Below, in pieces: positions 1 to 64,000 of a stretch of 64,000 nt of DNA. The notes beneath the pieces were generated by a model. It was not told the DNA's origin. It saw only the letters and a list, made by a program, of their open reading frames with translations, and did no database searches. Position 1 is the stretch's first letter, and each line of letters opens with the position of its first letter. A program made the translations under genes and the position numbers. The DNA comes from Aliiroseovarius sp. Z3 (GTDB lineage Bacteria; Pseudomonadota; Alphaproteobacteria; Rhodobacterales; Rhodobacteraceae): contig NZ_JAFMZK010000005.1 of the NCBI RefSeq assembly GCF_029105185.1, forward strand, positions 1-64,000, read 5' to 3'.

Positions 1-1080
<1,080 letters not shown>

Positions 1081-1089
1081 GAACATGAC

Positions 1090-1992
1090 ATGAGCGAGTG
1101 GCTGTTATCGCTGGAAGGGACCGAGGCCGGTCATCAACTCGCATTGATGCTCGCCTTGTTCGCGGCGTTTTTGCATGCACTTTTCGGAGCGTTGCAGAAG
1201 GGGCGCCATGATCCGTGGCTCTCGCGCGGCGCAATTGATCTGTCTTACGGGCTGATTGCGGCACCCTTTGCGCTGTTCGTCGTGCCTTGGCCCGAGCCAC
1301 ATATGTGGCCGATCTTCGCGGTCGTTTTCGTGATCCATGTGGGATATAAACTGGCGCAAAGTTATACCTATGCACTTGGGTCATACACAGTCGTTTATCC
1401 GGTCGTACGCGGCACAGGTCCGTTGTTTACCGTCATTGGTGCGGGACTTTTGTTCGGCGAACACTTCACATCGGTTCAGTGGCTTGGCGTGGCGACCCTT
1501 GTGGCCGGGATTTTCGCGCTCGCCGCCTATAACCTGCGCCATTGGCAGATGGGCCGCGCGCAATTGAAACCCGCGCTGGCGATGGCAGTTGTGACCGGAT
1601 TGTTTGTCGCGGCCTACACCACCTATGACGCCTATGGCATCCGCGCGACAGCCGACCCGTTCACCTTCCTCGCCTGGTTCTTCTTTCTCGACGGGTTCTT
1701 CATGCCGGTCATTGCCGGTTTGCGCTGGTGGAACATGCCCGAGCGTCCAGCCCTTGGCCCCTTGATGGGGCGGGGCGTTCTGGGGGCCTTCGTCGCCTAT
1801 TTCAGCTTCGGGTCGATCATGCTGGCCACCCGGTTGGACAGCGTGGGTGAGGCGGCAGTGCTGCGCGAAACCTCGACCGTTTTTGCGGCCTTGATCGGCT
1901 GGCTTGTGCTGAAAGAACGCGTCGGTCCACGTCGGGTTGCGATGATGGCTTTGATCGCCGTCGGCGCCGTGATAGTCGAGATGGGCGGATAA
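1090..1992 (+). CDS. EamA/DMT-superfamily membrane transporter
   Basis: A 300-residue, very hydrophobic protein with about ten predicted membrane segments in two similar halves, the usual form of drug/metabolite transporter (EamA) permeases. The second half ends in the typical EamA pattern: the VGEAAVLRETSTVFAALIGW stretch, then LKERVGPRR and a last helix. Substrate cannot be read from the sequence. It starts 9 bases after ftsY and ends 9 bases before the next start, so it sits in an ftsY-DMT-yciB transcription unit. ATG 1090 has no strong ribosome binding site, which suits translation coupled to the upstream gene. Confidence 0.85.
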   Translation: MSEWLLSLEGTEAGHQLALMLALFAAFLHALFGALQKGRHDPWLSRGAIDLSYGLIAAPFALFVVPWPEPHMWPIFAVVFVIHVGYKLAQSYTYALGSYTVVYPVVRGTGPLFTVIGAGLLFGEHFTSVQWLGVATLVAGIFALAAYNLRHWQMGRAQLKPALAMAVVTGLFVAAYTTYDAYGIRATADPFTFLAWFFFLDGFFMPVIAGLRWWNMPERPALGPLMGRGVLGAFVAYFSFGSIMLATRLDSVGEAAVLRETSTVFAALIGWLVLKERVGPRRVAMMALIAVGAVIVEMGG

Positions 1993-2001
1993 GGAGAGAC
2001 C

Positions 2002-2610
2002 ATGACCGAGAAGCAGGTAAACCCCACTGTCAGGGCGGCGTTGGAATACGGCCCCATCATTCTGTTCTTCGTGGCCTATACGTTCCTGAAGGATCGCAGC
2101 TTTCTGGTGGGCAGCACCGAGTATTCGGGGTTTGTCGCGGTGACCGCCCTTTTCATACCGGTTCTGGCGTTGGCCACCCTGGCGATGTGGAAACTTACCG
2201 GTCATTTGTCGAAAATGCAGATCATGACGCTGGTGCTTGTCGTCGGTTTTGGCGGCATGTCGATCTGGTTCAATGACGAGCGGTTTTTCAAGATGAAGCC
2301 GACGATGATCTATGCGCTGTTCGCGGGTATTCTGGGCTTTGGGCTGATGCGCGGCACCAGTTATCTTGAAACCGTGATGGACCGTGCACTGCCGCTGGAA
2401 CGCGCGGGCTGGATGATCTTGACCAAGCGTCTTGCTTTGTTTTTTCTAGGCCTCGCCATCGCGAACGAGGTAATTTGGCGCAGCATGTCCACCGATGCCT
2501 GGGTGAATTTCAAGACCTTTGGCCTGCCGCTGTCGATGTTCGGCTTTTTCATGACGCAGGCGGGATTGTTCAAGAAATACGGCACCGAAGAAGACGCCAG
2601 CGAAGGCTGA
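2002..2610 (+). CDS. yciB: Inner membrane septation protein YciB/IspZ
   Basis: A 202-residue membrane protein of the YciB/IspZ (intracellular septation protein A) family, which affects envelope integrity and cell division in enterobacteria. Family features seen are the N-terminal ALEYGPIILFF segment, a charged FNDERFFKMKPT loop, and ANEVIWR near the last third. About five or six membrane segments are predicted. A good ribosome binding site (AAGGAGAG, 1991-1998) overlaps the stop of the preceding permease gene. The ftsY-permease-ispZ order places division and targeting genes together. It ends 19 bases from the convergent glutathione transferase gene. Confidence 0.93.
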   Translation: MTEKQVNPTVRAALEYGPIILFFVAYTFLKDRSFLVGSTEYSGFVAVTALFIPVLALATLAMWKLTGHLSKMQIMTLVLVVGFGGMSIWFNDERFFKMKPTMIYALFAGILGFGLMRGTSYLETVMDRALPLERAGWMILTKRLALFFLGLAIANEVIWRSMSTDAWVNFKTFGLPLSMFGFFMTQAGLFKKYGTEEDASEG

Positions 2611-2629
2611 CAGCCTTTAGTCCAGCCGC

Positions 2630-3331
2630 TTATCGTTTGAATAAAACGTCCTGAGCTTTTTTGTCGGTTTGCAGATTGCTCCGCTCATCCGACGCCACGG
2701 CGCGTCCACGCTGCACGGCAGGGCGCGCGCCAACTTCCTCTAACCAACGGGCAAAGTGGGGCTTGTCGTCCAAAGTTTGTTCTTGCCCTTCCCACAGCGA
2801 TGCCCATCCCCAACAGGCCATGTCGGCGATGGAATAGAAGTCCCCGGCCAGATAGCGGTTATCGGCCAGTTGCCGATCCATGACGCCATAAAGTCGCGCC
2901 GTTTCCGCGCGATAGCGATCCTTGGCATAGGGCAGGTCGTTGGGTGGCTCCATCGACGGTGCATATTTCAGGAAATGATGCGCCTGTCCGGCCATCGGCC
3001 CCAAGCCGCCCATCTGCCACATCAGCCATTGATCCACCGCGATCCGCTCCCGCTCGGTTTTGCCGCAGAAGGTTCCGGTCTTGCGGGCAAGGTATTGCAG
3101 GATAGCCCCGCTTTCGAAAATCGAGATCGGCGCCCCGTCCGGCCCCTCTGGGTCGATGATCGCGGGCATTCGATTGTTCGGCGCGATTTTCAGAAAGTCA
3201 GGTTCGAACTGATCCCCCGCGCCGATATTCACCAGCTTCACCTCATATGGCAGTCCCATCTCTTCCAGGGCGATGGATATCTTCCATCCGTTCGGTGTGG
3301 GCCAGTAATAGAGCTCGATCGGTTGGGGCAT
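2630..3331 (-). CDS. Glutathione S-transferase family protein (YfcG/nu-class-like)
   Basis: A cytosolic two-domain protein of 233 residues. The N-terminal thioredoxin fold carries YYWPTPNGWKISIALEE, the PNNRMPAI cis-proline turn and FESGAILQYL, as in E. coli YfcG/YghU, which act as glutathione-dependent disulfide-bond reductases. The helical C-terminal domain has WLMWQMGGLGPMAGQ, also YfcG-like. I chose ATG 3331 because GAAGGAGA precedes it; an ATG 57 bases upstream would add a non-homologous leader. It diverges from metZ, with 139 bases before the riboswitch. The physiological substrate is not deducible. Confidence 0.9.
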   Translation of the reverse strand: MPQPIELYYWPTPNGWKISIALEEMGLPYEVKLVNIGAGDQFEPDFLKIAPNNRMPAIIDPEGPDGAPISIFESGAILQYLARKTGTFCGKTERERIAVDQWLMWQMGGLGPMAGQAHHFLKYAPSMEPPNDLPYAKDRYRAETARLYGVMDRQLADNRYLAGDFYSIADMACWGWASLWEGQEQTLDDKPHFARWLEEVGARPAVQRGRAVASDERSNLQTDKKAQDVLFKR

Positions 3332-3470
3332 GTCTAGTCTCCTTCGTTGCAGGCAGGATGACAGGCTTGGGATGATTGGCAAGACCACAAGATGCTCATC
3401 GGCTTCACGATCGGGCGAGCCGAACTGCCGGGTCCACTTGACGCACTTGACAACAGGCGCTAGGGCTAAC

Positions 3471-3523
3471 GCGTGGCGATTTGTTCACCGGATTGCGGGC
3501 CACGTTAAATATTCTGCTAAAGA
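3471..3523 (+). promoter_or_regulatory. SAM-II riboswitch aptamer controlling metZ
   Basis: The P1 stem is CGTGGC (3472-3477) paired with GCCACG (3499-3504). The conserved loop GATTTG follows the 5' arm, TTAAA follows the 3' arm, and the pseudoknot tail is GCTAAAG (3516-3522). This is the SAM-II (metA motif) consensus, known in alphaproteobacteria ahead of methionine genes; it binds S-adenosylmethionine. A possible promoter lies just upstream (TTGACG 3438-3443, 17-base gap, weak TAGGGC 3461-3466). A terminator hairpin follows, so control may be at transcription. Confidence 0.93.
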
Positions 3524-3547
3524 GGTCAGGGACCTTGTGGGCAATTT

Positions 3548-3594
3548 CCCCCACAGCTTCGCCCCCGACGCTCATATGCGGTGGGGGTTTTTTT
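3548..3594 (+). terminator. Riboswitch-linked intrinsic terminator in the metZ leader
   Basis: CCCCCAC (3548-3554) can pair with GTGGGGG (3581-3587), followed by seven T residues. The same CCCAC can instead pair with GTGGG (3537-3541) directly after the aptamer. The two pairings exclude each other, as expected for a terminator and an antiterminator. It lies 18 bases before the metZ start. Confidence 0.8.
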
Positions 3595-3612
3595 GTGCGA
3601 AAGGAACGCGCG

Positions 3613-4806
3613 ATGACAGAGGCTAAACCGGGCTGGTCGAAACGGACAGCAGCCGTGCATGGCGGCACCCGTCGCAGTCAATACAACGAAGTCAGCGAGG
3701 CGATCTTCCTGACGCAGGGTTTTGTCTATGACAGTGCCGAACAGGCCGAGGCACGCTTTATCCAAAGCAGCCGGGAAGAGTTCATCTATGCCCGCTATGG
3801 CAATCCCACTGTGGCCATGTTCGAAGATCGGATGGCGGCACTGGAGGGGGCCGAGGATGCCTTTGCCACCGCATCCGGCATGGCGGCAGTCAACGGCGCG
3901 TTGATGTCCTTGCTGAAAGCAGGTGATCACGTGGTCGCCGGTCGGGCCTTGTTCGGATCCTGCCTCTATGTTCTGGAAGATATCCTTGTGCGTTTCGGGG
4001 TCGAGGTGACCTTGGTCGATGGCACCGATCTTGACGCGTGGCGTGCTGCGGTGCGCCCTGACACGGCGGTCTGTTTCTTTGAAAGCGTGTCCAATCCCGC
4101 GCTAGAGGTGATTGATATCGAAGGTGTTGCCAAGATTGCCCACGAAGTTGGCGCTCTGGTCGTCGTGGACAACGTTTTCGCAACCCCGGTGTTCAGCCGC
4201 GCGATAGAGCAGGGTGCCGACGTGGTTGTCTATTCGACAACCAAGCATGTGGACGGGCAGGGGCGCTGTCTTGGCGGTGTCGTGCTGGGCACGCAGGATT
4301 ACATCCGCAAGACGCTGGAACCTTATCTGAAGCATACCGGCGGGGCGATGAGCCCGTTTAACGCGTGGGTCATGCTGAAGGGGCTTGAGACGATGGACCT
4401 GCGCGTGAAGGCGCAGGCCGCTTCTGCGCTCGAGATCGCGCGCGCATTGGAAGGGCACGACAAACTTGCCCGCGTTGTGCACCCGCTTTTGGACAGCCAC
4501 CCCGACAAAGCGCTGGCGGAACGTCAGATGATCGGCGGGGCTGGCACTGTGCTGGCGCTGGAGTTGGCAGGTGGGAAAGAGGCTGCGTTTCGATTTCTGA
4601 ATGCGCTTCAGATTGTCGTGATTTCAAACAACCTTGGTGACGCGAAATCCATCGTGACCCATCCTGCAACCACGACGCATCAGCGGTTGCCAGACGACCA
4701 GAAAGCGCAGTTGGGGATCACCCCGGGCCTTCTGCGTCTGTCCGTTGGGCTGGAGGACACGCAGGATTTGATCGCAGACCTCGTCGAGGCCCTAAACGCC
4801 GCCTGA
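3613..4806 (+). CDS. metZ: O-succinylhomoserine sulfhydrylase
   Basis: A PLP enzyme of the Cys/Met metabolism family, 397 residues. It makes homocysteine directly from O-succinylhomoserine and sulfide in methionine synthesis. The PLP lysine lies in YSTTKHVDGQGR, and YARYGNPT, ATASGMAAVN and SVGLED are family signatures. ATG 3613 is chosen because it follows AAGGAAC and aligns with the MetZ N terminus; an in-frame ATG at 3481 would lie inside the riboswitch. It is controlled by the SAM-II element and terminator just upstream. O-acetylhomoserine could be the substrate instead; sequence alone does not settle this. Confidence 0.93.
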   Translation: MTEAKPGWSKRTAAVHGGTRRSQYNEVSEAIFLTQGFVYDSAEQAEARFIQSSREEFIYARYGNPTVAMFEDRMAALEGAEDAFATASGMAAVNGALMSLLKAGDHVVAGRALFGSCLYVLEDILVRFGVEVTLVDGTDLDAWRAAVRPDTAVCFFESVSNPALEVIDIEGVAKIAHEVGALVVVDNVFATPVFSRAIEQGADVVVYSTTKHVDGQGRCLGGVVLGTQDYIRKTLEPYLKHTGGAMSPFNAWVMLKGLETMDLRVKAQAASALEIARALEGHDKLARVVHPLLDSHPDKALAERQMIGGAGTVLALELAGGKEAAFRFLNALQIVVISNNLGDAKSIVTHPATTTHQRLPDDQKAQLGITPGLLRLSVGLEDTQDLIADLVEALNAA

Positions 4807-4890
4807 TTGGTCGCATCTCGCGCATCGTGTTTGGAGAATCCTTGTCACATACTTATGTTAAGACGGTGCGACAGGATCGGAGGGTCCGAT

Positions 4891-5997
4891 ATGAACCAGA
4901 TGAAGCGCAAAGGTGGCAGGGCCCCAAATGCTGAGGCAGCCCGTGATGCGCTGGATGTATTGCGAGACTGGGCAGCCAAGGCTGATCCGGTCGAGGTCGC
5001 AAAACTAGACCCTGCGATTGCCCGTCTGTTGCCGGGTGCTGAGCTGCCGAATTATCCTGATCTCAACCGTGAATATCCGGCTGATTTTGCACCCGATGCA
5101 GCCTATAGGGCGTCAATGCCGGACCTGCAGAACGGCCCTGCCAGCCTGATTCAGGGGGCCAAGCGGCACATTCAGCATGTGGGCATTTCAAATTTTCGCC
5201 TGCCCATCAGGTATCACACGCGTGACGGTGCGGATGTAACCCTTGAGACCTCGGTGACGGGCACGGTGAGCCTTGAGGCCGGAAAGAAGGGCATCAACAT
5301 GTCGCGCATCATGCGCAGCTTTTACGCCCATGCCGAAAAGACCTTCTCGTTTGACGTGATCGAGGCGGCTCTGGACGATTATAAGACCGATTTGGAAAGT
5401 CTTGATGCGCGGATCGAGATGCGCTTTTCCTACCCGGCGCGGGTTGAAAGCCTGCGGTCCGGCCTGTCGGGCTATCAATATTACGACATCGCGCTGGAAC
5501 TGGTCGAACATCGCGGCCAGCGGCGCAAGTTCATGCATCTGGACTATGTTTACAGCTCGACCTGCCCGTGTTCGCTTGAACTGTCAGAGCACGCACGGCA
5601 AATGCGCGGGCAGTTGGCAACGCCGCATTCGCAAAGGTCTGTGGCACGGATATCGGTCGAGAAAATTCATCAACCCAACCACACGCTTTGGTTCGAAGAC
5701 CTGATCGACCTGTGTCGTGCTGCCGTTCCGACGGAAACGCAAGTGATGGTCAAACGCGAGGATGAACAAGCTTTTGCCGAGCTGAATGCCGCAAATCCGA
5801 TCTTTGTCGAGGACGCCGCACGTTTGTTCTGCGAGCATTTGCAAGAAGATACACGTATCGGAGACTTCCGCATCGTCGCCAGCCATCAGGAAAGCCTGCA
5901 CAGTCATGATGCGGTGTCGATTCTGACGGAAGGCGCGACCTTTGAAGCCGACAGCCTGGACCCCAAGCTGTTTTCGACGCTGTTCCACGTAGGGTAA
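4891..5997 (+). CDS. folE2: GTP cyclohydrolase FolE2 (type IB)
   Basis: FolE2 converts GTP to 7,8-dihydroneopterin triphosphate, the first step of folate synthesis, as a metal-flexible substitute for zinc-dependent FolE. The protein has 368 residues, with the FolE2 signature STCPCSLELSEHAR (the metal-ligand/catalytic Cys) and GTVSLEAGKKGINMSR upstream of it. I chose ATG 4891 (MNQMKRKG), preceded by GGAGGG, over an open extension to 4807 that abuts metZ. FolE2 genes are often zinc-repressed, but I did not find a convincing Zur palindrome in the 84-base leader. folB and folP lie about 11 kb downstream. Confidence 0.93.
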   Translation: MNQMKRKGGRAPNAEAARDALDVLRDWAAKADPVEVAKLDPAIARLLPGAELPNYPDLNREYPADFAPDAAYRASMPDLQNGPASLIQGAKRHIQHVGISNFRLPIRYHTRDGADVTLETSVTGTVSLEAGKKGINMSRIMRSFYAHAEKTFSFDVIEAALDDYKTDLESLDARIEMRFSYPARVESLRSGLSGYQYYDIALELVEHRGQRRKFMHLDYVYSSTCPCSLELSEHARQMRGQLATPHSQRSVARISVEKIHQPNHTLWFEDLIDLCRAAVPTETQVMVKREDEQAFAELNAANPIFVEDAARLFCEHLQEDTRIGDFRIVASHQESLHSHDAVSILTEGATFEADSLDPKLFSTLFHVG

Positions 5998-6103
5998 ATC
6001 GCCGCCCTTCCGTTGGATGGAACCATCACACCGTGTTGGTCAAGCCGGTCCGTGCAGCAACTGATCCTTGACAGTTTGCGCGCGCGGGGCCAACCCTGCG
6101 CCC

Positions 6104-7552
6104 ATGTTTGATCTGCGACCTGTCGTTTATGTCACGGGCCTTTTGGTGGCCGCCCTGGGGGTCACGATGCTGATTCCGATGGGCGTCGATCTTTTCTATG
6201 GCAGCTCTGATTGGCTGGCCTTTCTGGAAAGCTCGGTCATCACAACGCTTATTGGCGGGTCGATGGCGCTGGCGACGGCCAACGGCGTCGGCAAGGGGCT
6301 GTCGATACAGCAAACCTTTTTGCTGACCACAGGTGTTTGGGTGGCCTTGCCCATCTTTGGCGCGATTCCTTTCCTGCTTTCGGATATCGGTGTCCGGCCG
6401 GTTGACGCTTTTTTCGAGGCTATGTCGGGTCTGACCACGACAGGGGCAACCGTTCTGTCCGGGCTGGATGACATGCCAAAGGGGCTGCTGTTCTGGCGGG
6501 CGCTGATGCAATGGTATGGCGGCATTGGGATCATCGTGGTCGCGATGGTTTTCCTGCCCGAGCTACGCGTGGGCGGGATGCAGATTTTCCGGTCCGAAGC
6601 GTTTGATACGATGGGGAAGGTGCTGCCACGCGCTGCACAGATCGCCGGGCGCATCAGCCAGATCTACTTGTTGCTCACGGTGGTCTGTGCCCTTCTGTAT
6701 GCGGCAGTCGGCTTGCCGCCCTACGAGGCGATCTATCATGCCATGACGACCCTATCGACCGGTGGTTTTTCTTCAACGGACGCGTCGTTTGGAGCCTTTC
6801 AGGGCGTGCCTGAATACGTTGCTGCGGTGTTCATGATCTTGGCCAGCCTGCCTTTTGTCCGGTATATTCAACTGCTTAGTGGCACAGCGCGCCCCATACT
6901 TCGTGACTCTCAAATCAGGACGTATTTGGTCATCATCTTCACGATCACGCTGATGATGACGATCTATCGTGTTGTTGCCAACGGCGATCATCTGGAGCAC
7001 GGCTTTCGCGAAGGCATCTTCAACGTCACCTCGATCATCAGCGGTACGGGGTATGCCAGTGTGGATTACCAGCTGTGGGGTGCGTTTCCGGTGGTGGTGT
7101 TTTTCTTTCTTGGCCTGATCGGCGGATGCGCTGGGTCGACGGCCTGCTCGATCAAGGTATTCCGCTATCAGCTTCTCTTCTCGTCAATCAAAGCGCAGAT
7201 CCGGTCAATCCACTCGCCCCACGGCCTGTTCACACCACGTTATGCCGGGCGTCGGGTCGATGACGAGGTGCTGTCCTCGGTCATGGGATTCTTCGTGTTT
7301 TTCGTCGTGACGCTGGGGATTGTGGCGGTGATGCTGGGCATGACCGGACTTGACTTCACAACCTCTGTTTCAGGCGCGGCGACTGCTGTCGCAAACATTG
7401 GACCCGGCCTTGGCGACATTATTGGACCAGCGGGAAATTTCGGAAGTTTGAATGACACCGCTAAGTGGATACTGGCCCTCACGATGCTGATCGGGCGGCT
7501 GGAGCTGCTGGCGGTATACGTCCTGTTCACTGTTAAGTTCTGGCGCGGGTAA
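6104..7552 (+). CDS. trkH: TrkH-family potassium uptake protein
   Basis: The membrane subunit of a Trk/Ktr-type K+ transporter, 482 residues, the usual TrkH length. All four pore-loop filter glycines are visible in order: GLTTTGATV, TLSTGGFSS, IISGTGYAS and VANIGPGLG. I used ATG 6104 (MFDLRPVVY); the frame is open to an ATG 36 bases earlier, but the family N terminus begins here. No trkA is adjacent, so the cytosolic gating subunit must be encoded elsewhere. It converges with the secreted protein gene downstream, leaving 52 bases between stops. Confidence 0.92.
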   Translation: MFDLRPVVYVTGLLVAALGVTMLIPMGVDLFYGSSDWLAFLESSVITTLIGGSMALATANGVGKGLSIQQTFLLTTGVWVALPIFGAIPFLLSDIGVRPVDAFFEAMSGLTTTGATVLSGLDDMPKGLLFWRALMQWYGGIGIIVVAMVFLPELRVGGMQIFRSEAFDTMGKVLPRAAQIAGRISQIYLLLTVVCALLYAAVGLPPYEAIYHAMTTLSTGGFSSTDASFGAFQGVPEYVAAVFMILASLPFVRYIQLLSGTARPILRDSQIRTYLVIIFTITLMMTIYRVVANGDHLEHGFREGIFNVTSIISGTGYASVDYQLWGAFPVVVFFFLGLIGGCAGSTACSIKVFRYQLLFSSIKAQIRSIHSPHGLFTPRYAGRRVDDEVLSSVMGFFVFFVVTLGIVAVMLGMTGLDFTTSVSGAATAVANIGPGLGDIIGPAGNFGSLNDTAKWILALTMLIGRLELLAVYVLFTVKFWRG

Positions 7553-7604
7553 GCCGCCCAAGCCAATGCTGTGGGCGACCCTGATCACAACGAAAAGCGA
7601 TCGT

Positions 7605-9449
7605 TTATTTCCAGCAGCTGACAAGCACCGTCATGTCAGCAGCCCGAGAACTCAGATCCACCGGGTCCATTGATGCGCCGGCATCTGTGGCGTCGGGCGT
7701 GATACCGTTTTCGGAAAGGAAAGTCGTAACCGATGTGGCATCCAGCGCAAAGCTGACACCTTCCGGAAGCGCGCGCCCTGCCGAAACCTGGCTGGGCAGA
7801 AGCATTCCCATCACAGCGCCACCGGCGTCCAGAACCGGACCGCCAGCATCGCCCGGCAGTGCCGCCAGCGTCAGTCGGTTCAGCTCGGCCTCTCCGTTCA
7901 GGCCGGTCAGCTCGGACAGGCTTCCATAGGTCAGGCTGGGTGCGCTCAACCGCCCTTCATAGCTATAGCCCGCGACCGCCACATCGGATTTCAAACGCGG
8001 GTCAACGGTCAGGAACGCTGCATAGGCCAGCGGTGCAAGTGGGTCTTGTGGGGCGAGAAGCGCGAGACCACGGGCGTCATCCAATGCCGAAACATCCACA
8101 ACATAGTCGTCGTTCACGGTGACTCGGTTGCATCCCTTGACGGCTTCGGCCGTGGTCAGGATCGTGCCCTTGGCATCTACATAGAAGCCGGATCGCGACA
8201 GTTCGGGCGTGCGAATTTCCAGCCCTGACAACAAATCAAGGCTTTGGGTCGCCGCGTCCAGCCCGGCATTGTCCGCCAAGGCTTGCGACCCAAGCGAGGT
8301 GAAGCTGGCCTTCATGTCCTGCAAGACCATGTTGCGACGTTTCTCGTCGCCCACGGGCCAGATCAGGGTGAAGCCTTTAACTGTCCCATCGACCAGTTGC
8401 GCTTGGGTGTAAGAGGTGATGTCACCGTCCGTGCCTTCGATCGTGAACGACGACTTGTTACGCTCGCGCGGTCCTTCGACTGGCACGATCTCAAGCGATT
8501 GGAGGATGTCATAAAGGCCATAAAGCGTGTCTTGATCGCCCGTCTGGCTGATCAGCACAACGCGCACGCCGCTGTCGTCCTTGGTGTCGAAATGAACGAA
8601 TGGTGCTTCATAGCGTGCAAATTCGACCATCGCGCCGGGAATGGCGATCGAGATCCCGGCTTGGGCGTCTTCGTAAGGGCGAATACCTATCGACCCGATG
8701 ACGGTCTGAAAACTTGCCAAAAGCTCATCACGTTGGCGGGTGGTCAAGACCCCGGTCGGGTCATAGCCGCGATCGGTTTGCCACGCGGCCATGGACCGGC
8801 GCGTTCCCGCACCAAACGCCCCGTCAATAGCCGAGGCATAATATCCTTCCCATTGCAACGCGACCTGCAACGCCTTGCGTTGGTCGCGATCAAGCAGTCG
8901 TTCGCCATCCAGGGCCTCGCGCCGGGTTTCGTCGCGCGGCGGTTCGGGTTCGGTCAGGATGGGCGAGGCGTCGGGCTGAGCCACGGATGCAATCTGTTCA
9001 CCTTCCGCGGGCGTCTGATTTGTCTCGGTTGCGGTTTCGGCAGCGTCAGAGGCCTCAAGCGGGTCAGTGTTCAGCGCATTGGCCCCGACCGGCCAGAACT
9101 GTTGCCGCAACTTGTTTGAATAGGTGATGAAGCTGTCGCGCGGGATCAGCCCGGCATTTTTCAGCGACCGCAGCTGAATATTCGCAGCAGCTTCGGTATA
9201 GGGGCCAAGGATGACGCCATACCAGTTGCCACCGATGCGAAATCCGTTCACGCCGTCCAGACGGGCAGCATAGCTGCGCACACGCTCTTGGGCTTCGCGC
9301 AGCGTCGGTTGCGCTTCGATCTGGATCCAGAACAGGTTTTCAGCCTGTACCCCTGACGGCACTGACGACGTCTGTTGGGCGATCGCCGGCAGGCTGATCA
9401 AGCTGGTCGCAAGTCCGGTGAAAAGGGCAGCAGCAATGCGTTTCGTCAT
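7605..9449 (-). CDS. Secreted SPOR/peptidoglycan-binding protein with inactive trypsin-like domain
   Basis: A 614-residue exported protein. The signal peptide ends near AIA-QQ (residue 24). Next come a SPOR-like segment (~38-115), an acidic Pro/Glu/Thr linker (~125-185), a PG_binding_1 helical repeat (~185-248), a middle domain of unknown type (~255-400) and a trypsin/DegP-like fold (~417-580). In that last domain the usual GDSGGP is GDAGGP (Ala 535) and the usual catalytic His position reads TTAEAV (Glu 435); an Asp remains in DDARGLALL. It is therefore probably a periplasmic pseudoprotease with wall-binding modules. ATG 9449 is preferred to one 24 bases upstream because it begins the basic signal-peptide N terminus. 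Confidence 0.82.
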   Translation of the reverse strand: MTKRIAAALFTGLATSLISLPAIAQQTSSVPSGVQAENLFWIQIEAQPTLREAQERVRSYAARLDGVNGFRIGGNWYGVILGPYTEAAANIQLRSLKNAGLIPRDSFITYSNKLRQQFWPVGANALNTDPLEASDAAETATETNQTPAEGEQIASVAQPDASPILTEPEPPRDETRREALDGERLLDRDQRKALQVALQWEGYYASAIDGAFGAGTRRSMAAWQTDRGYDPTGVLTTRQRDELLASFQTVIGSIGIRPYEDAQAGISIAIPGAMVEFARYEAPFVHFDTKDDSGVRVVLISQTGDQDTLYGLYDILQSLEIVPVEGPRERNKSSFTIEGTDGDITSYTQAQLVDGTVKGFTLIWPVGDEKRRNMVLQDMKASFTSLGSQALADNAGLDAATQSLDLLSGLEIRTPELSRSGFYVDAKGTILTTAEAVKGCNRVTVNDDYVVDVSALDDARGLALLAPQDPLAPLAYAAFLTVDPRLKSDVAVAGYSYEGRLSAPSLTYGSLSELTGLNGEAELNRLTLAALPGDAGGPVLDAGGAVMGMLLPSQVSAGRALPEGVSFALDATSVTTFLSENGITPDATDAGASMDPVDLSSRAADMTVLVSCWK

Positions 9450-9702
9450 GGATCCTCGTGGCCTTTGCGGCATGGCTAGAAAATGTCCGGGCAGATAACA
9501 CGTTTACCCCGGATGTGGTCAATAACAGGGTGGCAATATGACAGTTTCGCGCGGGGGGTCCAGCGTGTTCATCAATTTTTGCGCGAAACGCCAAGGCCTG
9601 TTGCCTGACGGGGTGAATAAGCGGCGCTTTCACGCGTTGACCCTTTGGGGGGCAGGCCCTATTGAGGGCTGACATTTCAGGAACGACCAGACGGGCAGGG
9701 CC

Positions 9703-10644
9703 ATGGCCAACAGCGACACGCGTCCAAAGAGCTTTCAAGAGATCATCCTGCGGCTTCAGAATTACTGGGCCGAGCAGGGCTGTGCGGTTTTGCAGCCTTA
9801 TGACATGGAGGTCGGCGCAGGCACGTTCCATCCGGCCACCACGCTACGTTCGCTTGGGTCGCAGCCGTGGGCTGCGGCCTACGTGCAGCCGTCGCGTCGC
9901 CCGACTGATGGCCGCTATGGCGAGAACCCGAACCGCTTGCAGCATTATTACCAGTATCAAGTGCTGATCAAACCCAGCCCGCCCAACCTGCAAGAGCTGT
10001 ATCTTGGGTCGCTCGAAGCCATCGGCATCGACATGGACCTGCACGACATCCGCTTTGTAGAAGATGATTGGGAAAGCCCGACGCTGGGCGCTTGGGGCCT
10101 GGGGTGGGAGGTCTGGTGTGACGGCATGGAAGTCAGCCAGTTCACCTATTTCCAGCAGGTCGGCGGGTATGACTGCCACCCGGTCTCGGGTGAGCTGACC
10201 TATGGGCTTGAGCGTTTGGCGATGTATATCCTTGGCGTCGATCATGTGATGGACATGCCATTCAACGATCCCGGCGCACCGATCCCGCTGAGCTATGGTG
10301 ACGTGTTCAAGCAGACCGAGGAGGAGTATGCGCGCTGGAACTTCGACGTGGCCAACACCGATGTGTTGCTAAAACAATTCGAAGAGGCCGAAGCGGAATG
10401 CAAAGCCATCCTCGATCAAGCGCATGTCGACCCGAAAACCGGCAAACGCATCGTGATGGCGCACCCGGCCTATGACCAGTGCATCAAGGCCAGCCATTTG
10501 TTCAACCTTCTGGATGCGCGCGGCGTGATCTCGGTCACCGAACGTCAGGCCTATATCGGGCGGGTGCGGGCATTGGCCAAGCTGTGTGCGGACGCCTTCG
10601 TGCAAACCCGCGCCGGGGGCTGGACCGACGGGGATGCGGCGTGA
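9703..10644 (+). CDS. glyQ: Glycine--tRNA ligase alpha subunit
   Basis: The class II alpha subunit of the bacterial alpha2beta2 glycyl-tRNA synthetase, 313 residues. It starts [25 protein letters not shown] and has [21 protein letters not shown] and [12 protein letters not shown], all GlyQ hallmarks for ATP and glycine binding. The start is supported by GGGCAGGG just upstream. The TGA stop overlaps the GTG start of the next gene (GTGA), suggesting translational coupling in a glyQ-DUF6446-glyS operon. The 253-base leader (9450-9702) shows no riboswitch or clear terminator. Confidence 0.97.
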
Positions 10645-11108
10645 GCGGCAAGATTATTGGGATATTCATCGTGACCACGGCACTGATTGCGGGCATCGCC
10701 ATCTATTGGTTGCAGCTTTATGCGTTTTACGACGATGTATCGCTGAACACTGAACTGCGCATGACGAACGTTGTCACCGGCGAGCCGGAAGTGGTGCTTT
10801 ATGACAGCTTTCAGGGGATTGACGCCGACAGCTCTCCGCTCAGATTTCGGGGGTGTTTCACCACGACGATGAGCCTTGCGATGCTGACCGAGACATTCGA
10901 GACCTATGATCAGGCGACCCCTCTGACCGCGCCCGGCTGGTTCGATTGCTTCGATGCCGACCAGATCGGCGCCGCGTTGGAGACCGGGGAAGCCATCGCC
11001 TTTCTGGGTGAACGCAACATTCAGGACGGGGTGGACCGTGTCGTCGCGATCTTCCCCGATGGCCGGGGTTATGCCTGGCACCAGCTGAACGAAAAATACA
11101 GCGAGTGA
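10641..11108 (+). CDS. DUF6446 membrane-anchored protein between glyQ and glyS
   Basis: A 155-residue protein with one N-terminal membrane segment (about residues 4-26, rich in Ile/Ala) and a presumably periplasmic domain containing two Cys (FRGCFTT and GWFDCFDAD). It matches the DUF6446 family as I know it from Rhodobacterales; function unknown. GTG 10641 overlaps the glyQ stop by four bases, and its own stop overlaps a GTG of glyS, so it is locked into the operon of both subunits. The weak start signals suit reinitiation. Whether it has any role in tRNA charging is unknown. Confidence 0.82.
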
Positions 11109-11113
11109 ACGAT

Positions 11114-13339
11114 ATGCCCGACCTGCTGATTGAACTGTTTTCCGAAGAAATCCCCGCGCGTATGCAAAAACGCGCCGCGGACGATCTGAAAAAGCTTGTG
11201 ACCGATGGTCTGGTCGAGGCTGGGTTGACCTATGCGGGCGCTGCCGCCCTGTCGACGCCGCGCCGTCTGACGCTGGCCATCGAGGGGCTGTTGGCCACGT
11301 CGCCTGACACACACGAGGAACGCAAAGGCCCCAAAGTGGGCGCGCCTGACAAGGCCATTGAGGGGTTTCTGCGAGGCGCGGGCCTGACCCGTGACCAATT
11401 GGAAGAACGCGACACGCCAAAAGGGCCGGTCTATTTCGCGCTGATCGAAAAGAAGGGCCGCCCGGCCGCCGAGATCATTGCCGAGGTGCTGGAGGCCGCG
11501 ATCCGCAGCTTCCCATGGCCCAAGGCCATGCGCTGGGGTGCTGGCAGCCTGCGCTGGGTCCGTCCGCTGCATTCGATCCTGTGCATCCTGTCGGACGAAA
11601 CGGGTGCCAGCGTCGTGCCGCTGGACATCGACGGTATCAAGGCCGGTGACACCACCGAAGGCCATCGCTTCATGGCCCCCGGTCGCTTTGCCGTGACCGG
11701 GTTTGCCGATTACGAAACCAAGCTGAAGGCCGCCAGGGTCATCCTGTCGCCAGAGGAACGTGCCGACCATATCTGGGCCGAAGCGCAGAACGCCGCCTTT
11801 GCGCAGGGGCTGGAAATCGTCGAGGACAAGGGCCTGCTGGCCGAGGTCGCGGGGCTGGTCGAATGGCCCGTGGTGCTGATGGGTGACATCGCCGAGGAGT
11901 TCATCCCCCTGCCGCCCGAAGTCTTGCAAACCTCGATGCGCGAGCATCAGAAGTTCTTTTCGGTGAAGAACCCCAAATCGGGTCTGATCGAGAAGTTTGT
12001 AACCGTCGCCAACCGCGAAACGGCGGATCATGGCGCGACCATCCTTGCGGGCAACCAAAAGGTTCTGTCGGCCCGTCTGGCCGATGCCAAGTTCTTCTGG
12101 GAAAACGACCTGCGCGTGGCCGAGGCGGGGGCTGGGGCGTGGCTTGACAGCCTTGCAAACGTCACCTTCCACAACAAGCTGGGCACGCAGGGCGAACGGA
12201 TTGAACGCATTGCGCAACTGGCCCGCGCGATTGCCCCATCGCTTGATGCTGACCCCGAACTGGCCGAGCAAGCCGCGCGCTGGGCGAAGGCCGACCTGTC
12301 CTCTGAAATGGTGTATGAATTCCCCGAGCTTCAGGGCCTGATGGGCAAATACTATGCCGCCCCCGCCGGGCATCCGGTCGAGGTTGCGAATGCAGCGGTC
12401 GAACATTACTCGCCGCTTGGCCCGTCGGATGACGTGCCATCTGCGCCGGTTTCGGTGGCGGTTGCGTTGGCCGACAAGTTGGACACGCTGACCGGGTTCT
12501 GGGCGATTGATGAAAAGCCCACGGGATCGAAAGACCCGTTCGCCCTGCGCCGTGCGGCGCTTGGGGTGATCCGGCTGGTGTTGGATAATGATCTGCGCCT
12601 TGCGCTTGACCAACTGTTCGATGCGCAATTGCTGCGTCACGAGATTGCCTTGGATGACGATGGAGCGGTGCGCAATGCCCTGCTGCGTGATCTGGATAAC
12701 GAGATTGCTGACCACGGCGTGTTTGGCGCCGCCATCCGCACGGTTCTGGACCATTTTGATGGTGATCTGTCCAAGCATCTGGAAAAGGTCAAGGACAGCC
12801 TGCCCGATACATCGCGCGACCTGTTGGGCTTTTTCCACGACCGCCTGAAAGTCTATCTGCGCGACAAAGGCGTCCGCCATGACGTGATCGACGCCTGCCT
12901 TGCCATGCCGGGCAATGACGACCTGTCGCTATTGGTGAAACGCGCCGAGGCTTTGACGGCGTTTCTCTCCACCGACGACGGTGAGAACCTGTTGCAGGGG
13001 GTCAAACGCTCAAGCAACATTCTGGCGCAGGCGGAAGAGAAAGACGGCGTCGAATATTCCTATGGTGCTGACGTGAAATTCGCTGAGGCTGACGAGGAAA
13101 AGGCGCTGTTCGCCGCGCTGGATACGGCCGAGGCGGCCATCAAACCGGCGATGGAGGCCGAGGATTTCGCCGCCGCCATGCAGGCGATGGCCAATCTGCG
13201 CGCGCCCATTGATGCGTTCTTTGAAGCCGTTCAGATCAACACGGATAACCAAGTGGTGCGTCGCAATCGCCTGAATCTGTTGTCGCGCATTCGGATGATC
13301 TGCGCAGGTGTTGCCGATCTGTCCCGCATCGAAGGCTGA
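11114..13339 (+). CDS. glyS: Glycine--tRNA ligase beta subunit
   Basis: The beta subunit of glycyl-tRNA synthetase, 741 residues, giving tRNA binding and the HD-like and anticodon-binding domains. It begins MPDLLIELFSEEIPARMQ, the standard GlyS start, and contains GHRFMAPGRF, VLQTSMREHQKFF, NKLGTQGERI and the DPFALRRAALG motif. ATG 11114 gives the standard N terminus; GTG 11105, overlapping the previous stop by four bases (GTGA), is an equally possible coupled start adding three residues. It is the last gene of the glyQ-DUF6446-glyS unit and lies 138 bases before the PPDK-like gene. Confidence 0.96.
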   Translation: MPDLLIELFSEEIPARMQKRAADDLKKLVTDGLVEAGLTYAGAAALSTPRRLTLAIEGLLATSPDTHEERKGPKVGAPDKAIEGFLRGAGLTRDQLEERDTPKGPVYFALIEKKGRPAAEIIAEVLEAAIRSFPWPKAMRWGAGSLRWVRPLHSILCILSDETGASVVPLDIDGIKAGDTTEGHRFMAPGRFAVTGFADYETKLKAARVILSPEERADHIWAEAQNAAFAQGLEIVEDKGLLAEVAGLVEWPVVLMGDIAEEFIPLPPEVLQTSMREHQKFFSVKNPKSGLIEKFVTVANRETADHGATILAGNQKVLSARLADAKFFWENDLRVAEAGAGAWLDSLANVTFHNKLGTQGERIERIAQLARAIAPSLDADPELAEQAARWAKADLSSEMVYEFPELQGLMGKYYAAPAGHPVEVANAAVEHYSPLGPSDDVPSAPVSVAVALADKLDTLTGFWAIDEKPTGSKDPFALRRAALGVIRLVLDNDLRLALDQLFDAQLLRHEIALDDDGAVRNALLRDLDNEIADHGVFGAAIRTVLDHFDGDLSKHLEKVKDSLPDTSRDLLGFFHDRLKVYLRDKGVRHDVIDACLAMPGNDDLSLLVKRAEALTAFLSTDDGENLLQGVKRSSNILAQAEEKDGVEYSYGADVKFAEADEEKALFAALDTAEAAIKPAMEAEDFAAAMQAMANLRAPIDAFFEAVQINTDNQVVRRNRLNLLSRIRMICAGVADLSRIEG

Positions 13340-13477
13340 ACTGCGTCGTCCGTCTGTTGCTTGCTGCGAAAGCGCCTAACTGTCGCGTGATGCGCCGTTA
13401 ACCTAGCACTTGTGCGATGCGCCGCGCGCGTTATGGTGATGTGCGACAGCGGTGCTGCGGTGCAGAAAGTGGGAAAG

Positions 13478-16027
13478 ATGGCCTTCACAGAGATCACGCC
13501 AACAGCGGCAATAGAGAATGCGCGCCATGGCGGGCGGGCGAAATGTCTGCAACGCCTGATCCGGCTGGATATGCCAGTGCCACGCACCGTTGCCCTGAGC
13601 TTTGACGCCGTTTACGGCATCTCGGCGGGGGACATGCCTGATCTGGGGGCGATGCTCGCGCTGTTCGGGCCTGATCCGTTGGTTTCGGTCCGGCCATCGT
13701 CAGAGGATCCAGACTGGGGTGGACCGGGGGCAATCTTGAATATTGGCATGAATGACGCGGTTCACGCCAAGCTGACAAAGTCGCACGGAGAAACGGCGGC
13801 CAACGCCTTGTATCTTCGGTTTATCCAGTCTTACGCCGTTCATGTTGGACGGCTGGACCCCGACGAGTTTGAAACCTTCTCACCCCCATCCTCGGACGCT
13901 CTGCGTGCTGCGCTTGAGCTTTATGAGGAAGAAACCGAAAGCTATTTTCCGCAGGATCCAAAAGAGCAGTTGGCCGAAATCCTACGCTCGATGGCCCGGG
14001 CGTGGGAGGGCACGACGGCCCGGCTGCTGCGGCAGGCAAAAGGCGCGCCGGCAGATGCAGGGTTGGGGTTGGTGGTTCAGAAGATGGCCTTGGGTGTCGG
14101 TCAAAACATCTGTGGGTCGGGTGTCATCCAGTTCGTCAACGGCCAGACCGGCCGACAGGAAATTCGCGGGCGGTATCTGTGCAAAAGCCAAGGCCGGGAT
14201 GCGCTTGCCGATGTCGAAGACCGCGATGTCATGTATCTGACGAAAGACCCGCGCGGACGGTCCATCGAAGAAGTGTTGCCGATAAATTTCGCCAATCTTC
14301 TGAAATACGGCGATCTATGCCGGACACGTCTGCGCGAAGAGATGGAGATCGAGTTCACCATCGACAACGAAGAGCTGTTCATCCTCGACGCTGTGCGGGT
14401 GCAACGCAGCGAGCGTGCCAATGTGCGCATCGCGGTGTCGTTTGCCAATGATGGGATTATCAGCCGCGAAGAAGCCGTATTGCGCATCCCACCTCGCGCG
14501 CTCAGCGAATTGCTGCACAGCCAGTTTGACCCAAGCGACAAACGCGATCGCTTCGCCAAGGGGATCGCGGCAAGTCCGGGGGCTGCCACCGGCAAGATTG
14601 TGTTCAACGCGCGGGCGGCGCAGGCGATGGCCGCGCAGGGCGAAGATTGCATTCTTGTGCGCAGTGAAACCAGCCCCGAGGACATTCGCGGGATGCACGC
14701 AGCCAAGGGCATCCTGACCGTTCGAGGGGGCATAACCAGCCATGCCGCCGTGATTGCACGTGGGTTGGGCCTGCCTTGTGTGGTCGGTGCACAGGATTTG
14801 ACGCTTAACAGCAAGCAGCGCAAATTGATTGCCCGGGATGGCCGTGAGTTTTCCGAAGGGGACGTGGTCAGCATTGATGGCGCGCTTGGCGTCGCCTATG
14901 CGGGTGTTGTGAAGATGTTGCCGCCCGAGCTGGGCGAAGGGTTTCAGACGCTGATGGCATGGGCCGATGAGTTTCGTGACATTGGGGTGAGGGCGAATGC
15001 GGATACGCCGCCCGATGCGCGCAACGCAAGGATGTTCGCCGCCGAAGGTATCGGCCTGTGCCGGACTGAACATATGTTTATCGACGATGACCGTCTGCTG
15101 GCCATGCGCGAGATGATCTTTGCCGATCACGCCATTGATCGCCGGACGGCACTGGATCGCCTGCTGCCGATGCAGCGCGCCGACTTCACCGAGCTGTTCG
15201 AGATCATGCAGGGCTTGCCGGTTTGTATTCGCCTGTTCGACCCCCCCTTGCACGAGTTTTTGCCTCATGGTCGCGAGGGATTGCGGGAACTGGCCGAGGC
15301 GCTTGATCTGCCGTTGCGCGACGTTGAACGGCGGGTCGATGGTCTGCGCGAATTTAACCCAATGCTGGGGATGCGCGGTGTCCGTTTGGGTATCACCGTA
15401 CCGGAAATCTATGACATGCAGGCCCGCGCTATTTTCGAGGCAACGGTTGAGGCTTCGAAATCCGGTGATCCGGTGGTGCCGGAAGTAATGATCCCGCTTG
15501 TGTCAGCCAAGCGTGAGGTCGAGATGGTGAAGGCACGGGTTGACGCCGTGGCGGCCGAGGTTCGTATCGAAACCGGATCCGATTTCACCTATCGGTTGGG
15601 GGTGATGGTTGAAACGCCCCGCGCCGCTTTGCGTGCGGGTGAGATTGCCCACCACGCTGCATTCATGTCGTTTGGCACCAATGACCTGACCCAGATGACC
15701 TATGGCCTGTCTCGTGACGATGCAGGCAGGTTCATGGGGGAATATGTGGCGCAGGGTGTGTACGAAGAAGACCCGTTCCACATGCTGGATGCCGATGGGG
15801 TCGGTGAGCTGCTGCAGATGGGTGCTTCGCGGGGGCGGGATGTGAACCATGATCTGACCCTGTCGATTTGTGGGGAACATGGTGGGAACCCCGAATCCAT
15901 CCGATTCTGTCGTGATGCGGGCTTTGACTACGTGTCATGCTCTCCGTTCCGGGTACCCATCGCACGTCTGGCCGCCGCCCATCTTGCGCTTGAGGGGCGC
16001 GTCGGGCACTCTGACTTACCAGATTGA
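13478..16027 (+). CDS. Pyruvate, phosphate dikinase-like protein with divergent ATP-grasp domain
   Basis: An 849-residue PEP-utilising protein with PPDK domain order: nucleotide-binding domain (~15-310), swivelling phosphohistidine domain with GGITSHAAVIAR (His 422), and C-terminal TIM barrel with GIGLCRTEHMF, SFGTNDLTQMTYGLSRDD and ICGEHGG (Cys 798). The last two domains are canonical. The N-terminal one is not: the GGKGANL of PPDK reads GGRAKCL, the PGMMDT-type loop reads GGPGA, and several known ATP-site residues differ, although the Arg of VSVRP is kept. It may be a true PPDK, a PPDK with another phosphoryl donor, or a regulatory paralogue. ATG 13478 follows GTGGGAAAG. Confidence 0.82.
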   Translation: MAFTEITPTAAIENARHGGRAKCLQRLIRLDMPVPRTVALSFDAVYGISAGDMPDLGAMLALFGPDPLVSVRPSSEDPDWGGPGAILNIGMNDAVHAKLTKSHGETAANALYLRFIQSYAVHVGRLDPDEFETFSPPSSDALRAALELYEEETESYFPQDPKEQLAEILRSMARAWEGTTARLLRQAKGAPADAGLGLVVQKMALGVGQNICGSGVIQFVNGQTGRQEIRGRYLCKSQGRDALADVEDRDVMYLTKDPRGRSIEEVLPINFANLLKYGDLCRTRLREEMEIEFTIDNEELFILDAVRVQRSERANVRIAVSFANDGIISREEAVLRIPPRALSELLHSQFDPSDKRDRFAKGIAASPGAATGKIVFNARAAQAMAAQGEDCILVRSETSPEDIRGMHAAKGILTVRGGITSHAAVIARGLGLPCVVGAQDLTLNSKQRKLIARDGREFSEGDVVSIDGALGVAYAGVVKMLPPELGEGFQTLMAWADEFRDIGVRANADTPPDARNARMFAAEGIGLCRTEHMFIDDDRLLAMREMIFADHAIDRRTALDRLLPMQRADFTELFEIMQGLPVCIRLFDPPLHEFLPHGREGLRELAEALDLPLRDVERRVDGLREFNPMLGMRGVRLGITVPEIYDMQARAIFEATVEASKSGDPVVPEVMIPLVSAKREVEMVKARVDAVAAEVRIETGSDFTYRLGVMVETPRAALRAGEIAHHAAFMSFGTNDLTQMTYGLSRDDAGRFMGEYVAQGVYEEDPFHMLDADGVGELLQMGASRGRDVNHDLTLSICGEHGGNPESIRFCRDAGFDYVSCSPFRVPIARLAAAHLALEGRVGHSDLPD

Positions 16028-16181
16028 TACTAAATAAGTAATCAGCGTGGAGCGACGGTTCGAACAGCGGTTTTCAATGCGGCTTGGCACCTGTGACAAC
16101 CTGCCTGACTGGACCGAAGCCCGTTTTTTTTGTACCCAGACGCCTAGAAATCAAACGTTTTCCGGTGTGGGGGGATAACGA

Positions 16182-16832
16182 ATGTTCCAGCTTCTTCAGA
16201 AGGTGGCGGTGCAGCTCTGCTTTGCCGCGGCGCCTTTTATTGGTGCGGGAATCGCCGCCGCAGAAACAGATGCCAATCCGTTTGGCGCGTTGTTGCTGCA
16301 TGACCGGGCGGCGGTCGGGGCGATGGCCGAAGACCGGATCGCAGCGCTTAGCACGCTTCCATCCCCTCGCAAGGCCAGCGTTCCGAAGGAAGTCCTGGCC
16401 ACCAAGTATTCGAGCAAATGGCTGGCGACGCTTCCCAAACCCCAGCAGGACGCAGAATGGCGCTGCCTGACCGAAGCCCTGTATTTCGAAGCACGCGGGG
16501 AAACGATCAAAGGTCAGTTTGCGGTAGCCGAGGTTATCATGAACAGGGTGGACCATCCGCGCTATCCCAACTCGGTCTGCGGTGTGATCAATCAGGGCAC
16601 GGGCCGCAAACATGCCTGTCAGTTCACCTTCACCTGTGATGGACGGCCAGAAGTGATCAATGAACCCGCCATGTTTGCACGTTTGGGCAAGGTTGCGCGG
16701 GTGATGATTGACGGTACCGATCGGCCTTTGACCGATGGAGCCACGCATTATCACACCACCGCAGTTGCGCCGGTATGGGCCAATCGGCTGACGCGCACGG
16801 CGAAAATCGGTGTGCACCGCTTCTATCGCTAA
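16182..16832 (+). CDS. SleB-family cell wall hydrolase
   Basis: A 216-residue exported protein with an N-terminal signal sequence (hydrophobic to about residue 26, ending GIAAAETD). The C-terminal half is the Hydrolase_2 (SleB/CwlJ) domain: [16 protein letters not shown] holds the presumed catalytic Glu, followed by [14 protein letters not shown] and CQFTFTCDG. In Bacillus these are spore-cortex lytic transglycosylases; in non-sporulating alphaproteobacteria they are general peptidoglycan hydrolases. The start follows GTGGGGGGAT. The 154-base upstream gap includes a T8 run at about 16126 without a clear stem. Confidence 0.88.
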
Positions 16833-16871
16833 TGCCCTCTTCCTGCGCCGCGCCGTGGACGTTAGCTGTCG

Positions 16872-16899
16872 TTTTACACTGGCAATCTGACCTGTAAAA
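16872..16899. repeat. Inverted repeat upstream of folB
   Basis: TTTTACA (16872-16878) and TGTAAAA (16893-16899) form perfect 7-base arms, with GG/CC pairing further inside. The repeat ends 35 bases before the folB start, where an operator or leader hairpin could act. I do not recognise a known binding motif. Confidence 0.5.
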
Positions 16900-16934
16900 A
16901 GGGCAATGTGACCGCATCTTTGATGAGGGTCACG

Positions 16935-17819
16935 ATGACAGACGAAACCGCCGCCGCCTTTGGGTCATTGGATCGCCGTGCAGCGTCGCAGGGGAGCCAA
17001 ACCCCCGCACCCGACCGGATTTCAGTACGCGATCATGTGGTCGAGGTCGAAATAGGGGCGTTTCAATCCGAGCGCGACACAACGCAGCGGCTTAGCTTTA
17101 GCGTGGTGGTCGAAGTCACCTCAAGCGATGGTGCGCAGACCGACGACGTCGATGACATCCTGTCCTATGATGCGATCACCGAGGCCATAACGGCCGAGCT
17201 TGCGGCGGAACGTCTGAATCTACTTGAAACCTTGGCGGAGCGGATTGCCGAACGGATTTTGGCTGAACCACAACCGCTTCGCGTTTTCGTGCGGATCGAG
17301 AAGCTGGACCGCGGTCCAGGTAAACTTGGGGTCGAGATTGTGCGGACGCGCGACACCGAACCGTCTCGGCGCGATGCCAGTGCCGTGCCTGCTTTGAATG
17401 TGATCTATCTTGAGAATGACGCGTTCACGGACCCTGAATTGCCCCGGTTTCTGGACCGGCTGGGCGCGGACCCGCGCGCGTTTGTTCTTTGCGTGGGGCC
17501 AGCCGACACCCATGCGATGCAGGTCGCAGACAAGAATGCACAACGGCACATAAATCTTCTGGAAATCGAACAAAACGCGTGGCGCCTGTCGGCGATCGAC
17601 AAACGTTGCGTTGTTGTCGGAACGCGAACCGAACTGGATTGGGGGATCAAAAACAACCAGATCAGCCTATGGGCGCCTTCGAAGCTGGTGCTTGATGCCG
17701 TGGATGGTCCGCCTGATGACGCGCCACACAAACTGACCCGTTGGTTTGCTGACGTCATGGGGGCAGAAGCCGTCGTCTGCATTGGTCGGGGCCAATGTGA
17801 ATTGGCTGAATTGCCATGA
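16935..17819 (+). CDS. folB: Dihydroneopterin aldolase with extra C-terminal domain
   Basis: FolB releases 6-hydroxymethyl-dihydropterin from dihydroneopterin in folate synthesis. Residues ~28-135 form the FolB tunnelling fold: VEIGAFQSERDTTQR, the DDILSYDAI tyrosine region, ETLAERIAERIL, and RIEKLDRG with the expected Lys. FolB is normally about 120 residues, but this protein has 294. The C-terminal ~150 residues (from VPALNVIYLENDAF) match no family I recognise and lack HPPK (FolK) motifs. The start at 16935 follows GAGGG; ATG 16923 in the same frame is possible. Its ATGA overlap with folP implies coupled translation. Confidence 0.82.
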   Translation: MTDETAAAFGSLDRRAASQGSQTPAPDRISVRDHVVEVEIGAFQSERDTTQRLSFSVVVEVTSSDGAQTDDVDDILSYDAITEAITAELAAERLNLLETLAERIAERILAEPQPLRVFVRIEKLDRGPGKLGVEIVRTRDTEPSRRDASAVPALNVIYLENDAFTDPELPRFLDRLGADPRAFVLCVGPADTHAMQVADKNAQRHINLLEIEQNAWRLSAIDKRCVVVGTRTELDWGIKNNQISLWAPSKLVLDAVDGPPDDAPHKLTRWFADVMGAEAVVCIGRGQCELAELP

Positions 17820-18823
17820 CTGCGCACCTGCAACCTATCCCCCGGTCAGGCGCACCTTTTGACGGGCAACCCCTCGCCGGGTCTGCCGACCTGTGGTTCG
17901 ATGAGGTGCTTGTGCGCCATCGTGACGACCCAACGACGCGGAAGCCTTTGGCGGCTTGCACGCCGAAAGAGCAGTCCCGCCTTTCGCAGCGGCGCGCAGA
18001 CATTTGCGGCATCTCGATGGATCACCCCCGGATCATGGGGGTGTTGAACGTGACGCCGGACAGTTTTTCTGATGGTGGCGACCACGCCACGCTGGACGCC
18101 GCTGTCGCCCGTGCCCGTCAAATGGCGCAGGACGTAGATATTCTGGATATTGGCGGGGAAAGCACCCGTCCGGGGGCGGACGAGGTGCCCGTGGCCGAAG
18201 AAATTCGCCGCACATCAAACGTTATCGCGGCAATACGCGACGCTGGGATTGCCACACCGATTTCTATCGACACCCGCAAATCCAGCGTGGCCGAGGCCGC
18301 ATTGGATGCAGGTGCCAATATGGTCAATGATGTGGCTGCCTTCACGTTCGACCCGGATCTTGCCGACCTGGTCGCCGAGCGTGACGTTCCGGTCTGTCTG
18401 ATGCACGCGCAAGGACGACCGGAAACGATGCAGAACGATCCGCGCTATGATGATGTGTTGTTCGATGTGATGGATTTCCTGACGGATCGCATCGCCTTCG
18501 CCACCAGTCGTGGCATCGCGCGTGAGCGGATTGTGACCGACCCTGGCATCGGCTTTGGTAAAACTTTGGAACACAATGTGACTTTGCTCAGAAACCTGTC
18601 ACTGTTACACGATCTGGGCCTGCCGATCCTTCTGGGTGTGTCGCGCAAGCGGTTCATTGGAACCATCGGACAGGCCGCCGAAGCAAAAGACCGTATGGCG
18701 GGGTCGTTGGCGATTGCGTTGCACGGTATACAAAACGGTGCGCAGATCCTAAGGGTCCATGATACTTTTGAGACCCGGCAGGCCATTCGCCTGCAACAGG
18801 CAATGATAAAAAGAGAGAGCTGA
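17816..18823 (+). CDS. folP: Dihydropteroate synthase
   Basis: FolP condenses hydroxymethyl-dihydropterin diphosphate with p-aminobenzoate and is the sulfonamide target. The TIM-barrel signatures are present in order: MGVLNVTPDSFSDGG, DIGGESTRPGA, SIDTRKSSV, MVNDVAAF, HAQGRPETM and LGVSRKRFIG. At 335 residues it is longer than the usual ~280, because of a ~70-residue N-terminal extension before HPRIMGVLN. It overlaps folB by ATGA and is followed by glmM after three bases, the widespread folP-glmM arrangement. Confidence 0.95.
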   Translation: MTAHLQPIPRSGAPFDGQPLAGSADLWFDEVLVRHRDDPTTRKPLAACTPKEQSRLSQRRADICGISMDHPRIMGVLNVTPDSFSDGGDHATLDAAVARARQMAQDVDILDIGGESTRPGADEVPVAEEIRRTSNVIAAIRDAGIATPISIDTRKSSVAEAALDAGANMVNDVAAFTFDPDLADLVAERDVPVCLMHAQGRPETMQNDPRYDDVLFDVMDFLTDRIAFATSRGIARERIVTDPGIGFGKTLEHNVTLLRNLSLLHDLGLPILLGVSRKRFIGTIGQAAEAKDRMAGSLAIALHGIQNGAQILRVHDTFETRQAIRLQQAMIKRES

Positions 18824-18826
18824 GCA

Positions 18827-20179
18827 GTGGTTGACAAACTTTTCGGAACCGATGGCGTGCGCGGGCTGGCAAACAGCTGGCCGATGACCGCTGAAATGGC
18901 TTTGAAACTTGGCGCAGCCGCTGGCCGTCACTTTCGCCGTGACGGGTCGAACGGCCATCGGGTTGTGATCGGCAAGGATACGCGATTGTCGGGTTATATG
19001 CTGGAAAACGCGTTGACCGCGGGTTTGACCTCGACCGGTATGAACGTGTTGTTGCTTGGTCCGGTGCCGACACCTGCCGTGGGGCGATTGACTCATTCGA
19101 TGCGGGCTGATCTGGGGATCATGATTTCGGCCTCGCACAACCCCTATCATGACAACGGCATCAAGTTCTTCGGCCCCGATGGTTTCAAATTGTCGGACGA
19201 GGACGAGGCAGAGATCGAACGCCTTGTGCATCATGGGGTTGAACCGGTGCAGAACCAGAACATCGGGCGCGCCAAGCGGATCGACGAAGGGCGGATGCGC
19301 TATACTGAATACCTCAAAACCACCTTCCCGGAAAACAAGCGCCTGACGGGCATCAAGGTCGTGATCGACTGCGCCAATGGCGCCGCCTATCGCACCGCGC
19401 CGGAAACACTTTGGGAGCTGGGGGCCGAGATCGTACCGGTGGGCGTTGCGCCGGACGGCACGAATATCAACAAAGGGTGCGGATCGACCGATACGGCTTT
19501 GGCCGCGCGGACGGTCGTGGAAACCGGGGCTGATCTGGGCATCTGTCTGGACGGTGACGCCGACCGCATCATGATCATCGACGAAAAAGGGCAGGTCGCA
19601 GATGGTGACCAGATCATGGGCCTGTTTGCCAGCCATTGGGCCAGCGAGGGGCGCTTGAAAGGTGGCAAATTGGTCGCGACCGTCATGTCCAATCTTGGGC
19701 TTGAACGGTTCATGGCCGCCAACGGGCTAGAGCTTCTGCGGACCAAGGTCGGCGACCGGCATGTGGTCGAGGCGATGCGCGCCGGGGGATACAATCTGGG
19801 CGGCGAGCAGTCAGGCCATATTGTAATGACCGATTTTGCGACAACGGGCGATGGTCTGCTGGCAGGTATTCAGTTTCTGGCCTGTATGATCGAAACTGGT
19901 AAACCTGCATCCGAGCTGTGTAAAGTGTTCGACACTGTGCCGCAGCTTCTGAAAAATGTCCGCTATTCTGCAGGGCAAACACCGTTGGAGGCGGATCGTG
20001 TGAAAGCCGTCATCTCGGACGCCGAGACGAAACTGAACGGGCAGGGGCGTTTGTTGATCCGCAAGTCAGGCACGGAACCCCTGATCCGCGTCATGGCAGA
20101 ATGCGAGGATGACGCATTGCTGGCCGAGGTCGTTGACGGCATCGTGGCCGAGGTGGAAACTGTTGCGTCAGGGGGCTGA
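18827..20179 (+). CDS. glmM: Phosphoglucosamine mutase
   Basis: GlmM interconverts glucosamine-6-phosphate and glucosamine-1-phosphate on the way to UDP-GlcNAc, for peptidoglycan and LPS. It has 450 residues and starts at GTG 18827 ([13 protein letters not shown]), the standard GlmM N terminus, with AAGAGAGAG upstream. The catalytic phosphoserine is in [14 protein letters not shown] (Ser 103), the metal-binding loop is DGDADR and the phosphate-binding loop is [12 protein letters not shown]. The 3' end overlaps the convergent transporter gene by 12 bases. Confidence 0.97.
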
Positions 20180-21085
20180 ACGTTTGGGTCCGCGAAGCAT
20201 TTGTTCTAAGCTCCGCCACTGACTGACCGCCAGCCCGGTCAGGATCATCGCTAGAGCAATATAGAAGCGCAAGGGCAGTGCTTCGGACAAGACCCAAGCG
20301 CCGAATACCATGGACCAAACGGGCACTTGGTAGTTCACCAGCGTCATGAAAACGGAACCTGCGCTGCGGATGATTGACACCCTCAGCAATGTTGCCAGAG
20401 CGGTTGGAACCAGACCCAACACGATGATGGCCAGCCCGGAACGCGATCCCGACCAGCCCGGAACGCCTTCTGTTGCAAGCATGATTGGCAACAAAACGAC
20501 GGAGCCGACGACAAGCGTCATCGCGGCCAAGGTGACTGGATCGACCGGCGGACAACGCCGCGTAAAAATGGAAGCAACCGAGTAACACAACGCGGCCCCG
20601 ATACAGGCCAATTGCGCCAGCGGCTCGGCCCCTTGCCCAAGCTGCGCCAAGCCCGGTCCGATCAACACCAAAGCGCCGCTAAATCCCAATGACACGCCAA
20701 TAAATTTCCGCGTGTTCAATGGTTCGTCAGAGAAGAAGTGAGCAAGCGGAAGCACCATCAAAGGGATGGCAGCCATCGACAGGCCGGCAAATGCAGACGG
20801 CACGTATTGTTGGCCCCAACTCAGCAGAACAAAGGGCAGGGCCGTCGATAGAAGTCCGATCCAGACGATATAGCCCCACAACGTGCGGTTCCAGCCTGGC
20901 ATGCTGCGCCCAGTGGCCATCATCACGGCGAAAAGGGCGATTGCGCCCAGCGTTGTGCGGGCGGTTGCAACCGTGACGGGGCCATAGCCTTCAAGCGCAA
21001 TGGACACGACCATGAAGGTCGCGCCCCAGATTAGGCCCAGAGCGATAACGCCGCCCCAATCAAGACGTGTGGGATTGTCAGTCAT
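20168..21085 (-). CDS. EamA/DMT-superfamily membrane transporter
   Basis: A 305-residue protein with about ten membrane segments in two EamA halves. [14 protein letters not shown] in the first half and the [15 protein letters not shown]-like segment in the second half (here [11 protein letters not shown]) are typical of RhaT/EamA permeases. The substrate is unknown. It is divergent from the ArsR gene, with 79 bases between the starts; two ArsR-type palindromes sit in that gap near the arsR start, so co-regulation is possible. Its stop lies within the last codons of glmM. Confidence 0.86.
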
Positions 21086-21140
21086 GATCCTGACTTATCC
21101 TGTGAAGTTCGTGATGTCATCCGTCGAAAATTGCAATTCA

Positions 21141-21173
21141 GTAAGTTTTAGCTTACGGTAAGTCATGGCTTAC
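21141..21173. promoter_or_regulatory. Two tandem palindromic operators at the arsR-SRPBCC start
   Basis: GTAAG-N6-CTTAC occurs at 21141-21156 and again at 21158-21173, start-to-start 17 bases apart. The second copy covers the ATG (21165) of the ArsR gene. Two identical palindromes with different centres strongly suggest autoregulation by the ArsR protein. They may also affect the divergent DMT gene. Confidence 0.72.
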
Positions 21174-21479
21174 CAAGAATCACTTTCTGCCCTTGCGGAC
21201 CCCACGCGGCGCCAGATATTCGAAGCGATCGCGGATGCGCCGCGACCGGTTGGGGAACTGGCGCAGAGCATGCCTGTCAGCCGCCCCGCCGTGTCGCAAC
21301 ATCTAAAGGTGTTGTCGGATGCGGGTCTTGTGATGTGTCGCGTAGATGGTGCCCGCCGGATTTATGCCGTGCGCCCGGAGGGGCTTGCACAACTGCGGAT
21401 GTGGCTGGATCGCCACTGGGCCAATGTCATGGATCGTTTTGCTGAAGAAATTAATGGAAAGGAAGGCTTAGATGATTGA
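21165..21479 (+). CDS. ArsR-family winged-helix regulator
   Basis: A 104-residue winged-helix protein: LADPTRRQIFEAI, PVGELAQSMPVSRPAVSQHLKVL recognition helix and RRIYAVRPEGL wing. It lacks the metal-binding Cys motif (ELCVCDL) of metal-sensing ArsR proteins and belongs to the type paired with SRPBCC/AHSA1 genes. Its end overlaps the SRPBCC gene by eight bases. Two tandem palindromes lie over its start. The ligand is unknown. Confidence 0.9.
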   Translation: MAYQESLSALADPTRRQIFEAIADAPRPVGELAQSMPVSRPAVSQHLKVLSDAGLVMCRVDGARRIYAVRPEGLAQLRMWLDRHWANVMDRFAEEINGKEGLDD

Positions 21480-21927
21480 TCCAATTGTGAAAACAGTCGA
21501 GGTCGCCTGTGACCCCGACCGCGCCTTCGATGTATTCGTAAACCGCACTTCGTCGTGGTGGCCGCTTGATGGTCACGCCGTCTCTGCTGGTCAGGGAAAA
21601 GCGGCACTTGCCGTTACCATCGAACCGCGTGTCGGTGGTGCCGTTTATGAAACAATGTTCGATGGCTCCCGCGCCGATTGGGGTAAAGTTTTGGAGTTTG
21701 AGGCCGGCCAGAAACTCGCCATGACATGGCATCCGGGCAACAACGCCGAAGCACCCACGCGTGTCGATGTGGCTTTTGAAGCGCTGGATCAGGGCAAAAC
21801 ACGTGTGACGCTGACCCATTCGGGTTGGGAGGTCTGGGGAGAAAATGCCGAAGCACGACGCGGCAGCTATGATGGCGGTTGGGACAATGTGCTTGGCAAC
21901 AGCTACGCCGGAGCGTTTGCGGATTGA
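21472..21927 (+). CDS. SRPBCC (AHSA1-type) domain protein
   Basis: A 151-residue START-like/AHSA1 fold: KTVEVACDPDRAFDVFVNRTSSWWP at the N terminus, EPRVGGAVYE, WGKVLEFEAGQKLAMTWHPG in the middle and TRVTLTHSGWE near the end. Such proteins have a hydrophobic pocket and are commonly encoded directly after an ArsR regulator, as here with an 8-base overlap. The actual ligand or function is unknown. A strong bidirectional terminator follows. Confidence 0.87.
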   Translation: MIDPIVKTVEVACDPDRAFDVFVNRTSSWWPLDGHAVSAGQGKAALAVTIEPRVGGAVYETMFDGSRADWGKVLEFEAGQKLAMTWHPGNNAEAPTRVDVAFEALDQGKTRVTLTHSGWEVWGENAEARRGSYDGGWDNVLGNSYAGAFAD

Positions 21928-21933
21928 ACCACG

Positions 21934-21964
21934 AAAAAAGGGCGGCACCACTGGCCGCCCTTTC
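21934..21964. terminator. Bidirectional intrinsic terminator (SRPBCC gene / ilvC)
   Basis: A GGGCGG/CCGCCC stem is flanked by an A6 run on one side and TTTC on the other, between the convergent stops at 21927 and 21982. It can serve both strands. Confidence 0.85.
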
Positions 21965-21981
21965 GCTGACAAATGTCAGTC

Positions 21982-23139
<1,158 letters not shown>

Positions 23140-23141
23140 TC

Positions 23142-23597
23142 ATGCTTGATGACACTGACAGACGCATACTCAGACAGATGCAGGCCGATCCGACGATGGC
23201 CTTGCCGGACCTTGCCGACCTGACCGGGATGTCCACATCCCGGCTTGCGCGGCGTATTGAACGGCTGCGGGATCGGGATATCCTGCGCGGCCCGCGCGCC
23301 GTGATCAACTGGCGTGCGTTGGGCTATTCTGTCGAGGTCAGCCTGCGCGTCACCCTGGACAAGACACAAACCCGCGCCTTTGATGACTTCATCGCTGCGG
23401 CACGTGATATTCGCGAGGTGATCGAGATTCAGACGTTTCTGGGCAGGGTCGACCTACGTCTCTCGGTCATCGCGCGCGACATGACGCATTATCAGGCAAT
23501 CTACCGGGATCAGCTTCTGGCCCTACCACATATCGCAGATATCGAGGCGCTGATGCACGTGGCCCGGATCAAATCGGAAGAAACATTGCCCCTATGA
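23142..23597 (+). CDS. Lrp/AsnC-family regulator (first of a tandem pair)
   Basis: A 151-residue protein with an N-terminal AsnC helix-turn-helix (LDDTDRRILRQMQADPTM, then MSTSRLARRIERL) and a C-terminal RAM/ligand-binding domain (residues ~65-145, IREVIEIQTFLGRVDLRLSVIARD). Such proteins sense amino acids. It is divergent from ilvC and overlaps the second Lrp gene by ATGA, so the two are made together and could form hetero-oligomers. The effector is unknown. Confidence 0.9.
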   Translation: MLDDTDRRILRQMQADPTMALPDLADLTGMSTSRLARRIERLRDRDILRGPRAVINWRALGYSVEVSLRVTLDKTQTRAFDDFIAAARDIREVIEIQTFLGRVDLRLSVIARDMTHYQAIYRDQLLALPHIADIEALMHVARIKSEETLPL

Positions 23598-24049
23598 TGG
23601 AACTGGATGACATCGACCGCGCCTTGTTACGCGCCTTGGCCGAGGATGCCACCCAGTCCGCCGGGGCGTTGGGGCGCGAAGTCGGATTAAGCCAACCGGC
23701 GACGTGGCGACGCATCAAACGTCTGACCGATGGCGGAGTGATTGCCGGTCGGCGTCTTGATCTGGACCGTGAAGCGCTGGGATTTGGCGTCGCCGTCTTT
23801 CTGGGCATAAAGCTGGCCACCAAGGGCCGCGTCAGTCTGGAAGATTTTGAACGTGCCGTGTCGGCCATCCCTGAGGTGCAGACGGTCGAACATGTTCTGG
23901 GGATGTATGATTACCGCTTGCGTGTCGTGGCCCGCGACATCGCCGATTTTGAACGCGTGCTCCGGCGTCGGATCATGACGCTGCCCGGGGTGGGCGATGT
24001 GGAAGCCAATGTGCTTATGTCCGAGGAACGGCGACCGGGGCCGATTTGA
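23594..24049 (+). CDS. Lrp/AsnC-family regulator (second of a tandem pair)
   Basis: A 151-residue protein, the same length as the preceding one, with the HTH LDDIDRALLRALAEDATQS...LSQPATWRRIKRL and a RAM domain (VQTVEHVLGMYDYRLRVVARD). It diverges considerably from its neighbour, so this is not a recent duplication. ATG 23594 overlaps the upstream stop; a second ATG at 23597 is directly adjacent. It lies 67 bases before the class V aminotransferase, a plausible target. Confidence 0.9.
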   Translation: MMELDDIDRALLRALAEDATQSAGALGREVGLSQPATWRRIKRLTDGGVIAGRRLDLDREALGFGVAVFLGIKLATKGRVSLEDFERAVSAIPEVQTVEHVLGMYDYRLRVVARDIADFERVLRRRIMTLPGVGDVEANVLMSEERRPGPI

Positions 24050-24116
24050 CGCCTTCCAAACCATGCCGATTTGGGTCACGGTGAACGCAACGCAGAATTT
24101 TGATACGGAGCCTGCC

Positions 24117-25244
24117 ATGAAAGCCCTTTTGCCGGATATCGACCCTGACGGGATGCTGGAATTTTCGGTGGTGTTCACCGACCGGTCCTTGAACCACATG
24201 TCGACCGCCTTTCAGGGGGTGATGAACGATATCTCGACCACGTTGAAAGAGGTTTATAACGCAGATGCCGTGGCCGTCGTGCCCGGCGGTGGCACCTATG
24301 CGATGGAGGCTGTCGCCCGCCAGTTCGCCACCGGCAAACGTGTCATGGTGATCCGCAACGGGTTCTTTTCTTTCCGGTGGAGCCAGATTTTCGAAATGGG
24401 ATCCATTCCGGCAGACGAAACCGTGATGAAAGCGCGCCGGGTCGGCAATGCGCCCGACGCGCCCTTTGCACCCGCCCCGATTGACGAGGTTGTGGCCCGG
24501 ATCAAGGATGACCGCCCCGATGTGGTCTTCGCCCCGCATGTGGAAACCGCCAGCGGGATGATCCTGCCGGATGATTATTTGAAAGCCGTTTCGGATGCCG
24601 TCCATTCGGTGGGGGGCATCTTCGTTCTGGACTGTATCGCGTCAGGCTGCGCATGGGTCGACATGAAGGCGACCGGCGTGGATGTGTTGATCTCGGCCCC
24701 GCAGAAAGGGTGGTCGGCACAGCCTTCTGCCGGGTTGGTGATGATGAACGGCGCTGCGCGCGATCTGGCGAAATCGGTCACGTCGACCTCGTTCGCCGTC
24801 GATCTGGGCAAATGGCTGTCGATCATGGAGGCCTATGAGGGCGGTGGTCACGCCTATCATGCGACCATGCCCACCGATGCCTTGCGGGCATTCCGCGACG
24901 CGATGCTTGAGACCAAGGACTACGGTTTCGACAAGCTCCGAGAAGCACAGTGGGAACAAGGTCGTCGGGTGCGCGAGCTGTTGGCGTCCAAGGGTGTGAA
25001 ATCGGTGGCGGCCGATGGGTTCACCGCGCCGGGGGTGGTTGTGTCCTACACGTCCGACCCTGACATCAAGGCGGGCAAGCCCTTTGCTGCCGAAGGGGTC
25101 CAGATTGCGGCCGGGGTGCCCTTGATGTGCGACGAAGGCGACGACTATTCCAGCTTCCGGCTTGGTCTGTTCGGCCTCGACAAGCTTTACGATGTCGACG
25201 CGAGTGTCGCGCGACTGGATGCTGTTCTGTCGAAAGTGCTTTGA
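24117..25244 (+). CDS. Class V PLP-dependent aminotransferase (alanine-glyoxylate/serine-pyruvate type)
   Basis: A 375-residue fold-type I PLP enzyme related to serine-pyruvate/alanine-glyoxylate aminotransferases. Markers are VVPGGGTYAMEAVARQF near residue 55, HVETASGMILPDDYL, FVLDCIASGCAW (PLP Asp region) and the Schiff-base lysine in SAPQKGWSAQPSAG. I use ATG 24117 (MKALLPDIDPDG); the frame extends upstream into the Lrp gene without homology. Its true substrate is not deducible. It probably belongs to the same unit as, or is controlled by, the two Lrp/AsnC regulators upstream. Confidence 0.87.
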   Translation: MKALLPDIDPDGMLEFSVVFTDRSLNHMSTAFQGVMNDISTTLKEVYNADAVAVVPGGGTYAMEAVARQFATGKRVMVIRNGFFSFRWSQIFEMGSIPADETVMKARRVGNAPDAPFAPAPIDEVVARIKDDRPDVVFAPHVETASGMILPDDYLKAVSDAVHSVGGIFVLDCIASGCAWVDMKATGVDVLISAPQKGWSAQPSAGLVMMNGAARDLAKSVTSTSFAVDLGKWLSIMEAYEGGGHAYHATMPTDALRAFRDAMLETKDYGFDKLREAQWEQGRRVRELLASKGVKSVAADGFTAPGVVVSYTSDPDIKAGKPFAAEGVQIAAGVPLMCDEGDDYSSFRLGLFGLDKLYDVDASVARLDAVLSKVL

Positions 25245-25249
25245 CAATC

Positions 25250-25271
25250 GGCGCGCGGGGTTGCCCGCGCG
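25250..25271. terminator. GC-only stem-loop between convergent genes
   Basis: GCGCGCGGG (25250-25258) pairs with CCCGCGCGC (25263-25271) around a four-base loop, flanked by GACA and TGTC. No T-run follows, so it may be a weak terminator or an mRNA 3'-end stabiliser for the aminotransferase and the convergent small membrane protein gene. Confidence 0.6.
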
Positions 25272-25291
25272 CTGTCAGCCATGATTGGCGA

Positions 25292-25492
25292 TCAACCCTT
25301 GCCGCCCGCCATCATGATCAGCAGAAGATAGATCACAGGAACCGTGGCGACCGCGACCAGCCCGACGCCTGCAAGGCCCATGGTCAGAAATCCAAGCACA
25401 AGTGCCAGCACGATCACGCCGAAAATTCCGAAAGTGATCTTTTCGGCGCGTGCCTCGGCGGCTTTCTGTTCGGGGGTTTGGTCTGTTGTCAT
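25292..25492 (-). CDS. Small membrane protein of unknown function
   Basis: A 66-residue protein with a charged N terminus (TPEQKAAEARAEK) and two closely spaced hydrophobic segments (about residues 20-40 and 43-62), ending GGKG. AGGAGA precedes the ATG at a good distance, which supports real translation. I recognise no family. It stands alone between the aminotransferase and the UbiH-type gene. Confidence 0.7.
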   Translation of the reverse strand: MTTDQTPEQKAAEARAEKITFGIFGVIVLALVLGFLTMGLAGVGLVAVATVPVIYLLLIMMAGGKG

Positions 25493-25590
25493 GACTGTGT
25501 CTCCTGTTCGCTATGGGACAGGGGTATCTTTCACCTGTGAACAGAACGAAATGCGACAATCCGGCCGTGCGGCGGCATGACGCAGCAGGG

Positions 25591-26790
25591 CTATTTCGGG
25601 CCTAATCCCGCCCGCATCACGCGTTTGCGCATCGGGGCGACATCATGCACCGCTTTCAACCCGATCAACCGCACCGCTTGCATGACTCCGTCGCCCGACC
25701 GGGTCACACGGTTGAACAGGTCAATCACGCGGGCACGCCGGGCGATGTCGCTGGCGCGGGCCTTGCCATAGGCCTGCATCATCGGCGGATCGCCCAGTGT
25801 ATCCGGCGCGCTTTCTGCCAGCTCAAGTAAAGCGATCACATCGTTTAACGAGGTGTTCAGACCCTGCGCGCCAATCGGCGGCAGCGCATGTGCGGCTTCG
25901 GCCACCACGGCCACGCGACCTGATGACAGTTGGTCCGCGGTTTGGGTGATGATTGGCCAGACTGATCGGTTGCCTTGCAGGTGCATCCGTCCAAGCAACC
26001 CGGTTGACCGCACGAACATTTCTTCCTCGAAATGGGCGACGGGCATGTTCATCAGTTCGATCGCGCGTGGCCCCTTGTTCATCCAGACAATCGCCGACGC
26101 GTTCTGCCCGTCGATATCCGGCAGCGGAACGATGGTGAAGGGGCCGCCTTCGTTGTAAATCTCGGTCGAGATATTGTCGTGTGGCAGGTCATGCGTGATC
26201 GTGAAGGCCAGCGATTTCTGACCATACCGAGTGGTCGATACCGATATGCCCGCCGCCTCGCGCAAGGGCGAGAATTTGCCGTCCGCGGCAATCCCCATCC
26301 GCGCACGCACGATGTCACCATTGGTCAGCGTCACGATGATTTCACCGGTGCGTTGCACCAGCGACCGAAAGCCGGTGCCGTAAAGCGCCGTTATTCGCGG
26401 CTGATCTTGCAGATAGTCCCAGATTTCCCGCCGCACGACCCAGTTCATCAGGTTCCAGCCGAACGGTTCGTTGCCCATGTCATCCGATTGGAACACCCGG
26501 CGGTCACGGACTTCTGGCGGCCACCCCACTGTGTCGATCACGGCAAGTTGCTCTAATGGTTTGGCGTGGGACTTCAACAATGGCCACAACCCGATCCGGT
26601 CAAACAACTGCCGCGCCGGTTGCAAAAACGCGGTCGAGCGCAGGTCGGACCGGTCGTCATCCGCAGTCACCACCGGCGTGAACGGATCGGCCATGACGAC
26701 GCTGAACCCGGCCTCGGCAAAGGCGGCGGCGGTGACTTGCCCGGCGATGCCGCCGCCAGAGATGAAGATGTCAGCGCTGTGGTCCGTCAT
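25591..26790 (-). CDS. UbiH/UbiF/COQ6-family FAD-dependent hydroxylase
   Basis: A 399-residue flavoprotein monooxygenase of the ubiquinone-biosynthesis type. The N-terminal FAD-binding GGGIAGQVTAAAFAEAGFSV motif, DRSDLRSTAFL, the middle AADGKFSPLREAAGI (DG motif) and the C-terminal VAEAAHALPPIGAQGLN (GD/HxxPP motif) are present. The GD of the last motif reads EA, a small departure. The ring position it acts on is not clear from sequence. It is four bases from the HAD nucleotidase gene upstream on the same strand, so the two are probably cotranscribed. Confidence 0.87.
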   Translation of the reverse strand: MTDHSADIFISGGGIAGQVTAAAFAEAGFSVVMADPFTPVVTADDDRSDLRSTAFLQPARQLFDRIGLWPLLKSHAKPLEQLAVIDTVGWPPEVRDRRVFQSDDMGNEPFGWNLMNWVVRREIWDYLQDQPRITALYGTGFRSLVQRTGEIIVTLTNGDIVRARMGIAADGKFSPLREAAGISVSTTRYGQKSLAFTITHDLPHDNISTEIYNEGGPFTIVPLPDIDGQNASAIVWMNKGPRAIELMNMPVAHFEEEMFVRSTGLLGRMHLQGNRSVWPIITQTADQLSSGRVAVVAEAAHALPPIGAQGLNTSLNDVIALLELAESAPDTLGDPPMMQAYGKARASDIARRARVIDLFNRVTRSGDGVMQAVRLIGLKAVHDVAPMRKRVMRAGLGPK

Positions 26791-26793
26791 GGG

Positions 26794-27468
26794 TCATTCC
26801 TTTGCGTCATCTGGGCAGGCGGCGTCGACAAGCTGGCGCAGGAATGTGGTCAGATTGTCGGTGTGGTGGTGAATGTGGTCGGCGGGGGTCGGGTCAGGGG
26901 CAACATGAACGGTGCGCATACCCAAGGCGTGTGGCACGGCCAGATTGCGCGGATCGTCTTCGAACATTGCCGCCACTTCGGGCGTCAGACCGTCACGGGC
27001 AAACACGGCGTCAAAAGCCGCTAGGTCGGGTTTGGGGTGAAAATCGGCATGTTCCACACCATAAACCGCGTCAAACAGCCCGGCCAACCCCCGCGCGGTC
27101 AGCACCCGTTCGGCATAGGGGGCCGAGCCGTTGGTATAGACGATCTTGCGACCGGGCAGAGACCGGATGTGTTCGGCCAGGGCTGGATCGACCTCCAGAT
27201 GCTCCATCGAGATGTCGTGCACATCATGCAGATAGGGTGCAGGATCGACCCCATGTTCGCGCATCAGCCCGGCCAGCGTGGTGCCGTAGGTTTTCCAATA
27301 GTGCTGTCGAAGCCGGTCAGCTTCGCGCCGGTCCATGCGCAATTCCTGCATCACCCAATTGGTCATGCGAATCTCGATCTGATCGAACAGCCGCGCATGG
27401 GGGGGGTACAGCGTGTTATCCAGGTCGAAGACCCAGGCGCTGACGTGAGAAAACTGATCTTTCACCAT
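26794..27468 (-). CDS. HAD-superfamily pyrimidine 5'-nucleotidase-like phosphatase
   Basis: A 224-residue haloacid-dehalogenase-type phosphatase. Motif I is FDLDNTLYPPH (residues ~14-24), motif II is VYTNGS and motif III/IV lies in HPKPDLAAFD followed by MFEDDPRNL. NTLYPP is typical of the SDT1/PHM8 pyrimidine 5'-nucleotidase group. Its stop is three bases from the UbiH-type start, forming a two-gene unit. Substrate is inferred from family only. Confidence 0.87.
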   Translation of the reverse strand: MVKDQFSHVSAWVFDLDNTLYPPHARLFDQIEIRMTNWVMQELRMDRREADRLRQHYWKTYGTTLAGLMREHGVDPAPYLHDVHDISMEHLEVDPALAEHIRSLPGRKIVYTNGSAPYAERVLTARGLAGLFDAVYGVEHADFHPKPDLAAFDAVFARDGLTPEVAAMFEDDPRNLAVPHALGMRTVHVAPDPTPADHIHHHTDNLTTFLRQLVDAACPDDAKE

Positions 27469-27606
27469 GGCGCGACGCTACTCTTCTTGTCGAAAGGGGG
27501 GAAGGGGGTAAGCCGGATATCTGACCGGATGCGACAGTGTGTGCCCGGTTCGTATTTGCTTTGATCGGTCGTGCGTGGTTATGTAGCGCGATAAAATTCC
27601 CGAAGG

Positions 27607-28266
27607 ATGGACGACGATAGCGTGGCAGACGTTAAACAGGGACAGAAAGACGCCTATGAACTGATCCTCGAAGCGATCGACACAGGCACATACAAACCCG
27701 GCGACCGATTGGTCGAAAGCGAACTGGCAGACAGGTTCGGTGTGTCTCGTACCCCGATCCGCGAGGCGCTTCAGCGGCTTGAAACCCAATCGCTTTTGAC
27801 ACGGGACGGGCGTAGTCTGATCGTTGCCTCGTTGAGCCATAATCAACTGGCCGAACTTTATGTCGTGCGATCCGCGCTTGAGGGGCTGGCCGCGTCACTT
27901 GCGGCCCAACACGCAACACCGGAAGAAATCAGCGTGCTGCGCGACATGGTCGACGAGGATCGGAAGCGACTTTCTGATCCCGCTGCCCTGTCGCGGTCGA
28001 ACAGACGATTCCATAAGCAACTGCATCTTGCGTCCCATAACCGTTATCTGGTGCAGCAGCTTGATCTGGTGCACCGCACGATGGCCCTGCTTGCGACGAC
28101 CTCACTGGCGGCTGAAGGACGAAGCGAAAAAGCAATTTCCGAACATGATGCAATCGTCACCGCGATCGAGGCTCGGGATCAATCGGCAGCGCACGAGGCA
28201 CTCAAGACCCATATCTCAAAAGCGTTCGAAACGCGGATCAAGCTGGATTCAATGGCGGGAGAGTGA
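27607..28266 (+). CDS. GntR-family regulator (FCD domain)
   Basis: A 219-residue regulator with an N-terminal GntR winged helix (YELILEAIDTGTYKPGDRLVESELADRFGVSRTPIREALQRLE, residues ~17-60) and a C-terminal all-helical FCD domain with the metal/ligand His residues in RRFHKQLHLASHN and SEHDAIV. The start may be ATG 27607 or GTG 27622; neither has a well-spaced ribosome binding site. The gene is isolated, and its 3' end overlaps the convergent glycosyltransferase gene by 29 bases. The ligand is unknown, but small carboxylates are usual for the family. Confidence 0.9.
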   Translation: MDDDSVADVKQGQKDAYELILEAIDTGTYKPGDRLVESELADRFGVSRTPIREALQRLETQSLLTRDGRSLIVASLSHNQLAELYVVRSALEGLAASLAAQHATPEEISVLRDMVDEDRKRLSDPAALSRSNRRFHKQLHLASHNRYLVQQLDLVHRTMALLATTSLAAEGRSEKAISEHDAIVTAIEARDQSAAHEALKTHISKAFETRIKLDSMAGE

Positions 28267-30214
28267 CGGCCTCGGCATCGGGTTCGTCGAACTTCCCGTG
28301 CTGGGTCTTGTCCCAGTAAAACGGCTTTGTGACGATCTCGGTAAACCCTTTCATCGCGGCCAGCGACGCCAGGGGATAATAGAAATGCAAGGTCGGCACC
28401 CAAAACCGAAGCCATCGCAGCTTTGCGTTGCTGACCGCCTGAATGCCCACGGTTATGGTTAACAACTCGGTCGCCATGAAGACGGTGCCTAGAATGATCA
28501 ATAGTTCGTTCGGCATCACGCCGCGGAGCGGGTGGGGCAGGCCAAGGGGAAAGGCCCAGAAGGTCCACAGGATCGGCGCCAGCAGGAATTGTGACAGGCT
28601 GCCCAGAAACAGGATCTGAAAGCCCAGGAACTTCCACCATCCCAGATCCTGCAGTAACTTCCGGGGCCGGCGCATGTGAACGCCATAGGTCATGGCGTAT
28701 CCCTTGATCCAGCGCGATCGTTGTTTGATCCACGGCCAGACGCGGCAATTGGCTTCTTCTTCGGTCAGCGTGTCGATCAGCTCGGTCCGATAGCCGTGAC
28801 GCGCCAGCCGGATGCCCAGATCGGCATCTTCGGTGACGTTATGCGCGTCCCAACGTCCCAGCTCCTCAAGCGCGTTGCGGCGGAAAAACAGGGTGGTGCC
28901 GCCCAATGGGATGGCAAACCCCGCGCGTTCGACACCGGGCAGAACGATCCCCCACCATGTTGCGTATTCAACGGTAAAACAACGGCTCAGCCAGTTGGTG
29001 CGCGCGTTGTAGAAGCCCAGCTTGCCTTGCAAACAGGCAACCTCGGCCCCGCGTTCGCCAAACCGGCGCACGACCTTGTGGATCTGGTCGGGGTCCGGAG
29101 CATCCTCGGCGTCATAGACACCGATCACCGAGCCGCGGCAGAAATCCAGCGCAAAGTTCATCGCGCGCGGTTTGGTTTTTACAACCCCGCGCGGGACCAC
29201 GATCTGCCGCATCCAGCGCGGCAAGTCCGCCTGTGCAAGAGTTTCTTGCGTCAAGGCATCGTCTTCTTCGACCACGAGGCACACGTCGAGCAACTCTTTT
29301 GGATAAGACAGGCGCGCCAGGCGTTTCACCAAACGCCCGGCAATCTCGCGTTCTTTGTAAAGTGGCACGAGGATGGAAACCGTGGGGAGTTTCAGAAACC
29401 CGTGTTTTGCTGGTGGCGACAAAGGGTCTGGCGGCGTGTTCGGTCGCCTGCGCCAATATTGAATGGCTGCAATCCCCTTGAGGGCCGAGTTCAGAAGCAG
29501 TGTCAGAACAGCCCAAATCACCAGCGTCAGAAAACCAGCGAAGGTCGAGATCACGAAGACCGCGCACAGCCCGATCAAAAGCGCAGCGGCCATGCGCGCG
29601 ACGGAACCCGCCTGCCATCCGCGGCAGCTTTCCACTTCGGAGACGCGCGTTTCAGCGCGCTGCGCCAGTGATCTGTGCCGCATGGCCACCAGCGCGGCTT
29701 GGATGTCGCCCTCTGGTGCCACCGCCAGGAAGCATCGCCCCCAGCTTGCGGGAAAGGTGCGCGATAATTCTGAAAATTCATCAGGGCGTGAACAAATAAT
29801 GACCGTCGCCCCACCGACTGTTTTCCACGGGACAATGCCTTTCCTGATGCAGAACGCTGCGCCCAGTTGGTCGATAAGGCGTACATCTGGCGGTTCTCGA
29901 TGCAGATCGGCAATCTGACAACCGTATTGCCGGGCCAATCCTGCATAAAGATCAGCCTCGCGCACCCAGCCTTGCGTCAGAAGAATGTCGCCAAACCGTG
30001 CATCCTCGCGCGCTTGAAGCGATACCGCCATGGCAAGGTTTTCCGGGCTAAGCGCCCCCATTTCGACAAGGATTTGCCCAAGCGGCTTGCGCTGGGCGCG
30101 CCGTCGGCCGGTCGCGGCCCGTGCCTGCGGCAAGGGGGGGCTGTCAGATTGGATAAGATGCAGGTTGGTGGTGGGCATCGTCGTGCTCGTTCCTGTGTCG
30201 GACCGAACGAACAT
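28238..30214 (-). CDS. Membrane glycosyltransferase (GT2) with N-terminal MshEN (c-di-GMP-type) domain
   Basis: A 658-residue protein. Residues 44-67 and 73-96 are two 24-residue MshEN-type motifs with a 5-residue spacer (LGxxLVxxGxLxxxxL...Q, then RFGxxLLxxG...LxxxLxxQ), the arrangement known to bind c-di-GMP in MshE-type ATPases. Two membrane helices (~208-244) precede a processive GT2 domain with DAED (~368), TED (461-463) and QRSRW (498-502), the D,D,D,QxxRW set of cellulose-synthase-like enzymes. Three more membrane segments end the protein. It resembles NfrB with the domain order reversed. ATG 30214 follows AAGGGG; ATG 30178 is an alternative, lying 50-65 bases from a CtrA-like palindrome. 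It likely makes an exopolysaccharide. Confidence 0.85.
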   Translation of the reverse strand: MFVRSDTGTSTTMPTTNLHLIQSDSPPLPQARAATGRRRAQRKPLGQILVEMGALSPENLAMAVSLQAREDARFGDILLTQGWVREADLYAGLARQYGCQIADLHREPPDVRLIDQLGAAFCIRKGIVPWKTVGGATVIICSRPDEFSELSRTFPASWGRCFLAVAPEGDIQAALVAMRHRSLAQRAETRVSEVESCRGWQAGSVARMAAALLIGLCAVFVISTFAGFLTLVIWAVLTLLLNSALKGIAAIQYWRRRPNTPPDPLSPPAKHGFLKLPTVSILVPLYKEREIAGRLVKRLARLSYPKELLDVCLVVEEDDALTQETLAQADLPRWMRQIVVPRGVVKTKPRAMNFALDFCRGSVIGVYDAEDAPDPDQIHKVVRRFGERGAEVACLQGKLGFYNARTNWLSRCFTVEYATWWGIVLPGVERAGFAIPLGGTTLFFRRNALEELGRWDAHNVTEDADLGIRLARHGYRTELIDTLTEEEANCRVWPWIKQRSRWIKGYAMTYGVHMRRPRKLLQDLGWWKFLGFQILFLGSLSQFLLAPILWTFWAFPLGLPHPLRGVMPNELLIILGTVFMATELLTITVGIQAVSNAKLRWLRFWVPTLHFYYPLASLAAMKGFTEIVTKPFYWDKTQHGKFDEPDAEAVTLPPLNPA

Positions 30215-30222
30215 GGCGCCCC

Positions 30223-30247
30223 TTTGGTTAACGCGTGGTTAACCAAA
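30223..30247. promoter_or_regulatory. Perfect palindrome containing a full CtrA-type site
   Basis: TTTGGTTAAC (30223-30232) and GTTAACCAAA (30238-30247) are perfect 10-base arms around GCGTG. Inside is TTAA-N7-TTAAC (30228-30243), matching the alphaproteobacterial CtrA consensus on both strands. It lies directly upstream of the MshEN glycosyltransferase gene. As RNA it would also form a hairpin next to the AAGGGG ribosome binding site. Confidence 0.65.
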
Positions 30248-30285
30248 GAGCAGAAGCATCGGATATGTGCCGGGATCGCTAGGGT

Positions 30286-31458
30286 TTACGACCGCGCGTC
30301 CATCGCCTGGGCAAACCGTTCAAACAGATAGTAGCTGTCCATCGGGCCGGGGCTGGCTTCGGGGTGATACTGCACCGAGAAGACGGGGCGGTCATTCATG
30401 CGCAAACCACAGTTCGATCCGTCAAACAGCGATACATGGGTTTCGACCACGCCCTCGGGCAGGCTGGCCGTATCCACCGCGAACCCATGGTTCATCGACG
30501 TGATTTCGACCTTGCCGGTGTCGTTGTCTTTCACCGGATGGTTTGCCCCGTGGTGCCCGTGGTTCATCTTGATCGTCCGCGCACCAAGCGCCAGCGCCAG
30601 CATCTGGTGCCCAAGACAAATGCCAAAGACCGGCAGGTCGGTGGTGTCGAGGATGGTCTTGATCATCGGAACCGCATATTCGCCCGTGGCCGCAGGATCC
30701 CCCGGCCCGTTGGACAGGAACACGCCATCGGGGTCATGTGCCAGCACCTCGTCCGCCGTGGCGGTGGCGGGCAGGACGGTGACGTCGCACCCAGCCGAGG
30801 CCAGGCAACGCAGGATGTTACGTTTCGCGCCGTAATCCAGAGCAACCACCTTGTGGCGCGGGTTGGTCTGTTTGGGGTAGCCGTCCGGCCAGGCCCACCG
30901 CATTTCGTCCCATTTATAGCTTTGGGCGCAGGTCACTTCCTTGGCTAGGTCCAGCCCTTCCAGCCCCGAAAACGCGCGGGCCTCAGTGATCAGGGCTTCG
31001 ATGTCGAAATTGCCATCCGGGTCATGTGCGATGGCCACATGCGGCGCACCCTGATGGCGGATCGCGCGGGTCAGGCGCCGCGTGTCCACACCCCCGATCC
31101 CGATCCGGCCGCGCTTTTCCAGCCAATCGACCAGCCGTTCAGTGGCGCGCCAGTTAGATGGTTCGGTCGGATCCCACTTGACCACCATGCCGGCGGCAAC
31201 CGGGTCGCCCGTTTCGTCATCTTCGGGGTTCACGCCGACATTACCGATATGCGGAAAGGTGAAGGTTACGACCTGTCCGGCATAAGACGGGTCGGTCATA
31301 ATCTCTTGATACCCCGTCATTGCGGTGTTGAAACACAGCTCGGCGGTGGTGGTCCCGGTCGCGCCAAACCCATGGCCATAGAATATGGTGCCATCTGCAA
31401 GTGCCAGACAGGCGGTGGGTTTTGCGGGTTGCTGGGCTTGGGCGGTGGCAGCGGACAT
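30286..31458 (-). CDS. carA: Carbamoyl-phosphate synthase small subunit
   Basis: CarA is the glutaminase subunit feeding ammonia to CarB for arginine and pyrimidine synthesis; 390 residues. The N-terminal half has the small-subunit domain (LALADGTIFYGHGFGA, FNTAMTGYQEI). The C-terminal class I amidotransferase has FGICLGHQMLALALG with the nucleophilic Cys, and HPEASPGP with the catalytic His and Glu. Start 31458 follows GGGAGTC; an ATG 21 bases upstream is less likely. carB is not adjacent. It is divergent from yqeY. Confidence 0.96.
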   Translation of the reverse strand: MSAATAQAQQPAKPTACLALADGTIFYGHGFGATGTTTAELCFNTAMTGYQEIMTDPSYAGQVVTFTFPHIGNVGVNPEDDETGDPVAAGMVVKWDPTEPSNWRATERLVDWLEKRGRIGIGGVDTRRLTRAIRHQGAPHVAIAHDPDGNFDIEALITEARAFSGLEGLDLAKEVTCAQSYKWDEMRWAWPDGYPKQTNPRHKVVALDYGAKRNILRCLASAGCDVTVLPATATADEVLAHDPDGVFLSNGPGDPAATGEYAVPMIKTILDTTDLPVFGICLGHQMLALALGARTIKMNHGHHGANHPVKDNDTGKVEITSMNHGFAVDTASLPEGVVETHVSLFDGSNCGLRMNDRPVFSVQYHPEASPGPMDSYYLFERFAQAMDARS

Positions 31459-31641
31459 GTGGCGACTCCCGATCGACAAATTGGCGCGAAACTAGATGTG
31501 CTGGCCCGCCGGGTCAAGAGGCAGCAGGGGCGAGGGCTAATTTTACATTTTGTTTTTTATCAATAGGTTATGTTGTTGCCGCCCCGGTTGAATGCCCATT
31601 CGCTTTTCGATAAGTTGCGAGCTTCGTAAAGGGCACTGCAG

Positions 31642-32112
31642 ATGGATGAACCTATGGACATGCGCAATCGGGTAAATGACGCCCTGAAGACGGCGATGAA
31701 AAACAAGGATGCGGCGCGGTTGTCGACGCTTCGCTTGATCAGCGCTGCGATCAAGGATCGCGATATTGCCATGCGTGGCACAGGCGAAGAGGTTGAAATC
31801 ACGGATGCGGACGTCTTGGCCATTTTGGGAAAGATGGTCAAGCAACGCCAGGAAAGCGCGCGTGCCTATGAAGAAGGCGGCAGGCTTGAACTGGCCGAGA
31901 AAGAACGCTCGGAAATTGTCGTGATTGAAGAGTTTCTTCCAAAACAATTGTCCGACGACGAAACCGAAGCCGCTGTTGCCGAGGCGATTTCCGAGGTGGG
32001 TGCGGACAGCATTCGCGACATGGGCAAGGTCATGGGTGCCTTGAAAGCCAAGTTCACCGGCCAGATGGATTTCGGCAAAGTCGGCCCAATGGTGAAAGAA
32101 AAGCTGGGATAA
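31642..32112 (+). CDS. yqeY: GatB/YqeY domain-containing protein
   Basis: A 156-residue protein matching the stand-alone YqeY family, related to the C-terminal domain of the amidotransferase subunit GatB and thought to contact tRNA. The sequence runs MRNRVNDALKTAMKNKDAARLSTLRLI, then IVVIEEFLPKQLSDDE and IRDMGKVMGALKAKFTGQMDFGKVG, all family hallmarks. AAAGGG precedes ATG 31642; ATG 31654 is a possible alternative. It is divergent from carA, a common alphaproteobacterial arrangement. Confidence 0.93.
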   Translation: MDEPMDMRNRVNDALKTAMKNKDAARLSTLRLISAAIKDRDIAMRGTGEEVEITDADVLAILGKMVKQRQESARAYEEGGRLELAEKERSEIVVIEEFLPKQLSDDETEAAVAEAISEVGADSIRDMGKVMGALKAKFTGQMDFGKVGPMVKEKLG

Positions 32113-32242
32113 TCCTGATCTCGTCAGCTTGTCGGGGCGTTCCGAAAGGCGCGCCCTATCGTCAGGAAACGCCTTACCTGGATCACCCGATCAGGTATTA
32201 CGAGCGACCGCTCTAAATCCGCTTCGCAATATTCATAGCTGC

Positions 32243-32746
32243 CTAGCTGAACGATTTAGCGCGCAACAGCGCCTCGCAAAGTTCCCTATGCAGTTGTGGG
32301 CGCTCCTTCTCGGACAGGAACGCGCCAATCTCGACCTCGCGGTTGTTTCCTTTCAGTGTCACGTAATTTGGGATGGGGCCGTCTTTCTTGTGCATCTCAA
32401 CCGTGACCCAATAGGTATTTGCCTCCCAATGCTGGACTTTTTTACCCGGACCATGACGGGTTAGGGTCATGTGATCCGACCAGATTAACAGCTCTTCAAG
32501 AATTTCTCCGTCCTTGTAGTTTTTCTCGATGAAGAACCACAGCGCACCCATGGCGCCCAGGCCGAACGGCAGAAGCCACCACAGTGTCGCGGTTCCCAAC
32601 AGGGCCAGAAGCGGGACGAGCATCAGAGTGAAGCCCAGCCCCATGATCCAGACGAAGCCGCGGCGTGGCAGGGACCGGTATGGCCAAAGGTGCAATTCGG
32701 CTTTTGGAGCGTCGGGTGCGTCGACTGGCATCCACTCGTATGGCAT
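32243..32746 (-). CDS. DUF2244 integral membrane protein
   Basis: A 167-residue protein with an N-terminal AELHLWPYRSLPRRGF stretch, two membrane segments (~residues 32-72) and a C-terminal soluble part with WEANTYWVTVEMH and LSEKERPQL, which together are the DUF2244 pattern. Function unknown; the family is common in Rhodobacterales and is often near respiratory genes, here about 600 bases from ctaD. It converges with yqeY across a 130-base gap containing an imperfect hairpin at about 32176-32198 without a T-run. Confidence 0.85.
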   Translation of the reverse strand: MPYEWMPVDAPDAPKAELHLWPYRSLPRRGFVWIMGLGFTLMLVPLLALLGTATLWWLLPFGLGAMGALWFFIEKNYKDGEILEELLIWSDHMTLTRHGPGKKVQHWEANTYWVTVEMHKKDGPIPNYVTLKGNNREVEIGAFLSEKERPQLHRELCEALLRAKSFS

Positions 32747-32930
32747 TTCGATGGGCTTTCTACCGTTCAGGAACGCTTATGAGAAACCACAGCGGGCAGA
32801 TGACGCAAGTGGAAAAACTGAAGACAATCACAGGTGTTGAGACGGTGAACCACCGCTCCGCTCGCCGAGACGTGATTGGCGCAACACGTGATGGCCGGGC
32901 ACAGTACACCCGATGCTTACAGGGAAAGGT

Positions 32931-33293
32931 ATGATGCGACTTCTTTGGATTAGCTTGTTTTGCGCAGCCACACCCGTCTTTGCCGACGAAGCCGAGATTG
33001 TAAACGCGACTGCATCGCCGTCCAGCTCGGGTTGGACTGTTTCAGTTACAATCGCCCATGCAGAGACCGGATGGGATGATTACGCTGATGGTTGGCGGAT
33101 TGAAAACGGGGCGGGAGATACCCTTGGAACCCGTGTGCTGCATCATCCGCACGCGAACGAACAACCGTTCACGCGAAGCCTGTCGGGCGTGTCCTTACCC
33201 AAGGGCACGGAAACGATCTGGATTCGCGCACGGACCAGCGTCGACGGATGGGGCCATGACCGATTTGAACTGACGCTTCCCGAGGCGAACTAG
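32931..33293 (+). CDS. Small secreted protein of unknown function
   Basis: A 120-residue protein with a signal peptide (MMRLLWISLFCAATPVFA, cleavage before DEAEI). The mature part is a predicted beta-rich domain (GWTVSVTIAHAETGWDDYADGWRIE, then RTSVDGWGHDRFELTLP). GGGAAAGG precedes two adjacent ATGs (32931 and 32934). I do not recognise the family with certainty. A strong terminator follows. The 184-base gap upstream separates it from the divergent DUF2244 gene. Confidence 0.72.
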   Translation: MMRLLWISLFCAATPVFADEAEIVNATASPSSSGWTVSVTIAHAETGWDDYADGWRIENGAGDTLGTRVLHHPHANEQPFTRSLSGVSLPKGTETIWIRARTSVDGWGHDRFELTLPEAN

Positions 33294-33317
33294 CCCGGAA
33301 CCGTCCAAGGTTGCAAA

Positions 33318-33354
33318 GAAAAGGCCCGGACAATGTCCGGGCCTGATCTTTTTG
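33318..33354. terminator. Bidirectional intrinsic terminator (small secreted protein / ctaD)
   Basis: AGGCCCGGAC (33322-33331) pairs with GTCCGGGCCT (33335-33344) around AAT. T5 follows on the plus strand, and TTTTC on the minus strand. It lies between convergent stops at 33293 and 33369. Confidence 0.92.
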
Positions 33355-33368
33355 TATGTCAGGTACTC

Positions 33369-35042
33369 CTAGTGCGAGTGACCTTTGTCCCATTCTTCCT
33401 GCTTGGGCAGGATTTCGAAGGTATGCTCGGGCGGCGGGCTGGGCAGGGTCCATTCCAGCGTATCCGCGTACTCGTTCCAATAGTTGTTCTCGGTCACGCG
33501 TTTGCCTTTCATCAGCGTGTAGAACACGATGCCGATGAAGAACACGAATGACGCGAAGGACAGGAACGCACCGTAGGAGCTGATCTTGTTCCAGTATGCG
33601 AAGGCTTCCGGATAGTCGATGTAACGACGCGGCATACCCTGACGACCCAGGAAGTGTTGCGGGAAGAAGGTCAGGTTCACACCAATGAAGAAGGTCCAGA
33701 AATGGATCTTACCGGCCCACTCAGGATACTGGCGACCGGACATCTTGCCGATCCAGTAATAGATACCGGCAAAGATACACATCACCGCACCGATCGACAT
33801 CACATAGTGGAAGTGCGCCACAACATAGTAGGTGTCGTGATAAACGCGGTCGACGCCAGCTTGCGACAGTACGACGCCGGTAACACCGCCAACAGTGAAC
33901 AGGAACAGGAAGCCGAAGGCGAACAGCATGGGTGTCTTGAACTCAATCGAGCCGCCCCACAGGGTCGCGATCCACGAGAAGATCTTAACGCCCGTCGGCA
34001 CCGCAATCACCATCGTTGCCAGCATGAAGTAAGACTGCTGGGTCAGCGACATGCCAACGGTGTACATGTGGTGTGCCCACACGACGAAGCCGATGAAGCC
34101 GATGGCAATCAGTGCCCAGACCATCGGCATATAGCCGAAGATCGGTTTGCGGGCGAAGGTTCCGATCACGTGGCTGATCAGGCCGAAGCCGGGCAGGATC
34201 ACGATGTACACCTCGGGGTGTCCGAAGAACCACAGGATGTGTTGATACAGAACCGGGTCGCCGCCACCTGACGGGTCAAAGAAGGTTCCGCCGAAATTGC
34301 GGTCAATCAGCAGCATGGTGATGGCGCCCGCCAGAACCGGCAGGGACAGCAGAATCAGCCATGCGGTCACGAAGATCGACCAGGCAAACAGCGGCACTTT
34401 GAACAGCGTCATGCCGGGGGCACGCATGTTCAGGAAGGTTGTGATGATGTTGATCGCACCAAGGATCGACGAAGCGCCAGAGACGTGGACTGCGAAGATC
34501 GCCAGATCCATCGAGTATCCGCCCTCGGACGTGGACAGTGGTGGATACAGAACCCAGCCAACGCCTGACCCGAGTTGGTCGTTGCCGCCCGGAGCCAGTA
34601 GCGAGGCAACGCCAAGTGCCACACCTGTGGCGTACAGCCAGAATGACAGGTTGTTCATGCGCGGGAACGACATGTCCGGTGCGCCGATCTGCAACGGCAT
34701 GAAATAGTTGCCAAACCCGCCGAACAGGGCAGGGATGACCACGAAGAACATCATCAGGACACCGTGATAGGTGATCATCACGTTCCAGAGGTGGCCGTTC
34801 GGTGTACATTCAGCCGACGCATCTGCGATGAAGCGTGCGCCCTCAAGGCACATGTACTGAACGCCGGGGTCCATCAGCTCCAACCGCATATAGACGGTGA
34901 AACAGACCGAGATAAAGCCGGTCAGACCGGCCAGAAACAGATACAGGATCCCGATATCTTTGTGGTTGGTCGACATGAACCACCGGGTAAAGAACCCGCG
35001 ATCATCGTGGTGGTCATGGTCGTGAATGGCTGCGTCCGCCAT
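33369..35042 (-). CDS. ctaD: Cytochrome c oxidase subunit I (aa3-type)
   Basis: The catalytic subunit of the terminal oxidase, 557 residues with twelve predicted membrane segments. It holds heme a, heme a3 and CuB. Family marks include [11 protein letters not shown] at the N terminus, [18 protein letters not shown]-like helix [21 protein letters not shown] (CuB His and the His-Tyr region), [11 protein letters not shown] (CuB His pair) and [14 protein letters not shown] (heme a3 and a ligands). coxB and coxC are not adjacent, so subunit I is encoded separately. A cytochrome c gene follows upstream on the same strand but has its own terminator. Confidence 0.97.
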
Positions 35043-35156
35043 GTATCCCTCCCTTTGGGGTTTACGGAGACAGGGCAGGGGCGAACCCTACCCGGCTTTT
35101 TAACTTGTGTAATATGCAGGCGAAGGGCGGGCAATGTCGCAATGGTCGCAATTAGC

Positions 35157-35205
35157 AAAAAAATACACCCCGCACCGATGTTTACCGGGCGGGGTGTGAT
35201 CTTTT
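35157..35205. terminator. Intrinsic terminator downstream of the cytochrome c gene
   Basis: ACACCCCGC (35165-35173) pairs with GCGGGGTGT (35189-35197), with further CCG/CGG pairing inside. On the minus strand it ends in a long T-run (A7 at 35157-35163 on the plus strand). It lies 32 bases after the cytochrome c stop and separates that gene from ctaD. Confidence 0.88.
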
Positions 35206-35236
35206 GGCGAAAAATCGGCGCTATTGCCGATTAGGT

Positions 35237-35698
35237 TTAGTTGGTGGCGGTCGAATCGCCTTCGGCTGCTTCACCTTCACCCGACATCTCGGGCGAGAAG
35301 GTCGCAAGGAAAGCGACGATATCCTCGGGCTTACCCCATTTGAAGGTCATCTTCGACTTGGCAGCGGAATCGCCGGTGTGCTCTTTCAGGAACGCTTTGG
35401 GATCCTTGACGTATTCGATCAGCATTTCTTCGGTCCAGACCAAGCCAGCTTCACCAGCGGCAACGATGGAATCGCCGTATTTGAAACCTTCGACAGTGCC
35501 GGCCTTGCGGCCCAGGACGCCATAGAGGTTCGGGCCGGTTTTGCCACCTTTGAACAGAGCTTCGCCGCTTTCATCGATAATGCCGTGGCACGATTTGCAT
35601 TTTTTGAAGTCTTTTTCGCCTTTGGCAACATCACCTTCGGCGAAGGCGGTGCCCGAAAGCGCAATAATCATAGCTACGGAAGAGAGAATCGTCTTCAT
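35237..35698 (-). CDS. Periplasmic class I cytochrome c (c2/c550-like)
   Basis: A 153-residue electron carrier with a signal peptide (cleavage near AFA-EGD, residue 20), the heme-attachment site CKSCH (Cys 34, Cys 37, His 38) and the probable axial Met 117 in AKSKMTF. TGPNLYGVLGR is typical of the cytochrome c2 family. It ends in an unusual acidic, serine-rich tail (GEGEAAEGDSTATN). AGAGGA precedes ATG 35698; an ATG 27 bases upstream is unlikely. Its position next to ctaD suggests it feeds electrons to the aa3 oxidase, but this is inference. Confidence 0.92.
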   Translation of the reverse strand: MKTILSSVAMIIALSGTAFAEGDVAKGEKDFKKCKSCHGIIDESGEALFKGGKTGPNLYGVLGRKAGTVEGFKYGDSIVAAGEAGLVWTEEMLIEYVKDPKAFLKEHTGDSAAKSKMTFKWGKPEDIVAFLATFSPEMSGEGEAAEGDSTATN

Positions 35699-35817
35699 AT
35701 TGGTCCTCTTGATTGCTTGTTTCACGCGTTATACGCAATTTCGCGCGGACCCTGCAACGATCGCAAACCGATTGAAAGATGGCGTGCTGTCGCAGGGCAT
35801 TTAAGGGGTAGTTCAGG

Positions 35818-36513
35818 CTAGTTTTCGCCGATCGGGCCGAAAACCTGATCAAAACACCGGCGTAGGGCATTGTCTACATCGTCCATGGTGACGGGTAAGC
35901 CCAGATCGACCAGACTGGTCACACCATGTTCGGAAATGCCACAGGGCACGATGCCTGAAAAATGTTCCAGATCCGGTTCAACGTTGATGGATATGCCATG
36001 GAAACTGATCCATTTGCGAAGGCGCACTCCGATTGCGGCGATCTTGTCCTCGGGGGACTGGCCCATGGCGGTTTTCGGCTTGTCATCGCGAACCACCCAG
36101 ACGCCGACACGGCCGTCGCGGCGCTCTCCGGTAACGTTGAATTCGGCGAGCGTGCTGATGACCCATTCCTCAAGGGCACTGACGAACGCACGCACATCGC
36201 GCCCACGTTTGCCAACATCCAGCATCACATATGCGACGCGCTGACCCGGCCCGTGATAGGTATATTGTCCGCCACGCTTTGAAACGTGGACTGGAAACCG
36301 ATCAGGGGCCACCAGATCTTTTGGGTCGGCGGATGTGCCCGCCGTGTAAAGCGGCGGGTGTTCCAAAAGCCAGATCATCTCGCCCGCTTCGCCGCGTGCC
36401 ATGGCATCGACATGGGCTTCCATTCGCGCAACAGCGGCGGCGTAGTCGACCAAGGTGTCGGCTGTTTCCCATGTGACCGGGGGCATGTCTGGCAAGGCTT
36501 TCATAGGCTTCAT
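35818..36513 (-). CDS. lipB: Octanoyl-[acyl-carrier protein]-protein transferase (lipoate synthesis)
   Basis: LipB moves octanoate from ACP to lipoyl domains. The protein has 231 residues from ATG 36513. The active-site Cys 191 lies in [14 protein letters not shown] and the catalytic Lys 157 in [11 protein letters not shown]. Other family motifs are [11 protein letters not shown] and [12 protein letters not shown]. Start choice is uncertain: ATGs at 36546, 36513 and 36504 all lack a strong ribosome binding site. The catalytic core is unaffected. It is divergent from the tRNA-Leu gene. Confidence 0.94.
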
Positions 36514-36620
36514 TTGGCATCGCTTTGCGGCATTGTCAAAAAGCATCCTGAATTGGTGGGAGTGGTTCGTGAAAAGCGATCATTCAAGTTTTTTGCCAAA
36601 CGCCAATTGGCACGCGTTTT

Positions 36621-36649
36621 TTGACTTCACATCCCAAGGCCCCTTCGAT
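36621..36649 (+). promoter_or_regulatory. Probable promoter of tRNA-Leu
   Basis: TTGACT (36621-36626) and TTCGAT (36644-36649) are spaced by 17 bases, giving a start about 20 bases upstream of the tRNA. It is a sigma70-like guess from position and spacing. Confidence 0.5.
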
Positions 36650-36676
36650 ATGAAGCGCGTCACCTAGCCTGGGCTT

Positions 36677-36763
36677 GCGGTCGTGGCGGAATTGGTAGAC
36701 GCGCAGCGTTGAGGTCGCTGTGAGGTAACACTCGTGTGGGTTCGAGTCCCACCGACCGCACCA
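36677..36763 (+). tRNA. tRNA-Leu (anticodon GAG)
   Basis: An 87-base tRNA of class II form. The acceptor stem is GCGGTCG (36677-36683) paired with CGACCGC (36753-36759), with encoded CCA at 36761-36763. The anticodon stem is CAGCG/CGCTG around loop TTGAGGT, anticodon GAG at 36711-36713, reading CUC/CUU. A long variable arm follows, and the T arm GTGGG-TTCGAGT-CCCAC is perfect. The long variable arm confirms leucine. It stands alone between lipB and the glycerate kinase gene. Confidence 0.97.
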
Positions 36764-36855
36764 CTCTACTCGTACATTCTTCTTGAAGCGACTGGTCATC
36801 GGGCAAATCCGCAACGCGCTTGCTTGCCATTCCGCCCCAAGGCTATGGTCGCGTC

Positions 36856-38115
36856 ATGCTTGACCCGGATGACAAAGCCTTTCTGACACAGCTGTTTGAT
36901 GCTGCCATCACCGCAGCTGATTCCGCGACGGTTTTGCAGGGGCATTTGCCCGAAAAGCCCAAGGGTAGAACCGTGGTGGTCGGTGCCGGAAAAGGTGCGG
37001 CGCAGTTGGCCGCGGCGTTCGAGGCACTTTGGGGTGAACCGGTCGAAGGGGTCGTGGTCACGCGGTACGGATATTCGGCCCCGTGCAAGCACATTCGCGT
37101 CCTTGAAGCTGCACACCCCGTACCTGATGCGGCGGGGCTGGCGGCCTCAGACGCGCTGATTGATGCCGTCAGCGGGTTGGGTCCGGATGATCTGGTCGTC
37201 GCACTGATCACAGGGGGTGGATCCGCGCTGCTGCCCGCACCGCCCGATGGGATGACGCTTGCAGACGAGCAGCACATGAACAAGGCGTTGTTGGCGTCCG
37301 GGGCTCCGATCTCGGTGATGAATGCGATCCGCAAACATGTGTCGCGAATAAAAGGTGGGCGTCTGGCAATGGCCGCCTTTCCTGCCAAAGTGGTAACGTT
37401 GATTGTATCCGATGTGCCCGGAGATGCCCCGTCTCAAGTGGCTTCCGGGCCAACCGTTCCTGATGCGGCAGATCAGGCGCAGGCGCTTGCCGCGATTGAG
37501 GCGTGGAATATCGATCTGGACCCTCGTGTCATCGAGCACATTAGGGCAAACCCTGCGCCATCCCCGTCAGACCCGGCGTTTGCACGTAACTCGGTGACGG
37601 TTGTTGCATCGGCCCGGCTGAGTCTGGAGGCTGCTGCTGCCCGGTCAAACGCACTCGGTATCCCTGCTTTTATCCTGTCTGATGCCATCGAAGGCGAAGC
37701 GCGCGAGGTGGCGAAGATGCACGGTGCGATGACGCGCGAAATTCTGGCCCGCAATCGCCCTTTCAGCGCCCCATGCGTTTTGCTGTCCGGCGGCGAAACG
37801 ACGGTCACGTTAAAAGGGGCTGGTCGGGGCGGGCGAAATACGGAGTTCCTTTTGTCGTTGGCAATCACGTGCGACGGCATGTCCGGGTTTGCCGCGATGG
37901 CCGCGGACACGGACGGGATTGATGGGTCAGAGGATAATGCCGGGGCGTTCGCCGATGGTCAGACCGCCGCGCGGCTGCGCGAGATGGGCCAAGATCCATC
38001 GGCCTTGCTGGCATCAAATGACGCCTGGAGCGCATTTGACATGTTGGGAGATTTGTTCGTGCCGGGGCCGACTGGCACAAACATCAATGATTTTCGGGCA
38101 ATTCTTATCAAGTAG
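36856..38115 (+). CDS. Glycerate 2-kinase / MOFRL-family protein (TtuD/GckA)
   Basis: A 419-residue protein with an N-terminal DUF4147 domain (VVVGAGKGAAQLAAAFE, ALITGGGSALLPAPPDGMTL, MNAIRKHVSRIKGGRLA, IVSDVPGDAPSQVASGPTV) and a C-terminal MOFRL domain (LLSGGETTVTLKGAGRGGRNTEF, DTDGIDG). Proteins of this type are ATP-dependent glycerate 2-kinases, often misnamed hydroxypyruvate reductases, acting in the serine cycle or glyoxylate metabolism. ATG 36856 is the likely start; a TTG at 36820 opens the frame further. It begins 92 bases after the tRNA. Confidence 0.9.
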   Translation: MLDPDDKAFLTQLFDAAITAADSATVLQGHLPEKPKGRTVVVGAGKGAAQLAAAFEALWGEPVEGVVVTRYGYSAPCKHIRVLEAAHPVPDAAGLAASDALIDAVSGLGPDDLVVALITGGGSALLPAPPDGMTLADEQHMNKALLASGAPISVMNAIRKHVSRIKGGRLAMAAFPAKVVTLIVSDVPGDAPSQVASGPTVPDAADQAQALAAIEAWNIDLDPRVIEHIRANPAPSPSDPAFARNSVTVVASARLSLEAAAARSNALGIPAFILSDAIEGEAREVAKMHGAMTREILARNRPFSAPCVLLSGGETTVTLKGAGRGGRNTEFLLSLAITCDGMSGFAAMAADTDGIDGSEDNAGAFADGQTAARLREMGQDPSALLASNDAWSAFDMLGDLFVPGPTGTNINDFRAILIK

Positions 38116-38150
38116 GAAAATGGGATACTCGTTGAGCACCCCATTCTATG

Positions 38151-38717
38151 TCATGCGGCCAGATTCTCGATGCTGGCATCTGCTTCAGAGAATCCATCCG
38201 GTCCGGTTGATGAGATGAATTCGACATCGGAAATGCCCATGAAACCAAGTATGAATTTCAAATAGGGCGTCAGGAAGTCATGCGGCGCACCGACAGGAGT
38301 CCCGCCAGAGGCGGTCACGACGATTACGCGTTTCCCGGTCAGAAGACCCTCGGGGGTGCCGTCATCGCGATAGCGGAATGTGACGCCAGCGCGTGCAAGG
38401 TGATCAATCCATGCCTTCAGTGTGGATGGGATCGAAAAATTATAGGTTGCAGCTGAAATCACGATCAGATCGGCTTGCTGGACCTCGGCTACGATCTGAT
38501 CGGACAGGTTCAGCGCCGCGTTGTCATCCGCGGATCGGGTTTCGGGTGGCGTGAAGGTTGCGCTGGTCCATGCGGCATTCAAATGCGGTATGCCTTGTGC
38601 CAGGTCGCGGTTGACGACGGTGGCGCCCGTGTATTTGGCGATGACTTTGTCAGCCAGCATACGTGAGATTGAACCATCCGACCGTGCGGAACTGTCGATG
38701 CGAAGGATATGTGTCAT
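38151..38717 (-). CDS. azoR: FMN-dependent NADH-azoreductase
   Basis: AzoR-family flavodoxin-fold quinone/azo reductase, 188 residues. It has the N-terminal RIDSSARSDGSISR phosphate-binding loop for FMN, ADLIVISAATYNFSIPSTLKAWIDHLARAG in the middle and VIVVTASGGTP. It is probably a quinone-detoxifying enzyme in vivo. Start 38717 (MTHILRIDSS) is the family N terminus; the frame extends 54 bases further without homology. It is divergent from a LysR regulator with a symmetrical operator between them. Confidence 0.92.
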   Translation of the reverse strand: MTHILRIDSSARSDGSISRMLADKVIAKYTGATVVNRDLAQGIPHLNAAWTSATFTPPETRSADDNAALNLSDQIVAEVQQADLIVISAATYNFSIPSTLKAWIDHLARAGVTFRYRDDGTPEGLLTGKRVIVVTASGGTPVGAPHDFLTPYLKFILGFMGISDVEFISSTGPDGFSEADASIENLAA

Positions 38718-38775
38718 GTCGTGCTCCAGTTTTGCTCTGGATGAGATATGTCGCCTTGCAAAAACAAACACAATA

Positions 38776-38808
38776 TGCGCAAATTAACAGCATCTGTTAC
38801 AATACGCA
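38776..38808. promoter_or_regulatory. Extended symmetric operator between azoR and the LysR gene
   Basis: The core TAACAG-CAT-CTGTTA (38785-38799) is a perfect inverted repeat. It is flanked at equal distance on both sides by TGCG (38776-38779) and CGCA (38805-38808), all centred on 38792. This fits a LysR-type regulator site acting on the divergent pair. Confidence 0.7.
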
Positions 38809-38830
38809 CAGAGATGTTGGCCAAGCAGCA

Positions 38831-39721
38831 ATGAACCACTGGGATGAAATCCGAACAGCCTATCATGTCGCGCGGGCCGGCACGGTCAGTGGTGCAGCAG
38901 AGGCGTTGGGCATCCACCATGCCACCGTCATCCGTCATGTCGATGCACTTGAGGCGCGATTGGGCGTAAAGCTCTTCCAGCGCCATGCCCGCGGCTATAC
39001 CCCAACAGAAGCAGGGGCCGATCTGGCCCGAATTGCGGACACGACCGAAGAACAGTTTGCCCAGTTGGGCGCACGGTTAAAGGGGCAGGGCGAAGAGGTC
39101 ACGGGTGAAGTCGTGGTGACTGCGCTTGCATCATTCTCGCGGCGTTTGGCCCCGGTTCTTGCAGCGTTCCAACACGAACATCCGAACACACGCATTCGTC
39201 TGCGGACGGGGCTCAGGCTGTTTCGTTTGGAATATGGCGAAGCGCATGTCGCGATCCGTGCAGGCAGTGCGCCGACAGAGCCGGACAATGTGGTTCAACC
39301 GTTCATGACGATGGATCTCTCGCTCTGCGTCGCGCCGTCTTATGTCGAACGCTACGGGATGCCGACCAAGAACACCTTGGATCAACACAGGTTTATCGGT
39401 GGGGATGACACCAATTCGCGCGCGCCTTTCGTGCGATGGATGAACGAAAATGTGCCGGCCGAAAACATCACGTTCCGTATTTCAGACGATGCTTCGATGC
39501 AGGAGGCACTTTTGGCCGGTGCAGGGGTCGGTTTCTCAACAAAGGGGCTGCATCCAGAGCTGATCGAAGTTATGCCCATGCAGCCAGAATGGTGGTCGCA
39601 GTTTTGGTTGGTCACCCATGTCGACCTTCACCGCACGGCCAAGGTGCAGGCTGTATTGGCACATTTAAAACGGGCAGCGAAAGAATGGGCGGCAGATGAG
39701 CCGGGGATAAAATTGCCCTAA
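38831..39721 (+). CDS. LysR-family transcriptional regulator
   Basis: A 296-residue regulator with an N-terminal winged helix (residues ~4-62: GTVSGAAEALGIHHATVIRHVDALEARLGVKLFQRHARGYTPTEAG) and a periplasmic-binding-protein-like effector domain. It starts at ATG 38831; the frame extends upstream through the operator region without homology. Divergent transcription from azoR suggests it regulates that gene. Its end overlaps the convergent ArsR gene by four bases. Confidence 0.92.
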   Translation: MNHWDEIRTAYHVARAGTVSGAAEALGIHHATVIRHVDALEARLGVKLFQRHARGYTPTEAGADLARIADTTEEQFAQLGARLKGQGEEVTGEVVVTALASFSRRLAPVLAAFQHEHPNTRIRLRTGLRLFRLEYGEAHVAIRAGSAPTEPDNVVQPFMTMDLSLCVAPSYVERYGMPTKNTLDQHRFIGGDDTNSRAPFVRWMNENVPAENITFRISDDASMQEALLAGAGVGFSTKGLHPELIEVMPMQPEWWSQFWLVTHVDLHRTAKVQAVLAHLKRAAKEWAADEPGIKLP

Positions 39722-40050
39722 GCGTCGTCGTCGCCCAACTCCACCTTCAAGAACCGTTCAAATGCATCAAGGTTCACCGGTTCGAACTGCCCGAACCCCT
39801 GCATCCAGACCGATGCTTCGCGAAGCGCATCGGGTTCCAGCTTGCACCACTTGACCCGCCCGCGCTTTTCCTGGCTGATCAGCCCTGCGCGGGTCAGGAT
39901 TGTCAGGTGCTTTGAGATCGCCGCGAGCGACATTTCGAACGGCTCGGCAACATCGGTGACCGCCATGTCATCCTCAAGAAGCATGGTCAGAATGGCGCGC
40001 CGGGTCGGATCGGACAGTGCGGCAAAGGCAAGGTCAAGACGAGTGCTCAT
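39718..40050 (-). CDS. ArsR-family winged-helix regulator (orphan)
   Basis: A 110-residue winged-helix protein (LSDPTRRAILTMLLEDDMAVTDVAEPFEMSLAAISKHLTIL) of the non-metal ArsR type that usually precedes an SRPBCC/AHSA1 gene. No such gene follows here: it converges with LysR and overlaps it by four bases. A perfect inverted repeat 32-47 bases upstream of its start is probably its own operator. Confidence 0.9.
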   Translation of the reverse strand: MSTRLDLAFAALSDPTRRAILTMLLEDDMAVTDVAEPFEMSLAAISKHLTILTRAGLISQEKRGRVKWCKLEPDALREASVWMQGFGQFEPVNLDAFERFLKVELGDDDA

Positions 40051-40081
40051 GGTTGTGGGTTACGTCTGGGCGTCGCCATCG

Positions 40082-40097
40082 TCAACCATCTGGTTGA
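40082..40097. promoter_or_regulatory. Palindromic operator upstream of the orphan ArsR gene
   Basis: TCAACCA-TC-TGGTTGA is a perfect 7-2-7 inverted repeat placed 32-47 bases before the ArsR start (40050, minus strand). It is of the kind expected for autoregulation by this ArsR subtype. Confidence 0.7.
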
Positions 40098-40278
40098 ATG
40101 TCGGGTTTTGCGCCCAAATCCTGCTGGACAGGCTTTCGCGCTGCCATGTCGTTTTCCAGATGCCTATAAAGCAAAATAAATTCAATGCCTTATGGATTGT
40201 CATGTTGGCGCTAAACACCGTTGACTCACGGCCCGGCAGCCCTTAGCACATGCACCAACCGTTACCGGAGGCATTTTC

Positions 40279-40629
40279 TTGTCCAACGAACCCGATCGCG
40301 AGCGTTTGAAACAGCTCGAGGCGCGCCTGAAAGCGGCGAAGGGAGAGGATAAGCAGAAGAAGACCGGGGACGAGGCCTACAATCAGGCGTCCTTTGCCTG
40401 GCAGATGGTCATAGAGCTTACGGTCGGTTTGTTGATCGGCTTTGGCATCGGATACGGGTTGGATGCGCTGTTTGGCACGAAACCCATCTTCATGGTGCTG
40501 TTCATATTGTTGGGTTTCGCGGCGGGCATGAAAGTCATGCTGTCCACGGCAGCCCAGATGCAGAAGAAAGCGGAAGATGCGCAAAACGCGCAGACCGACG
40601 CGGAAGAAGAGGGTAACGGACGTGGCTGA
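40279..40629 (+). CDS. atpI: ATP synthase protein I (AtpI), TTG start
   Basis: AtpI is the small assembly factor of FoF1, helping c-ring formation; 116 residues. It has a charged N terminus, two membrane segments (~residues 42-62 and 70-92) with [18 protein letters not shown], and an acidic C-terminal tail. The start is TTG 40279: GGAGG at 40267-40271 has ideal spacing and no ATG or GTG fits. A weak promoter (TTGACT 40221, TTAGCA 40243) precedes it. Its stop overlaps the atpB start region, coupling the two. Confidence 0.9.
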
Positions 40630-41461
40630 TCAAAGCGCAAAACAGGGTGGCGGCCCGATCATCAAGATCGCATTCTTTGTTGTTCTGGCTCTGGTGCTTC
40701 TGTCAGGTGCGATTTTCGCGCCCGAACATCCGGGTCTGGCCATTCACCCGATGGATCAGTTCGAAATCAAGCCGCTGTTCGGTGGTGACCATCTTGGCAC
40801 GTTCACACCCACCAACCAGACCCTTTGGATGGTTCTGGCGATCGTCGGGATCGTGCTTTTGCTGGTCGTCGGTTCGCGTGGTCGTGCGATTGTGCCGACA
40901 CGCGGACAATCGATTGCTGAACTGGCCTATGGCTTCGTTTACAAGATGGTTGAAGACGTCGCCGGTAAGGATGCCGTCAAATACTTCCCCGGCATCATGA
41001 CCCTGTTCATGTTCATCGTATTCGCCAACTTCCTTGGCCTGATCCCAACCAGCTTCACCGCCACCAGCCACATTGCCGTCACCGCTGTGCTGGCCCTGAT
41101 CGTGTTCGTCTTCGTGACCGTATTGGGCTTTGTTAAGAATGGTGTTGGTTTTCTGGGGCTGTTCTGGGTTTCGGCCGCGCCTTTGCCGCTGCGCCCGGTT
41201 CTGGCCATCATCGAGATCATTTCCTACTTCGTGCGCCCCGTCAGCCACTCCATTCGTTTGGCAGGCAATATGATGGCTGGCCACGCCGTGATCAAAGTTT
41301 TCGCTGGCTTCGCCGCAGCTCTGGGGCTGTTTGGCTTCCTGCCAATCCTCGCAATCGCAGCGTTCTATGCGCTCGAAGTGCTCGTGGCCTTCATCCAGGC
41401 TTACGTGTTCTCGATCCTGACCTGCGTGTATCTGAAAGACGCTCTGCATCCGTCGCACTAA
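40622..41461 (+). CDS. atpB: ATP synthase Fo subunit a, GTG start
   Basis: Subunit a forms the proton half-channels next to the c-ring; 279 residues, six predicted membrane segments. [35 protein letters not shown] contains the essential Arg (SIRLAGN), and [18 protein letters not shown] ends the protein. GTG 40622 follows GAGGG and overlaps the end of atpI by eight bases. It belongs to the atpI-B-E-b'-F operon; the F1 genes (atpHAGDC) are not in this window. Confidence 0.96.
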
Positions 41462-41522
41462 GCCACGGTTGCAGCCCGCTAACACAACTTATCTAAAGAA
41501 TTCCATCGTAAGGAGAAACATC

Positions 41523-41762
41523 ATGGAACTCGTAGCAGCAGCAGCTCTTGGTAAATTCATCGGCGCCGGCCTGGCCGCTATCGGTTCGGGTGCCGCCGCC
41601 ATCGGTGTTGGTCACGTGGCCGGCAACTTCCTGGCAGGCGCTCTGCGCAACCCGTCGGCAGCCGCCGCACAAACCGCGACCCTGTTCATCGGTATCGCAT
41701 TTGCAGAAGCCCTGGGCATCTTCTCGTTCCTGGTCGCTCTGCTGCTGATGTTTGCTGTCTAA
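41523..41762 (+). CDS. atpE: ATP synthase Fo subunit c
   Basis: The proteolipid of the rotor ring, 79 residues: two hydrophobic helices joined by the polar loop ALRNPSAA (the RNP loop). The proton-carrying Glu lies in [26 protein letters not shown] precedes ATG 41523. A stable hairpin follows in the gap to the next gene and may protect this message, which is needed in many copies per complex. Confidence 0.97.
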
Positions 41763-41783
41763 GACCTGAACCATCCTTACGCG

Positions 41784-41810
41784 GGGGCGAAGCATTTGGT
41801 GTTTCGCCCC
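41784..41810 (+). other. Intercistronic stem-loop after atpE
   Basis: GGGGCGAA (41784-41791) pairs with TTCGCCCC (41803-41810) around an 11-base loop, without a following T-run. It is more likely an mRNA-stabilising or processing element than a terminator. Confidence 0.65.
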
Positions 41811-41835
41811 AAGTAATCCGGTTTGGAGATAAGAC

Positions 41836-42396
41836 ATGGCAAGTAATACGCAACAGACGACCGATGCGGCGCACGGGGCAGATGCTGCACATGGTGGCGC
41901 AGAAGCCGCCGGCATGCCGCAGCTGGACTTCTCGACCTTCGGGAACCAGATTTTCTGGCTCGTTGTCACGCTGGTCGTAATCTATCTGGTCCTGACAAAA
42001 GTCGCATTGCCCCGGATCGAGGCTGTGCTGGCGGAACGTCGGGGCACGATCACCAGTGATCTGGCAGCTGCCGAAGAGCTGAAGCAGAAAGCCGTTGAAG
42101 CCGAAGAGGCTTACAACAAGGCTTTGGCAGACGCCCGTGCAGAGGCAAACAAGATCGTTGCAGATGCCCGCGCCGAAATTCAGGGTGAAGTTGACGCGGC
42201 TGCCGCCAAGGCAGATGCAGAGATTGCGGCCAAGGCCGCCGAAAGCGAAGCCGCGATCGCGGAAATTCGTGCAGGGGCCGTGGACAGTGTGAAAGCAGTG
42301 GCCAAGGATACTGCGAAGGAAATCCTCGCATCCCTGGGGTACAAGGCGGATGCCAAATCCATCACCGCTGCGGTGACATCACGGATGAAAGGGTAA
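41836..42396 (+). CDS. atpX: ATP synthase Fo subunit b'
   Basis: The b' half of the heterodimeric peripheral stalk found in photosynthetic and many alphaproteobacterial ATP synthases; 186 residues. It has a His/Ala-rich N terminus, one membrane helix ([26 protein letters not shown], ~residues 40-60) and a long Ala/Glu/Lys-rich coiled coil to the end. GGAGA precedes ATG 41836. The presence of both this gene and atpF confirms the b/b' type of stator. Confidence 0.94.
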
Positions 42397-42400
42397 AGAC

Positions 42401-42964
42401 ATGAAAACATTTACCCTGGCCCCGCTGTTTGCCATTGCCGCCGCACCCGCATTCGCTGCAGGTGATGCCGGTTGGGCGGATCTGGCCAACACCAACACCG
42501 TGGTGACGCTGGCTTTCCTGCTGTTCATCACCTTTCTTGGATACATGGGCATTCACAACATGCTTGGCTCTCAGCTGGACAACCGTGCCGATGGCATCAA
42601 GTCCGAGCTGGAAGAGGCGCGTGCCTTGCGGGAAGAGGCGCAGACCATTCTGGCGTCCTATGAGCGCAAGCAGAAAGAAGTCGCCCAGCAGGCCGATCGC
42701 ATTGTCGCCCATGCGAAGGAAGAAGCAGCCAATGCAGCGGCAGCTGCGAAAGAGGATCTGAAGGCCTCGATCGCACGTCGTCTTGCGGCCGCAGAAGACC
42801 AGATCGTTTCGGCACAATCCGCCGCTGTGAAAGAGGTGCGTGATACCGCCGCTCAAGTCGCTGTGGCTGCGGCGCGCGATGTGATCGCCAAGCAGATGAC
42901 GGCAACTGAGGGCAACAGCTTGATTGATGATGCCATCAAGACGGTCGAAGCCAAGCTGCACTAA
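42401..42964 (+). CDS. atpF: ATP synthase Fo subunit b
   Basis: The second peripheral-stalk subunit, 187 residues: an N-terminal hydrophobic stretch that looks like a signal peptide (LFAIAAAPAFAAG), a membrane helix (~residues 30-48, VVTLAFLLFITFLGYMG) and a long coiled coil rich in Glu/Lys/Ala. It starts four bases after b', overlapping its regulatory space, and ends the Fo operon at a clear terminator. Confidence 0.95.
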   Translation: MKTFTLAPLFAIAAAPAFAAGDAGWADLANTNTVVTLAFLLFITFLGYMGIHNMLGSQLDNRADGIKSELEEARALREEAQTILASYERKQKEVAQQADRIVAHAKEEAANAAAAAKEDLKASIARRLAAAEDQIVSAQSAAVKEVRDTAAQVAVAAARDVIAKQMTATEGNSLIDDAIKTVEAKLH

Positions 42965-42988
42965 GCTCTAGGCAAAATGACATTCAGG

Positions 42989-43016
42989 AAACCCGGCCTT
43001 TCAGGTCGGGTTTTTT
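42989..43016 (+). terminator. Intrinsic terminator of the Fo operon
   Basis: CCCGGCC pairs with GGTCGGG around TTTCA, followed by T6 (43011-43016). It lies 25 bases after the atpF stop. Confidence 0.92.
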
Positions 43017-43032
43017 GTTGGGTCAGGCGGCC

Positions 43033-43791
43033 TTATGTGCGCTCTTTTTCATAGGTCAGACGCTGGCGTGCGACCTCTTCATTCCGGTCGGCACGGCGCA
43101 AATCGGTATAGGCCTGGGTTACAAAATCCATGTGAGCCTCGACAGCGGCCCGCGCTTTGACAGGGTCGCGCTTCTGTAGCGCGTCATTGATGGCCCGGTG
43201 CTGCTCAAGCAAATCAAGGCGCGTATTGGTGATCTGGATGACCACCTGACGACTGTAGAACACCCCTTGCTTCAACAGGTCATACATGGCGCGCATCATG
43301 TGAACCATCAGCACATTGTGGCTGGCTTCGATGATCGCCATGTGGAAATCGCTGTCCAGGTCAGCACCCTGACCCTCGGGCGCGCCTTCCATCTTGTGGA
43401 ACAGTTCCGCAATCACCTTTAAATCGGTGTCGGATGCAAACTTCGCGGCGCGTTCTGCGGCCAAACCTTCCATATCCCGACGAAACGCTATGTAGTCATA
43501 AACCGCTTCGTCGTGGCGCGAGAACAGTTGCGTCAGCGCAGGGGGGAACGAGCTGTCCAGGCTATCGTTGACATAGATACCAGCGCCCGCGCGACGCGCC
43601 AGAAGACCCTTGTCTTCAAGATCAGCAATCGCATCACGTAAGGAAGGGCGCGATACACCCATCCGTTCAGAGAGATCCCGTTCCGAGGGCAGGCGTTCGC
43701 CGGGGCGCAAAATGCCACGCAGGATCAACAGTTCGATCTGTTCGACGACGGATTGTGACAGCTTGCCGGCTGCTATTTTTTGAAATGGCAT
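43033..43791 (-). CDS. FadR/PdhR-type GntR-family regulator (FCD domain)
   Basis: A 252-residue regulator with a GntR winged helix (QIELLILRGILRPGERLPSERDLSERMGVSRPSLRDAIADLE) and an FCD effector domain (DFHMAIIEASHNVLMVHMMRAMYDLL with the ligand-metal residues). Start 43791 (MPFQKIAAG) is preferred: the longer frame to 43833 would run through the palindrome at 43812-43830. The family includes PdhR, LldR and FadR, which sense pyruvate, lactate or acyl-CoA; the ligand is not readable here. No obvious target gene is adjacent. Confidence 0.9.
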   Translation of the reverse strand: MPFQKIAAGKLSQSVVEQIELLILRGILRPGERLPSERDLSERMGVSRPSLRDAIADLEDKGLLARRAGAGIYVNDSLDSSFPPALTQLFSRHDEAVYDYIAFRRDMEGLAAERAAKFASDTDLKVIAELFHKMEGAPEGQGADLDSDFHMAIIEASHNVLMVHMMRAMYDLLKQGVFYSRQVVIQITNTRLDLLEQHRAINDALQKRDPVKARAAVEAHMDFVTQAYTDLRRADRNEEVARQRLTYEKERT

Positions 43792-43811
43792 TTTATGTCC
43801 TGCGCGCAAAT

Positions 43812-43830
43812 TGGTCATATAATATGACCA
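43812..43830. promoter_or_regulatory. FadR-type operator upstream of the GntR gene
   Basis: TGGTCATA-TAA-TATGACCA is a perfect 8-3-8 inverted repeat, 21 bases before the regulator start (43791). It contains the TGGT...ACCA arrangement typical of FadR/PdhR-type GntR operators and indicates autoregulation. Confidence 0.8.
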
Positions 43831-43852
43831 CAATCACGGCTGTGCCTCAATG

Positions 43853-43881
43853 AAAAAAGCCGGACATGTGCCCGGCTTTTC
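43853..43881. terminator. Intrinsic terminator of the OmpA-like gene
   Basis: AAAAGCCGG pairs with CCGGCTTTT. On the minus strand the stem is followed by a T-run (the A6 at 43853-43858), 20 bases beyond the stop of the OmpA-like gene. It may also act on plus-strand transcripts. Confidence 0.88.
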
Positions 43882-43900
43882 TTGGGTATGTATGAGTTGG

Positions 43901-44566
43901 TCAGTTGCGGATCGGACGAATGATGATCTCGACCCGGCGGTTTTGCTGACGGCCATAGGCATCAAGGTTCGAAGCTATCGGTCGATCTTCGCCGTATCCA
44001 ATGGTCACAACGCGGGACGTCGGAACGCCGTTCGACGTCAGAACAGCCGCCACCGAAGCAGCCCGACGACGTGACAGCGACAGGTTGTAATCTGCATCAC
44101 CTACATTGTCAGTATGGCCGACAACTTCGATGACCGAGTTGGGATATTGACGCAGGTTCTCTGCGACAGCGCGCAGATCGGATTGCAGGGCATAGCCGAC
44201 ATCTGCGCTGTCCGTGGCAAACAGGATGTCCTGCGGCAACGTCACGATCAGTTCGTTTCCGGTGTTCACGATCTTGACCTGATCGTTGTCGATCGATTGG
44301 CGCAGGTCGCCAGCTTGCTTGTCCAACTGCTGACCAATAAGGCCACCGACAACACCGCCAATCACCGCGCCAGCCGCGGCCTTGCCAAGTTTACCGTCGC
44401 CTTTGCGGGTTGCTCCCAAAAGGCCGCCCGCGATGGCGCCGATTGCTGCGCCGTTTTGGGTGCGCGGCCCCATGTTGCTCGTCGGGCTTTGCGTCGGCGA
44501 TGTACAGGCCGTGGTGGCCAATGCGCCAACAATCGCGAGCGTTAAGATAGAGCGTTTAGCGTGCAT
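43901..44566 (-). CDS. OmpA-family outer membrane protein with glycine zipper (YiaD-like)
   Basis: A 221-residue exported protein. The signal sequence ends LATTAC, a probable though imperfect lipobox. Then comes a Gly-zipper segment (GAAIGAIAGGLLGA...GAVIGGVVGGLIGQQ, ~residues 38-75), which may span or attach to a membrane, and a C-terminal OmpA domain (~100-221: LFATDSADV, VVGHTDNVGDADYNLSLSRRRA, GYGEDRPIASN, NRRVEI) that binds peptidoglycan. It is of the YiaD/Pal-like group and probably links outer membrane to wall. Its terminator lies immediately downstream. Confidence 0.9.
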   Translation of the reverse strand: MHAKRSILTLAIVGALATTACTSPTQSPTSNMGPRTQNGAAIGAIAGGLLGATRKGDGKLGKAAAGAVIGGVVGGLIGQQLDKQAGDLRQSIDNDQVKIVNTGNELIVTLPQDILFATDSADVGYALQSDLRAVAENLRQYPNSVIEVVGHTDNVGDADYNLSLSRRRAASVAAVLTSNGVPTSRVVTIGYGEDRPIASNLDAYGRQQNRRVEIIIRPIRN

Positions 44567-44661
44567 ACTGCTTTCCTCAGATTTGTTATTCGCGTTTGTC
44601 TTACATGAACGACGATTGATATCGAATAACAAGCCCGTTTGTTGACGAAATCAGGCGGAAA

Positions 44662-45510
44662 TCAAGCACCTGCGGCATTTTCGACCTGAGCGCTTTCCCA
44701 TGCGAGCAACGCACGTTTCACTGGCAAACCCCAGTGATAGCCGCCCAGCGCGCCGGATTTGCGCAACGCCCTGTGGCATGGAATCAGCCAACTGACCGGA
44801 TTGCGCCCAACGGCGGTGCCGACCGCCCGCACGGCCCGTGGCGAGCCGATGGTTTCAGCGATCTGCGAATAGGTCGTCACATGGCCGGAAGGGATGGACA
44901 GCAACGCCTCCCACACCTTGATCTGGAAGGGGGCACCTATCAGGTGAAGCGGGGTCATGCCGCGTTGGTCAAACGCTTGTTCAACCCATGGTGCCAGTTT
45001 CTTCGGATCCTCCTGGAAACAGGCATTGGGCCAGCGGGATTGCAGATCGGCCATGGCCACGTGCGGGCCAGTCTCGGCGGCAAAGCCCAATCCGCAGATG
45101 CCTTTGTCCGTTCCCATTACCAAGGCCGGGCCAAAGGGGCTGTCGAACCATCCCCAGTTGATAGTTAGTCCGTCACCGCCTGCAGCATAGGCGCCCGGGC
45201 TCATCGCTTCCCACCGCAGAAAAAGGTCGTGCAGCCGCCCTTGCCCTGATAGCCCGACCGACTGAGATGTCTGCAGCGTGGAGAACCGTTCCTTCAACAG
45301 GGCTTTCGCGTGGCCCAATGTCAGGAACTGCTGATACCGCTTCGGAGACACGCCAACCCAGCGTGAAAACACACGCTGAAAATGGGCGGGCGACATATCC
45401 ATCTTGGCGGCCAATGCCTCCAGAGACAAAGGCTCTCCGTCAGCCTGATCGATATGGTCGATTGCCCGGCGGATTACGTTGTAATGATAGCTGTCTTCCT
45501 GAAGGGTCAT
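44662..45510 (-). CDS. AraC-HTH/methylated-DNA-cysteine methyltransferase fusion (Ada-like)
   Basis: A 282-residue protein: an AraC-type helix-turn-helix (residues ~10-105, SLEALAAKMDMSPAHFQRVF) joined to an O6-alkylguanine-DNA alkyltransferase domain with the acceptor Cys 245 in NPVSWLIPCHRALRKSGALGGYHWG. It lacks the N-terminal zinc/methylphosphotriester domain of E. coli Ada, so it cannot sense phosphotriesters in the Ada way. The divergent neighbour is nth, another repair gene, 134 bases away. Confidence 0.93.
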   Translation of the reverse strand: MTLQEDSYHYNVIRRAIDHIDQADGEPLSLEALAAKMDMSPAHFQRVFSRWVGVSPKRYQQFLTLGHAKALLKERFSTLQTSQSVGLSGQGRLHDLFLRWEAMSPGAYAAGGDGLTINWGWFDSPFGPALVMGTDKGICGLGFAAETGPHVAMADLQSRWPNACFQEDPKKLAPWVEQAFDQRGMTPLHLIGAPFQIKVWEALLSIPSGHVTTYSQIAETIGSPRAVRAVGTAVGRNPVSWLIPCHRALRKSGALGGYHWGLPVKRALLAWESAQVENAAGA

Positions 45511-45644
45511 GGAGGCCTCGCTTGTTCTACGGCGCTAGAATGGCGCAGATCACCGGCACAAAGCGACCCGGAAATTGCGCATCCGTTCGATATCATCGGG
45601 GGAAGCGCCTTGTCGGACTGCCCAGAAACAGGCATAGCATCTGC

Positions 45645-46289
45645 ATGGTAAAGCAACTGGGATATCACCAGATCCGTGCGATCTTTGACCGCTTTCACGC
45701 GGCAGAACCGGAACCCAAAGGCGAGCTTGAGCATGTGAATGCCTATACGCTGGTGGTTGCCGTGGCGCTGTCGGCGCAGGCCACCGATGTAGGCGTTAAC
45801 AAAGCGACACATGCGCTGTTCAAGATCGCCGATACGCCTGAAAAGATGCTCGCGCTTGGCGAAGATGGGTTGATCGAACATATCAAGACCATTGGCCTGT
45901 TTCGGCAAAAGGCCAAGAACGTCATCAAGCTCAGCCGTATTTTGGTTGAGGAATATGGCGGTGTTGTTCCCAATTCCCGCGCCGCACTTCAATCGCTGCC
46001 GGGGGTCGGGCGCAAGACGGCCAATGTCGTGTTGAACATGTGGTGGGGCGTGCCCGCGCAGGCGGTTGACACCCATATCTTTCGCGTTGGAAACCGTACC
46101 GGCATCGCGGTTGGAAAAGACGTCAACGCGGTCGAGCGTGCCATAGAAGACAACATCCCCGCCGATTATCAGCAACACGCCCATCACTGGCTGATCCTGC
46201 ATGGTCGCTATACCTGCAAGGCGCGCAAGCCAATGTGCGGAAACTGTATTATCCGGGATCTCTGCCCATATGAGGACAAGAATTTATGA
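45645..46289 (+). CDS. nth: Endonuclease III (DNA glycosylase/AP lyase)
   Basis: Nth excises oxidised pyrimidines; 214 residues. The helix-hairpin-helix LPGVGRKTANVVL holds the catalytic Lys, VDTHIFRV the catalytic Asp, and the C-terminal CKARKPMCGNCIIRDLC the [4Fe-4S] cluster ligands. I use ATG 45645 (MVKQLGYHQ); the frame extends far upstream over the Ada-like leader without homology. It overlaps the PfkB kinase gene by ATGA, so the two are coupled. Confidence 0.96.
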   Translation: MVKQLGYHQIRAIFDRFHAAEPEPKGELEHVNAYTLVVAVALSAQATDVGVNKATHALFKIADTPEKMLALGEDGLIEHIKTIGLFRQKAKNVIKLSRILVEEYGGVVPNSRAALQSLPGVGRKTANVVLNMWWGVPAQAVDTHIFRVGNRTGIAVGKDVNAVERAIEDNIPADYQQHAHHWLILHGRYTCKARKPMCGNCIIRDLCPYEDKNL

Positions 46290-47278
46290 CGAAAAAGTAT
46301 AAGGTTGTCGGCATCGGTAATGCCGTTGTGGACGTGTTGACGGTGGCTGATGATAGTTTTCTTGAGCTGATGGGGATTGAAAAGGGCATCATGCAACTGG
46401 TCGAACGCGACCGGGCCGAAGTGTTGTATGCCGCTATGAATGACCGCAAGCAGGCGGCGGGCGGATCGGTGGCCAATACGCTGGCGGGAATTGGAAAGCT
46501 GGGCCTGCCGACCGGGTTTGTAGGGCGAGTTCACGACGATGCACTGGGTCGTTTCTATGCCGACGCGATGGAGATGGACGGCACACGGTTCATCAATCCC
46601 CCCGTGCCGGGCGGCGAGCTTCCGACCTCGCGGTCGATGATCTTTGTCTCGCCGGATGGTGAGCGGTCGATGAATACCTATCTGGGCATTTCGGCGGAAC
46701 TGGGGTCGGACGATGTGGATCCGGATGTCGCGGCAGATGCCGAGATCGTGTTTTTGGAAGGATATCTGTTCGACAAGGACAAGGGGAAAGAGGCGTTTAT
46801 CGCCATGGCACGCGCCTGTCGCGCCGCAGGCGGACTTGCAGGTATCGCCATTTCCGATCCGTTCTGCGTGGAACGTCATCGGGACGACTTCCTGACCTTG
46901 ATCGAACACGATCTGGACTATGTCATCGGCAACGAAGCCGAAATCAAATCCCTGTTTGAAACTGAAGACTTGGAAGAGGCTATCGCCAAAACCGCCGAAA
47001 TCTGCCCGATGGTGGTCTGCACCCGGTCCGGGGATGGCGTGTCCATCTTGGCGAATGGCGAACGCGTAGATGTGCCGGTCGAACGTATCGTCCCGGTCGA
47101 TGCGACCGGTGCGGGCGACGGCTTTGCGGCCGGGTTCCTTTACGGGCTTGCTTCGGGTGCCGATATGCGCGTTTGCGGCGAGATGGGGTGTGCAATTGCA
47201 GGTGAGGTGATCCGCCATATCGGGCCACGCGCCGACCGGAACCTGCTGGCACTTCTACGCGACAAGGGGCTGGTCTGA
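46286..47278 (+). CDS. PfkB-family sugar/adenosine kinase
   Basis: A 330-residue PfkB/ribokinase-fold kinase. NAVVDVL near the N terminus, AGGSVANTLAGIGKLG (first PfkB signature) and VDATGAGDGFAAGFLYG with the catalytic Asp (second signature) are present. Similarity to the adenosine kinase group is my best guess, but related enzymes phosphorylate other nucleosides or sugars. GAGGA precedes ATG 46286, which overlaps the nth stop. It ends six bases from the convergent sulfotransferase gene. Confidence 0.9.
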   Translation: MTKKYKVVGIGNAVVDVLTVADDSFLELMGIEKGIMQLVERDRAEVLYAAMNDRKQAAGGSVANTLAGIGKLGLPTGFVGRVHDDALGRFYADAMEMDGTRFINPPVPGGELPTSRSMIFVSPDGERSMNTYLGISAELGSDDVDPDVAADAEIVFLEGYLFDKDKGKEAFIAMARACRAAGGLAGIAISDPFCVERHRDDFLTLIEHDLDYVIGNEAEIKSLFETEDLEEAIAKTAEICPMVVCTRSGDGVSILANGERVDVPVERIVPVDATGAGDGFAAGFLYGLASGADMRVCGEMGCAIAGEVIRHIGPRADRNLLALLRDKGLV

Positions 47279-47284
47279 CCGGTA

Positions 47285-48103
47285 TCAATCGCCCAACTTG
47301 GCGTGTACTTCGTCCAGGTCAATCTCGCCGATGGGCATCTTGCTAGCGGGGTTTTCAAAGTCATATTTGAACAGATCGAAATCGCGTTTGTAGATTTCAT
47401 AGACAAGGTGCATCGACAGATCGTCGAAATAGTCTTCGACCGGGTGAGCGCGCTTCGGGCCGTGCCCCTCGCTTTCGTTGAAACGGGGAATGTCGCTCAG
47501 GGTCACCGGATGCGGTGTTTCGATCGAATCCAGCACTTGTTGCATGCCGTCGTTGAACTGTTCGGTCCAGACGATATTGTCATAGCGGCCCCCGTTGGCA
47601 ATGAACGTTGCCACATGGCCGGACATCGCCGACCAGTGAATGTCAGGGTCCATGGGCCGACGCCAGCGGATCGTATCACGGGCAAACAACAAGAACCGCC
47701 GAAAGCTCTTTATCTGGTCAAAGTCAAACCCGTTGTCAGGGTCGCCAACCTCGATCCCGTATTTCTGGATCAGAAGCGGCACCAGATTGCCACGATACCG
47801 TCGACCATTGCGCTGAATGCCGCATATTTTGTCAAAGAAACTGGACAGTATCCGCGAATAGGGATTGCGAACGCAGGTGAAAGCATAGCTTGAATGGGTC
47901 AACACATTGTTTTCAATTAGATTTTGTGACGCATCCTGTGCCCATTTGTGTAAGCCATCGGTGCTGTCGTGAATATCGCCATCGAAAAAACTGCCGTGGT
48001 CAGAATAAAACATGATCTGCCCAATGGTCGAGCACGCGCATTTGGGCACGACCCGATACACAACGCTTTCGCTTTCGGTCATCCAGGTGCCGGGAAATCC
48101 CAT
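47285..48103 (-). CDS. Sulfotransferase family protein
   Basis: A 272-residue protein of the carbohydrate/Sulfotransfer_2 type. Its 5'-phosphosulfate loop is VVPKCACSTIGQI (residues ~18-30) and its 3'-phosphate loop is TCVRNPYSRILSSF (~76-89), the two PAPS-binding signatures. It transfers sulfate from PAPS to a hydroxyl acceptor, probably a sugar. GGAGG precedes the start. It is divergent from the GT14/DUF5928 glycosyltransferase, 152 AT-richer bases apart; together they suggest a sulfated glycan. No other polysaccharide genes adjoin. Confidence 0.87.
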   Translation of the reverse strand: MGFPGTWMTESESVVYRVVPKCACSTIGQIMFYSDHGSFFDGDIHDSTDGLHKWAQDASQNLIENNVLTHSSYAFTCVRNPYSRILSSFFDKICGIQRNGRRYRGNLVPLLIQKYGIEVGDPDNGFDFDQIKSFRRFLLFARDTIRWRRPMDPDIHWSAMSGHVATFIANGGRYDNIVWTEQFNDGMQQVLDSIETPHPVTLSDIPRFNESEGHGPKRAHPVEDYFDDLSMHLVYEIYKRDFDLFKYDFENPASKMPIGEIDLDEVHAKLGD

Positions 48104-48255
48104 AAACTCAATACCTCCGAGGCCTTACAACGAGCGATTGAAACGAATACAACAATACCGTTCAGAAAAAAGCAAAGAAACACTGTTTATTCAATGGTCT
48201 TTCACGCTATCAATGTCTGCAGTCTTCGTGCCGACAAGGATTTTGTGACGTTCCC

Positions 48256-49833
48256 ATGGCTAAAATCGCCTTCATTCTGTTGTGCCACAAGGATCCTGAC
48301 GCAATCATCAATCAGGCGACGCGGTTGACGGCTGTTGGCGACTGTATGTCGATTCATTTCGATGCAAGTGCCAATCCCGAGCATTATCAGAAGATTCGCG
48401 ACGCACTTGCGGACAATCCAAATGTCACTTTTGCGCGTAAACGCGTCAAATGTGGCTGGGGCGAATGGTCATTGGTGCAGGCCACCTTGAACGCGGTCGA
48501 GGCCGCGCTGGATGACTTTCCGCGCGCGACACATTTCTACATGGTGTCCGGTGACTGCATGGCTATCAAGTCTGCGGAATACACGCATAAGTTCCTTGAT
48601 TCTTCTGACGTCGATTACATCGAGAGTTTCGACTATTTTGAAAGCGACTGGATCAAGACCGGGATGAAAGAAGAGCGGCTGATCTATCGCCACTTCTTTA
48701 ACGAACGAACCCAGAAACGCAGGTTTTATGCCAGCTTCAATCTGCAAAAGAAGCTTGGGCTGACACGGGATATTCCGCAGGATGTGCAGGTGATGATCGG
48801 CAGCCAATGGTGGTGCCTTCGCCGGCGCACGATCGAATGGATCGTCGAGTTCACGCGCAAGCGCCGAGATGTAATGCGGTTCTTCCGCACCACATGGATC
48901 CCGGATGAGACTTTTTTTCAGACTTTGGTGCGGCATCTGGTGCCCGAAGGCGAAATCCGGTCGCGCACGCCGACATTTCTGATGTTTACCGACTATGGCA
49001 TGCCGGTGACATTTTATGATGATCACTATGACTTGCTGCTCAGCCAGGATTTTCTTTTTGCACGAAAGATCAGCCCCGAAGCGCGTGAGCTGAAACGCCG
49101 TCTTGGAGATCTGTATGCTGCCGAAGGTGTCACGTTCCAGATATCGAACGAAGGGCGCAGCCTGTTCAAATTCCTGACCGGACGAGGTCGGATCGGACAA
49201 AGGTTCGCCCCGCGATTTTGGGAGGCCGAAAGCAGCCTTGGACGGGATCGGGAGCTGTTGATCATCGTGTCCAAGAAGTGGCATGTCGGCAAACGTCTGT
49301 TGCAAAAGATCGCCGAGGTGACAGGGCTGCCCGCCATTGAATACCTGTTCGACGAGGAAAGCTGCCCGATGCCTGATCTGGGGGGTATTCAAACGCGGAT
49401 GGGCAAACGCACCCGGCACCGCAGGGCGCTGATGCGGATGCTGTTTGACTACTACGATACCAATCGCTTGGTCGTTTGCATGGACCCCAACAACCTTGAT
49501 CTGTTGCAGGATTTCTTCTCGGACAGATCAACGACCCGGTTGTTGGAGGTCCACTGTGACTTCACGGATGACTATCTGTTGGGGCATGCAAAACGCGTGG
49601 GGCTGGCGGGTGACAACACTCCGCAGGACGCCATCGACCGTTTGCTGCCGACGATCCGATCCGACGTCGCATTCGAAAGCGAACAGATTCGTGATGCTGG
49701 CTTTGCCGAGCTGTATCGCATCAGCGAATCCGCCAGTGCTGACGAGAATACCGTGCCACTGTCGCGATTTTTGTCGATCACCGAAGATCGTGCGAAAGAG
49801 ATCGCAGAGTTGGACCACCTTTTCGCCGATTGA
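48256..49833 (+). CDS. Beta-1,6-N-acetylglucosaminyltransferase-like (GT14) with DUF5928 domain
   Basis: A 525-residue protein. The N-terminal ~280 residues are a GT14 core-2/I-branching-enzyme fold: FILLCHKDP at the start, FYMVSGDCM (D100), GSQWWCLRR (~182-190) and PDETFFQTL (~216-224), all GT14 signatures. The C-terminal ~230 residues fit the bacterial DUF5928 region, of unknown role, which contains VSKKWHVGKRLLQKI and resembles a sulfotransferase-related nucleotide-binding fold only weakly. It is divergent from a sulfotransferase gene; the likely product is a branched or sulfated surface glycan. Acceptor and donor are unknown. Confidence 0.85.
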   Translation: MAKIAFILLCHKDPDAIINQATRLTAVGDCMSIHFDASANPEHYQKIRDALADNPNVTFARKRVKCGWGEWSLVQATLNAVEAALDDFPRATHFYMVSGDCMAIKSAEYTHKFLDSSDVDYIESFDYFESDWIKTGMKEERLIYRHFFNERTQKRRFYASFNLQKKLGLTRDIPQDVQVMIGSQWWCLRRRTIEWIVEFTRKRRDVMRFFRTTWIPDETFFQTLVRHLVPEGEIRSRTPTFLMFTDYGMPVTFYDDHYDLLLSQDFLFARKISPEARELKRRLGDLYAAEGVTFQISNEGRSLFKFLTGRGRIGQRFAPRFWEAESSLGRDRELLIIVSKKWHVGKRLLQKIAEVTGLPAIEYLFDEESCPMPDLGGIQTRMGKRTRHRRALMRMLFDYYDTNRLVVCMDPNNLDLLQDFFSDRSTTRLLEVHCDFTDDYLLGHAKRVGLAGDNTPQDAIDRLLPTIRSDVAFESEQIRDAGFAELYRISESASADENTVPLSRFLSITEDRAKEIAELDHLFAD

Positions 49834-49866
49834 TGACCTGATCCGGCACTATGACAGGAGACAGAC

Positions 49867-50253
49867 ATGCCTTATTCCTATGACGACCAAAACATCTTTG
49901 CGAAAATACTGCGCGGTGAAATCCCCAACGATACGGTTTACGAGGATGATTACGCACTGGCGTTTCGTGATATCCAGCCGCAAGCGCCCGTTCATGTCTT
50001 GGTGATCCCAAAGGGACCGTATGTAAATCATGACCATTTCGCGAACACTGCGACGGATGCCGAGATCGCCGGTTACACGCGTGCGATTGGCAAGGTCTGT
50101 TCGGCGCTGGGCATCGCACCGGGGGACGAGGGGCAAGGCTATCGCACAATTGCCAATTCCGGCGAAGACGGTGTGCAGGAAGTGCCGCATTTCCACACCC
50201 ATATTCTGGGCGGACGCATGTTGGGCCGGATGCTGAAACGCGCGGGCGACTGA
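49867..50253 (+). CDS. HIT-family nucleotide hydrolase/transferase
   Basis: A 128-residue histidine-triad protein, similar to the HinT/purine phosphoramidase group. IFAKILRGEIPNDTVYEDDYALAFRDIQPQAPVHVLVIPK at the N terminus and the active-site HFHTHILGG near residue 111-119 are diagnostic. AGGAGA precedes ATG 49867. It lies 33 bases after the GT14 gene. The substrate class (nucleoside phosphoramidates) is inferred from the family. Confidence 0.94.
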   Translation: MPYSYDDQNIFAKILRGEIPNDTVYEDDYALAFRDIQPQAPVHVLVIPKGPYVNHDHFANTATDAEIAGYTRAIGKVCSALGIAPGDEGQGYRTIANSGEDGVQEVPHFHTHILGGRMLGRMLKRAGD

Positions 50254-50322
50254 TCGGTTCTGCCTTGCAGAGACACGCGGTGCTGGTATCATACCGCGAA
50301 ACGAATGAACGAGGTGTCCGTA

Positions 50323-50505
50323 ATGACCCAGACTCCGCCTGAAACCAAAGTTGTGGACAGCTATAAAGTCGCCTGTGACGGCGGCGAAGGGGCACTTGGC
50401 CACCCGCGGGTGTACCTGCAAATCCCGAACGAACATGGTTGGGTAGAATGCCCCTATTGTGATTGCAAATACGTGCACAAGGATTATGCGGACAAGGCGG
50501 CCTGA
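50323..50505 (+). CDS. Zinc-finger (zf-CHCC, NDUFS6-like) domain protein
   Basis: A 60-residue protein. [19 protein letters not shown] followed by [13 protein letters not shown] matches the zf-CHCC family related to the 13 kDa complex I subunit NDUFS6; the ligands are Cys, His, Cys, Cys. ATG 50323 is used with GAGG at 50311-50314; an ATG at 50305 is in frame. It is a likely accessory subunit or metal-binding factor for complex I, by family only. A terminator follows. Confidence 0.88.
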
Positions 50506-50529
50506 ACGCCGCCATCCGGTCAGAAAAGA

Positions 50530-50561
50530 CGGGCCGCGGGCAAACGCCACGCGGCCTTTTG
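50530..50561. terminator. Intrinsic terminator downstream of the zinc-finger gene
   Basis: GGCCGCG (50532-50538) pairs with CGCGGCC (50550-50556), followed by TTTT (50557-50560). It lies 27 bases after the zinc-finger stop and ahead of polA. Confidence 0.85.
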
Positions 50562-50595
50562 CGTCTGAGGGCGTTTGAAAACGAGGGAGGGGCCG

Positions 50596-53388
50596 ATGAG
50601 CTTCGGAAAAGGTTGTCATCTGCATCTGGTCGACGGGTCGGCCTTTATCTTCCGGGCTTATCACGCGCTGCCGCCGCTGACGCGCAAATCCGACGGGTTG
50701 CCCATCGGGGCGGTCGCCGGGTTTTGCAACATGCTGTTCAAGTTTATCGAAGACAATACCGGCCCGGATGCGCCTACCCATGTTGCCGTGATCTTCGACT
50801 ATTCGGGCAAGAGCTTCCGCAACGATATGTATCCGCTTTACAAGGCCAACCGCCCACCCGCGCCTGAAGAACTTGTGCCACAGTTCCCGCTGACCCGCGA
50901 TGCCACCCGGGCCTTCAACATCGCGTGCATCGAGAAAGAAGGTTTCGAAGCAGACGATATCATCGCTACCCTTGCAAAACGCGCCAACGAAGCGGGCGGG
51001 CGGGTCACGATATTGTCGTCTGACAAGGATCTTATGCAATTGGTTGGTGGCGGGGTCGAGATGCTCGATCCGATGAAGAACAAGCGCATCGGTGTAGAGG
51101 GTGTGGAGGAGAAGTTTGGCGTCGGCCCCGACCGCGTGGTGGATGTGCAGGCTTTGGCGGGCGACAGCGTCGATAACGTGCCCGGTGCACCGGGTATCGG
51201 GATCAAGACGGCAGCACTTCTGATCAATGAATTTGGCGATCTGGATACGCTTCTGGAGCGCGCCGGTGAAATCAAACAACCCAAGCGCCGCCAAACTCTG
51301 ATCGACAATGTTGAACAAATCCGCATCAGCCGTGATCTGGTGAAACTGGATGACAACATGGATATGGATTTGCCCTTCGATGAGTTGGAGTTGAAAGAGC
51401 CCGACCCCGAAACGCTGTTGCATTTCCTCACCGACATGGAGTTTCGCACACTTACCAATCGCGTCGCGAAGAAGTTTGATGTGGAGGCGCCAGAGATTAA
51501 GAGCGTTGAGGCGGAGCTCGATGCCAGCGCCCCTGAGATGCCCGAGATCAATCCCGAGAGCTATGAATGGGTGAAAGATGCGACCGCTTTGAAGGCTTGG
51601 GTCGATCGTATCTATAGGCGTGGGTATGTGGCGTTTGACACCGAAACCACCGGGTTGGACGAAATGCGCGCCGAACTGGTCGGCATCTCGCTGGCGGTGG
51701 AGCCGGGCGAGGCCTGCTATATCCCGCTGACCCATAAGACCAGCCAGACCGACGACCTGTTCGGCAGTGACGATCTGGCTGATGGGCAAATGCCGCTGGA
51801 CGAGGTTCTGGCCCTTCTGAGACCGGTGCTTGAGGATCCCGCGATCCTGAAGATCGGGCAGAACATGAAATATGACGCGAAGATTTTGGCGCGCTATGGC
51901 GTTGATATTGCACCGATTGATGACACGATGCTGATGTCTTACGCGCAGAACGCGGGGCTTCACAATCACGGGATGGACACGCTGTCGGATCGGTATCTGG
52001 GGCATACGCCGATTTCGATCAAGTCGCTTCTGGGAACGGGGAAATCGGCCATCACGTTTGACCGCGTGCCCGTCGAAGATGCAGTGAAATACGCAGCCGA
52101 AGATGCCGATATCACCCTTCGGCTGTGGCACTATCTGAAACCACGTCTACACAGTGCCAAGGTGACGCGCGTTTATGAACGGCTTGAGCGTCCACTTGTG
52201 CCGGTGCTGGCGCAGATGGAAATGACGGGCATCAAGGTGGATCGTGATGTCCTGTCGCGCATGTCGAATGCCTTTGCGCAGAAGATGGCGGGCTATGAAG
52301 CCGAGCTTTATGAGATTGCAGGGCGAGAGTTCAACGTACAAAGCCCGGCACAAGTCGGGGAAATGCTGTTTGATCAGATGGGGTTAGAGGGCGGAAAACG
52401 CACCAAATCGGGTCAGTGGTCAACGCCTGCCGATGTGCTGGCCGATCTGGCCGCCGAGCATGACTTTGCCGCACGAGTGCTGGATTACCGCCAGCTTCAA
52501 AAGCTGAAATCGACCTATACCGACGCCTTGCAGGATCACATTCATCCCGAGACGGGTCGGGTGCATACCTCGTATTCGATTGCGGGGGCGAACACAGGGC
52601 GTTTGGCTTCGACCGACCCCAATCTGCAGAACATTCCAGTCCGTTCAGAAGAAGGGCGCCGCATCCGCGAAGCTTTTGTGGCACCGGAAGGTGCCAAGCT
52701 GATCAGTCTGGATTACAGCCAGATCGAACTGCGCATCCTAGCCCATGTGGCGGGGATCGACGCGTTGAAGCAGGCGTTTCGTGATGGGCAGGACATTCAC
52801 GCCATGACGGCGTCGGAAATGTTCGATGTGCCGATGGACAAGATGACACCCGATATCCGCCGTCAGGCCAAGGCCATCAACTTCGGCGTGATTTATGGCA
52901 TCTCTGGTTTTGGTCTGGCCCGCAATCTGCGCATCCCGCGCGCCGAAGCGCAGGGCTTCATCGACCGGTATTTCGAACGCTTCCCGGGCATTCGTAAATA
53001 CATGGACGATACGGTGGCTTTCGCGAAGGAACACAAGCGGGTCGAAACCCTGTTCGGTCGACAGATCCACACGCCCGAAATCGACGCGAAGGGGCCGCAT
53101 GCGGGCTTTGCCAAACGGGCCGCGATTAATGCGCCCATTCAGGGCACCGCCGCCGATATCATTCGCCGCGCGATGATCCGCATGCCAGATGCAATTGCCA
53201 AACTGCCTGCGAAGATGCTGTTGCAGGTTCATGATGAACTGATTTTCGAGGTTGAAGACAGCGCCGTGGATGAGGTGATCGAGGTCGTGCGAGGCGTGAT
53301 GGAAGGGGCCGCTGAACCGGCGGTGAAGCTTGATTTGCCGCTGGTTGTTGACGCGGGGACGGGTATGAATTGGGCAGAAGCGCACTGA
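50596..53388 (+). CDS. polA: DNA polymerase I
   Basis: PolA, 930 residues, for primer removal and repair synthesis. The 5'-3' exonuclease domain covers ~1-290 (HLHLVDGSAFIFRAYHALPP; SDKDLMQLV; GDSVDNVPGAPGIG). The 3'-5' proofreading domain, ~320-510, keeps its metal Asp/Glu in FDTETTGLDE (near 347-349). The polymerase domain has motif A DYSQIELR (~705), motif B RRQAKAINFGVIYG and motif C VHDELIFE (~879). GGGAGGGG precedes ATG 50596. All three activities appear intact. It converges with the WYL regulator, leaving four bases. Confidence 0.97.
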   Translation: MSFGKGCHLHLVDGSAFIFRAYHALPPLTRKSDGLPIGAVAGFCNMLFKFIEDNTGPDAPTHVAVIFDYSGKSFRNDMYPLYKANRPPAPEELVPQFPLTRDATRAFNIACIEKEGFEADDIIATLAKRANEAGGRVTILSSDKDLMQLVGGGVEMLDPMKNKRIGVEGVEEKFGVGPDRVVDVQALAGDSVDNVPGAPGIGIKTAALLINEFGDLDTLLERAGEIKQPKRRQTLIDNVEQIRISRDLVKLDDNMDMDLPFDELELKEPDPETLLHFLTDMEFRTLTNRVAKKFDVEAPEIKSVEAELDASAPEMPEINPESYEWVKDATALKAWVDRIYRRGYVAFDTETTGLDEMRAELVGISLAVEPGEACYIPLTHKTSQTDDLFGSDDLADGQMPLDEVLALLRPVLEDPAILKIGQNMKYDAKILARYGVDIAPIDDTMLMSYAQNAGLHNHGMDTLSDRYLGHTPISIKSLLGTGKSAITFDRVPVEDAVKYAAEDADITLRLWHYLKPRLHSAKVTRVYERLERPLVPVLAQMEMTGIKVDRDVLSRMSNAFAQKMAGYEAELYEIAGREFNVQSPAQVGEMLFDQMGLEGGKRTKSGQWSTPADVLADLAAEHDFAARVLDYRQLQKLKSTYTDALQDHIHPETGRVHTSYSIAGANTGRLASTDPNLQNIPVRSEEGRRIREAFVAPEGAKLISLDYSQIELRILAHVAGIDALKQAFRDGQDIHAMTASEMFDVPMDKMTPDIRRQAKAINFGVIYGISGFGLARNLRIPRAEAQGFIDRYFERFPGIRKYMDDTVAFAKEHKRVETLFGRQIHTPEIDAKGPHAGFAKRAAINAPIQGTAADIIRRAMIRMPDAIAKLPAKMLLQVHDELIFEVEDSAVDEVIEVVRGVMEGAAEPAVKLDLPLVVDAGTGMNWAEAH

Positions 53389-53392
53389 AACG

Positions 53393-54091
53393 CTATCTTT
53401 TCGGATCAATCCCGCGTTCAGCCAGTTGCGCATAAAGGGCGGGCAGGCTTTTGTCGCGCTCTTCCCGGAACCGTTCGCCGATTGTGAAGCCTTCGATCCG
53501 GTCAATCCGGAACATGCGGAAATCCTCGCGCAGCTCGCACCAGCTGACAACGCACCATCCGTTTTTCCACAGCCACAAAGCGAGGGGGCGAACGACCCGC
53601 GCGGATTTGCGTGCGTCCTCATCTGAATAGCTCAGCACAAGGCGCAGACGGGCGTCTATCGCTGTTTCGATCTGGTCAATAAAATGCCTGTCGCGTTCGG
53701 ACGGCATCAGGTTTGGCCCAGCGTGAATTTCGACCCGGTCGGTTTGCGCTTCAAGCCTTTCGGGTAATACCGCCTTGATCTTTATCAGAGCTTCGGCTGC
53801 AGCTTCAGCCATGGCAGCCCCGCCCATTCGTTCGATCAAACGGGTGCCAGCGATGACGGCCATAACTTCCTCACGCGTGAACATCAGGGGCGGAATATCG
53901 TACCCCGCCCGCATCACATATCCGACGCCCGCTTCGCCTTCGATCGGAACGCCAGATGCGATCAGGTCTGCGATGTCGCGATAGATTGTCCGCTCGCTGA
54001 CCTCGAGCGTTTCGGACAAATCACGCGCGGTGGTCAGCCGACCGCCCCGAAGTTGTTGAACGATCTGAAACAGGCGGTCGGCACGGCGCAT
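53393..54091 (-). CDS. WYL-domain transcriptional regulator (YafY-type)
   Basis: A 232-residue regulator with an N-terminal HTH (RADRLFQIVQQLRGGRLTTARDLSETLEVSERTIYRDIADL) and a WYL domain in the second half (LVLSYSDEDARKSARVVRPLALWLWKNGWCVVSWCELREDFRMFRIDRI). The WYL triad itself is degenerate. It lies three bases downstream of the VOC gene on the same strand, so both form one unit. The operator upstream of the VOC gene would suit autoregulation. The ligand is unknown. Confidence 0.92.
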   Translation of the reverse strand: MRRADRLFQIVQQLRGGRLTTARDLSETLEVSERTIYRDIADLIASGVPIEGEAGVGYVMRAGYDIPPLMFTREEVMAVIAGTRLIERMGGAAMAEAAAEALIKIKAVLPERLEAQTDRVEIHAGPNLMPSERDRHFIDQIETAIDARLRLVLSYSDEDARKSARVVRPLALWLWKNGWCVVSWCELREDFRMFRIDRIEGFTIGERFREERDKSLPALYAQLAERGIDPKR

Positions 54092-54094
54092 GTA

Positions 54095-54463
54095 TTATCC
54101 TTTCGGTTCAAACAATCCGATCGAGTTGCCGTCCGGATCGGTGGCATACTGGAACCGACCGGGCGGAATTTCGATGATTGGCCCCTTCATCGTGCCACCG
54201 GCGGCTTCGCACCGCTTGGCACAGGTTTCCAGCTTGTCAGGGGCCGCGATATGTACGGTTGGACCCGTTCCATCTGCGGCGGGTTTTCCTTCGTATAGAT
54301 GACCGCCGACACCAGTCGTGTCACTGGAAAAGTTGGCCAAGGGATTAGGGCCTGTTTCGTCAATTGCCATCTTCCACTGGAAAACCTCGGTGTAGAAGGC
54401 AACGGCATTCTCAAGGTTTGTAACTGGGATTTCTGTCCAGACAACAAGGGGTTGGGTGTCCAT
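54095..54463 (-). CDS. VOC-family (glyoxalase-like) protein
   Basis: A 122-residue vicinal-oxygen-chelate protein. VVWTEIPVTNLENAVAFYTEVFQWKM is the first beta-alpha-beta unit, and RFQYATDPDGNSIGLFEPKG closes the second. Metal or substrate ligands cannot be assigned with confidence. GGAG precedes the ATG. It is cotranscribed with the WYL regulator. It may be a glyoxalase, bleomycin-resistance-like or ligand-binding protein; the exact role is unknown. Confidence 0.88.
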   Translation of the reverse strand: MDTQPLVVWTEIPVTNLENAVAFYTEVFQWKMAIDETGPNPLANFSSDTTGVGGHLYEGKPAADGTGPTVHIAAPDKLETCAKRCEAAGGTMKGPIIEIPPGRFQYATDPDGNSIGLFEPKG

Positions 54464-54508
54464 AGTAGGCTCCTTTATTTGATGTTGAGAAGCCTGTGTC
54501 GCACACCC

Positions 54509-54532
54509 CTCCTGACAGCATACTGTCAGGAG
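54509..54532. promoter_or_regulatory. Long perfect palindrome upstream of the VOC-WYL operon
   Basis: CTCCTGACAG (54509-54518) and CTGTCAGGAG (54523-54532) are perfect 10-base arms around CATA, placed 46-69 bases upstream of the VOC start. This is a likely operator of the cotranscribed WYL regulator. Confidence 0.78.
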
Positions 54533-54647
54533 TATTTGGATCGTCGCGGATAGGCCGGAAACTGCGCGGCCGATAAATCGGCTGTCCGCTCCGCTTGACC
54601 AGAGACGCGGGTGCTATAGGCTTCCGGCACCTGTTCAGAGGGCTGAT

Positions 54648-55124
54648 ATGCGCCAAATAATCCTTACCGTCGTGATCCTGTCGTCAATTGCGCTGGCTGG
54701 GTGCCAGACCACCAAAACGGAAACGCCCGGTGGCGACGTTACCTTCTGCGATCGCGTGATTGGGTGGGAGCCGGTCGCGGGTGAAGGTGGCGCAGAACGG
54801 GCGCTGACACGGGCTGAGGTTTGTTCAAAACCGGCAGATGATGGCGTCTGGATGAAGGTTGGACAGGTCCATTCGAAACTGCGCGCCCGCGGATATTGGC
54901 TGTGGATGCCCAAAGATGATCGTCATCTGGCCGTGTCGTCGACCAATGGTGCACCGGTGTTGTCCGGCTGGTCACTTCAGGCCCGTCCGTTTGGCTGGGC
55001 GCACGAGATTGTTGCCGTGCCAGAGCCGGGTAAGGTCCATGACGGTGCTTTGCCAGCCGGAGCTTGCCCCCGCAAAGCGGTCGGGAAGAAGCCCCAGCTG
55101 CGGTATTGCATCGCCAGTCAGTGA
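54648..55124 (+). CDS. Small lipoprotein of unknown function
   Basis: A 158-residue protein with a clear lipoprotein signal: ILTVVILSSIALAGC, lipobox LAGC with Cys 19. The mature part has several Cys (TFCDRVIGWEP, AEVCSKP, GACPRKAV, LRYCIASQ) that could form two disulfides, and no family I recognise. AGAGGGC precedes ATG 54648. It ends 11 bases from the convergent choV gene, with no terminator visible. Confidence 0.75.
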   Translation: MRQIILTVVILSSIALAGCQTTKTETPGGDVTFCDRVIGWEPVAGEGGAERALTRAEVCSKPADDGVWMKVGQVHSKLRARGYWLWMPKDDRHLAVSSTNGAPVLSGWSLQARPFGWAHEIVAVPEPGKVHDGALPAGACPRKAVGKKPQLRYCIASQ

Positions 55125-55135
55125 GCTGAGATCCC

Positions 55136-56194
55136 CTAGCTGTCGCCACGCGGGTCCAGCAGACGTTTCATTACATCGTCCGATGTAATTCGACCAACCG
55201 GTTTGCCGCCTTCGGTGACACATAGTTCCGTTTGGCCATCCAATGCTGTCATCACTTTCGCGACACGATCCCGCACATCCACCTTGGCAGGGGCTGTGGA
55301 CAGGTCTTTGGTCATGACATCCCGTGCGGTCAAAACACCCAGCGGGTTCATATGAGCAACAAAATCAGCCACATAATCATCGGCAGGAGACGTAAAGATG
55401 TCGCGTGGTGTACCACATTGCACGATGCGCCCGCCTTCCATGATCGCAATCCGATCACCCAGCTTGAATGCCTCGTCCAAATCATGGCTGACGAAGATGA
55501 TCGTGCGTTTCAGGCTTTGTTGCAGTTCAAGCAACTCGTCCTGAAGCCGGGTACGGATCAAAGGGTCGAGCGCCGAAAACGGTTCGTCCATCAGCAGGAT
55601 TGGGGCTTCGGTCACGAAGGCACGGGCAAGGCCCACACGCTGTTGCATACCCCCGGACAAATCACCGACCTTGCGATCGGCCCAATCGGTCAGGCCCACC
55701 AGTTCCAACTGAGCGTCCACGCGATCTTTGCGATCAGCGATGGACACGCCGTCAAGCTCCAGCCCCAATCCGACATTCTGGCGCACGGTTCGCCATGGCA
55801 ACAAGCCAAATTGCTGGAATACCATCGCAACGCGGCGCGCGCGGATGCGGCGCAGCGTGTTTTTATTCGCATTGGTCACATCGACAAGAACGTTCCCGTC
55901 ACAGACATGTGCTGCGCCCCGCACCACCGGGTTCAACCCGTTCACAGCGCGCAGAAGGGTGGATTTCCCTGACCCGGACAGCCCCATCAGCACAAGGATT
56001 TCACCTTCCTGCACTGTCAGCGAACAGTTATGCACACCCAGAACCTGGCCTGTGGCTTCCTGGATTTCGGCGCGCGTCAGGCCCTGATCCATTAATGGCA
56101 GGGCTTTGTCTGGCGACTGTCCGAACACGATCGAGACGTTGTCGAATTTAACGGCAACACCATTGGAGTCGGTGGGATTTGTGATCTGTGCCAT
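55136..56194 (-). CDS. choV: Choline ABC transporter ATP-binding protein
   Basis: The ATPase of the ChoXWV choline importer (ProV/OpuA family), 352 residues. Walker A is GLSGSGKST, the signature LSGGMQQRVGLARAF, Walker B PILLMDEPFSALDP, and the switch His is in FVSHDLDEA. The C-terminal ~60 residues form a CBS-like regulatory tail (TARDVMTKDL; CVTEGGKPVGRITSDDVMKRL). Start 56194 (MAQITNPTD) is one base after the choW stop, so translation is coupled; a longer open frame would run into choW. Confidence 0.93.
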   Translation of the reverse strand: MAQITNPTDSNGVAVKFDNVSIVFGQSPDKALPLMDQGLTRAEIQEATGQVLGVHNCSLTVQEGEILVLMGLSGSGKSTLLRAVNGLNPVVRGAAHVCDGNVLVDVTNANKNTLRRIRARRVAMVFQQFGLLPWRTVRQNVGLGLELDGVSIADRKDRVDAQLELVGLTDWADRKVGDLSGGMQQRVGLARAFVTEAPILLMDEPFSALDPLIRTRLQDELLELQQSLKRTIIFVSHDLDEAFKLGDRIAIMEGGRIVQCGTPRDIFTSPADDYVADFVAHMNPLGVLTARDVMTKDLSTAPAKVDVRDRVAKVMTALDGQTELCVTEGGKPVGRITSDDVMKRLLDPRGDS

Positions 56195-56195
56195 C

Positions 56196-57026
56196 TTAAC
56201 GTTCCACTCGCAAAACGCGGTCAAGCATGATGGCCACGACCACGATGATGAATCCGCTTTCAAATCCAAGCGCCGTATTCACCTGGTTCAGCGCCCGCAC
56301 GACGGGCACACCCAGCCCATCGGCCCCGACCAGAGCCGCAATCACAACCATCGACAAGGACAGCATGATGGTTTGGTTCAGACCGGTCATGATCTGCGGC
56401 AGCGCATAGGGAAGTTCGACTTTCCAAAGGGTCTGCCTTGGCGTTGCGCCAAAGGCTTGTGCGGCCTCCAACAGCGCAGGAGGGGTCGAGCTGACGCCCA
56501 GATGGGTCAGACGAATGGGTGCGGGCAGCACGAAGATCACCGTCGCGATCAGGCCGGGCACCATGCCGATGCCAAAAAACACGATCGCCGGGATCAGGTA
56601 GACGAAAGTCGGCAGCGTTTGCATCAAATCCAGCACTGGACGCATCGCGCGAAACAGGCGTGGACGGTGCGCGGCGGCAATCCCGATAGGGGTGCCGACC
56701 GCCATGCAGACCACACAGGCCGATAGGACCAGTGTCAGGCTTTCGGTCGTTTCTTCCCAATACCCTTGGTTAAGGATGAACAGGAACCCAAAGAGCACAA
56801 GCAGACAAGTTTTCCAGTTGCGCTGCAAAAGCCACGTGATCGCAACGAAAGTGGCGGTTACCAACAATGGATGCGGGGTTTGTAACACCCACAGGATGCC
56901 GTCGATCAGCAGCTCCATCAGCCAGCTGAGCCAGTCAAAGAAGGGCTCTCCCGTGTCCTGAAGCCAGTCAAACAACTGTTTGGCGGTCTTGCCCACGGGT
57001 ATCTTGGTCTCGGTCAGCCAGTCCAT
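56196..57026 (-). CDS. choW: Choline ABC transporter permease
   Basis: The inner-membrane permease of the ChoXWV system, 276 residues with six or more membrane segments. The binding-protein-dependent transport domain covers the second half (GTPIGIAAAHRPRLFRAMRPVLDLMQTLPTFVYLIPAIVFFGIG; the EAA-like region is AQAFGATPRQTLWKVELPYALPQIMTG). AAAGGCAG precedes the start. It lies 78 bases downstream of choX, a gap holding a strong hairpin. Confidence 0.93.
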   Translation of the reverse strand: MDWLTETKIPVGKTAKQLFDWLQDTGEPFFDWLSWLMELLIDGILWVLQTPHPLLVTATFVAITWLLQRNWKTCLLVLFGFLFILNQGYWEETTESLTLVLSACVVCMAVGTPIGIAAAHRPRLFRAMRPVLDLMQTLPTFVYLIPAIVFFGIGMVPGLIATVIFVLPAPIRLTHLGVSSTPPALLEAAQAFGATPRQTLWKVELPYALPQIMTGLNQTIMLSLSMVVIAALVGADGLGVPVVRALNQVNTALGFESGFIIVVVAIMLDRVLRVER

Positions 57027-57048
57027 GCTCTGCCTTTTTCACATCTCG

Positions 57049-57089
57049 AAAAATCAAAGAAACGCGCCAGAGATATCTCCGGCGCGTTT
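57049..57089 (-). terminator. Strong hairpin with T-run between choX and choW
   Basis: AACGCGCC (57061-57068) pairs with GGCGCGTT (57081-57088), with GAG/CTC pairing inside. On the minus strand a T-rich tail follows (A-runs at 57049-57058). It could partly stop transcription or protect the choX part of the message, giving more binding protein than permease. Confidence 0.78.
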
Positions 57090-57104
57090 GTGGATGGGGT
57101 CAGA

Positions 57105-58037
57105 TCAAAGACCCAGCGCGCCCTTGACGGCGGCAACGCTGTCGCCACCATCAACCGTGGTCACACCGTCCAGCCACGCCACGAACGCATCGGGGTTGGC
57201 TTTCAGCCACGCGCTTGCGGCATCGGCCGGGTCTTCCCCGTCATTCAGGATCGCGCCCATGATCTCGTTCTCCATGGCCAGTGAAAACTCGAGATTTTGC
57301 AGAAGCTTGCCAACATTTGGGCATTCATCGACATAACCTTTGCGGGTGTTGGTCATGACCTGTGCGCCACCAAGGTTGGGACCGAAAAAATCATCGCCAC
57401 CCGTCAGGTAGCCCATGTCGAAATTGGCATTCATCGGGTGGGGTTCCCAACCAAGGAAAACAACCGGCTCGCCTTTTTTGTCGGCACGGGCAACCTGCGC
57501 CAACATCCCTTGTTCCGAGCTTTCAACGACCTCGAATCCCTCAAGGTCAAACGCATTTCCGTCGATCATCGATTGGATCAGGCGGTTGCCGTCATTGCCC
57601 GGCTCGATGCCGTAAATCTTGCCCTCCAACGCGTCCTTTTGCGCTGCGATGTCGGCGAAATCCTTGATGCCCATATCCATGGCCGCCTTGTTCACGGCAA
57701 GCGTGTATTTCGCGCCGTCAAGGTTCATGCGCACGGTGTCCACGGTGCCAGCCTCGCGATAAGGCGCGATGTCGGCTTCCATCGTTGGCATCCAGTTGCC
57801 AAGGAATACGTCGATGTCACCTTCGGCCATCGACGTATAGGTCACGGGCACGGACAACACCTTGATGTCAGTGTCATATCCCAGTGCGCCCAGCACAACC
57901 GTCGTGGCAGCCGTCGTGGCGGTAATGTCTGTCCAACCCACATCCGAGAATGTGACTTCGCTACATTCGCCTTGTGCAAATGCGGCGCTTGCTACGGCCG
58001 TAAGGGCAAAGGCTGATAGTGTCGTTCTGAGGTTCAT
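57105..58037 (-). CDS. choX: Choline ABC transporter substrate-binding protein
   Basis: A 310-residue periplasmic binding protein of the OpuAC/ProX-ChoX type. Signal peptide MNLRTTLSAFALTAVASAAFA, then GECSEVTFSDVGWTDI, WMPTMEADIAPY, GIEPGNDGNRLIQSMIDG and GWEPHPMNANFDMGYLTGG; the Trp/Tyr residues form the aromatic box for the quaternary ammonium. GGGAGCG precedes the start. It is the first gene of choXWV, divergent from betI across 192 bases that hold a BetI-type operator. Confidence 0.94.
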   Translation of the reverse strand: MNLRTTLSAFALTAVASAAFAQGECSEVTFSDVGWTDITATTAATTVVLGALGYDTDIKVLSVPVTYTSMAEGDIDVFLGNWMPTMEADIAPYREAGTVDTVRMNLDGAKYTLAVNKAAMDMGIKDFADIAAQKDALEGKIYGIEPGNDGNRLIQSMIDGNAFDLEGFEVVESSEQGMLAQVARADKKGEPVVFLGWEPHPMNANFDMGYLTGGDDFFGPNLGGAQVMTNTRKGYVDECPNVGKLLQNLEFSLAMENEIMGAILNDGEDPADAASAWLKANPDAFVAWLDGVTTVDGGDSVAAVKGALGL

Positions 58038-58166
58038 TTAGTCGCTCCCTATTTGTTCGTGCGGTTTCTTTTGACCGAAGGTTCGGGGCATCCCGAACCA
58101 CTCATCCAACCCTAACGTAGTGGATGCATGGGTGAAACCAGCTTCATTAGTCACAGACGCTGCTTT

Positions 58167-58188
58167 TTATTGATTGACGAGTCAATTA
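58167..58188. promoter_or_regulatory. BetI-type operator between choX and betI
   Basis: TTGAC-GA-GTCAA forms the core inverted repeat, flanked by ATTGA/TTAA, closely resembling the E. coli bet operator (ATTGATTGG-ACGTTCAAT). It sits 42-63 bases before betI and 130-151 before choX. Confidence 0.78.
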
Positions 58189-58229
58189 AAAAAACGCAAT
58201 CCTGCCAAGATACCGGAATTGGAGGGGAT

Positions 58230-58811
58230 ATGCCCAAGGTTGGAATGGAACCAATCCGGCGCGGCGCGCTGGTGCAAGCCACGATCCACGAGATCGGGCG
58301 CGCGGGGAGCTTGGACGTGACCGTGACCCAGATTGCCAAGCGTGCAGGCGTGTCCAGCGCGTTGGCCCATCACTATTTCGGCGGTAAGGAACAGATATTC
58401 CTTGCGGCGATGCGCCATATCCTGACGATCTATGGCGCACAGGTGCGGGTTGCCCTGTTTGGTCTAACGGCGCCGCGGGATCGGCTTGAAGCGATCATCC
58501 GCGCCAATTTCGAAGCCGGTAACTTCCGGCCCGAGGTCATATCGGCCTGGCTGAATTTCTACGTGCTGTCGCAAAGCAACGATGGGGCGCGGCGCCTGTT
58601 GCGCGTGTATCAGCACCGGTTGCATTCGAATCTTGTTCATGCCCTGCGCCCGCTTGTCGGCGACGACGCACATGACGTGGCCGACACGCTCGCCTCGATG
58701 ATCGACGGGCTTTATATCCGCCACGCCTTGCGCGAGGACACACCAAGCGGCGCGCGCGCCTGCAACCGGGTGCTGGCTTGTCTTGATGTCATATTGGAGA
58801 CCTACGCATGA
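58230..58811 (+). CDS. betI: Choline-responsive repressor BetI
   Basis: A TetR-family repressor, 193 residues, of the glycine betaine synthesis regulon; choline relieves repression. MPKVGMEPIRRGALVQATI is the BetI start, and the HTH is TVTQIAKRAGVSSALAHHYFGGKEQ (~residues 30-55). I chose ATG 58230, which starts exactly at this consensus; the frame extends to 58128. It overlaps betC by ATGA. The operator lies directly upstream. Confidence 0.95.
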   Translation: MPKVGMEPIRRGALVQATIHEIGRAGSLDVTVTQIAKRAGVSSALAHHYFGGKEQIFLAAMRHILTIYGAQVRVALFGLTAPRDRLEAIIRANFEAGNFRPEVISAWLNFYVLSQSNDGARRLLRVYQHRLHSNLVHALRPLVGDDAHDVADTLASMIDGLYIRHALREDTPSGARACNRVLACLDVILETYA

Positions 58812-60316
58812 CCAAGCCGAACATCCTGATCATCATGGTCGACCAGTTGAACGGCACCCTGTTCCCGGACGGCCCTGCGGAATGGTTGCACACCCCGAAC
58901 CTGAAAAAACTGGCGGCGCGGTCGGTGCGGTTTCAAAACGCCTATACCGCCAGCCCCCTGTGCGCACCGGGCCGGGCCAGTTTCATGTCGGGCCTGCTGC
59001 CGCGAAGCACCAAGGTTTATGACAACGCGGCCGAGTTCGCCTCGGACATCCCGACCTACGCCCACCACCTGCGCCGCGCGGGCTATCAAACCGCTTTGTC
59101 TGGAAAAATGCACTTCGTCGGCCCCGACCAGATGCACGGATTCGAGGAGCGTCTGACCACCGATATCTACCCTGCTGATTTCGGTTGGACACCGGATTAC
59201 CGCAAACCCGGTGAGCGGATCGACTGGTGGTATCACAATATGGGGTCCGTCACCGGGGCAGGGGTCGCCGAGATTTCCAACCAGATGGAGTATGATGACG
59301 AGGTTGCTTACAACGCTTGTGCCAAGCTGTATGACCTTGCACGGGGACATGATAACCGCCCGTGGTGCCTGACGGTCAGTTTCACGCATCCGCATGATCC
59401 CTATGTGGCACGCCGCAAGTACTGGGATTTGTACGAGGGTTGCGAGCATCTTCTGCCCCAGGTGCCCGCGATGGATTACGACGATCACGATCCACACGCG
59501 CAACGGATTTTTGACGCCAATGATTGGCGCAATTTCGACATCGCCGATGAAGATATCCGTCGCTCGCGCCGCGCCTATTTCGCCAATATCTCGTATCTGG
59601 ATGACAAGGTCGGCGAGATGCTGGACGTGATGGAACGCACCAGACAGGATGCGATCATCCTGTTCGTGTCTGACCATGGCGACATGCTGGGGGAGCGTGG
59701 CCTGTGGTTCAAAATGAACTTCTATGAAGGGTCGGCGCGGGTGCCCCTGATGATTTCGGCCCCGGACCTTGCGCCGGGGTTGATCGAAACGCCGGTGTCC
59801 ACGCTGGATGTCACCCCGACATTGGCCGATCTGGCAGGTATTTCGTTGGACGAGGTAAAGCCTTGGGTGGATGGCGAAACTCTCGTCCCATTGGCCAAAG
59901 GCGAGGGGCGCGAAAGCCCTGTTGCGATGGAGTATGCGGCGGAAGCGTCCTATGCGCCACTTGTCTCTTTGCGATATGGGCCGTGGAAATACACCCGCTG
60001 TGCGCTAGATCCCGATCAGTTATTCAACATTGACGACGATCCGCACGAGTTAAACAACCTGGCAAGCCATCCTGAACATCTGGGCACGTTAAACAGCCTT
60101 CGCGCCAAGTCCGAAGCGCGGTGGGATCTTGCGGCCTATGATGCCGAAGTGCGCGAAAGTCAGGCACGGCGCTGGGTGGTGTATGAAGCTCTGCGCAACG
60201 GGGCCTATTTCCCATGGGATTACCAACCGCTGCAAAAGGCATCTGAACGCTACATGCGAAACCACATGAACCTCGACAATGTTGAAGAAAACGCTCGCTT
60301 CCCCCGTGGCGAGTAA
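58808..60316 (+). CDS. betC: Choline-sulfatase
   Basis: BetC hydrolyses choline-O-sulfate to choline and sulfate; 502 residues of the alkaline-phosphatase/sulfatase superfamily. Cys 52 in the sulfatase motif SPLCAPGRAS (CxPxR) is the formylglycine precursor. Metal ligands lie near the N terminus (IIMVDQLN) and in LFVSDHGDMLGERGLW. The C-terminal YEALRNGAYFPWDYQPLQ tail is typical of BetC. It overlaps betI by ATGA and lies 22 bases before betA. A formylglycine-generating enzyme is not in the window. Confidence 0.95.
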   Translation: MTKPNILIIMVDQLNGTLFPDGPAEWLHTPNLKKLAARSVRFQNAYTASPLCAPGRASFMSGLLPRSTKVYDNAAEFASDIPTYAHHLRRAGYQTALSGKMHFVGPDQMHGFEERLTTDIYPADFGWTPDYRKPGERIDWWYHNMGSVTGAGVAEISNQMEYDDEVAYNACAKLYDLARGHDNRPWCLTVSFTHPHDPYVARRKYWDLYEGCEHLLPQVPAMDYDDHDPHAQRIFDANDWRNFDIADEDIRRSRRAYFANISYLDDKVGEMLDVMERTRQDAIILFVSDHGDMLGERGLWFKMNFYEGSARVPLMISAPDLAPGLIETPVSTLDVTPTLADLAGISLDEVKPWVDGETLVPLAKGEGRESPVAMEYAAEASYAPLVSLRYGPWKYTRCALDPDQLFNIDDDPHELNNLASHPEHLGTLNSLRAKSEARWDLAAYDAEVRESQARRWVVYEALRNGAYFPWDYQPLQKASERYMRNHMNLDNVEENARFPRGE

Positions 60317-60338
60317 CCCCTGATCTGACGGAAAAACA

Positions 60339-61994
60339 ATGCAAGCAGAATATATCATCGTTGGCGCGGGCAGCGCGGGATGCGCAATGGCGTATCGGCT
60401 GGCGGAAGCAGGCAAGCGGGTTCTGGTGATTGAACATGGCGGCACCGATGCGGGGCCGTTCATACAGATGCCGGCGGCGCTGAGTTATCCCATGAACATG
60501 CGCCAGTATGACTGGGGGTTTATGACCGAACCTGAACCGCATCTGGGCGGGCGCAGGCTGGTGACCCCGCGCGGCAAGGTCATTGGCGGGTCCAGCTCGA
60601 TCAACGGCATGGTTTACGTCCGCGGACACGCGAAGGATTTCGACCATTGGGCCGAAAGCGGTGCCGATGGGTGGTCCTATGCAGATGTGCTGCCCTATTT
60701 TAAGCGGATGGAGCACTGGCATGACGGTGGCCATGGCGGTGATCCCCGATGGCGTGGCACAGATGGCCCCCTGCATGTGACGCGTGGACCGCGAAAAAAC
60801 CCCCTTTTCCACGCCTTTGTTGAGGCAGGAACGCAGGCCGGATATCCGGTCACAGGGGATTATAACGGTCAGCAGCAGGAAGGCTTCGGCCCGATGGAGC
60901 AAACCGTCTGGCGCGGGCGGCGCTGGTCGGCGGCGAATGCCTATCTTCGTCCGGCGCTGAAACGGGACAATTGCGATCTGATCCGCGCGTTCGTTCGAAA
61001 GGTTGTGATAGAAGATGGCCGCGCCACCGGGGTCGAGGTCGAACGCGGCGGCAAGATCGAGGTTATCCAAGCTGAGGCCGAAGTGATCATCGCTGCCAGC
61101 TCGATCAACTCGCCCAAACTTCTGATGCTGTCGGGCATCGGCCCGGCGGCGCATCTGTCCGAGCACGGGATAGCGGTTGTCGCTGATCGCGCGGGTGTCG
61201 GTCAGAACCTGCAAGACCATCTTGAAGTCTATATGCAATATGCGGCGCAGAAACCGATCACGCTCTATCGCTATTGGAACCTGGTCTGGAAGGGCATTCT
61301 GGGCGCGCAATGGTTGTTCACAAAAACCGGACTTGGCGCATCAAACCAATTTGAAAGCGCGGCTTTCATTCGTTCGCGCGCGGGTGTCGAATACCCCGAT
61401 ATCCAATACCACTTCCTTCCGATGGCGGTGCGCTATGATGGCACCGCACCCGCCGAAGGGCACGGTTTTCAAGCCCATACAGGCCCCATGCGGTCCACGT
61501 CACGGGGCGAGATCACGCTGAAATCGGCGGACCCGAACGAAGCCCCGAGGATTTTCTTCAACTACATGTCCACAGATCAGGACTGGGAGGAGTTCCGCAC
61601 GTGCATTCGCTTGACTCGCGAAATCTTTTCTCAGGACGCGTTCAAGGATCATGTGAAGCACGAAATTCAGCCCGGCAATGCGCTGCAAACCGATGACGAG
61701 ATTGACAGCTTCATCCGCGAACACGCCGAAAGCGCCTATCACCCCTGTGGCACCTGCCGGATCGGGCGGGCCGATGATCCGAACGCCGTGGTCGACCCGG
61801 AATTGCGGGTGATCGGCGTTGATGGCCTGCGGGTTGCCGATAGTTCGGTGTTTCCGCGGATCACCAACGGAAATCTGAATGCGCCATCGATCATGGTGGG
61901 AGAGAAGGCATCGGATCATATCCTTGGGCGTCGGCTTCCCGCATCAAACGACGCGCCGTGGATACATCCGGATTGGCAGAATTCACAGCGTTAG
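60339..61994 (+). CDS. betA: Choline dehydrogenase
   Basis: A 551-residue GMC-family flavoenzyme that oxidises choline to betaine aldehyde, and can further oxidise the aldehyde. The FAD-binding loop is [23 protein letters not shown] signatures are [19 protein letters not shown] and [18 protein letters not shown]; the active-site His lies in [12 protein letters not shown]. The usual partner betB is not in this operon, so either BetA does both steps or betB is elsewhere. It ends the betICA unit. Confidence 0.95.
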
Positions 61995-62079
61995 CGCCAT
62001 TGGTTTGATCCGGGTCAATGCAGGGCGGGATGGACCGGCGCAATCTTGGACCGAACCAAGATAAAAGGAGAGATCGCGA

Positions 62080-62319
62080 ATGTCCCACACCCCTCATGAA
62101 CTGAATGAAGAGTTCCCGGATATGATCGAGAAGATGGCCGAGTTGAAGCAGTCTGACGCTCATTTCGCGAAGCTGGCCGATGAGTATCACGAGTTGAATC
62201 GTGCCGTGCATCGCGCCGAAACCAACGTGGAGCCGACGGACCAGTTCAACGAAGAGGAAATGCGCAAAAAACGTGCAGTTCTGAAAGATGAGATTTATCG
62301 GATGCTGACGGCGGCATAG
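62080..62319 (+). CDS. DUF465/YdcH-family small protein
   Basis: A 79-residue charged helical protein, MSHTPHELNEEFPDMIEKMAELKQSDAHF..., matching the DUF465 (YdcH) family, which forms a short helical hairpin; function unknown. AAAAGGAGAG precedes the ATG. It is followed by a strong terminator. Confidence 0.92.
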   Translation: MSHTPHELNEEFPDMIEKMAELKQSDAHFAKLADEYHELNRAVHRAETNVEPTDQFNEEEMRKKRAVLKDEIYRMLTAA

Positions 62320-62331
62320 CGCGCCTGAAAC

Positions 62332-62370
62332 GAAAGCCACCCTGCATGAACCGGGGTGGCTTTCATTATT
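62332..62370. terminator. Bidirectional intrinsic terminator (DUF465 gene / hydrolase gene)
   Basis: GAAAGCCACCC (62332-62342) pairs with GGGTGGCTTTC (62354-62364), an 11-base perfect stem between convergent stops at 62319 and 62366. Confidence 0.88.
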
Positions 62371-63193
62371 GAAGCGTCGCAATCCACTCTTTCATTTTCT
62401 TCAAAGACTGCTTCGACCAAATTGTTGTATGCCCGGCTTTCGCCTGGGTCACGAAACGTTTGTTCGGGCTGGGTGATAGCTTATAAAGCTTTCGCCCCAT
62501 CGATATCGGGACTGTTTTATCGCTCCCGCCATGCATGATGAATGTCGGTATCTTCACCCGCCTGATCGTTCGCTTTGACGGCCACAGGTCATTGCGCGAG
62601 GCAAACAGGGGAAGCATTGCAGGCCGCTTGGCAGCAACCAGATCAACCAGCGAAGTATACGGCGCCTGAAGGATCAATCCGATGGGCGGGCGCTGCCGCC
62701 CGACCTTGCTGTCAGCGATTTGAAGTGCAACGCCTGTGCCCAGACTTTCACCAAAAATAATCACCGGACCATCTCCGACGTATTTGGGTAAATCCCGATA
62801 CAGCGAATTGGCAAGGTTCTGGATGACCTTGCGGCTGGGCAATCCCTTGCTGCCGCTCATCCCGGGATAGGCAAGCGCGACCAATCCATAGCCATTGCCA
62901 ATCAGCCAAGGGAATTTTTTCCGGCGCGTCGCAAGGTTGCCACCGGAACCGGGCAGATAATAGATCGTGGGTTTCCCGGCTTTGGGCGGTATGACCCAGA
63001 TGACGGCGCCCTTGTAACGTTTCGCCTTCAGTTTTGGATGCGCAACCTTCGGGTTAGCCTTCTGAGGATTGAACTGATAAAAAACCTTCCGTTCCAAGGC
63101 AGATTGAACGCTGCTTGTTTGGGCGGACGCAGGTGCTGAGGCGGCAAAGATTGCCACCACCATCAACAGGGCCGAAAACAGAAAATTCTTCAT
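62366..63193 (-). CDS. Exported alpha/beta hydrolase
   Basis: A 275-residue protein with a signal peptide (MKNFLFSALLMVVAIFAASAPASA, cleavage before QTSS). The alpha/beta-hydrolase core shows the oxyanion region YYLPGSGGN, the nucleophile elbow FGESLGTG with the catalytic Ser, and the Asp/His end in HGGSDKTVPI and AGHTTIW. Substrate unknown. It overlaps the regulator gene upstream by ATGA, so it is cotranslated with it. Confidence 0.87.
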   Translation of the reverse strand: MKNFLFSALLMVVAIFAASAPASAQTSSVQSALERKVFYQFNPQKANPKVAHPKLKAKRYKGAVIWVIPPKAGKPTIYYLPGSGGNLATRRKKFPWLIGNGYGLVALAYPGMSGSKGLPSRKVIQNLANSLYRDLPKYVGDGPVIIFGESLGTGVALQIADSKVGRQRPPIGLILQAPYTSLVDLVAAKRPAMLPLFASRNDLWPSKRTIRRVKIPTFIMHGGSDKTVPISMGRKLYKLSPSPNKRFVTQAKAGHTTIWSKQSLKKMKEWIATLQ

Positions 63194-64000
63194 CGTTTGA
63201 TCTCGTATGGGAGTGTGCCGCGTGAATATGGATCGACTTGCAGCTTGCGTTCAAGGGGCGGCACGGATCGCTGGTGGCAGAACTGGCGTTCGCAGATGCG
63301 GCAGGACACGCCTATTGGTTCAAATGCGGCGTCATTCGTCACGTTCAGATCGTCTGCGTAAACCAAGGCCCCGGCGTGTTTCACCTCGCAGCCCAAACCG
63401 ATCGCATAGCGTCGCACAGGGGCGTCAAAACTGCCCCCAGATTTCGAGACGTTCCGCGATAGGCAGAGATATCTGACACCGTCCGGCGTCTGCGCAAGTT
63501 GACGCAGGAAACGTCCCGGTGTTTCAAAGGCTTGATGCACGTTCCACAACGGACAGGCCCCGCCGAACCGCGCAAACTGAAGACGTGTCGCAGAGTGTCG
63601 TTTCGTAATGGTGCCGGCTTGATCAACGCGGACAAAAAAGAAGGGGATACCCTTCGCGCCGGGTCTTTGTAAGGTGGACAGTCTATGGGCCACCTGTTCG
63701 ATGGATGCGCCAAAGCGATCTGCCAACCGTTCAAGGTCGTGACGTGTCTCACGTGCTGCGGCAAGAAACTGCTCATAGGGCAGTCTGGCAGCCCCTGCGA
63801 AGTAGTTGGCAAGTCCAAGTTTGGCGATGGCACGGGCTTCTTCGGTCTGGAAACGGGCAAAATCCAGTGTCGCCTCTAACAACGCGTCTTGGGTCAACAA
63901 CGCGATCTGCATGAGCAACTGGAATTCCTGCGTGGGACGGGGCGGGCGCGTGGATAGGCGCAGAATCCGGTTTTCGGGATCATAGCTGCGCATCGCATCC
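63190..64000 (-). CDS. XRE-family regulator with acyl-CoA-type sensor domain (N terminus outside window)
   Basis: The C-terminal ~270 residues of a larger protein; the frame runs off the window edge, and ATG 63991-63993 is internal (codons DA precede it). It matches the ScfR/PccR/RamB group of short-chain-acyl-CoA sensing regulators: FQLLMQIALLTQ, RHDLERLADRFGASIEQVAHRLSTL, GIPFFFVRVD and the C-terminal CRICERQFCHQRSVPPL cysteine motif. These regulate acetyl- or propionyl-CoA metabolism. It overlaps the hydrolase gene by ATGA. Confidence 0.82.
   Translation of the reverse strand, partial: DAMRSYDPENRILRLSTRPPRPTQEFQLLMQIALLTQDALLEATLDFARFQTEEARAIAKLGLANYFAGAARLPYEQFLAAARETRHDLERLADRFGASIEQVAHRLSTLQRPGAKGIPFFFVRVDQAGTITKRHSATRLQFARFGGACPLWNVHQAFETPGRFLRQLAQTPDGVRYLCLSRNVSKSGGSFDAPVRRYAIGLGCEVKHAGALVYADDLNVTNDAAFEPIGVSCRICERQFCHQRSVPPLERKLQVDPYSRGTLPYEIKR

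Follow-up and report, generated by a model that had tools for sequence, protein, structure and literature searches.

Little is known, according to a 2023 article, about how Rhodobacterales make polar adhesins, and the hfs and upp clusters were reported to have no homologues there (PMC9980756). The locus described here lies in a 64,000-nucleotide stretch of Aliiroseovarius sp. Z3 (the window) and raises the question of how a putative polysaccharide synthase gene placed behind the housekeeping gene carA can be switched independently of it. An earlier note, made from the sequence, had suggested c-di-GMP as the signal at protein level and CtrA at gene level.

The synthase and its start codon

The following features, all on the minus strand, describe the gene and its product:
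28238-30178 (-): MshEN-GT2 synthase gene in its likely true frame, 646 aa, ATG at 30178
29927-30085 (-): 53-residue c-di-GMP motif, residues 44-96 (NCBIfam NF053729, MshE-related, E 2.8e-13)
29669-29926 (-): Pfam MshEN match, residues 97-182 (E 2e-8)
28544-29386 (-): GT2 catalytic region, residues 277-557 (TKPRA, DAED, TED, QRSRW)

GT2 models matched residues 277-505 and 366-557. Among 33 aligned orthologues D368-A-E-D371, T461-E-D463 and Q498-RS-RW502, corresponding to the DxD, TED and QxxRW motifs, were invariant, and these motifs indicate that the enzyme probably produces an exopolysaccharide. Hydrophobic stretches at 202-251, 530-552 and 570-591 are putative membrane helices by hydropathy only and flank the catalytic domain on both sides. 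The two 24-residue MshEN motifs of the RLGxx...Q type with their 5-residue spacer, which the note had placed N-terminal to the GT2 domain, were confirmed by NF053729, matching over 53/53 positions as 24+5+24. The domain order is also opposite to that of NfrB, as claimed, since positions 479-582 of the 723-position NfrB profile fall on residues 40-144. None of ten neighbour genes looked like a polysaccharide exporter, and a search for the NfrA_C domain gave no match at E 0.1 anywhere in the genome, with a match in the E. coli control.

The longest open reading frame of the gene (28238-30214, minus strand, 658 codons, ORF P0001) begins at ATG 30214, but ATG 30178 is probably the true start codon. 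Eight of the 20 genus loci (L154, L156-L160, L162, L163) lack an ATG at the place of 30214, and that codon sits upstream of the expected transcription start; orthologue start codons lay most often 57-66 nt past the start of the CtrA box.

The CtrA box behind carA

Upstream of the synthase gene and on the same strand, 43 nt separate two further features:
30286-31479 (-): carA, carbamoyl-phosphate synthase small subunit (TIGR01368, E 1.5e-132)
30227-30242 (-): CtrA box TTAACCACGCGTTAAC, inside a 10-5-10 palindrome at 30223-30247

The palindrome, TTTGGTTAAC-GCGTG-GTTAACCAAA, was the sole match in the window at up to three mismatches (0 expected), and the window has no TTAA-N7-TTAAC outside this spot, where both strands match (0.01 expected). 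The occurrence on both strands, stressed in the earlier note, is real but adds no information: GTTAAC is its own reverse complement, so that the second match is automatic. Over the 3.52 Mb genome this pattern gave 14 matches at about 10 places and a reversed control pattern 7, which leaves the bare pattern an excess of only two to one.

The exact TTAA-N7-TTAA stood ahead of the gene in 110 of 130 family loci, with 1 site in the 560,140 bp of remaining locus sequence. Twelve of the 20 loci without an exact box had a near box scoring at least 10, and 6 reached the positives' minimum of 12.5; control stretches reached a score of 10 in 0/130 coding and 1/130 upstream cases. The box was also found in 75 of 80 named loci, a set that may overlap the 130 unnamed ones, and in all 19 further congeners. 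Its family consensus reads TTAACC-N5-GTTAACC, with A-rich positions at +27/+28. A CtrA orthologue is encoded in the genome (76% identity to the Caulobacter sequence used as query). This conservation strongly supports the prediction of a full CtrA site at activating distance and of CtrA control over the synthase gene, as the note had proposed. Lack of conservation of the palindrome had been named as evidence against that proposal. It did apply to the extended TTTGG/CCAAA dyad, which was absent or changed in most congeners and which we therefore rejected as a functional unit, but the CtrA direct repeat itself was kept in the 110 loci.

In 123 of 130 family loci carA preceded the synthase gene in the same orientation. 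The synthase was present in 138 of 149 family genomes, and its co-occurrence with CtrA was close to complete (both 136, neither 8, glycosyltransferase only 2, CtrA only 3). Nine glycosyltransferase-positive genomes were left out (G015, G017, G022, G054, G091, G119, G122, G142, G147), in most of which the match was weak or partial, but not in G142 (53% identity); L144 and L145 are two pieces of one genome, and L152 and L161-L164 were excluded from alignment A2. The distribution outside the family rests on a class-level search (30 of 240 genomes, 3 of them Rhodobacteraceae), because the order-level search drew only Rhodobacteraceae. Neither the CtrA box nor carA was found at any of 27 outside loci, several of which hold partial genes, two of which (L220, L231) start at the contig start, and whose flank is about 1.5 kb. 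With 110/130 and 75/80 loci inside the family and 0/27 outside, we rejected a chance match as the origin of the box.

The leader hairpin

Between the box and the start codon we noted an inverted repeat around the expected transcription start:
30205-30213 (-): 5' arm of the leader hairpin, TGTTCGTTC, lying before the expected transcription start
30203-30204 (-): expected transcription start, box+38/39, predicted from the rule in PMC6180460 and the A-rich +27/+28
30184-30192 (-): 3' arm of the leader hairpin, GAACGAGCA, followed by the ATG at 30178

The hairpin sequence varies among genera, yet the arms are still complementary. A fold z below -2 was reached by 53 of 110 leaders, compared with 5 of 110 upstream stretches, and 57 leaders failed to reach it; the strongest stems had about -18 to -33 kcal/mol. 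When arms were exchanged between loci, a locus's own arms beat 95% of the cross-locus pairings in 46/110 cases (three controls: 5, 12 and 10 of 110), in 29/75 of the named set (controls 4 and 10) and in 2/72 for carA's own leader; the arms of the Z3 window ranked only 0.20 in this test. The top three of 325 pairs of scanning windows joined 25-40 with 45-60. Over 85 loci, the best z of arm complementarity was 6.8 when anchored on the box, 4.6 on the ATG and 3.3 on the carA stop. Loop centres fell at box+40 to +45 in 56/87 real stems versus 218/705 shuffled ones, with a similar overall spread (sd 8.0 versus 8.3), a clustering that is about half explained by the choice of folded stretch, and the small sds of loop-centre position came from a pre-filtered set. 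Inside the genus, the nine pairs of the stem were formed in 74% of cells, and covariation there was not above shuffles (0.065 versus 0.049, 68/500 shuffles as high).

Since the expected CtrA start lies inside the hairpin, the ribosome site should be covered in mRNA reading through from carA and left open in mRNA made from the CtrA promoter. The predicted cost of opening this site was 7.5 kcal/mol in the CtrA mRNA, 13.2 in the read-through and 9.0 in a read-through carrying a foreign 5' arm, and at 47 of 88 loci the own 5' arm raised the cost above that of 95% or more of the swaps. Twelve of the 110 boxed leaders had no rule-called start codon, and 88 of the other 98 entered this test. The Z3 leader was analysed apart because the start rule chose the first ATG; its values were 7.8 (CtrA mRNA), 14.7 (read-through) and 8.0 kcal/mol (swapped arm).

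Other roles can be envisaged for this intergenic stretch. The hairpin might serve carA, as its terminator or as protection of its mRNA 3' end, and overlap the synthase leader merely through the short intergenic space. This would fit the short distance from carA stop to box (below 60 nt in 83/107 loci), the rarity of a terminator-like site after carA (2 of the 35 loci whose space there measures 40 nt or more), and five leaders (L053, L055, L097, L116, L044) that resemble a hairpin with a T-run. However, a perfect stem with a T-run occurred in 3/110 leaders, so that a canonical intrinsic terminator was rejected for most loci, and TTTT at +50 to +64 in 10/110; complementarity was sharpest on the box anchor and weakest on the carA stop, and strong pairing was equally frequent with carA at least 60 nt off (11/24) or nearer (35/83). 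We therefore consider a role for carA possible but somewhat unlikely. To take instead the 10-5-10 palindrome for a mere carA terminator or a chance match, unrelated to CtrA, appears very improbable: a perfect dyad does stand about 40 nt past the carA stop, and the bare pattern is only weakly enriched in the genome, but the TTAA-N7-TTAA spacing is what was conserved rather than the dyad, no T-run follows the palindrome, and neither box nor carA was found at the 27 loci outside the family. An improbable third reading would move the transcription start further upstream, so that the mRNA made under CtrA would carry the hairpin and use it to sense temperature or to bind an sRNA or protein. An SD-like 4-mer lay within the 3' arm in 41/66 strong hairpins (a count without control), and two of the seven boxed loci without carA found upstream, L243 and L290, still rank in the best 5%, which lies outside the prediction of insulation from carA alone. 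Against it, the Cereibacter sphaeroides start rule (PMC6180460) puts the start at the boundary of 5' arm and loop, in agreement with which the A-rich +27/+28 would be the A at -11; the strongest stems are very stable, and the arm sequences differ among genera, whereas a common ligand needs a shared sequence.

The c-di-GMP motif, the proposed switch and known systems

In the Z3 synthase 17 of the 22 motif positions matched, against at most 12 after shuffling, and its 18 scored congeners kept 15-19, L149 being unscorable. Among the 130 family orthologues the motif was clearly kept in 63, at shuffled level in 42, intermediate in 22 and unscorable in 3, on a gapless score that turns out low for an insertion-bearing orthologue. 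These losses require at least five changes on a quick tree, several of them independent, with 65 of the 129 inner branches weakly supported. To judge from these scores, the motif was lost repeatedly in the family while the CtrA box persisted. Control by c-di-GMP at protein level thus has sequence support in the genus but, given 42 orthologues at shuffled level, 22 intermediate and 3 unscorable, it would not be family-wide. The proline that opens motif 1 in place of arginine, seen in the note as a possible reason for reduced affinity, is no peculiarity of Z3: P was the commonest first residue among the 63 motif-bearing orthologues (32, R 11).

It is conceivable that MshEN no longer usefully binds c-di-GMP and that the synthase is under CtrA alone. 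The degenerate and unscorable motifs with their several independent losses point in this direction, as does the proline, since the first R of the MshE motif stacks on guanine (PMC5013675). We find this unlikely for Z3 in view of its own score and those of its congeners, and of the three GGDEF proteins encoded in the genome.

The reading we prefer is that of an inner-membrane processive GT2 synthase, probably making a surface polysaccharide and stimulated by c-di-GMP via its N-terminal MshEN domain. In Rhodobacteraceae its gene would have its own CtrA-activated promoter behind carA, with the box near the -35 position and the promoter placed within the inverted repeat. A carA read-through mRNA, having both arms, would fold and hide the ribosome-binding site; the CtrA-started mRNA would begin near the loop, without the 5' arm, and be translated. 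The hairpin would in this way insulate the synthase from carA transcription, and the enzyme would therefore be made only with CtrA active and be fully active only at high c-di-GMP. Domain order, box conservation, carA synteny, arm complementarity and the changed predicted ribosome-site access are computed results. CtrA binding and activation, the start site, translational silencing, c-di-GMP binding and the polymer are what we infer from them. We give this model as a whole slightly better than even odds, about 55%. Its extension to a family-wide three-level switch (CtrA transcription, T4-type leader, c-di-GMP), with the polar or rosette polysaccharide of Rhodobacterales as product, is tentative and probably goes too far.

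With its presence in 138/149 genomes, its CtrA box and, often, MshEN, the synthase is a concrete candidate for filling both gaps in knowledge on polar adhesins in Rhodobacterales. No paper on this gene was among the matches listed in our literature searches, which found none joining carA, CtrA and a glycosyltransferase, nor one combining three of the four topics CtrA regulon, exopolysaccharide, glycosyltransferase and binding site; "glycosyl" is absent from the main texts of PMC4046655, PMC2877005, PMC6473078 and PMC12363192. The gene may still figure in a subscription paper or in a supplementary list such as that of the 101 CtrA promoters of D. shibae, both outside the texts searched.

The closest enzyme is NfrB of Escherichia coli, a c-di-GMP-controlled GT2-MshEN synthase working with NfrA and YbcH (PMC8669469). 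Both combine a GT2 domain bearing DxD, TED and QxxRW with an MshEN domain, and both probably make a secreted polymer. NfrB, however, has GT2 first and MshEN at the C-terminus, whereas MshEN is N-terminal in Z3, where the NfrA_C domain and a neighbouring exporter were not found; the accessible part of PMC8669469 is silent on anything like a CtrA box and leader hairpin behind carA. The two 24-residue motifs with a 5-residue spacer are those of the MshEN receptor domain, for which fusions to glycosyltransferases have been mentioned (PMC5013675), although motif 1 begins with P in Z3 and the motif is degenerate across a large part of the family.

In the CtrA flagellar promoters of Cereibacter (Rhodobacter) sphaeroides the box lies 23-24 nt before the start, with an A at -11 (PMC6180460). 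The putative Z3 promoter resembles them in predicted box-start distance and in the A expected at -11, but the accessible part of that article describes neither a ribosome-site hairpin around the start nor a housekeeping gene upstream. Such a hairpin is known from long transcripts of phage T4 gene e, soc and I-TevI, and for gene e and I-TevI the short transcripts of a late promoter lack the 5' arm (PMC3014915, PMC2988022). The predicted Z3 leader should follow the gene-e logic of a promoter inside a ribosome-site hairpin. If this is true, it would let a gene with developmental timing stand downstream of a housekeeping gene with no terminator between them. Unlike the phage late promoter of T4, the one in Z3 would be a chromosomal CtrA promoter kept family-wide with changing arm sequences and, if the three-level switch holds, a conserved case of promoter-in-hairpin insulation whose logic outlasts the sequence of the hairpin.

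The synthase and its CtrA box

The earlier note had read two MshEN motifs ahead of a GT2 polymerase, with a CtrA-type site before the gene, and this sequence observation was correct:

28238-30214, minus strand: open reading frame of the MshEN-GT2 synthase
residues 44-67 and 73-96: two MshEN motifs with a 5-residue spacer (NF053729 profile match)
residues 97-182: remainder of the MshEN domain (Pfam match)
GT2 synthase part: motifs TKPRA, DAED, TED and QRSRW (alignment of orthologues)
30227-30242, minus strand: CtrA box TTAACCACGCGTTAAC

The four GT2 motifs were invariant or nearly so in 33 aligned orthologues, and hydropathy gave putative membrane stretches at residues 202-251, 530-552 and 570-591. 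The C-terminal part of the NfrB profile matched the N-terminal part of the synthase, so the order of parts is reversed: MshEN is C-terminal in NfrB of E. coli, whereas here it is N-terminal, before GT2. Membership of an NfrB system was rejected, given this reversed order and a genome (3.52 Mb, 11 contigs) in which no NfrA_C domain was found. A scan of ten neighbouring proteins revealed no polysaccharide exporter; a phosphoglucomutase/phosphomannomutase gene (18827-20179) situated some 8 kb away from that of the synthase is a possible source of sugar nucleotides. Named relatives belong to the Rhodobacteraceae, the closest with a genus name being Aliiroseovarius sp. PrR006 (78%); an unclassified MAG reached 91%. 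One congener locus (L149, genome G168) carries an in-frame TAG within the synthase match, either a broken gene or a sequence error. At L115 (G009) and at L144 and L145 (G105) the MshEN and GT parts lie on separate or frame-broken reading frames; in G105 some 38 kb separates the two pieces, the boxes adjoining the N-terminal one.

The family sample comprised 149 genomes, 138 of them GT-positive, and 130 loci were taken from 129 of those. An exact TTAA-N7-TTAA preceded the synthase gene in 110 of the 130 loci, the remaining sequence of which, 560,140 bp in total, held a single such site. A near box scoring at least 10 was present in 12 of the 20 loci without an exact one (controls: 0/130 coding and 1/130 upstream stretches). 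Aligned sites gave the consensus TTAACC-N5-GTTAACC, with the start codon most commonly 57-66 nt from the box start. The box recurred in 75/80 named loci and in all 19 further congeners with the gene start covered. Upstream on the same strand lay carA (TIGR01368) in 123/130 family loci and in 72/80 named loci, three of the eight scored as lacking it having less than 700 nt of upstream DNA; in 83/107 loci fewer than 60 nt separated the carA stop from the box. Outside the family, 7 of 27 loci encoding synthase relatives, some partial, scored at least 14/22 for the MshEN motif; none of the 27 had an exact box within 500 nt or carA in the flank covered.

Since the bare pattern matched just 14 times in the window's whole genome, against 7 for the reversed pattern, the case for CtrA rests on conservation. 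On this ground the CtrA half of the earlier interpretation is now strongly supported.

Where the window has the TTTGG/CCAAA dyad across its box, seven congeners (L154-L160) have another inverted repeat of 10 bp, ATGGCGGGTT/AACCCGCCAT, overlapping theirs. A weak family-wide signal was present immediately 5' of the box (-25..-15 with -10..0, z 3.2). Other TTAA-N7-TTAAC sites in the genome (L002, L004, L006, L007, L014) neighbour genes for PAS-domain (one with HisKA), Hpt, RTX and Hint_2 proteins.

CtrA and c-di-GMP across the family

The window's genome encodes a CtrA orthologue. Across the 149 genomes, 136 had both GT and CtrA, 8 neither, 2 GT only and 3 CtrA only, including weak GT matches in G017 and G119; the counts are not independent events, because the eight double negatives may be deep branches. 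G008 had a divergent GT without a box, and CtrA was not found there; in G006 boxes were present and CtrA was not found among the 19 of 38 candidates scored. In genus g151 of the order sample, 6 of 13 genomes (G192, G252, G253, G260, G275, G284) lacked the synthase at E 1e-30 despite having CtrA.

Among 130 orthologues the c-di-GMP motif scored at least 14/22 in 63, 11-13 in 22 and at most 10 in 42, three being unscorable; shuffled N-termini reached 12 at most. On a quick tree of GT cores, 15 changes were needed to explain the kept-motif label, as against a shuffled mean of 36, and well-supported branches forced at least five of them. Repeated loss is thus likely, though unproved, because all five outgroup rows were chosen as motif-bearing. 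The box was retained in 54/63 loci with the motif and 35/45 without it or unscored. Control of the synthase by c-di-GMP, the other half of the earlier interpretation, is supported by sequence for the window's genus, where 18 scored congeners keep the motif and the window's genome encodes three GGDEF proteins, but not as a property of the whole family.

A leader hairpin between box and start codon

When box+17 to box+70 was folded, z fell below -2 in 53/110 leaders, against 5/110 for the stretch upstream of the box. The arm sequences vary between genera. To see whether the arms of one locus fit each other, every 5' arm was matched against the 3' arm of its own locus and against 3' arms taken from the others. 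The native combination ranked in the top 5% at 46/110 loci, as compared with 5, 12 and 10 of 110 in three control pairings, and at 29/75 in the named set (controls 4 and 10). In carA's own leader this held for 2/72. A scan of 325 pairs of segments placed the three strongest signals all at +25..40 with +45..60. In a further scan of 85 loci, lined up in turn on three anchors, the signal was sharpest on the box (z 6.8; ATG 4.6; carA stop 3.3). This anchored scan replaces a weakened statistic on loop centres: these fell at box+40..45 in 56/87 real and 218/705 shuffled stems with a similar overall spread, so that the clustering is partly made by the choice of folded stretch. The stem occurs in the genus of the window, yet covariation there did not exceed shuffles, and the window's own arms ranked only 0.20 in the swap test. 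Strong arms were retained in 2/7 boxed loci without carA found upstream.

A proposed promoter within the hairpin

In Cereibacter sphaeroides, 23-24 nt separate the box from CtrA-dependent starts downstream, which have A at -11 (PMC6180460). By this rule box+38/39 would be the expected start of the synthase mRNA; in aligned family sites, positions box+27/+28 are enriched in A. The expected start should fall where the 5' arm passes into the loop, which would put the promoter inside the hairpin; an mRNA begun there by CtrA could not form the stem. Opening the ribosome site was predicted to cost 7.5 kcal/mol in the CtrA mRNA, 13.2 in the read-through mRNA from carA and 9.0 in read-through with a foreign 5' arm, and in 47/88 loci the own arm raised the cost above that of 95% or more of the swapped arms. 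The window's leader (ATG 30178) gave 7.8, 14.7 and, with a swapped arm, 8.0 kcal/mol. That the hairpin insulates the synthase is a new proposal, computational in its support. The proposed placing of a promoter within a hairpin follows the same logic as the leaders described for gene e and I-TevI of phage T4 (PMC3014915, PMC2988022).
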